Positions 1 through 26,896 of a DNA stretch of 26,896 nucleotides are shown piece by piece. The translations under genes were made by a program, and so were the position numbers. Position 1 is the stretch's first letter; every line of letters begins with the position of its first letter. Location of the stretch: the IMG/VR virus record IMGVR_UViG_3300042361_000157, positions 1 to 26,896 of that record; one strand, written 5' to 3'. Source of the stretch: a virus. The notes below the pieces were generated by a model. The model searched no databases. It was not told the origin of the DNA and saw only the letters and a program-made list of their open reading frames with translations.

Positions 1-2
1 TG

Positions 3-119
3 GCAATAGGTGATGTATTTGGCCAATCATCAATCTATTATCAAAAGTTACAAAACCGAAATTTAATCAAAACAAACAACGAACAAACAATTTCACTAAC
101 ATTAAACTTGAATCTATGA
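3..119 (+). CDS. C-terminal end of an upstream gene, possibly an outer-membrane protein (partial)
   Basis: Frame 3 is open from the window edge to a TGA at 117-119, giving the last 38 residues of a protein that starts outside the window. The other two forward frames stop within the first 13 bases. The tail ends in an alternating polar/hydrophobic stretch, TISLTLNLNL, which resembles the last strand of a Bacteroidota outer-membrane barrel. Its stop overlaps the start of the lipoprotein gene as ATGA, a common arrangement for translationally coupled genes. The identity is a guess from one strand-like segment; what is seen is only an open frame and the four-base overlap. If it is a receptor-type barrel, it would pair naturally with the lipoprotein that follows. 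Confidence 0.5.
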   Translation, partial: AIGDVFGQSSIYYQKLQNRNLIKTNNEQTISLTLNLNL

Positions 120-1312
120 AAAAGCTATTAGGAATTATTTTAATTTTGGGACTATTCAGTTGCCAAAAAGAATTGGGTGGAGATGATGCACCTATTAACA
201 TTCCATCATCAACAACATTAACCGGAACTATTAACACAACAACAACTTTGACAGCAGACAAAGTGTGGACATTGAAAGGATATGTTTATGTAACCGATGG
301 TGCTAAACTTATCATTCAACCTGGCACTACAATCATTTCTGATATAAGTGAGAAGGGTGCATTGTGTATCGAAAGAGGTGCACAAATAATTGCGGAAGGA
401 ACTGTAACAAAACCAATTGTATTTACATCAGGCAGACCTGCAGGTGAAAGAACTCCTGGTGATTGGGGTGGTATTGTAATATTGGGTAGAGCAAAAACCA
501 ATAGAACATCAGAACCAACTATCGAAGGTGGTATTGGTAGACCTTATGGTGGAACAAACGATTTAGATAATAGTGGTGTTCTAAAATATGTAAGGATTGA
601 ATACGCTGGAATTGCGGCAATGCCAAACTCTGAAATCAACGCACTAACATTAGGTGGTGTTGGTAGTGGAACAATCATTGAGAATGTTCAAACTATTTAC
701 GCTAACGATGATGCATTTGAATTCTTTGGTGGAACTGTAAATACTAAAAATCTATACGCATTTGCAACCGCAGATGATGATTTCGATTTTGATTTTGGAT
801 ATACTGGAACTATTACAAATGGTGTATCAAAGAGAGACCCACAATTCGTAGATAACGGAGATGCTGGAAATGGTGTTGAATGTGATAACGATGGAACGGG
901 TTCAACCGCAACTCCATACACACATCCTAAATTATTGAATATGATTTTGGTTGGACCTAATGTATCAACTGCATTGGCAAATCATAACTTAGGTTTAAGA
1001 TTTAGGAGAGCAACACAATTCACAATGAAGAATAGTATAATTTGGGGATGGATGAAAGGTGGATTAAGTTTGGAAAGTAATGAAACTGCACAATTTGTGA
1101 AAGATGGAGTTTCAGTATTTGAAAACAATTCAGTAGGAACATTTAACCCTACGTTAAACTTTATCAGTAGAGCAACCACAATCCTAACAAATGACCAACT
1201 TAAAACTTTGGCATTGGGTAAAGGTAATAAAGAGATAGATGTAGTAATACCTGAATTAGATAAACCAATATGGGTAAATGGATGGACTAGATTCCCATCA
1301 AAAGGAAATTAA
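116..1312 (+). CDS. Surface lipoprotein with beta-helix-like body (Bacteroidota type)
   Basis: The 398-residue product starts with a lipoprotein signal: a positive end, a hydrophobic core and the lipobox LFSC, with Cys16 as the lipidated residue. The next residues, Q-K-E, resemble the export signals that send Bacteroidota lipoproteins to the cell surface. The body carries a 'GTTI' type segment, then repeated Gly-rich strands including DDAFEFFGGTVN (about residues 198-209) and an Asp-rich DDDFDFDFGYTG (about 220-232). This pattern belongs to a family of right-handed beta-helix-like proteins common in Bacteroidota and usually annotated as hypothetical. It is unusual beside phage structural genes. 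Arg is almost always AGA, as in the phage genes, which argues against a simple host/phage border. A strong terminator follows. The role is unknown; host surface modification or exclusion of other phages is an inference. Confidence 0.75.
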   Translation: MKKLLGIILILGLFSCQKELGGDDAPINIPSSTTLTGTINTTTTLTADKVWTLKGYVYVTDGAKLIIQPGTTIISDISEKGALCIERGAQIIAEGTVTKPIVFTSGRPAGERTPGDWGGIVILGRAKTNRTSEPTIEGGIGRPYGGTNDLDNSGVLKYVRIEYAGIAAMPNSEINALTLGGVGSGTIIENVQTIYANDDAFEFFGGTVNTKNLYAFATADDDFDFDFGYTGTITNGVSKRDPQFVDNGDAGNGVECDNDGTGSTATPYTHPKLLNMILVGPNVSTALANHNLGLRFRRATQFTMKNSIIWGWMKGGLSLESNETAQFVKDGVSVFENNSVGTFNPTLNFISRATTILTNDQLKTLALGKGNKEIDVVIPELDKPIWVNGWTRFPSKGN

Positions 1313-1316
1313 AACG

Positions 1317-1343
1317 AAAGGGAGATTTATTCTCCCTTTTTTT
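1317..1343 (+). terminator. Intrinsic terminator after the lipoprotein gene
   Basis: A perfect nine-pair stem, AAAGGGAGA against TCTCCCTTT, with a five-base loop TTTAT, is followed by more T residues. It begins four bases after the lipoprotein stop codon and ends just before the promoter-like motif of the next gene. It therefore separates the upstream unit from the rest. Confidence 0.88.
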
Positions 1344-1352
1344 ATATTTATA
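1344..1352 (+). promoter_or_regulatory. Putative late promoter motif ATATTTATA (1)
   Basis: The nonamer ATATTTATA lies 20 bases before the ATG at 1373 and directly after a terminator, as a promoter for 1373-3695 should. It is one of eight such motifs, one in each intergenic gap of 37 bases or more. Confidence 0.65.
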
Positions 1353-1372
1353 GGTAACTAAATAATATACCT

Positions 1373-2206
1373 ATGAAAAACTTATTATTTCTATTAGCAT
1401 TTATTCCAACTCTAGCTTTCTCACAAGTTAGTAATTGGAGAAGTAACCCACCTACACCTCAAAGGTCTACACCATCAATACAACCATCAGCTCCACAAAG
1501 AAACGATGTTAGTAATTGGAGAAATCAACCACCATCAAGAGGATATGATAGACCTATAAGAACAAGACCGGGTTCAAACATAATTGTAAGAGACCCATGG
1601 TTAATGAATAATTTTGGATGGGGATGGAATAGATGGGATATGTGGGGAGCACCTGCATTTGGTTGGAATTATTGGAACCCTGGCTTTTACTTAAACGATT
1701 GGGGTTATAGACAGCCTGCAAGAGTTTATATTTATGATAACGGAAAAATGGATACCATCAAAGGTAAGAAACCTGTTATCAGTTTTGGTATTCAAAAAAC
1801 AGGCGGTAATCAGATTGGTGGTTTCTTTACAATGGGAAATAAAGCATATTTTATAGCTGAATATAATACAACATTTGAAAGAGATAATTCAACATTCTTT
1901 CCTTATGGTAATATAACACAAGTCGATTTTCCAATGGTAAGTGATTTGGTAGAACAAAGAAACTTTTATGTTGGTATTGGTAAGAGAATTAAAAGAACAG
2001 GTATCCACATGATGATTGGTAGTGTGACAGAAGATGTAAAGTGGAGAGGTAAGGATGATATTGGATATATTACTTTCCCAAAATATAGAGATAGATTTAC
2101 AACTGTTAAAGTTGGAGCGTTACATGATTTTAAGAATCTAACAATAAAGTATGATTATGACCCAATAATCAGAAGCAGTACTTTTGGATTGGGTATGAAT
2201 TTCTAA
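1373..2206 (+). CDS. Secreted, probable outer-membrane protein with SNWR repeats
   Basis: This 277-residue protein has a clear signal peptide (MKNLLFLLAFIPTLAFSQ) with a likely cleavage after S or before Q, typical of Bacteroidota. The mature N-terminus is rich in Pro, Gln and Arg and repeats the unit V-S-N-W-R twice (about residues 19-24 and 45-50). A Trp/Gly/Asn-rich stretch follows (about 75-115). The C-terminal half consists of short amphipathic strands and ends in GLGMNF; a final Phe is usual for outer-membrane barrels. No enzyme motif is visible. It is separated from the next signal-peptide gene by one base, so the two are probably co-expressed. Function unknown; a small barrel exposed in the host envelope is an inference. 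Confidence 0.72.
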   Translation: MKNLLFLLAFIPTLAFSQVSNWRSNPPTPQRSTPSIQPSAPQRNDVSNWRNQPPSRGYDRPIRTRPGSNIIVRDPWLMNNFGWGWNRWDMWGAPAFGWNYWNPGFYLNDWGYRQPARVYIYDNGKMDTIKGKKPVISFGIQKTGGNQIGGFFTMGNKAYFIAEYNTTFERDNSTFFPYGNITQVDFPMVSDLVEQRNFYVGIGKRIKRTGIHMMIGSVTEDVKWRGKDDIGYITFPKYRDRFTTVKVGALHDFKNLTIKYDYDPIIRSSTFGLGMNF

Positions 2207-2207
2207 A

Positions 2208-3695
2208 ATGAAAAAATGGGTATTTGGTTTACTGATAATTGTTATATCTACATTCGCTACTGAAGCGATAGGGCAAACCTATTCTCAGACTTATAAAGAT
2301 AAGTGTACTGGTGAAGTTAAGATAGCCACTACAACAATGGTAAACGGATTTGCAACAGTATCCTTTTATAATCAGGTAAGAGTATTCTCGCCAACCGAAG
2401 TAATGGCAGGCGCTGTATCTGCTTGGGTTACTGCAACTTACGCAGCTTTTAATTCAATGGCATGTCCTACGAATGTGGTAGTTCAACAAACGGTACAAAA
2501 CACAGTAGCACAGGCGGCAGCAGCGGCAGCGGCCGCAGCCGCACAAGCAGCAGCTGATGCAGCAGCAAAAGCAGCGGCAGATGCAGCAGCAAAAGCAGCA
2601 GCAGATGCGGCAGCAAAATCAGCTAGTTCATCAGCATCCGCATCAGCAGGTGCAGCAGCAAGTGGAGCGGCAAGTGCAGCAATTCCACCACCTCCACCAA
2701 CCGCATCAGCCCCTCCACCAACATCAAGTAGTAGTTCTACCCCACCACCGACTTCCTCATCAGGAAGCAGTAGTTCTGGAGGTTCTGGGAGCAGTTCTGG
2801 TAGTGGTTCATCTTCATCTACGGAAACAAAGACTGAAACCAAAACGGAGACTAAAACTGAAACGAAATCTGAATCAAAATCGGAGAGTAAATCGGAAAGT
2901 AAGACTGAAGAAAAGAAAGAAGAAACTAAATCGGAAAGCAAAGAAGAAAAGAAAGAGGAAAAGAAAGAAGAATCTAAAGAAGAAAAGAAAGAGGAGAAGA
3001 AGGAAGAAAAGAAAAAAGAGGAAAAAAAGAAAACAATAGCTAATCCAATGATGTTAGCTAGTGATTTAGCTGGTACGGAAGATGCGGAAGGTAGATATGC
3101 AGTAATGATGAGTTTTGGTGTATCTAAATCATCTTTAATGGGAGATAAATCATATTCAGCTACCGCACTTATTTGGAGTACGTTAAATCAATTTGCTCTA
3201 AGTGGTGGTATTACTAAAATGGACTTTGAAGATGGTAAACTAAACGCAATACATTCATACGGAACTACATTTGCATATCTTAAAGGAACTATAATGAACC
3301 TAAACGGATATACTTGGATTAAACCCCATCCTAAGTACGGAACATTTGGATATAATGTGGGTGTGATTACGTTAATGATGCAAAACGCAGTTAAAGGTGG
3401 ATATGATGTTTCCTTGAGTGCATCAGCAGTTGGATTTTGGATGAAACCATATTCTTATAGTAGAAAGGTTACCCTAACTCCGCAAGTATTCTTAATGCAA
3501 TCCCCATTAGCTTGGAATACTGTAACTGGTGGAAGTATTGTGAATAGAACGCCGGGAGCAATATTAGGATTGGGATATGATTATAAATTAAGTAAAAGAT
3601 TTGGATTTTCAGCAGCTTATAGAGCAGCAATATCATTTGTACCTGAATTTTCTTTATTAAATAATATCCAAATCGGGTCAAAAATGATATTTTAG
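2208..3695 (+). CDS. Secreted protein with extreme low-complexity linker and C-terminal barrel-like domain
   Basis: The 495-residue product has a signal peptide (cleavage near residues 22-23, A-I-G-Q). A small domain with two Cys (33 and 86) follows. Next is a linker with three sharply different zones: Ala-rich (about residues 101-158, including three AAADAAAK units), Pro/Ser/Gly-rich (about 159-204), and Lys/Glu/Thr/Ser-rich (205-275, with TETK and SESK units passing into KKEE runs). The last 200 residues (about 295-495) look like an outer-membrane barrel: alternating strands, many aromatics, and a final GSKMIF. The design suggests a barrel carrying a long periplasm- or surface-spanning arm, perhaps binding peptidoglycan or spanning layers. 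That role is inferred. The product begins one base after the previous gene. Confidence 0.75.
   Translation: MKKWVFGLLIIVISTFATEAIGQTYSQTYKDKCTGEVKIATTTMVNGFATVSFYNQVRVFSPTEVMAGAVSAWVTATYAAFNSMACPTNVVVQQTVQNTVAQAAAAAAAAAAQAAADAAAKAAADAAAKAAADAAAKSASSSASASAGAAASGAASAAIPPPPPTASAPPPTSSSSSTPPPTSSSGSSSSGGSGSSSGSGSSSSTETKTETKTETKTETKSESKSESKSESKTEEKKEETKSESKEEKKEEKKEESKEEKKEEKKEEKKKEEKKKTIANPMMLASDLAGTEDAEGRYAVMMSFGVSKSSLMGDKSYSATALIWSTLNQFALSGGITKMDFEDGKLNAIHSYGTTFAYLKGTIMNLNGYTWIKPHPKYGTFGYNVGVITLMMQNAVKGGYDVSLSASAVGFWMKPYSYSRKVTLTPQVFLMQSPLAWNTVTGGSIVNRTPGAILGLGYDYKLSKRFGFSAAYRAAISFVPEFSLLNNIQIGSKMIF
2547..2618 (+). repeat. Three tandem 24-bp units encoding AAADAAAK
   Basis: Three direct repeats encode residues 114-137 of the secreted linker protein. 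The preceding stretch is an uninterrupted poly-Ala run using GCA, GCG and GCC codons, much more G+C-rich than the surrounding DNA. Repeat number could vary between related phages by slippage. Confidence 0.85.
2820..2903 (+). repeat. Tandem 12-bp units encoding TETK then SESK
   Basis: Four TETK units are followed by three SESK units (residues 205-232 of the same protein). They grade into Lys/Glu runs that reach about 3032. The strand is almost purely purine (A and G) from about 2900 to 3030. Confidence 0.85.
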
Positions 3696-3704
3696 AATAA
3701 ATCA

Positions 3705-3713
3705 ATATTTATA
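3705..3713 (+). promoter_or_regulatory. Putative late promoter motif ATATTTATA (2)
   Basis: An exact ATATTTATA sits in the 37-base gap before the membrane-anchored protein gene, 19 bases before its ATG. It would drive 3733-6177. Confidence 0.65.
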
Positions 3714-3732
3714 CACATAAATTAAATACATT

Positions 3733-4380
3733 ATGAAAAAATTGTTGAACTTTAAGAATATAGCAATCACAGCATTGATTATATTCGTTTTATTGCAGTG
3801 GTTTAACCCAGGTGATATATTACCGGGTAAGAAAGTATTCATAGCTGGTAAAGCATATGAAGTAATTAAGCACGAAATTGATACTATTGATATTGTCAAA
3901 ACTAAAGTGGTAACTAAGAAAGGTGAAGATATCTACCATGAAACAATCGTAGAGAAAGAAGTAATCATCCCAACAGTAATTGATACTATGGCTTTATTAA
4001 AAGATTACTATTCAAAAGTATTATACAAAGATACATTAGTTTTACCTGATTCATTGGGTATTGTTGCTTTAAATGATACTATCTCACAAAACAAAATCTT
4101 AGGTAGAACTTTCAACGCAAGTGTTAAACAAAGAACTATCAAAGAAACTACAATTGTAAAAGAATTACCTAAGACTAAAGTATTCTATGGTTTAGAGGGT
4201 GGATTTAACAAAGCAGATTTTATAAGTTCGGTAGGAGCTGGTGTTTTAATCAATACCAAAAAAGATAAGATATACCAATTAGGTTTGGGTGTTAATAACC
4301 AAACAACCGATGGTGTAAATGGTGGATTCTCTCCATATTTGAGAGGTGGTGTTTATTGGAAACTTAAATTAAAGAAATAA
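3733..4380 (+). CDS. Inner-membrane-anchored periplasmic protein, function unknown
   Basis: The 215-residue product has one N-terminal hydrophobic segment (about residues 9-24) after a basic start. There is no lipobox or clear cleavage site, so it probably stays anchored with its body in the periplasm. The middle (about 40-140) is rich in Val, Ile, Thr, Asp and Lys in an alternating pattern. The end (about 148-211) has short Gly-containing strands (FYGLEGGFNKADF, then GGVYWKLKLKK) like a small barrel or beta-sandwich. Similar short membrane-anchored proteins occur in phage genomes, but I recognise no specific family. A spanin or other lysis role is possible from position and topology but unproven. 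It is the last of four consecutive complete genes with export signals. Confidence 0.68.
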   Translation: MKKLLNFKNIAITALIIFVLLQWFNPGDILPGKKVFIAGKAYEVIKHEIDTIDIVKTKVVTKKGEDIYHETIVEKEVIIPTVIDTMALLKDYYSKVLYKDTLVLPDSLGIVALNDTISQNKILGRTFNASVKQRTIKETTIVKELPKTKVFYGLEGGFNKADFISSVGAGVLINTKKDKIYQLGLGVNNQTTDGVNGGFSPYLRGGVYWKLKLKK

Positions 4381-4381
4381 G

Positions 4382-4714
4382 ATGATAAAATTAATGGGTA
4401 TTGTAACCGGAAAACCAGTTGTAAGTGAAGCGAGTAATCCTCATGAAAATCCTGAGGTTTTAGCTTTATCTAAAAAGATAGCTAAATTAACCGATAGAAA
4501 TGACCATACATCTTCTGTAATGGAATTGGCAAAATTTTTGAAAGATACAAAGGCAATTAAGAAATTAGAAGCAATAGAAACAATACACAAAATAGAAGGT
4601 TCAATGCCATCTGAAATATCTAAATATAGAAGCATTATCTTAAACGGATTAATGGATACCTTTGGAGATAAATATAGTTTAACTGATTACACTAATTTAA
4701 AAGGAGCATTTTAA
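4382..4714 (+). CDS. Small soluble phage protein, function unknown
   Basis: This 110-residue, mostly helical, charged protein starts one base after the previous stop and ends one base before the next start, so it is almost certainly a real operon member. It has no signal peptide, Cys or metal-site motif. The central part, LTDRNDHTSSVMELAKFL, suggests a compact helical fold. I do not recognise the family with confidence. It could be a virion component or an accessory factor. Confidence 0.7.
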   Translation: MIKLMGIVTGKPVVSEASNPHENPEVLALSKKIAKLTDRNDHTSSVMELAKFLKDTKAIKKLEAIETIHKIEGSMPSEISKYRSIILNGLMDTFGDKYSLTDYTNLKGAF

Positions 4715-4715
4715 A

Positions 4716-5360
4716 ATGATACGTTTAAAAGAAGCATTTATAAAAGGACAAACTTACGGAGGAACTAATTGTAAAGGTGGTTGCTTTATGGGTAAGGAAG
4801 GCTTAAAGAAGATAATTAAAATATCTAAAGAATTGCCTGATAATACATTTATGTTTAGAGATGATAACTACTCTGGATTACAACCACACTTTATTAAGAA
4901 TGGTGTAATTGCAAAAGCAAACACAATTGGTAATCCATCTTATGATTTAGAAAGAAATAAGGTAAGAAGTTTAAATATAGGCAAAGATGTAATTCTTTCT
5001 GTTAGATTATTTGAATCAACAAACGAATCAGTAACCGAAGCAAAATCAGATTATCCGGTATATCACTTTACATATTCAGCAGCTATTAACACTGCTAAAG
5101 AATATGCAGAAAAGAAAGGATATGAAGTAGATGATGAAGATTCATTTAGAAAAATAGGAATGGGTCCTAGAAAACCATCTGCTGGAAAAACTAATAGATT
5201 CTCAATTGAATTAACTAAAGCAGGTAAACCACAAAAGAAGTTATTACATATTCAAGTTTATAATATGGGAACTTTCAAAAGAGATAATACGGATGGTTCT
5301 TATATTAAGAGTTTACATGGTGGACAAGATAGATATGAACTAAACGCTTATATTAACTAA
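4716..5360 (+). CDS. Phage protein with a C-terminal conserved domain, function unknown
   Basis: The 214-residue protein opens with MIRLKEAFIKG, a start similar to the next gene (MKLKECI). The first 100 residues contain a Cys pair (C19 and C23, C-K-G-G-C) in a Gly-rich loop. The second half starts with YPVYHFTYSAAINTAKEYAEKK, includes MGPRKPSAGKTNRFSIEL and ends in YELNAYIN. I recall this second part as a domain seen repeatedly in large phage genomes without a known function; that is recollection, not a search. One base separates it from each neighbour. The two halves may be a fusion of separate domains. Confidence 0.7.
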   Translation: MIRLKEAFIKGQTYGGTNCKGGCFMGKEGLKKIIKISKELPDNTFMFRDDNYSGLQPHFIKNGVIAKANTIGNPSYDLERNKVRSLNIGKDVILSVRLFESTNESVTEAKSDYPVYHFTYSAAINTAKEYAEKKGYEVDDEDSFRKIGMGPRKPSAGKTNRFSIELTKAGKPQKKLLHIQVYNMGTFKRDNTDGSYIKSLHGGQDRYELNAYIN

Positions 5361-5361
5361 A

Positions 5362-6177
5362 ATGAAACTTAAAGAGTGTATTATCGTATCTAAAGAAATA
5401 AACGATAAATTCATACTTGCAAAAAACAGAGATAGGGCATATAACCCATCTTTAGAAATTGTACACACTATTATTGATGGTGTGGAAGTTGCATATCTGC
5501 ACGATTTAGTAACTGATTGGAGTGAGGGTTTAAACGAAAACGGAATAGGTGTTGTAAACTCAGCACTATTAGTTGGGCATGATGAAGCTGAGCATAAGAT
5601 TGTAAAGAAGGGTGGAAAGCCTGGACCTGATGGTGATAAGATGAGAAACATCATTAAACAACCTACTCTAATGGATGCAGTACGAGCTGCACTTAAATAT
5701 AAGGGAAAGAGTGGATTATCTTTAAAAGGCCATACATTTGTATCATCCCCAAAACATATGGTTAGTATTGAAACTACATCAAAGCATAAGCCTGATGTTA
5801 AACTTCAAAATTCCGAATCACCTGTTGTTCGTACAAATCACGGACATATGTTCACCGATGCCGGATATACGCATGGTGAAAAATATCTAAGTTCAAAGAT
5901 GAGAAAGATATCAGCAGAGAAATCGGTTGATAAAGTAGAAGATTGGAAAGGAATAGCACAAGCTATGAGAAAAGAATACTTTCCAACCAAACCTCAATTG
6001 AATATGAAAAGGGATACAAAGGAGATGTCTACATCATCTCAAACTGTAATGAATCTAACTGATAAGATATTACAAATAACTTACTTTAAAGGTAAGGTAG
6101 ATGAATTCAAAGGTATTAATAGACAATTGCCTGAAGGATATCAACCAAAGATTACAATCGAAGTAATCCCAGTTTAA
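5362..6177 (+). CDS. Ntn-hydrolase, acid-ceramidase / C45 / C59-like amidase or acyltransferase
   Basis: In this 271-residue protein, the N-terminal strand carries Cys6 (ECIIVSKE). It is followed by AKNRDRAYNP with N22-R23-D24, then TDWSEGLNENGIGVVNSAL (N58, E59, G61), VRTNHGHMF (N159-H160), and near the end TSSQTVMNLTDKILQITYF. The order matches N-terminal-nucleophile hydrolases such as acid ceramidase, choloylglycine hydrolase and penicillin acylases. In those families a Cys exposed by removing a short leader attacks a linear amide, and Arg, Asp and Asn complete the site. Only five residues would be removed here. The substrate cannot be told from sequence. Its place before the spike genes suggests a virion or lysis role (host lipid, lipopeptide or quorum-signal amide), or self-processing of a structural partner. 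The fold call is fairly firm; the activity is not. Confidence 0.72.
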   Translation: MKLKECIIVSKEINDKFILAKNRDRAYNPSLEIVHTIIDGVEVAYLHDLVTDWSEGLNENGIGVVNSALLVGHDEAEHKIVKKGGKPGPDGDKMRNIIKQPTLMDAVRAALKYKGKSGLSLKGHTFVSSPKHMVSIETTSKHKPDVKLQNSESPVVRTNHGHMFTDAGYTHGEKYLSSKMRKISAEKSVDKVEDWKGIAQAMRKEYFPTKPQLNMKRDTKEMSTSSQTVMNLTDKILQITYFKGKVDEFKGINRQLPEGYQPKITIEVIPV

Positions 6178-6198
6178 TTCCAACATTTTAATAGAACC

Positions 6199-6207
6199 AT
6201 ATTTATA
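6199..6207 (+). promoter_or_regulatory. Putative late promoter motif ATATTTATA (3)
   Basis: An exact ATATTTATA lies in the 56-base gap before the spike and lysis module, 26 bases before the ATG at 6234. It would drive 6234-11182. Confidence 0.65.
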
Positions 6208-6233
6208 TACATACAAAATGTAAATATATTAAT

Positions 6234-6626
6234 ATGTCAAATGATTTCGAATTATTTCCAGGTAAATCCTTAAATGGGTTATTTCAGGATATATACAACA
6301 ACCAAGTACATAAGAAAGCAAGAATCAGCGATTTAATCAATGATTTAAAAAATATGGTTAGAAGTCCAAGCGATATGGGTAACTTAGGACCATTAATTAA
6401 TTCACTAATAGATAGTTCAATTAAAAACGATGACCATTTGGTTAAGTTGGCAGCTATTGCAACCAAGATTGTGGCAGCTGATAAAAAGACTGAAGGACAG
6501 GAAGGATTCTTATCACCATTTGAGAAAGAGCAATTACTTAGAGATTTGGAAACTACTAAAGAAGAAGTTGAAAGAGTGGATGATTTGGAATTTGAAATGG
6601 AGGAGTTAAAAAAGAAAATGAAGTAA
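6234..6626 (+). CDS. Small helical coiled-coil phage protein
   Basis: The 130-residue protein is almost all helical and has no signal peptide or Cys. The start is MSNDFELFPGKSLNGLFQDI. The last third (about residues 95-130) is a dense Glu/Lys/Leu heptad region that should form a coiled coil. It is the first gene after a promoter-like motif and ends one base before the spike gene. An assembly chaperone or minor virion component of the spike complex is plausible from position, but I do not recognise the family. Confidence 0.72.
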   Translation: MSNDFELFPGKSLNGLFQDIYNNQVHKKARISDLINDLKNMVRSPSDMGNLGPLINSLIDSSIKNDDHLVKLAAIATKIVAADKKTEGQEGFLSPFEKEQLLRDLETTKEEVERVDDLEFEMEELKKKMK

Positions 6627-6627
6627 T

Positions 6628-7869
6628 ATGGGATTACAAAATTCAAGCGTATCAGCAGTTCAAGCAGCCCAAAGCGCAGGCGTAGATGGTGCAAAATCGC
6701 AAGGTGTAGTATATAGTGTAATATTAGATGAAACGCATCCTTATTTAAAAAATAGAGAAGATTCTAAAAACAAAGAATCAATTTTTGTAGGTGCTATTCA
6801 ATATAGATTAACAGGACAACCATCGGATGATGATGCTAGTTTACCTATTGCATATCCATTGGATAAAAATTTTAAAACACTTCCTGTAAAAAATGAATCA
6901 GTAGAGATTATAAAAGGTGCTGGTGGTACAACGTATTACAAAAGAATAGGACCTGAATTATCTCCATTGGTAGATGCAGACCCAAATAGTATATCAAAGC
7001 TATTTAGTCCTGTAAAAGTAACTGAAAATGCATCAAAGGAATATTCAAAAGTACAATCAACAGGAATATCAAGAAGTAATACAAATGAAACAGCTAAGTA
7101 TGATGGGCATGGTGATTATTTTTTATATGAAAGAGGTATTCATAAATTAAAACTATGGGAAGGTGATACTTTATTTGAAAGTAGATTTGGACAATCAATT
7201 AGATTTTCTGGATATAATAACGATGAGAAAAAATTATCACCAACAATTATAATAAGAAATGGTGAAAATACTGAATCTAAAAAATTATTAGATAGTGAAG
7301 TAACTAACGAAGATATAAACAGAGATGGTAGTATAATAGCTATGACATCTAATAAGTTTCAATTAGGATTTGTTCCTGGTAAGGTTGATGATAAAGGTAA
7401 AGGTGATTTTGAAACAAAGCCCGAATCTTTTGAAAATTATCCTGATAAATTAGTAGGTGACCAAATACTTGTAAATTCAGGTAGAATAATATTATCAGCA
7501 AAAACTGGTGAGATGTTATTCTATTCAAAAAAGAATTATGGATTTATTTCTGATGGTGGACTTTCAATAGATAATAAAGGTGGTATTGATGTTAGTACAA
7601 AAGATAATGTGAATTTTATAACAAACGATAAAGATTTTGCAATTCATAGTGGTAAGGGTTCTATATTTTTAGGAAATACTGAATTAGAGCCATTAGTAAA
7701 AGGAAAAAAATTAGTTGAACTATTGGCAGAACTTATAGATGCAATTGTTGCACAAAATTACTTAACACCATCCGGCCCATCTAAAATAGGTCCTGAAAAC
7801 TTACCAACATTTAGTAAAATAAAATCCAAGTTAAATAATATTTTAAGTAAATTAAACCAAACATCTTAA
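6628..7869 (+). CDS. Baseplate spike protein with N-terminal OB fold (gp5/gpV-like)
   Basis: The 413-residue protein begins with a short Ala/Ser helix. An OB-fold-like barrel follows at about residues 27-110: VVYSVILDETHPYL, VGAIQYRLTG, IAYPLDKNFKTLPVKNESV. That is the usual start of phage baseplate hub and spike proteins of the T4 gp5 / P2 gpV type. The C-terminal third (about 285-350) has short strands such as GRIILSAKTGEMLFY and GGIDVSTKDNVNFITN, like the triple beta-helix of a spike. A helical tail rich in Leu, Ile and Lys follows. There is no lysozyme insertion like that of T4 gp5; the cell-wall enzymes are encoded separately just downstream. The protein probably forms the trimeric membrane-piercing tip. 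Confidence 0.72.
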   Translation: MGLQNSSVSAVQAAQSAGVDGAKSQGVVYSVILDETHPYLKNREDSKNKESIFVGAIQYRLTGQPSDDDASLPIAYPLDKNFKTLPVKNESVEIIKGAGGTTYYKRIGPELSPLVDADPNSISKLFSPVKVTENASKEYSKVQSTGISRSNTNETAKYDGHGDYFLYERGIHKLKLWEGDTLFESRFGQSIRFSGYNNDEKKLSPTIIIRNGENTESKKLLDSEVTNEDINRDGSIIAMTSNKFQLGFVPGKVDDKGKGDFETKPESFENYPDKLVGDQILVNSGRIILSAKTGEMLFYSKKNYGFISDGGLSIDNKGGIDVSTKDNVNFITNDKDFAIHSGKGSIFLGNTELEPLVKGKKLVELLAELIDAIVAQNYLTPSGPSKIGPENLPTFSKIKSKLNNILSKLNQTS

Positions 7870-7870
7870 T

Positions 7871-8773
7871 ATGGAAAATTTATCTGGACAAGCTAGTAAT
7901 TTACAAAACCAAGCACAAGCAACGGCAACAAATGCAGTTGGAAATGCACAAGCAACGGCAACAAATGCGGTAGGAAACGCAACATCAGCTGCAACAAATG
8001 CGGTAGGTGATTTACAATCAAAAATACCTAAACCACCCGCAGTACCACAATTACCTAAGTTACCAAATGTACCACAATTACCTGGTGTTCCTGAATTCAA
8101 ACAAAAAGAATTACCAGTACCAAAAAAACTTAAAAATAATAAATTCAAAGATAAGTTAGCAGCGGCCGCAGCTAAAGCAAAACAATTGGCAGCAAAAGGA
8201 CAGGCTGCAGTAGCTAGTGCACAAGCTAAAGTAGAAAAGGCTGTAGCAACTGCACAAGAAAAAGCACAAAAAGCAGTATCGGATGCACAAGATAAAGTAA
8301 AACAAGGAATTGCAAGTGCTGAAGAAAAAGCAACCGCTACAGCTGAAAAAGCTAAACAAAGTGCGAAAGATGAAATTAAAAAAGTTCAAGAAGGAAAAGG
8401 CGGTATTCCATTAACAGAAGAAGAAAAGGATAAAATTGTAATAAACAAAACAACTGAAGCTGCAGTTAAGGATGCAAAACCAACACAAGATGCAGCTAAG
8501 GCAGCTATTGAAAAATCAAATCAAACAATAGGTAAGCCTGATTTAAGTGAACCTCAAAAGTTTGTAAAAACACATACAACTCCAGATGCTGGAAACAAAT
8601 TTTATATATACCAAGAACGTGAAAAGAGTGGTAATTATATCGCAGTTGCATATCGTAACCAAAATAAAACTGGATATATTACTAATAGAGAAGGGGGTAA
8701 TGTAAATCAAGGTGTTAATGCTGTAATTGAGCATCTGAATCAAAGAGAAGATAATGTACCTGAAAAAGATTAA
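7871..8773 (+). CDS. Ala-rich repeat protein with Pro-rich hinge and C-terminal domain
   Basis: The 300-residue protein has four zones. Residues 16-48 are three 11-residue units (QATATNAVGNA type). Residues 52-83 are a Pro/Leu/Val hinge (VPQLPKLPNVPQLPGVP). Residues 95-172 are a long Ala/Lys/Glu/Gln helix with heptad-like spacing. Residues 230-292 are a compact domain with FYIYQEREKSGNYIAVAYRN and a final helix. The long Ala-rich helix suggests an elongated rod. It lies one base after the spike gene and two bases before the M15 peptidase, so it probably belongs to the spike or central tail complex, perhaps as a tip, a tape-like filler or an anchor for the enzymes. No family is recognised. Confidence 0.7.
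   Translation: MENLSGQASNLQNQAQATATNAVGNAQATATNAVGNATSAATNAVGDLQSKIPKPPAVPQLPKLPNVPQLPGVPEFKQKELPVPKKLKNNKFKDKLAAAAAKAKQLAAKGQAAVASAQAKVEKAVATAQEKAQKAVSDAQDKVKQGIASAEEKATATAEKAKQSAKDEIKKVQEGKGGIPLTEEEKDKIVINKTTEAAVKDAKPTQDAAKAAIEKSNQTIGKPDLSEPQKFVKTHTTPDAGNKFYIYQEREKSGNYIAVAYRNQNKTGYITNREGGNVNQGVNAVIEHLNQREDNVPEKD
7916..8014 (+). repeat. Three tandem 33-bp units encoding 11-residue Ala/Thr/Asn repeats
   Basis: Units at 7916-7948, 7949-7981 and 7982-8014 encode QATATNAVGNA, QATATNAVGNA and TSAATNAVGDL. The first two are identical in protein and nearly so in DNA; the third has drifted. Confidence 0.85.
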
Positions 8774-8775
8774 TT

Positions 8776-10077
8776 ATGTCTTGGCAAACATTTAAAGATA
8801 ATATATTACAACTTTCTAATAGTCCTGAAAGTATAAATGATATTGATTTGGTAGCAAAAACATATGCTACCGAATATGATGCCGCTATTAAAAGAGGTAA
8901 GGATTCGCTTCACCAAATATCTTTACAAAGAGGAAATGTTGAAGCTATGACACAATTATTCAAAGCAGCTTTATTAAAAGGGCAAACATCAGCTGCACCA
9001 TATGATTTGGTTGGTGAGATGGGTAAGGGAGTTATTGCTTATTGGAGTGGTGCAATTATGAATAATTTTCCTATACCTGTTATACCAGCAACTGGAGCAA
9101 CTTCAAATGTTTCAGTTGTATCTAATTTAGTAGTAAACCCCGGACAATGGGCACCACCGGTATCATCGCCAGCTCAAGCAAGATTTAATGATCCTGAAGA
9201 ATTGTTGGATGATGCTGCACAAGAAAATAATGTAGAAAATGGACAAGCTGAAGAATTCTTTGCAGATGAACCATTAACCGATAAAGAAGTAGCAGAGGCA
9301 GAAGCTGAAGTAGAAGCATACCCAGAAGATACACCTGAATTACCAACAGAAGAAGTACCTCTTATAGAAGAACCGGAGGAAATATCATATGATGAAACTT
9401 CTTCCGAAATAAATATAGAAGAAGAAACTAGTAAAAAGCCAAATCAACCTGAGAAAAAAAGTGAAGTAGAAGCTGATGTTTCTGGTGCAAAGAAAGTAAC
9501 TAATATAGGAAAGAGTGGAGTACCACCGGGATTTGAAAAATATGTTGTGGATAGAAGTAAGATACTAAGAAAGGGTGCAAAGAAACACGATGGTAATGGC
9601 GGTGGGGTTCCTGCTAGTGCATTAGGAAGGGTTAATGCTGGTAGTTATGGGTCTGGTAACTTACATCCTGAAGCAGCTGTTTTCTTTGGTAAATTTATAG
9701 CACAAGCTAAAAAAGATAACGTTCAATTCACTGTATCAAGTTGGTATAGAGATTATGAAGGACAAGTAAAATGTTGGAATGAACTTGAAGCTGGTAAGGC
9801 TGCAGTTCCTGGTTGGTCTAATCACGGATTTGGCATAGCTGTTGATATACGTGAATTATATCGTGCGGTTGGTGGTAGTATAAAGGCCGATGTAAATGCC
9901 GAAGTTAGAAAAAATAATAAATTGTATAAATATTTTGCAGCAACTGCACCTAAATTTGGATTTTATAACCCAACTACTTTATCGGATGGTAATAAACCTG
10001 ATGAAGTTTGGCATTGGGAATATCATGGATTTAAAACATTTACAAAAGAATATAGAGCTCAAATGATGAAATCATAA
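8776..10077 (+). CDS. Virion-type M15 (VanY-like) peptidoglycan peptidase with N-terminal anchor domain
   Basis: The 433-residue protein has a helical N-terminal domain (about 1-125), an acidic Glu/Pro linker (about 138-232) and a C-terminal zinc peptidase (about 270-430). The peptidase shows the M15 signatures. SNHGFGIAVD supplies His350 and Asp357, and DEVWHWEYH supplies His413 and the likely catalytic Glu410; an upstream SSWYRDYEGQ contains Arg325. M15 enzymes cleave D-Ala-D-Ala or L-Ala-D-Glu bonds of peptidoglycan stem peptides. There is no signal peptide, and the gene sits among spike and baseplate genes, so the enzyme probably rides in the tail and opens the wall during entry. The N-terminal domain would be the attachment part. 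The next gene has the same plan with a different enzyme. Confidence 0.88.
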   Translation: MSWQTFKDNILQLSNSPESINDIDLVAKTYATEYDAAIKRGKDSLHQISLQRGNVEAMTQLFKAALLKGQTSAAPYDLVGEMGKGVIAYWSGAIMNNFPIPVIPATGATSNVSVVSNLVVNPGQWAPPVSSPAQARFNDPEELLDDAAQENNVENGQAEEFFADEPLTDKEVAEAEAEVEAYPEDTPELPTEEVPLIEEPEEISYDETSSEINIEEETSKKPNQPEKKSEVEADVSGAKKVTNIGKSGVPPGFEKYVVDRSKILRKGAKKHDGNGGGVPASALGRVNAGSYGSGNLHPEAAVFFGKFIAQAKKDNVQFTVSSWYRDYEGQVKCWNELEAGKAAVPGWSNHGFGIAVDIRELYRAVGGSIKADVNAEVRKNNKLYKYFAATAPKFGFYNPTTLSDGNKPDEVWHWEYHGFKTFTKEYRAQMMKS

Positions 10078-10081
10078 TAAT

Positions 10082-11182
10082 ATGTCAGTAATACCTCCTA
10101 CAAAAAATACCGCCCTTATAGTAGATGATTTTATATCATATGCAACAACACATCTATCTACGGTAAGTGGAATTATAAATACAGTATCATTATATCCACC
10201 GATAGGTACTCCGGGTCCTGGTATAATAAATTGGACTTCATATATGGTGGCACCTGCTAGACCGGGAGGAGCAGCATCTACTGGTACGGACGTAGAAGAT
10301 ATAGAAGAAATTCCAGAAGAAGAAATAGTAATGAGTGAGGCTCAACAAGCCGCATCAGAAGAAGCTATGTTAGAGGGAGCTGATATAAATGAGGCAACGG
10401 CAACAGCATACGAAGAAGTTCCAGACAACGCAGAACCACCAACAGAAGAAGAACAAACTATATTAGAAGAAAGAATTGATGCAGAAGCTGAAGAAGGTGC
10501 AGCGGAAGTAGAAAAAGAATTACCACCTGAGGATAATCCAAAAAATCAAGAAAAAGTAGAACCTATTCCAAATTATAAATCAAAAATAAAAGTTCCAGAT
10601 GAATTAGTTAGAGCTATGAGAAAAGTTGGGGTTGGTAAAACTGCATTAGATAGAGCACATTTTTTAGCACAGGTGCATGCAGAGACTGGTGGATTTAGAG
10701 TTAAGACAGAAAGTTTGATGTATAGTGCTAGTAGATTATTACAAATATTTCCAAAATATTTCAAATCAGATGCTCAAGCTAATCAATATGCTAAGCAAGA
10801 GCAAAAGATAGGAAACTATGTATATGGTAACAGATTGGGTAACGGGCCTGAATCAAGTGGTGAAGGATTTAAATTTAGGGGTAGAGGAATGTTACAAGTT
10901 ACTGGAAAAGTAAATTATGAAAAATTTGGAAAAATGGTTGGTGATAATTGGATTGCAAATCCTGATTTAGTAGCTCAAACAAAAGGTGGGGCTGAATCGG
11001 CTTGCTTATTCTGGAAAAGTAATAATATAGCAAAATACGCTACTGATGCTAGTGTTAAACAAATAAATCTATGTGGTTGGAGAGTAAATGGTAAAAATCC
11101 GCCAAATGGAGCTGAGGAAAGAATTAGAGAATTTAACAAATATTGGGGGGAATTGCAAAAAGACCCTACTCTTTGGAGTTAA
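10082..11182 (+). CDS. Virion-type GH19 chitinase/lysozyme-like glycosidase with N-terminal anchor domain
   Basis: The 366-residue protein has a short hydrophobic, Pro/Gly-rich N-terminal domain (about 1-66), a strongly acidic linker (about 70-160) and a C-terminal GH19 domain (about 170-355). The GH19 features are AHFLAQVHAETGGF with the probable catalytic acid Glu201, a second acidic residue Glu261 in SGEGFKFRGRGMLQVTG, and the following NYEKFG. Phage GH19 enzymes cut the glycan strands of peptidoglycan. Together with the M15 peptidase upstream it would attack both glycan and peptide bonds. It has no signal peptide. The last gene of its unit, it is followed by a 59-base gap with a promoter-like motif. 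Confidence 0.86.
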   Translation: MSVIPPTKNTALIVDDFISYATTHLSTVSGIINTVSLYPPIGTPGPGIINWTSYMVAPARPGGAASTGTDVEDIEEIPEEEIVMSEAQQAASEEAMLEGADINEATATAYEEVPDNAEPPTEEEQTILEERIDAEAEEGAAEVEKELPPEDNPKNQEKVEPIPNYKSKIKVPDELVRAMRKVGVGKTALDRAHFLAQVHAETGGFRVKTESLMYSASRLLQIFPKYFKSDAQANQYAKQEQKIGNYVYGNRLGNGPESSGEGFKFRGRGMLQVTGKVNYEKFGKMVGDNWIANPDLVAQTKGGAESACLFWKSNNIAKYATDASVKQINLCGWRVNGKNPPNGAEERIREFNKYWGELQKDPTLWS

Positions 11183-11204
11183 ATCTCAAAAATACTTAAT
11201 TCAA

Positions 11205-11213
11205 ATATTTATA
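11205..11213 (+). promoter_or_regulatory. Putative late promoter motif ATATTTATA (4)
   Basis: An exact ATATTTATA lies in the 59-base gap before the baseplate module, 28 bases before the ATG at 11242. It would drive about 11.6 kb, 11242-22868, with no other motif of this kind in an intergenic gap over that distance. Confidence 0.65.
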
Positions 11214-11241
11214 AACATAACAAAACAAAGAATAGAATATT

Positions 11242-11742
11242 ATGGACATGGATAAACTATTAGAAGCCATTCAAATTCTTATTAAAGAGGAGCTTAAAGA
11301 GCAATTACCTGCTTTAATTAAGGAAGGTGTGAAGGCTGAAATGAAAAAAATGCTATCTGAAACAAAGGTAGCACCAAAACCACAATCAAAGGGTATTTCA
11401 ATGGCTAAGGCTATTTTAGGAGATGAACCAATACAAGAATCAGTTCAAACCAAACAAGCACCAACAAAGCAATACAGTAAAAATCCAATGATTAATCAAA
11501 TCCTCAATGAAACAAGAGGTGGTATTCCGCAAGGAGATGGTGGGTTTAGAACAATGAACTTTGGACAAGGTGATATGGGTTCGATTGTAGGTAAAACTGC
11601 GATAGCTGAAAAAATGGGTTATGGTGAAATGGCTAAAGGACCTCAACCAACTGGATTGGGAGTAAACACTGGAGTAGCTGAAATAGATAAAGCTTTGAAT
11701 AGAGATTATTCAGAACTTGTAAAAAGATTTAAGAAGAAGTAA
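11242..11742 (+). CDS. Baseplate-module protein with N-terminal helix, function unknown
   Basis: The 166-residue protein opens with an amphipathic helix of about 40 residues (LLEAIQILIKEELKEQL and onward). A Gln/Pro/Lys-rich flexible region follows (about 43-90). A Gly/Met-rich middle comes next (GGIPQGDGGFRTMNFGQGDM), then a basic tail ending KRFKKK. ATG 11242 is chosen over the second ATG at 11248 because it is first and both are in frame; the choice is not certain. Its stop overlaps the gp25 start by one base (TAATG), indicating coupling. A scaffold, plug or minor baseplate role is plausible. I do not recognise the family. Confidence 0.68.
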   Translation: MDMDKLLEAIQILIKEELKEQLPALIKEGVKAEMKKMLSETKVAPKPQSKGISMAKAILGDEPIQESVQTKQAPTKQYSKNPMINQILNETRGGIPQGDGGFRTMNFGQGDMGSIVGKTAIAEKMGYGEMAKGPQPTGLGVNTGVAEIDKALNRDYSELVKRFKKK

Positions 11743-12170
11743 TGGCAATTGTATTAGGACAAAAATTAGTACAAGATACTAAAAAGTATGAAGATTATGC
11801 GATAGGTATATCATTACCAATCCAAATCGGTAATACTGCGTTCAATCAAACCTTTACAACAAATGAGCAAATTAAATCAAATGTAAAAAATCTATTATTA
11901 ACTAAAAAGGGAGAGAGAGTAATGCAACCGGAATTTGGCAGTGGTTTGCAAGAATTACTTTTTGATTTTAATGATGATACTTTGCCTGGTAAAATTGAAG
12001 ATGCTATAACAAATGCATTGGAACAATGGTTACCATATGTTACAATAGAACAAATAGATGTAGAAAGTACAAATAATAATAGAGATAATAACTTAGTTAA
12101 TGTCTCTGTTACTTTTGGATTATTAAATCAACCGGATTTGAATACTGTATCTTTCACAATAGCAGCTTAA
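11742..12170 (+). CDS. Baseplate wedge protein, gp25-like
   Basis: The 142-residue protein carries the classical signature NLLLTKKGERVMQPEFGSGL followed by QELLFD (about residues 51-75), a helix (EDAITNALEQWLPYV) and a final beta-strand pair. This matches T4 gp25 / phage P2 gpW-like baseplate proteins, related to TssE of type VI secretion. These sit in the baseplate wedge and help start sheath assembly. The length is typical. Together with the gp6-like gene 10 bases downstream it shows that the phage has a contractile tail. Confidence 0.9.
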   Translation: MAIVLGQKLVQDTKKYEDYAIGISLPIQIGNTAFNQTFTTNEQIKSNVKNLLLTKKGERVMQPEFGSGLQELLFDFNDDTLPGKIEDAITNALEQWLPYVTIEQIDVESTNNNRDNNLVNVSVTFGLLNQPDLNTVSFTIAA

Positions 12171-12180
12171 TAAAATAAAA

Positions 12181-14217
12181 ATGGGAATAACTGTAACAAA
12201 TAAAAATTTTAAAAATAAAGGAAAAGATATAAAATATCTTGATAAAGATTTTATTGGATTTAGAAATAATCTAGTAGAGTTTGCAAAAAGCTATTTCCCA
12301 AAAACTTATTCTGATTTTAATGAATCATCTCCTGGTATGATGTTTATTGAAATGGCATCATATATAGGAGATTCTTTATCTTATTATATTGATGATACAT
12401 TAAAAGAATCATTGATGGTATATGCCGAAGATATAAAAAGTGTATTAGCATTATCTCAATATTTAGGATATAAACCAAAGGTAACATCACCAGCAATCAC
12501 AACATTATCGGTTTATCAATTAGTACCATCAATAGGAACTGGTGTAAATAATTTACCTGATTCAAAATATTTTTTAAGGATTAAAGAGGGATTGCAATCA
12601 ATTTCAACAAAGGATGGTATTATATTTAGAACAACCGATGCTGTTGATTTTTCTGATGAGAATGGTAGAGAGGTAAGTGTGTATCAAAGAGATGCTGCTA
12701 CGGGAGAACCAAGTTTTTATTTAATCAAAAAGTTTGTTCAAGTAATATCTGGTGAGCTAAGAGAGAAGTCAGTTACATTTGATTCGTATTCTCCATTTGA
12801 AAAAATAATATTGGATGAAACTGATGTAATTCAAATTTATGATGTAAGAGATAGTGGTAATAATAAATGGTATGAAGTTCCATATTTGGCGCAAGAAATG
12901 GTTTTTATAGATGTACCAAATACAGAAGTAAATGATGCTGATTTATATCAGTTTAAAACAACTGTACCATACATTTTAAAAACAATAAAAACTCCAAGAA
13001 GATTTGTTGCAAAAGTAGATGAGCAGAGTAGAACTGTTATTCAATTTGGTGCAGGTGATTCATCGGCATCCGATGAGCAATTAATTCCAAATCTTAAAAA
13101 TGTAGGATTAGGATTACCAAATTCTATCAGTAGATTGGACGAATCATTTGACCCAACAAATTTCTTAAAAACAAAAACATACGGAACATCTCCATCGGCA
13201 ACAACAATAACTGTTAAGTATTTAACTGGTGGTGGTGTTAAATCAAATGTAGCAACTGGACAATTGACTAGAATTAATAGAATAGAATTTGAAGAAGATA
13301 CACAAGCACTAACTGATGCAGAGAGGGCAATATATAACGCTACTAAAAATTCTGTAGCGATTGATAATGAAGTCACTGCGGCAGGTGGTAGGGGTGGTGA
13401 GACTGTTGAAGAAATTAGACAAAACGCTTTAGCAAACTTTGGTTCACAAAATAGAGCAGTAACTGCAAAAGATTATCAGGTAAGAGTTTTATCTATGCCT
13501 GCAAAATTTGGAGCAGTTGCAAAAGCTTACGCTGTAGCTGATGGTACGATTGATAATAATTCTCCCGCATCGATATTGGCATCTCCAAACAATTTACAAG
13601 AGTTTACTGATTTAGTAATGAGTTTTGTTAATATGCCTGATACCGAAGAACCATCCGAACAATCCATAAAAGAAGATATTACAAATTATTTAATTGGAAA
13701 GACTTCAAATGAAAATGAAAAAAATAATCCTTTTGCAATTAATTTGTATTTGTTAGGATATGATTTATTTGGAAGATTAGTACCACTTAGTAGAGGTGTT
13801 AAAGAAAATGTAAAGACGTATCTAAATGAGTATAGATTATTAACGGATGGTATTAATATTAATGATGGGTTTATTATAAACATAGGTATTGAATTTGAGA
13901 TATCAGTTTATCAGAATTATAATAAGAGTGAGGTATTGGCAAAATGTATTTCTGAATTAAAAGATTACTTTAAGATTGATAATTGGCAATTCAATCAAAC
14001 AATAAATTTGAGTGAAGTTGAATTATTAATTGCAAATATAGAAGGAGTTTCATCTGTTCCAAGTTTATCAATAGTGAATAAATGTGGTGGTAAGTACGCA
14101 CCAAATTCATATAATATAGAAGCGGCAACTAAAGCTAAGATTGTATATCCATCTTTAGACCCATCTATTTTTGAAATTAAATATCCGGATTCGGACATAA
14201 AAGGCAGAGCAAAATAA
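12181..14217 (+). CDS. Baseplate wedge protein, gp6 / gpJ-like
   Basis: The 678-residue protein has the usual N-terminal motif of this family: FNESSPGMMFIEMASYIGDS followed by a helix YYIDDTLKESLM and LSQYLGYKP (about residues 43-100). The central J-like segment is at about 400-450: GGRGGETVEEIRQNALANFG, then AVTAKDYQVRV. T4 gp6 forms the iris-like ring of the wedge and contacts gp25, which is encoded just upstream. The C-terminal part (about 540-678) is a mixed domain with LLTDGININDGFIINIGIEF. Length is close to T4 gp6. The stop overlaps the next start by one base, so the two genes are probably coupled. Confidence 0.88.
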   Translation: MGITVTNKNFKNKGKDIKYLDKDFIGFRNNLVEFAKSYFPKTYSDFNESSPGMMFIEMASYIGDSLSYYIDDTLKESLMVYAEDIKSVLALSQYLGYKPKVTSPAITTLSVYQLVPSIGTGVNNLPDSKYFLRIKEGLQSISTKDGIIFRTTDAVDFSDENGREVSVYQRDAATGEPSFYLIKKFVQVISGELREKSVTFDSYSPFEKIILDETDVIQIYDVRDSGNNKWYEVPYLAQEMVFIDVPNTEVNDADLYQFKTTVPYILKTIKTPRRFVAKVDEQSRTVIQFGAGDSSASDEQLIPNLKNVGLGLPNSISRLDESFDPTNFLKTKTYGTSPSATTITVKYLTGGGVKSNVATGQLTRINRIEFEEDTQALTDAERAIYNATKNSVAIDNEVTAAGGRGGETVEEIRQNALANFGSQNRAVTAKDYQVRVLSMPAKFGAVAKAYAVADGTIDNNSPASILASPNNLQEFTDLVMSFVNMPDTEEPSEQSIKEDITNYLIGKTSNENEKNNPFAINLYLLGYDLFGRLVPLSRGVKENVKTYLNEYRLLTDGININDGFIINIGIEFEISVYQNYNKSEVLAKCISELKDYFKIDNWQFNQTINLSEVELLIANIEGVSSVPSLSIVNKCGGKYAPNSYNIEAATKAKIVYPSLDPSIFEIKYPDSDIKGRAK

Positions 14218-15302
14218 TGGGATACTATTTTTTAACAGCATCAAAAGATGCAACTCTTTATCTTCAACAACCCAATCAAAATACTGGGCTTGATGAAATC
14301 TTAGAAATAAGTAAAATATATTATGGGAACATAAAAGATGTATCCCATGCTTTGGTAAAATTTGATGTAGGATATATATCAAAATCAATATCAGATGGTA
14401 CTATTGGATTCAATGATGCCACTTTAATTTTAAGAGAAACCGAAACAAACGAAATTCCATTAGAATATACAATATATGCAAATGCATTATCTGGTAGTTG
14501 GCAAATGGGTATTGGTACTAGATTTGATAATATAGCAACACAAGGTGTAACTTGGAATTATAGAGAAGGTGATTCTAAGTTAGATTGGTTATCAAATAAT
14601 TTTAATACAAATACGACAGCCAGTATAAATAATGGAGTTGGTGGTACATGGTGGACACAATACGCAACTTCTCAATCATTTAACTATGAAACTTCAGATA
14701 TTAATATGGATGTAAAATCTATGTTAAAAGTTTGGATGAGTGGTTCTATACCAAATGATGGATTTATTTTAAAATATGCAAACGCAGATAATTCAAATGA
14801 TGTAGAATCAAATACAGAAGATTATGGTGTAATTAAATTCTTTAGTAAAGAGACTCATACAATATATCAACCAAAGATTAGAATAGGTTGGGATGACCAA
14901 TTGTATGTAACTGGTTCATTGATAGCATTGACTGCAGAAGATATTAAAATTGGTATTAATAATTTGAAAAAAGAATACAAACTAAATAGTATTGCTAAAA
15001 TAAGAATATTTGGTAGAGAATTATATCCATTAAAAACTTTCTCAAATCAATTTGGATATACTAATCAACAGTATTTACCACAAACTACATATTATCAAAT
15101 AAGAGATTTTGCATCTAATGATATTATAATTCCATTTGGTAACTATTCTAAAATAAGTTGCGATGCTGATGGAAACTATATAAAACTTAATCTATCTAAT
15201 TGGGAAGCTGATAGAGTTTATAAAATAGAATTTATGATTGAGCAAGATGGTGGCTCTCAATATTTTGATGATAATATAACATTTAGTATAGCAAAGAATT
15301 AG
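14217..15302 (+). CDS. Tail or baseplate protein with a DNRLRE-like beta domain
   Basis: The 361-residue protein begins MGYYFLTASKDATLYLQQP. A pattern typical of DNRLRE domains follows: 'DAT' near the start, SHALVKFDV (about residues 42-50), an Ala/Thr-Leu strand (DATLILRETE), a 'W' segment (GVTWNYREGDSKLDWL), and a late GFILKYAN...IKFFSKET...PKIRIGWDD. DNRLRE domains occur on surface proteins as carbohydrate- or wall-associated modules. The last 120 residues form a different domain with RIFGRELYPLKTF. From its place after gp6 it may be a wedge/fibre adaptor. Domain assignment is from pattern reading only. The start is shared by one base with the gp6-like stop. Confidence 0.7.
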   Translation: MGYYFLTASKDATLYLQQPNQNTGLDEILEISKIYYGNIKDVSHALVKFDVGYISKSISDGTIGFNDATLILRETETNEIPLEYTIYANALSGSWQMGIGTRFDNIATQGVTWNYREGDSKLDWLSNNFNTNTTASINNGVGGTWWTQYATSQSFNYETSDINMDVKSMLKVWMSGSIPNDGFILKYANADNSNDVESNTEDYGVIKFFSKETHTIYQPKIRIGWDDQLYVTGSLIALTAEDIKIGINNLKKEYKLNSIAKIRIFGRELYPLKTFSNQFGYTNQQYLPQTTYYQIRDFASNDIIIPFGNYSKISCDADGNYIKLNLSNWEADRVYKIEFMIEQDGGSQYFDDNITFSIAKN

Positions 15303-15304
15303 AA

Positions 15305-16360
15305 ATGATAAAGAGATTAATAAAGACAGGTTTACGAAATGAAGATAAAATATCAGAACTTTTAGTAAGTGGTTCATTGGCAATCAAAACTAAAAATGAT
15401 TTTGGTGTCCATGTCTTTAGTGGATCTGTTGCAGAGGATGGTATTGTTTCTGGTAGATTAACAAAACCAAAATATAATGAAGTAGAGGTAATAAAATCAA
15501 TAGATACTAATATAGTAGAATTGATAACCCCACCAGCACCAGAATTACCACCAACAATTTTATTAACATCTTATAATGAAGCAACTCAACTTATAAGTGA
15601 TTTAACATTACAAGTTGAAAGATTAAACACAGTTACACTTAACTTAGCATCAAAGGTTAGAGAATTAGAAATAGTAACTCAAAGTCTTTTAGTGGAAATG
15701 GATTCTAAAGATTTACTTTTAGCCGTATCACAAAATCAAACACAACAAGCTAATTTAAAAATAGAAAGTAGTATTGGTAGTTTACAAAACTCAATACAAA
15801 AAGCAACTGCAGAATCAATTCAAAGAGTTTCGTTAAGTGCAAGAAATACGTCGTTATTACAAGAGAACGCATTATTAAGTGAACAACTAACATCAGCACA
15901 AAATCAGATAATAAATCTTAATCAAACTATAAATCAAATAAACACTCAATTGAATACTAACCAAACACAATTGATTGCAGCTAATCAACAACTTACAAAC
16001 GCAACTACTAAGAAAAAGAAAATAATTTGTAACGAATTATACAATCAAGGTTTCTTACCTCAACACATTTGGAACGCCGATGAAATTTATGGTGAGATGA
16101 TGTATGAGAAAGACCCTCGTTTGGTATTAGGGTATATGATGTGGGCTAGAAATGTAGTTAAATATATGAAAGCTAAACCACAAAATACTAAGTGGATTTA
16201 TATGATGGTTAAACCTTGGACTGAGCATATGGCTTATGAAGTAGGTACGTTACCAAAAGATAATTGGATAGGTAAACTTATTCATAGTGTAGGAAAACAA
16301 TATTGTTACTATGTATATGATAAGCAAATGAGTAAAAGAAATAAGTTGTCATGGCAATAA
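15305..16360 (+). CDS. Coiled-coil tail fibre protein with C-terminal helical domain
   Basis: The 351-residue protein has a short beta-rich head (about 1-60), a Pro-rich joint (PPAPELPPTI) and a long Gln/Asn/Leu coiled coil (about 90-235). A compact C-terminal domain follows (about 240-351), starting KKKIICNELYNQGFLP and containing DPRLVLGYMMWARNVVKYM and VKPWTEHMAYEVG. I recall similar terminal domains on phage tail and neck-appendage proteins; I cannot name the family. A fibre or whisker that ends in this globular tip is the likely shape. It overlaps the next gene by 10 bases. Residue bias (Q, N, L) differs strongly from its neighbours. Confidence 0.72.
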   Translation: MIKRLIKTGLRNEDKISELLVSGSLAIKTKNDFGVHVFSGSVAEDGIVSGRLTKPKYNEVEVIKSIDTNIVELITPPAPELPPTILLTSYNEATQLISDLTLQVERLNTVTLNLASKVRELEIVTQSLLVEMDSKDLLLAVSQNQTQQANLKIESSIGSLQNSIQKATAESIQRVSLSARNTSLLQENALLSEQLTSAQNQIINLNQTINQINTQLNTNQTQLIAANQQLTNATTKKKKIICNELYNQGFLPQHIWNADEIYGEMMYEKDPRLVLGYMMWARNVVKYMKAKPQNTKWIYMMVKPWTEHMAYEVGTLPKDNWIGKLIHSVGKQYCYYVYDKQMSKRNKLSWQ

Positions 16361-17628
16361 AAACATTTAAGGAAATATTAAATAATCAGGGATATAGAAT
16401 ATCTTCAAATGATAGAAAAATATTTGAAGAAGGTAACCTTGAGTCCTTCTTTGGATTTGGTGAAAAGGATGCAATTGAGTTTGTTGTATATGATTTAAAT
16501 GATAATCAATTACCACAAATAAATGATGAGTTAGTTAGATATGTTCCATTGACAACTGCAAACATTAAAGATTATTTTTTAATAGCTGAAGGAACTGTAC
16601 TTAAGAAAAATCAATTTCCAACTGAATATTTTATAGATGTTGAAAGACTTTTAAGAGAAGCTGGATATGATAATGGTATATTTAAAACACAAATAACATT
16701 ACTTAACAAAAGAGTTGGTAGTGAGTTCCCATCCGATAGTTTATGGATAGCTGAAATATCACCATCACGTACAGAGGTAAGATTATTACCTTTAAAGAAA
16801 GGATTGGAGTTAAATGCAGAACTTAAAAAAAGATTTGATTTATTTATAAATAATGGTGAATTTAGGGATGATACTATAAACTTAGCATTCAATTTTATTG
16901 AGAAAGTAAATCCAACTGTAATTGATAATTTTTTAAAATCAAAATATTCAACTAAATGGTTGGAGAAAATGAATACTGAATTTAAAATATCTAGTTTAGA
17001 TGTATTTTCGACTAAGGTATTTGAAAAATTTACTCAAGCGTGTTTTTATGAATTCACAAATAGAATATCTGATATAAAGGATGTTAAATATGGAAAGGTA
17101 AAAAATGAAAAGCCGGTAATAGAATTATCCGTAAATCAAATTGAAAGTATATGTAAAAAAATATTAATTCAATGTATTGATTTTTACCTATCAAAACCAG
17201 ATGTTAAAAAGGAAGCTACTTATGATGCTGGGTTGGATGAGAGTGTTGATATTGTTGGTAAGGTATTACAAAGAATTGAATCAAACAATACAATAGATAC
17301 AACAAGTCCTATAATCCAAAAGGCCGAATTAATAAAACCAATATTAACAGCTAAGGAATTAAAGTTGGAAGAAGAAATTAAAAAACAAATTCCACCACCT
17401 CCCCCACCTGAAGAAATAAAAGTTTTACCGGTGGAGCCTGAACCAATAATAGCAACACCTGTTGGCGAACCACCATATGAACCACCAACCCCACCACCAA
17501 CCCCACCACCAAGTGGAGGCGGCGGAGGTGCCGGAAGCGGTGGTGGTATGGGTAGAGAATACGATACACTGGATAGACAGAATTTGACAGATGGTGGATT
17601 GGGTAGAGAACGAATAGAATATACATAA
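16351..17628 (+). CDS. Baseplate or tail protein with Pro-rich and Gly-rich tail
   Basis: The 425-residue protein has a globular, helix-rich body (about 1-345; start MAIKTFKEILNNQGYRISSN). An unusual tail follows: PPPPPPEE, a run of PP-T-PPP (about 380-394), then GGGGGAGSGGGMGREYDTLD. I see no known domain. The start codon lies inside the last 10 bases of the previous gene. The tail composition is echoed by the Gly-rich N-terminus of the 1741-residue protein that follows 14 bases later. Position says baseplate or fibre attachment; no specific function is claimed. Confidence 0.7.
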   Translation: MAIKTFKEILNNQGYRISSNDRKIFEEGNLESFFGFGEKDAIEFVVYDLNDNQLPQINDELVRYVPLTTANIKDYFLIAEGTVLKKNQFPTEYFIDVERLLREAGYDNGIFKTQITLLNKRVGSEFPSDSLWIAEISPSRTEVRLLPLKKGLELNAELKKRFDLFINNGEFRDDTINLAFNFIEKVNPTVIDNFLKSKYSTKWLEKMNTEFKISSLDVFSTKVFEKFTQACFYEFTNRISDIKDVKYGKVKNEKPVIELSVNQIESICKKILIQCIDFYLSKPDVKKEATYDAGLDESVDIVGKVLQRIESNNTIDTTSPIIQKAELIKPILTAKELKLEEEIKKQIPPPPPPEEIKVLPVEPEPIIATPVGEPPYEPPTPPPTPPPSGGGGGAGSGGGMGREYDTLDRQNLTDGGLGRERIEYT

Positions 17629-17642
17629 TATAAACTAAAAAA

Positions 17643-20600
17643 ATGGAAGCAGGTAAAGCAGAAGGAATGAATGAAGCACAACAACTAAACAGTCTCGATA
17701 ATGAATTGGGTATTGGTATAGGTGGTGGCTCTGGTGCTGGCATTTCTTATGGCGGCGGCGGTGGAAGCCCAGCCGGTTTTATACCAATTGTAGATACTCC
17801 AAATGTAGCTAATACTGATAACAAAAATATACTTTACATCAAAGCAAATAGAGAGGCTAGCATTTATGTAAATGATATATCAATATATCAAACTACAAGC
17901 TACGGACTTTCATTATCGTTAAGTGATTTGTTGATTGATGGTCCTAAAACTATTACTGTACAAAAAGAAGGATATTCTTCAAATGAAAAATTTATAGTAG
18001 ATGTTGTAGAAAATCCAAAATATTATGTACCATATGTAGCTTTAGATATAAATCCATATGATAGTTTAGTAGCTTATAGTACTAGGGGTCTTCCAAATTA
18101 TACGGATGATACTAATAATTTATATAAATACGATCCTGAAACTTATAAGAGTGTTTACTCAACAACACCGGCATATACATTCAGAATACGAAAATTTGTA
18201 GGAGATGTACTTCAAACTGATTATAGTTACGATGTAGATGCTCAAGACAAATCTATTGATTTTAAATTAGTTCAAAACGAAGTAGTCCGAAACCCAACAG
18301 ACCCAATTCCTACAAAAATTAAATTAAATATTGCAGTTGGTGGACCAAATAATTCTGTTTTAATTGTAAAAAATGGAACTGATATATCAAATGAAGAATT
18401 TAATTTAACAAGCGGTAATACTGAATTTGAAGATTTTCCTTCATCTGATTTATTTTATTCAATACAAACATCGGATATAAATTCATACAGAATTACTAAA
18501 ATAGTAGTTAGTGGTGAGGGGTTCGTAACACAAACATTAGAAGCAACTTCTGGTTTAGAAAGTATATCTACTGAAATAAGAGCAGATAGAAATTTAAATA
18601 TTAGTATTACTAGTGAAAACTTTTCAATAACGCAAGCTACTGTACCTGTAATATCATTCGCAAATCCAGCACAATTAGCATCGCAAGATTTTACACAATA
18701 CAATATTAATTCAGATGCAGCAGTACCAATTGGAGTAAATTTAGTTGGAGATGTTAATAGAATAACAGCATATGTAAAAGATAAAACATATCAATTTGAT
18801 GTTAGTGGACAAAGTGCTATTATTATAATACCATCAAAAACATTTGATGTAATTGGAAAATATTCTATAAAATTAGTACCACGTAATTCGGCTGGTGATG
18901 GCGATTTTATAGAAACATCATTGGTAGCTGTGGATGATATATGGGTTGGTGTTCCTGATATTAGAAATATACAATATCCTTCTATATTAAGAGGACCTGA
19001 TTATGTTGGTACTGATGTTGATTTTAATATATCATATGATTCTGTAGATACTGATTATGTTAAAATTTATGCTGGTAGTAGTAATTCTAATTTTGCACAA
19101 CTACCAAAAAATGGTACTCATAAATTTAATTTTAAGCAATTATTAATTAATGCTGGTACTAATGTTTCCGAAGACCAAGATATAATAAATTTACAATTAA
19201 TATTAGTTCCATATAATATAAGTGGAAGGCAAACTGTAGTTGGTAAAAAAGAAATAATCACAATTCAATTTGATAAAGGTGATTTAACAATTCCTAGAGA
19301 AGTTGCTATTAGTAGGATTGCTGAAGGATTTATTGCACAATTTGATAAAACTATTTTTGCAGATGAAACCTCCAAATACTTAACTCACTTATTACATATT
19401 GGTGATGGTGATAATAAAGTAATTACAACTTGGACGGGTGATGATGATTCGCTTATATTAAAATTATACGAACCATTAGAAACAACCGTACAACCAAATC
19501 AGCAAGTTTGGATTTCTAAATTACAAGCTGACCCAATAGTTGAAACTATAACAATTAGCGGAGTTGATACAAGCTACTGTGCACCACTAAAAGGACCTAA
19601 CTTTTTATTAGATCCTGATAACGGAACTTCTTTTAAAATATTTGATGATTTAATAGCAAGTGGTTCTACTACATCAAATGATATACTAAATAAGATATCA
19701 TCTCAAAATAATATTGATACTGAAAAATTAAATATTCAGTATGTGAGTGGTTTTTCATATACATTTGACCAATTTGTACACTTTGGTTCTGCTGCTGAAA
19801 GATTAAAAAACTTTTATTATAAAATAAATATTTTGCAACAATATCAAGCAAAGTATTTAGATTTAACTCAAACATCATTTCCAATTGGTTATTTATTAAC
19901 AGAAGATACTGGTGGAGCTGGTACTCCTGAAATTGAAGGTAATGAAATATTAATTGGTGAGCAAATAGACCCAATTTTACAATTACAATTTGAAGTACCA
20001 CAAGTAATTCCCGCACCATATGCACTAATTGAAGCAAATGGACTTGCGGAAAAAATAAGTAATTTAATAAAAACATTTGATGGATATGAGAAATTTTTAT
20101 TTAAATCCGAAAATGCATTAGCATATCCAAAAGAAGATTATTTTAATTCAACAACATTATTAACTTATAGAGTATTAAGACCTATTACAAGTCCATTAGT
20201 TGTTAGTTGGTATGATACTGCATTAGCTGATTCTGAAGAATTTGATAAATATAATCAGTATGCAATGCGTAATAATCTACCAGCCTATATAACTGAAGAT
20301 TATGACAACGCCGATTTTATTTTATTCTTAGATATGATAGGCCAGCATTTTGATATTCTATGGGTTTATATAAATGGAATAAAAAAAGCAAAAAATGTAG
20401 AGCATAAAGAAGAATTGGGAGTCCCAGATGAACTAGTAAGTTCTATGTTAAACTCAATGGGTTGGAATGAAAAAAGAGCATTTAATTCTCAATTACTTTG
20501 GGAATATATGTTTGGTACAAATCAAGATGGATATCAAAAATATGGAAGAAGTTTGCAAGATGCAAACTATGAAGTGTGGAGAAGAATCTTAAATAACTTA

Positions 20601-22868
20601 CCATATCTATTAAAACACAAAGGTACTGCTAGAGCACTTAAAGCTGTAATGGCTTGTTATGGTGTTCCACAATCTATGTTGACTATAATGGAATTTGGAG
20701 GACCTCAAGATCCAACAAGAGGTGGTAGCACGCAATTTACATTTGATGATAGAACAGCAGCAATTGTATTAAATGAAAATTCATCGGTAAAGGTTCCTTG
20801 GAAAGAAACAAAAACAGGAGATTATCCAAATTGTGTTGAATTTAGAATACTACCAGCATCTATTACATCTACACCACAAAAATTAATATCAACTAATGAA
20901 TGGAGTTTAGATTTAATTCAAACAACAGGTTCATTTGCTAAATTAGAATTAAACTTTGGTGGCGATATATCAACAAGTACTTATATTTCTGAACCATTTA
21001 TAAGTGCATCTGTTTCAACATTTTACTTTGATACGGCTAGTAATTATCCATATGCATTTGGTCCTGATTTAAAAACAGGAAGTTTAGGATTTCCGTTATC
21101 ACTTGAAAATTATTCAAACGTAGCAATAAATAGATATAATTATGGTGGTTCAACATCTTTGTATGAAGTTTGGTTGGGTACTTCAAATGGTACTAGATTA
21201 ACTACATTTGTAAGTATGTCTATCTTAACGGATGATACGCAATGGGAAACTGGTGACCACATTGAAGTTGGTGGTAGCGGATATTCTGGTAATTTAGATG
21301 AGTTCCGTTTATGGACAGTTCCTTTACAAAGAAGTAAGTTTGAAAATCATACACTATTCCCAGACGCTATTAATGGTAACGATTTTGATTCATCTACCAA
21401 AGATTTAGTATTCCGTTTGGATTTTGAATATCCAAAAGATAGAGTATTAGACCCATATATTAAAAACGTTTCAATCGATACATCATATGTTGGTAATATT
21501 GGATTTGCAACGGCTAGTAATTTTTATTCAGCACCATCGTATCCATATCAATATATTCCATATGATAGAACTGTAACTGCTACTGTTCCATCTTTAGGAT
21601 TTAATCTTTCCAATAAGATTCGTTTTGAAGAACAAACTTTAATAGGTGACCTTTCTTATAAAACTAGAGCAACTCAAAAATCATTTGATAGAGCTCCTAT
21701 TGATACGAATCGTTTGGGATTATTCTTCTCTCCAATTAAGGAGTTGAATATGGATATTGTAAAAGCATTTGGTGATTTTAATATTGATAACTATATTGGT
21801 GATTTTAGTGATGAGTATAAGAGTAACTATAAACAATTAGATACATTAAGACATTACTATTTTGAAAGATTGGATAATAGAGATATCTATGAATATATTA
21901 GATTAATAAGATACATAGACAAATCTTTATTTGAAGTACTTTCTGATTTAGCTCCTGTTAGAACAAACATATCTAAAGGATTATTAATTGAACCACATTA
22001 TTTAGAAAGAAATAAAACTCGTTGGGATAGACCAGAATCATTAAGAAATGATTACGAAACATTTGTTGATACAAATAAAGATGTAATATTAGATGCAGAA
22101 TCTATACCAAAAGATGCGATATTAGATGCATCGGAGGTAACAAATATATCTGGTGATGTTAGTAATAATACGGGTATAGTAGATGCAAATGATGTTATAC
22201 AATTAGAAGGAACAAATCCATCTTACGATAGTAGTATTGATGCAAATGATGGAGTTTTATTAGAAGGTAGTGCACCATTTTACGATTTTGAAATACAATG
22301 TCCAACTGGGGCAAGTCTTTCTGGTGAAGCTGATTCATTTTCATTTACTGAAATTGGTATGGATAGAGATTCCCTTGCTAATGCTGGTTATGGCTTATAC
22401 GCTATAAATGGTACTGGTATAGTTAGAAGCTATGACCCACTATTTGGTAACTATCAAGAAACAGGTAGTAGAAAGAGTATATTTTTAGTAAAACAACAAT
22501 ATGTTCAAAAAATAAATACACAGACGGAAGGATATCCAACTACACCATATGGACAAGTTAGATATGAAAAGATACCAGTAACTAAATTCAAATATAAAGT
22601 ATCTTCATTACCATACAGTGGCAGTGTTGGTGTTGGCGGTGATGTTGTTGAAGTTACTGCATTGAATGGTTATTTCCCAACTCACTATATATACAAAAAT
22701 AATTTGGGAGAGGGAATGAAACGCTCATTTTGGAATGGTTCTATTCAAAATACATTAACAACTCCTGATGGATTACCTGCGGTTGAAACATTTACTACTA
22801 ATCCTAATATTCTTAGAGTGGCTAAGACTGGTAGAGGTAGTGGAGAACCGATTCTTGAAGTTGATTAA
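17643..22868 (+). CDS. 1741-residue tail/baseplate protein: PEGA-like, gpI/gp7-like segment and LamG-like domain
   Basis: This is the largest gene in the window. After a Gly-rich start (about 20-45) comes a PEGA-like strand set (about 63-120; IKANREASIYVNDISIYQ). Several beta-sandwich-like regions follow to about 640. At about 880-1010 a helical segment runs from ITEDYDNADFILFLDMIGQH to LPYLLKHKGTARALKAVMAC. That resembles the 'wall of helices and K-G-T' pattern of P2 gpI / T4 gp7-type baseplate proteins. At about 1030-1260 a LamG/concanavalin-like sandwich ends in GNLDEFRLWTVPLQRSKFEN. Short repeats lie at about 1477-1555, and a C-terminal beta domain follows. It probably builds the outer baseplate and host-binding surface, with LamG as a glycan-binding part. 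Sub-domain calls are pattern-based. Confidence 0.7.
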   Translation: MEAGKAEGMNEAQQLNSLDNELGIGIGGGSGAGISYGGGGGSPAGFIPIVDTPNVANTDNKNILYIKANREASIYVNDISIYQTTSYGLSLSLSDLLIDGPKTITVQKEGYSSNEKFIVDVVENPKYYVPYVALDINPYDSLVAYSTRGLPNYTDDTNNLYKYDPETYKSVYSTTPAYTFRIRKFVGDVLQTDYSYDVDAQDKSIDFKLVQNEVVRNPTDPIPTKIKLNIAVGGPNNSVLIVKNGTDISNEEFNLTSGNTEFEDFPSSDLFYSIQTSDINSYRITKIVVSGEGFVTQTLEATSGLESISTEIRADRNLNISITSENFSITQATVPVISFANPAQLASQDFTQYNINSDAAVPIGVNLVGDVNRITAYVKDKTYQFDVSGQSAIIIIPSKTFDVIGKYSIKLVPRNSAGDGDFIETSLVAVDDIWVGVPDIRNIQYPSILRGPDYVGTDVDFNISYDSVDTDYVKIYAGSSNSNFAQLPKNGTHKFNFKQLLINAGTNVSEDQDIINLQLILVPYNISGRQTVVGKKEIITIQFDKGDLTIPREVAISRIAEGFIAQFDKTIFADETSKYLTHLLHIGDGDNKVITTWTGDDDSLILKLYEPLETTVQPNQQVWISKLQADPIVETITISGVDTSYCAPLKGPNFLLDPDNGTSFKIFDDLIASGSTTSNDILNKISSQNNIDTEKLNIQYVSGFSYTFDQFVHFGSAAERLKNFYYKINILQQYQAKYLDLTQTSFPIGYLLTEDTGGAGTPEIEGNEILIGEQIDPILQLQFEVPQVIPAPYALIEANGLAEKISNLIKTFDGYEKFLFKSENALAYPKEDYFNSTTLLTYRVLRPITSPLVVSWYDTALADSEEFDKYNQYAMRNNLPAYITEDYDNADFILFLDMIGQHFDILWVYINGIKKAKNVEHKEELGVPDELVSSMLNSMGWNEKRAFNSQLLWEYMFGTNQDGYQKYGRSLQDANYEVWRRILNNLPYLLKHKGTARALKAVMACYGVPQSMLTIMEFGGPQDPTRGGSTQFTFDDRTAAIVLNENSSVKVPWKETKTGDYPNCVEFRILPASITSTPQKLISTNEWSLDLIQTTGSFAKLELNFGGDISTSTYISEPFISASVSTFYFDTASNYPYAFGPDLKTGSLGFPLSLENYSNVAINRYNYGGSTSLYEVWLGTSNGTRLTTFVSMSILTDDTQWETGDHIEVGGSGYSGNLDEFRLWTVPLQRSKFENHTLFPDAINGNDFDSSTKDLVFRLDFEYPKDRVLDPYIKNVSIDTSYVGNIGFATASNFYSAPSYPYQYIPYDRTVTATVPSLGFNLSNKIRFEEQTLIGDLSYKTRATQKSFDRAPIDTNRLGLFFSPIKELNMDIVKAFGDFNIDNYIGDFSDEYKSNYKQLDTLRHYYFERLDNRDIYEYIRLIRYIDKSLFEVLSDLAPVRTNISKGLLIEPHYLERNKTRWDRPESLRNDYETFVDTNKDVILDAESIPKDAILDASEVTNISGDVSNNTGIVDANDVIQLEGTNPSYDSSIDANDGVLLEGSAPFYDFEIQCPTGASLSGEADSFSFTEIGMDRDSLANAGYGLYAINGTGIVRSYDPLFGNYQETGSRKSIFLVKQQYVQKINTQTEGYPTTPYGQVRYEKIPVTKFKYKVSSLPYSGSVGVGGDVVEVTALNGYFPTHYIYKNNLGEGMKRSFWNGSIQNTLTTPDGLPAVETFTTNPNILRVAKTGRGSGEPILEVD
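22082..22147 (+). repeat. Pair of 33-bp units in the 1741-residue protein gene
   Basis: The dodecamer ATATTAGATGCA occurs at 22086-22097 and 22119-22130, 33 bases apart. The encoded units are VILDAESIPKD and AILDASEVTN. Confidence 0.6.
22182..22295 (+). repeat. Two 57-bp units encoding DAND...LEG
   Basis: Units start at 22182 and 22239 and encode DANDVIQLEGTNPSYDSSI and DANDGVLLEGSAPFYDFEI, 19 residues each. They continue the Asp-rich repeat series begun at 22082. Confidence 0.7.
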
Positions 22869-22890
22869 ATTTGAAAATATTAAATACTGG

Positions 22891-22898
22891 TATTTATT
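22891..22898 (+). promoter_or_regulatory. Variant late promoter motif TATTTATT (5)
   Basis: One mismatch from TATTTATA, 28 bases before the ATG at 22927, in a 58-base gap. It overlaps an A/T-only inverted repeat (TTATTT, three bases, AAATAA, 22894-22908), which might act as a weak terminator or operator. This is the weakest member of the set. Confidence 0.45.
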
Positions 22899-22926
22899 TT
22901 AGAAATAAAGTGTAAAAGAATATTAA

Positions 22927-23553
22927 ATGGCATATTTAGATAATTCGGAAATTATAGTAGAAGCAATAATTACTAAAAAAGGTAGACAGAAATTAGCATC
23001 GGGGCAATCTTTGGATATTACAAAGTTTTGTTTAGGTGATGATGAGATTGATTACACTCTTTACAATTCAGCAAATAAAAAAGGACCAAATTATTATAAT
23101 TCAGCTATTTTAGCACTTCCTATTACTGAAGCATGTGCTGATGAAACTCAAGCAATAAGATATAAATTAGTTACACTTCCAAAAGGAACTAATCAAATAC
23201 CAATTGTAACATTACAACCCCTATCAGTTAATACAACTCAAAATGAAGGTGGTGTTTTATTAGAACCATCAACTAGTCCCAACGGAAATCAAAATTTAGG
23301 ATATACGATGCTACTAGCAGACCAAAGAGCAGGTACATTGATAGTTAGTAGAGCAGCGAATGGTACTGGAACTACATTATTGTTGGATGATGCAATTTCA
23401 ACAACTGCACAAGTTGTTACTGGTTTAGAATTTAGATTTGTTCCAAATCCAAACTTATTAATCGATGTAGCTACAACAATTACTGTTTATGGTAATGAAA
23501 CTGGTGGTTCTCGAACTATTCCTGTAATCGTAACATACAAACCAACCTTATAA
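22927..23553 (+). CDS. Virion structural protein, 208 residues, paralog A
   Basis: The first of two adjacent copies of the same length. It starts MAYLDNSEIIVEAIITKKGR and continues with ASGQSLDITKFCLGDDEIDY; I recall similar openings in structural proteins of large marine and Bacteroidota phages. The body is rich in Thr, Val and Gly strands (ATTITVYGNETGG) and has no signal peptide. Counting by eye, about 154 of 208 positions match the next gene without gaps. It has its own promoter-like motif and is followed by a 97-base gap without a strong terminator. Cys34 and Cys70 are Ala and Ser in the sister copy. Role inferred as tail or neck decoration; not proven. Confidence 0.75.
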   Translation: MAYLDNSEIIVEAIITKKGRQKLASGQSLDITKFCLGDDEIDYTLYNSANKKGPNYYNSAILALPITEACADETQAIRYKLVTLPKGTNQIPIVTLQPLSVNTTQNEGGVLLEPSTSPNGNQNLGYTMLLADQRAGTLIVSRAANGTGTTLLLDDAISTTAQVVTGLEFRFVPNPNLLIDVATTITVYGNETGGSRTIPVIVTYKPTL

Positions 23554-23616
23554 TATAAAAAGTATAATACAACATATCTTTAAAGTTGATTAATAATTGA
23601 AAAATAAAAATTAGTT

Positions 23617-23625
23617 ATATTTATA
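23617..23625 (+). promoter_or_regulatory. Putative late promoter motif ATATTTATA (6)
   Basis: An exact ATATTTATA lies in the 97-base gap between the two paralogs, 25 bases before the ATG at 23651. It would drive 23651-25512 up to the terminator at 25533-25558. Confidence 0.65.
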
Positions 23626-23650
23626 GAATATAGATAAAAAACAATATCAA

Positions 23651-24277
23651 ATGGCATATTTAGATAACACAGAAATTACGGTAGATGCAATTCTTACTAA
23701 AAAAGGTAGACAAAAATTGGCATCGGGGCAATCTTTGAACATTACAAAGTTTGCTTTGGGTGATGATGAAATAGACTACACGCTTTATGAACCAGCACAT
23801 CCAAAAGGTTCTGCATACTATGATTCGGCAATCAGAGCCATTCCTATTACGGAAGCTAGTCCTGATGAAACTCAAGTATTGAGATATAAATTAGTTACCC
23901 TTCCAAAAGGAACAACTCAAATCCCAACTGTAAGATTGGGCATACCTCAAGTTAGTGTTAATCAATTTGAAGGTGGTGTGGGATTATCTCCAACAACATC
24001 TCCTGCTGGAAACCAAAATGCTGGATATACAATGGTATTAGCAGACCAAAGAGCAGGTACAATTACTGTTACTAGAGGAGCAACTGGTACTGGTAATACA
24101 TTATTCTTAGGTGATGAAATTACAACAACTGCGCAAGTTGTTACTGGTTTAGAATTTAGATTCACTCCAAATCCAAACTTAACACTTGATGTATCTACTA
24201 CAATAACTGTATTTGGAAATGAAACTGGAGGTTCTCAAACTATTCCTGTAATCGTAACATACAAAGCAACCGCATAA
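23651..24277 (+). CDS. Virion structural protein, 208 residues, paralog B
   Basis: The second copy of the pair. It begins MAYLDNTEITVDAILTKKGR and shares the blocks ITKF-LGDDEIDYTLY, LVTLPKGT-QIP, ADQRAGT and AQVVTGLEFRF with paralog A. The least similar region is about residues 91-120, with TLQPLSVNTTQ in A against RLGIPQVSVNQ in B. That stretch may be an exposed loop that sets the two apart. Twenty bases separate it from the 404-residue gene, with no promoter-like motif, so those two are probably co-transcribed. Separate promoter-like motifs for A and B suggest independent levels of expression. Confidence 0.75.
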   Translation: MAYLDNTEITVDAILTKKGRQKLASGQSLNITKFALGDDEIDYTLYEPAHPKGSAYYDSAIRAIPITEASPDETQVLRYKLVTLPKGTTQIPTVRLGIPQVSVNQFEGGVGLSPTTSPAGNQNAGYTMVLADQRAGTITVTRGATGTGNTLFLGDEITTTAQVVTGLEFRFTPNPNLTLDVSTTITVFGNETGGSQTIPVIVTYKATA

Positions 24278-24297
24278 AAATAAAATAGAAATATAAA

Positions 24298-25512
24298 ATG
24301 GCACTAATAAACGACCCAAATATAACCGACCAGATAAGAGCATTGGCTAATACTGGTACGATTGATTCAAATCAAATTGTACAAATATTAAACTCAGTTC
24401 TACCAGCTGGTCAACAAATTGCATCAACCGGTGTAACTGGTACTGGTCTTTATAAAAGATTTGGTGAATTTGATAAAGTAAACGCAAAAATAGAAGTAGT
24501 AACTACTGGATTGTGGAGTGCTGATTCTGGTTCATTGACATCATTCTTTACTGCATCATCTCAAACTGAAGCCGTAAGTGGTAAGTATTACTACAACGTA
24601 TATCAAGCAGACCCAATTGATACTGATATTGAAGAAGTTCAATTTGCAGTAGCATACGGACATGTTGATGGTAGTGGTTCTGTTACTTTAGATAATGACC
24701 CTAATGGATTGTTACCAACTAAAGCAACATACGCTCAATACAAATCAATGTTGTTAGACCCAACTTTGGCTAAATTCCAATTTGAAAATAATGTAGCAGC
24801 TGCAACTGATTCAAATGATATCTATATTATAAATGTAGCTAGAGCTAGATATAGAGAATCTATGGATGCTGGTAACTGGTCATTAAAAGTTTCTGGTTCT
24901 AACGGATTGTTTACTTTTATTGATAATAGTGGTAAGAAATTTGGTGATTCTTATGGATTGAGCGGTAATGTATTTAAAGTAGTTTCCGGTTCACTAAATT
25001 TAGGAACTCAACAGGAAGCAACGATAGCTAATACAACCGACCCAACATCTGGTGAAGGTTATGGTTTATTCTACCCTGAAAGAGGTATTATAATTCTTAA
25101 TCCAAAAGCAATGGCTAATGTGGTTGGTAATGTATTTAATGAAAATTTCCAAACTGTTGGAAGTTTATTACCATCATACTCAACACTTGCTGACCAAGAA
25201 AATCATAAGAGAATATATCACGCAATTAGAGCAGGTAAAGATTTTGATGCTAGAAGAACTGAAAATGTATCAACACAACATTTCTTTGTAAGAGCAACAA
25301 ATAGAGAATTTAACTATTCTAACAACCCTACCTATTTAGATGCAGATGGTTTCTTTACTGAACCAACATTCGAAACCGACCCTCAAACTTTCATCACAAC
25401 AATAGGTTTATTGAATGATGCAAATGAATGTGTGGCTGTAGCAAAAACTTCTCAACCAATTGTTAAATCATTTGATAAGGAAGTTTTAATTAAAGTGAAA
25501 TTATCATTCTAA
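24298..25512 (+). CDS. Virion structural protein with C-terminal ITTIG-type domain, 404 residues
   Basis: The start is MALINDPNITDQIRALANTG. The middle is mixed alpha/beta with KYYYNVYQADPIDTD and a 'FQFENN' strand. FYPERGIIILNP (about residues 258-269) and the last 75 residues, including REFNYSNNPTYLDADG and FITTIGLLNDANECVAVAK, match the next gene. I recall this terminal domain in large-phage structural proteins; its role is not established. It has no signal peptide. A strong terminator follows at 25533. Likely a major or abundant virion part, given the strong stop and the short shared unit with paralog B, but that is inference. Confidence 0.72.
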   Translation: MALINDPNITDQIRALANTGTIDSNQIVQILNSVLPAGQQIASTGVTGTGLYKRFGEFDKVNAKIEVVTTGLWSADSGSLTSFFTASSQTEAVSGKYYYNVYQADPIDTDIEEVQFAVAYGHVDGSGSVTLDNDPNGLLPTKATYAQYKSMLLDPTLAKFQFENNVAAATDSNDIYIINVARARYRESMDAGNWSLKVSGSNGLFTFIDNSGKKFGDSYGLSGNVFKVVSGSLNLGTQQEATIANTTDPTSGEGYGLFYPERGIIILNPKAMANVVGNVFNENFQTVGSLLPSYSTLADQENHKRIYHAIRAGKDFDARRTENVSTQHFFVRATNREFNYSNNPTYLDADGFFTEPTFETDPQTFITTIGLLNDANECVAVAKTSQPIVKSFDKEVLIKVKLSF

Positions 25513-25532
25513 TTAAAAATTAATATAATATG

Positions 25533-25558
25533 AAAGCCCCCTTAATTGGGGGTTTTTT
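25533..25558 (+). terminator. Intrinsic terminator after the 404-residue structural gene
   Basis: A five-pair CCCCC/GGGGG core (25537-25541 with 25548-25552) has a six-base loop TTAATT. A-T pairs extend it on the outside, and a six-T run follows at 25553-25558. It lies 20 bases after the stop and just before promoter-like motif 7, a clean unit boundary. Confidence 0.9.
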
Positions 25559-25567
25559 GTTAAACGA

Positions 25568-25576
25568 ATATTTATA
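25568..25576 (+). promoter_or_regulatory. Putative late promoter motif ATATTTATA (7)
   Basis: An exact motif, but only six bases before the ATG at 25583, against 18-28 elsewhere. If it is a -10 element, the message would be leaderless or nearly so, or translation would start further in. Confidence 0.55.
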
Positions 25577-25582
25577 TAAGAT

Positions 25583-26476
25583 ATGTTGAAAGAAATACCA
25601 AAATCAGATGTAATAGTAAGACCTCTCAAAGTTTATAAAGAATGGACTTTAGATGAGAATGATATTAGTCCTATTTTTGCTGAAAATCCAGCTGGTACAC
25701 TTATTGATTTGGATATTGATGAGGTAAGTAATGGGTTGAATAAAAAAGTAGTGTATGCATCTATAAAAAGCCAATTTTATAATAACCCAGCAACGGCATC
25801 ATTATTGACAGAAGTTGGTAGAAGAATTTCATATGCATCGACCAATGAAAGAATTTTAGAAGATGATATAGCTGTATTCTCTATCCCACAAGTATATTAT
25901 GGTGAAGGTATTAAACCTGGTACTGTTAGTTTAGAAGATGAACAATTAGGTAGAACATATACTGATGATGGATATTCTAATTTAAAATATGGTAATCAGA
26001 TAAAGGGTAATATATTTTATGATAGGGGATTGATAGTTGTAGCTAAGGATATAGTTAGTGGTTCTGTTTTATCTCAATTTACTTTAAATTTCCGTTCTAC
26101 TAAAACAATATATGAAAACGAAATATTCATTTCAGTATTAGAAAATGAATTTAACTTTTCTCAAAACCCAAGTGCAGTAAGTGAAACCGATGGTGTTGTA
26201 AATACTTACACAGTACAAAGACCTGGTTCAATAAGACCTGGTGATTTGGTTAATAAATCTTTTTATAATGCTGGTACTAAAATTATTAATGATGAATTTA
26301 ATTATTATGAGGATTATGTAAGTGCAGACCCAACTGGTTCATTTTTAGCACCATATATTACTACAATTGGATTATATGATAATGAATTAAATATGGTTGC
26401 AGTGGCAAAATTACCACAGCCAATTAAGTCAACGCCAGATTATCCAGTAAACTTTATTATTAGATTTGATTCGTAA
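25583..26476 (+). CDS. Virion structural protein sharing the ITTIG-type C-terminal domain, 297 residues
   Basis: The protein opens MLKEIPKSDVIVRPLKVYKE. IFYDRGLIVVAKD matches FYPERGIIILNPK of the preceding gene, NEFNFSQNPSAVSETDG matches REFNYSNNPTYLDADG, and YITTIGLYDNELNMVAVAK matches FITTIGLLNDANECVAVAK. Between the last two blocks it has about 45 extra residues. The two proteins therefore share a domain at about residues 155-297 but differ before it. It is separated by a terminator and its own promoter-like motif. A neck, baseplate or decoration role is likely. The ATG at 25583 is used because no other in-frame ATG lies upstream before the terminator and none lies soon after. Confidence 0.7.
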   Translation: MLKEIPKSDVIVRPLKVYKEWTLDENDISPIFAENPAGTLIDLDIDEVSNGLNKKVVYASIKSQFYNNPATASLLTEVGRRISYASTNERILEDDIAVFSIPQVYYGEGIKPGTVSLEDEQLGRTYTDDGYSNLKYGNQIKGNIFYDRGLIVVAKDIVSGSVLSQFTLNFRSTKTIYENEIFISVLENEFNFSQNPSAVSETDGVVNTYTVQRPGSIRPGDLVNKSFYNAGTKIINDEFNYYEDYVSADPTGSFLAPYITTIGLYDNELNMVAVAKLPQPIKSTPDYPVNFIIRFDS

Positions 26477-26490
26477 AAAGGTTTTACTTT
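26473..26490 (+). terminator. Possible weak terminator
   Basis: A six-pair stem, GTAAAA (26473-26478) with TTTTAC (26482-26487), has a three-base loop and is followed by TTT. It overlaps the stop codon of the 297-residue gene and precedes motif 8. The A/T-rich stem makes it a weak candidate. Confidence 0.35.
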
Positions 26491-26499
26491 ATATTTATA
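26491..26499 (+). promoter_or_regulatory. Putative late promoter motif ATATTTATA (8)
   Basis: An exact ATATTTATA in the 41-base gap, 18 bases before the ATG at 26518. It would drive the 63-residue gene and the GIY-YIG gene. Confidence 0.65.
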
Positions 26500-26517
26500 T
26501 TCAAATAAACAAACAAA

Positions 26518-26709
26518 ATGGCAAGTATTTTAGATATATACACAAAAACTCCACCTAAAACAGGTATGATAGATACTAAAGGAAAGGATAAAACACCTAT
26601 CAATCCAGATGGTGGAAAGAATTTAGCAACAGACGAAAGAGCTATTCTTAAAGCTAGAGGAGGAAAACTTCAATCAACGAAGTATTCTGATACTGTTGTT
26701 AATAAGTAA
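26518..26709 (+). CDS. Small phage protein, 63 residues, function unknown
   Basis: The sequence is short, polar and rich in Lys, Thr, Asp and Gly (start MASILDIYTKTPPKTGMIDT; later KARGGKLQSTKYSDTVVN). It has no membrane segment, Cys or known motif, and may be largely unstructured. It is supported by its own promoter-like motif, an A-rich leader and a three-base gap to the next gene. Such small basic proteins in phage structural regions are sometimes minor virion parts, which is only a suggestion. Confidence 0.65.
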   Translation: MASILDIYTKTPPKTGMIDTKGKDKTPINPDGGKNLATDERAILKARGGKLQSTKYSDTVVNK

Positions 26710-26712
26710 TCA

Positions 26713-26896
26713 ATGAGTTGGAAATTTAATGGAAATATTGTTACGGAGGAAAACACACCGGAAGGTGCAGTTGGGTTTGTCTATAAAATGATACACATAC
26801 CAACTGGTAGATTTTATATAGGGAAGAAATCCCTAAATCAGGTTCGAAGATTGAAGCCCCTTAAGGGCAAGACTAGAAAGAGAGTTGTTAGAAGTG
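26713..26896 (+). CDS. GIY-YIG family nuclease, N-terminal fragment (runs off the window)
   Basis: The frame from ATG 26713 is open to the edge (61 residues visible). After MSWKFNGNIVTEENTPEGAV it reads GFVYKMIHIPTGRFYIGKK, which fits the GIY-YIG core: 'G-F-V-Y' at residues 21-24, then 'F-Y-I-G' at 34-37 about ten residues later, followed by basic residues. The catalytic Arg and Glu of this superfamily lie further on and are not covered, so activity cannot be judged. Phages carry such proteins as homing nucleases or as repair/packaging accessories. It follows the 63-residue gene by three bases, so it looks like an operon member rather than an inserted free-standing element. Confidence 0.7.
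   Translation, partial: MSWKFNGNIVTEENTPEGAVGFVYKMIHIPTGRFYIGKKSLNQVRRLKPLKGKTRKRVVRS

Follow-up and report, generated by a model that had tools for sequence, protein, structure and literature searches.

In phage T4, the prohead protease gp21 cuts head proteins after the motif L/I-X-E, and this maturation proteolysis happens in the prohead (PMC9026906). The packaged T4 proteins treated in that source lose short N-terminal leaders ending in this motif, of 7 residues in the enzyme Alt and of 10–19 residues in the internal proteins, with unrelated cargo standing behind similar leaders, and the propeptide of gp23 comprises 65 residues. In T4 IPIII, Asp in place of the motif's Glu prevents processing while targeting is unaffected (PMC9026906). 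Phages phiKZ and SPN3US possess gp21-type proteases (gp175 and gp245, respectively) with many substrates, both head proteins and ejected ones, which they cut after x-x-Glu, although the motif there is S/A-X-E and the propeptides are 20–254 residues long (PMC9026906, PMC10052503). Activation of an enzyme is not among the reports in the passages of these sources that treat the two phages, and none of the T4 cargo described in PMC9026906 has a catalytic nucleophile as the residue freed by the cut. In Ntn hydrolases the nucleophilic residue is N-terminal, and catalysis relies on its free amine (PMC5915598). Ntn amidases are thus known, as is cargo that gp21 cuts, Alt among it; a literature search of one library found no report that brings Ntn hydrolases, phages and prohead proteases together, nor one of a head protease freeing a catalytic N-terminal residue.

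The window analysed here is a virus record of 26,896 bases, and we consider it probable that one of its genes encodes a head-cargo zymogen, whose N-terminal Cys nucleophile would be bared by prohead-protease cleavage as the head matures and which would be carried in the virion and ejected. The first-pass annotation had read Cys6, NRD at residues 22–24, GLNENGIG at 56–63 and TNH at 158–160 from the 271-aa open reading frame, and all four lie exactly where it placed them; the (L/I)-x-Glu prohead-protease site directly before Cys6 had been overlooked. The features are compiled in Table 1. Elsewhere in the window, two adjacent and strongly similar 208-aa proteins in the tail region (22927–23553 and 23651–24277; MAYLDN[ST]EI...KKGRQKLASGQSL) represent a tandem gene duplication, and a 495-aa protein (2208–3695) combines a signal-like N-terminus with a long low-complexity stretch, rich in Ala/Ser/Pro and then in Glu/Lys, that precedes a C-terminal domain.

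Table 1. Features of the Ntn hydrolase gene and its neighbours (window coordinates; the arrow marks a putative cleavage site).
Feature	Position	Strand	Basis
Possible third leader-bearing cargo gene, 110 aa, starting MIKLMGIVTGKPVVSE↓A	4382..4714	+	Relative at L219 reads MIKLMGIVSE↓G
Adjacent gene, 214 aa, modular putative head-cargo protein, start MIRLKE↓A, modules joined at NESVTE↓A	4716..5360	+	Comparison with relatives
MIRLKE leader of adjacent gene	4716..4733	+	Sequence
VTE internal site of adjacent gene, residues 106–108, before A109, at the module junction	5031..5039	+	Module comparison
Cys Ntn hydrolase coding sequence, 271 aa	5362..6177	+	ORF translation, fold, family alignment
Leader MKLKE (codons 1–5) with the prohead-protease motif (L/I)xE at its end	5362..5376	+	All leader-bearing relatives have the motif directly ahead of Cys
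Cys6 codon, predicted N-terminal nucleophile after cleavage	5377..5379	+	Kept in 128/128 distinct relatives; structural alignments start at model residue 6
N22-R23-D24, Asp at Cys+18	5425..5433	+	Invariant in family alignment
GLNENGIG, residues 56–63, within the invariant TDWSEGxNE stretch	5527..5550	+	G56, N58, E59, G61 and G63 invariant
T158-N159-H160, predicted oxyanion-hole region	5833..5841	+	RTNHG invariant
R217 at Cys+211, candidate active-site Arg	6010..6012	+	Invariant; candidate role by analogy with the spacing in IAT
Conserved downstream neighbour, 130-aa DFELFPGK gene, ahead of baseplate genes	6234..6626	+	Same order in L163, L167, L168, L203, L219 and G002

An AlphaFold2 model built on the family alignment (pLDDT 84.6, pTM 0.87) adopts the alpha-beta-beta-alpha Ntn amidase fold that the first-pass annotation had proposed, and the best structural matches (Foldseek, VIA-align) are all Ntn hydrolases, with Z scores of 15.6–19.5 over about 200–230 residues and no other fold among the top neighbours. 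The scores are 19.5 for the uncharacterised CV2077, 19.1 for N-acylethanolamine acid amidase (NAAA; 6dy1), 18.5 for isopenicillin N acyltransferase (IAT; 2x1c), 18.2 for acid ceramidase (5u7z) and about 16 for bile salt hydrolases and penicillin V acylases (e.g. 2iwm). In most of these superpositions, including those on NAAA, acid ceramidase, IAT, bile salt hydrolases and penicillin V acylases, model residue 6 is the first to be aligned and faces the residue with which the mature enzyme chain begins; in human acid ceramidase, for example, this is residue 143, the nucleophile (PMC5915598). Searches of the window protein against Pfam, PHROGs, NCBIfam and PDB sequences gave nothing useful, and its matches to DUF6961 and Retrotrans_gag were sub-threshold and were discarded. 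The relatives from phages MA9V-1 and MA9V-2 weakly match the Pfam AAT family (PF03417) over nearly all of the profile, with an E-value of 1.2e-4 and 22.3 bits against a cut-off of 23.2 bits; 7 of 28 other family members match it weakly (best E 0.0033), and the window protein does not match. Taken together, the structural alignments from residue 6 and the AAT match indicate that the protein is, judged from the model, a Cys-type Ntn hydrolase with Cys6 as its predicted nucleophile. The fold alone does not reveal the substrate.

With IAT and the AAT/MEROPS C45 family the window protein shares the Ntn fold, an N-terminal Cys nucleophile in the predicted mature chain, Asp at Cys+18 and a conserved Arg about 210 residues further on, but identity is only 10–14% and the phage enzyme has a short leader ending in (L/I)xE rather than a long alpha propeptide. 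NAAA and acid ceramidase have the same fold in their beta subunits, and their alignments begin at the catalytic Cys; unlike the phage protein they are lysosomal and self-cleaving with a separate alpha subunit, and the pattern of residues after the Cys differs. By spacing, the positions of acid ceramidase R159 (Cys+16) and D162 (Cys+19) are occupied by N22 and R25 in the window protein, which has its Asp at Cys+18, although loop shifts could account for this. The NRD motif also raised TANGO2/NRDE as a candidate family, which was rejected, human Tango2 being a weaker match (8sv7, E 4.2e-4) and one family member a sub-threshold one.

Scans of viral contigs returned 178 relatives in one case and up to 440 in others. 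Among isolates the gene was seen only in phages MA9V-1 and MA9V-2 of Chryseobacterium, a Bacteroidota genus, where it is annotated as hypothetical; a viral scan with the MA9V-1 protein as the lone query gave no matches, and no cellular relative turned up when 84,980 genomes of bacteria and archaea were scanned twice, with a short exact pattern that distant cellular relatives could escape. In an alignment of 28 representatives, spanning identities down to about 50%, the invariant residues are C6, N22-R23-D24-R25, T51-D52-W53-S54-E55-G56, N58-E59, N66, R157-T158-N159-H160-G161, N214-M215 and R217. The MA9V-1 and MA9V-2 proteins (WIC41446.1 and WNN12488.1, with the conserved Cys at position 13), which are 43–44% identical to the window protein, keep C6, NRD, E55-G56-x-N58-E59 and R157-T158-N159-H160-G161, and conservation over this range argues that the motif residues are not there by chance. 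The proposed nucleophile is retained in all 128 distinct relatives; no homologue with an intact N-terminus lacks it, the sole apparent exception (L289) being cut off at a contig end and hence uninformative for this count.

The N-termini of these 128 proteins (288 loci) are of two types: seven begin Met-Cys, and the others carry a leader, ending in [LI]xE in 118 and in VxE in three. The count of 118 is made up of 112 and 4 scripted assignments together with L324 and L329, which were added after correction of the regular expression. The motif [LIV]xE therefore abuts the Cys in 121 of the 121 distinct leader-bearing relatives, and in every relative the Cys is able to become the N-terminal residue, lying either at position 2 or directly behind a leader. 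Leader length, counted from the nearest ATG, is 4–12 residues, and the leaders are clade-specific (MKLKE, MINE, MAKLLNE, MDTKLNE, MDFLDKQNLVE and MTSANNNEFLNE), with only the Glu and the Leu/Ile/Val constant. The P1 Glu undergoes no replacement on the tree although its codon flips between GAA and GAG about eight times; an apparent change in L330 was a parsing artefact of an upstream Cys, the true leader being MINE. Among the leader-bearing rows of the tree P2 is variable, with 18 changes over ten residues, and P3 is Leu, Ile or Val throughout its changes. Over whole genomes, N-termini are weakly or not at all enriched in (L/I)xE (p 0.01 in G003, 0.12 in G002 and 0.77 in MA9V-1) because the motif is short. 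Since it is too short to carry weight by itself, what counts is that it always stands directly before the Cys, together with the longer leader of the neighbouring genes.

In a 49-row maximum-likelihood tree, the distribution of Met-Cys and leader-bearing forms needs four changes, of which at least three are forced by well-supported branches. Some of the Met-Cys members (L163, L165, L166, L167, L168, L199 and L215) share their gene order with leader-bearing ones. A leader-bearing gene occurs within 4 kb of 13 of the 41 LxE members and of none of the seven Met-Cys members, but the difference is not significant (p 0.17), 28 of the 41 leader-bearing members having none either, and the idea that Met-Cys phages lack leader-bearing neighbours was dropped.

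In relatives, the slot upstream of the Ntn gene holds proteins starting MIKLKDILNE↓ or MISLKKILSE↓, followed by exchangeable modules whose junctions each read ES[IV]xE↓ (e.g. L088:1770–2654, L105:1761–2912 and L094:1094–1936). From its sequence, the modular protein upstream may be a polyprotein of head cargo that the prohead protease cuts into its parts; the structure prediction for the adjacent window gene was poor (pLDDT 60). The third neighbouring gene may also bear a leader, as judged by its relative at L219. In the whole of the DNA retrieved, 72 of 3426 start Mets open a leader of the form M[IV][KRST]LxxLLxE, as against 8 of 15,569 Mets at internal positions, an odds ratio of 42. It precedes at least 17 clusters of proteins without mutual similarity, or 32 if the comparison is confined to the 50 residues that follow the leader, and swapping its final Glu for another residue leaves almost nothing, bar one Gly family. 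As the set of open reading frames is mechanical and redundant across relatives, the p-value for the leader overstates the evidence, and the cluster count is the safer figure. Leader-tagged proteins are seen in G003 (L244–L257), G002 (L269–L283), L198 and many other loci, and one of them is HAD-phosphatase-like (L198, MIKLTHLLKE↓SQQYQIYCDMDGVLVDF). On these patterns M[IV][KRST]LxxLLxE is a candidate capsid-targeting sequence of these phages. The MA9V-1 Ntn leader reads EFLNE↓C, and cargo-like proteins of the same phage use FINE↓A and YINE↓A.

A protease of the appropriate type is present in most of the long relatives. Of 14 such records, 13 have a gene that scores above cut-off for Peptidase_S77, the family of T4 gp21, among them the close relatives G011 and G012; the gene is absent from the window, a 26.9-kb fragment. 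In MA9V-1 the S77 protease (L082, 126501–130544) opens a 1347-aa protein, and in other relatives it is a stand-alone protein of 200 aa. In G003 the head maturation protease (phrog_207) is followed by three genes, the Ntn hydrolase, two further genes and the major head protein (phrog_138). Seven of the 11 genes in this cluster, counting the Ntn gene, carry an (L/I)xE leader, compared with 18 of 301 elsewhere in the genome (p 2e-6), and in the corresponding G002 cluster three of nine do (p 0.015). In seven relatives a conserved LLDE↓A lies at residue 61 of the major head protein, near the cut position of T4 gp23. The resemblance to T4 includes short leaders ending L/I-X-E, unrelated cargo behind similar leaders and, in Alt, a packaged enzyme with a short propeptide; unlike these, the window leader is only 5 residues long, below both the capsid-targeting sequences of T4 and the propeptide of Alt.

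In the mechanism that we propose, the Ntn amidase would be made as an inactive precursor, in which the MKLKE leader of the window's lineage masks Cys6, and would enter the prohead core with other leader-bearing cargo. The T4 gp21-type Peptidase_S77 would then cut after (L/I)-x-Glu in the assembling head, at the E5-C6 bond, making Cys6 N-terminal. As Cys6 lacks a free amine under the leader and would gain one by this cut, the leader-bearing form should be inactive until the prohead protease acts. The enzyme would be switched on as the head matures, ride in the virion and be ejected in active form with the DNA into the next host cell, cutting an amide bond there. That the cut takes place and activates the enzyme, and that the product is packaged and ejected, we infer. 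In the Met-Cys forms, host methionine aminopeptidase would free the N-terminal Cys at once, and because these forms occupy the same gene order without a leader, packaging is presumably not universal. The literature search found no virion mass spectrometry or N-terminal sequencing of the Ntn protein; the single isolate study gives a gel without band assignments (PMC10537231). Processing of another phage protein by this enzyme had been suggested; processing does appear relevant, but in the reverse direction, since it is the enzyme that appears to be processed, by the phage's head protease.

The main rival to activation by the prohead protease is that the enzyme removes its own leader, as acid ceramidase, IAT and penicillin V acylase do, in which case the prohead protease would be uninvolved and (L/I)xE would just position the scissile bond. 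Autocleavage ahead of the nucleophile is the superfamily rule (PMC5915598), Ntn propeptides, short ones included, are often self-removed, and short-propeptide penicillin V acylase precursors are found among the structural neighbours (2iwm). However, a P1 that is always Glu, a P3 limited to Leu, Ile or Val and a free P2 follow the prohead-protease rule, unrelated non-Ntn neighbours bear the same motif at the ends of their leaders, and the Met-Cys members need no propeptide, so that we regard self-removal of the leader as unlikely.

Somewhat less likely again is that the enzyme is not cargo and acts in the cytoplasm late in infection, its leader being cut merely through the presence of the protease in the same cell. 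The location of T4-type head proteolysis in the prohead, as given in PMC9026906, does not favour this, nor does the position of the G003 gene within the head cluster or the longer leaders of the same type (10 residues) on neighbouring genes, although the leader of the enzyme is short and Met-Cys members lie in the same gene order beside baseplate genes. Because the leader and the cargo-like neighbours point to the head interior, a role tied to the adjacent envelope-protein block, which the first-pass annotation had entertained, is also unlikely. Its favoured substrate fares worst: an enzyme that attacks ceramides or other sphingolipids of the Bacteroidota envelope would agree with the match to acid ceramidase and with the Chryseobacterium hosts of the isolate relatives, but we find it highly improbable, as NAAA, IAT and CV2077, with other substrates, match equally well or better, a signal peptide is absent, the acid ceramidase Arg and Asp are replaced (subject to the loop shifts mentioned above), and the leader and neighbourhood indicate the head interior.

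If activation by the prohead protease is correct, proteolysis during capsid maturation would create a catalytic residue, beyond reshaping the head, and the enzyme would be inactive until enclosed, its activation being tied to assembly of the virus. It would also be an unusually clean case of a protease exposing an Ntn nucleophile in trans, with natural Met-Cys variants that dispense with the cut. More tentatively, and with the balance slightly against so broad a reading, this may be one instance of a virion-borne zymogen system, in which large T4-like phages of Bacteroidota load an Ntn amidase into the prohead, the maturation protease activates it, and it is injected along with the DNA, as one of many exchangeable leader-tagged cargoes, so as to disarm the host or reprogramme it. 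The leader motif would provide a sequence handle with which to predict head-carried, injected proteins of large Bacteroidota phages, few of which have an assigned function.
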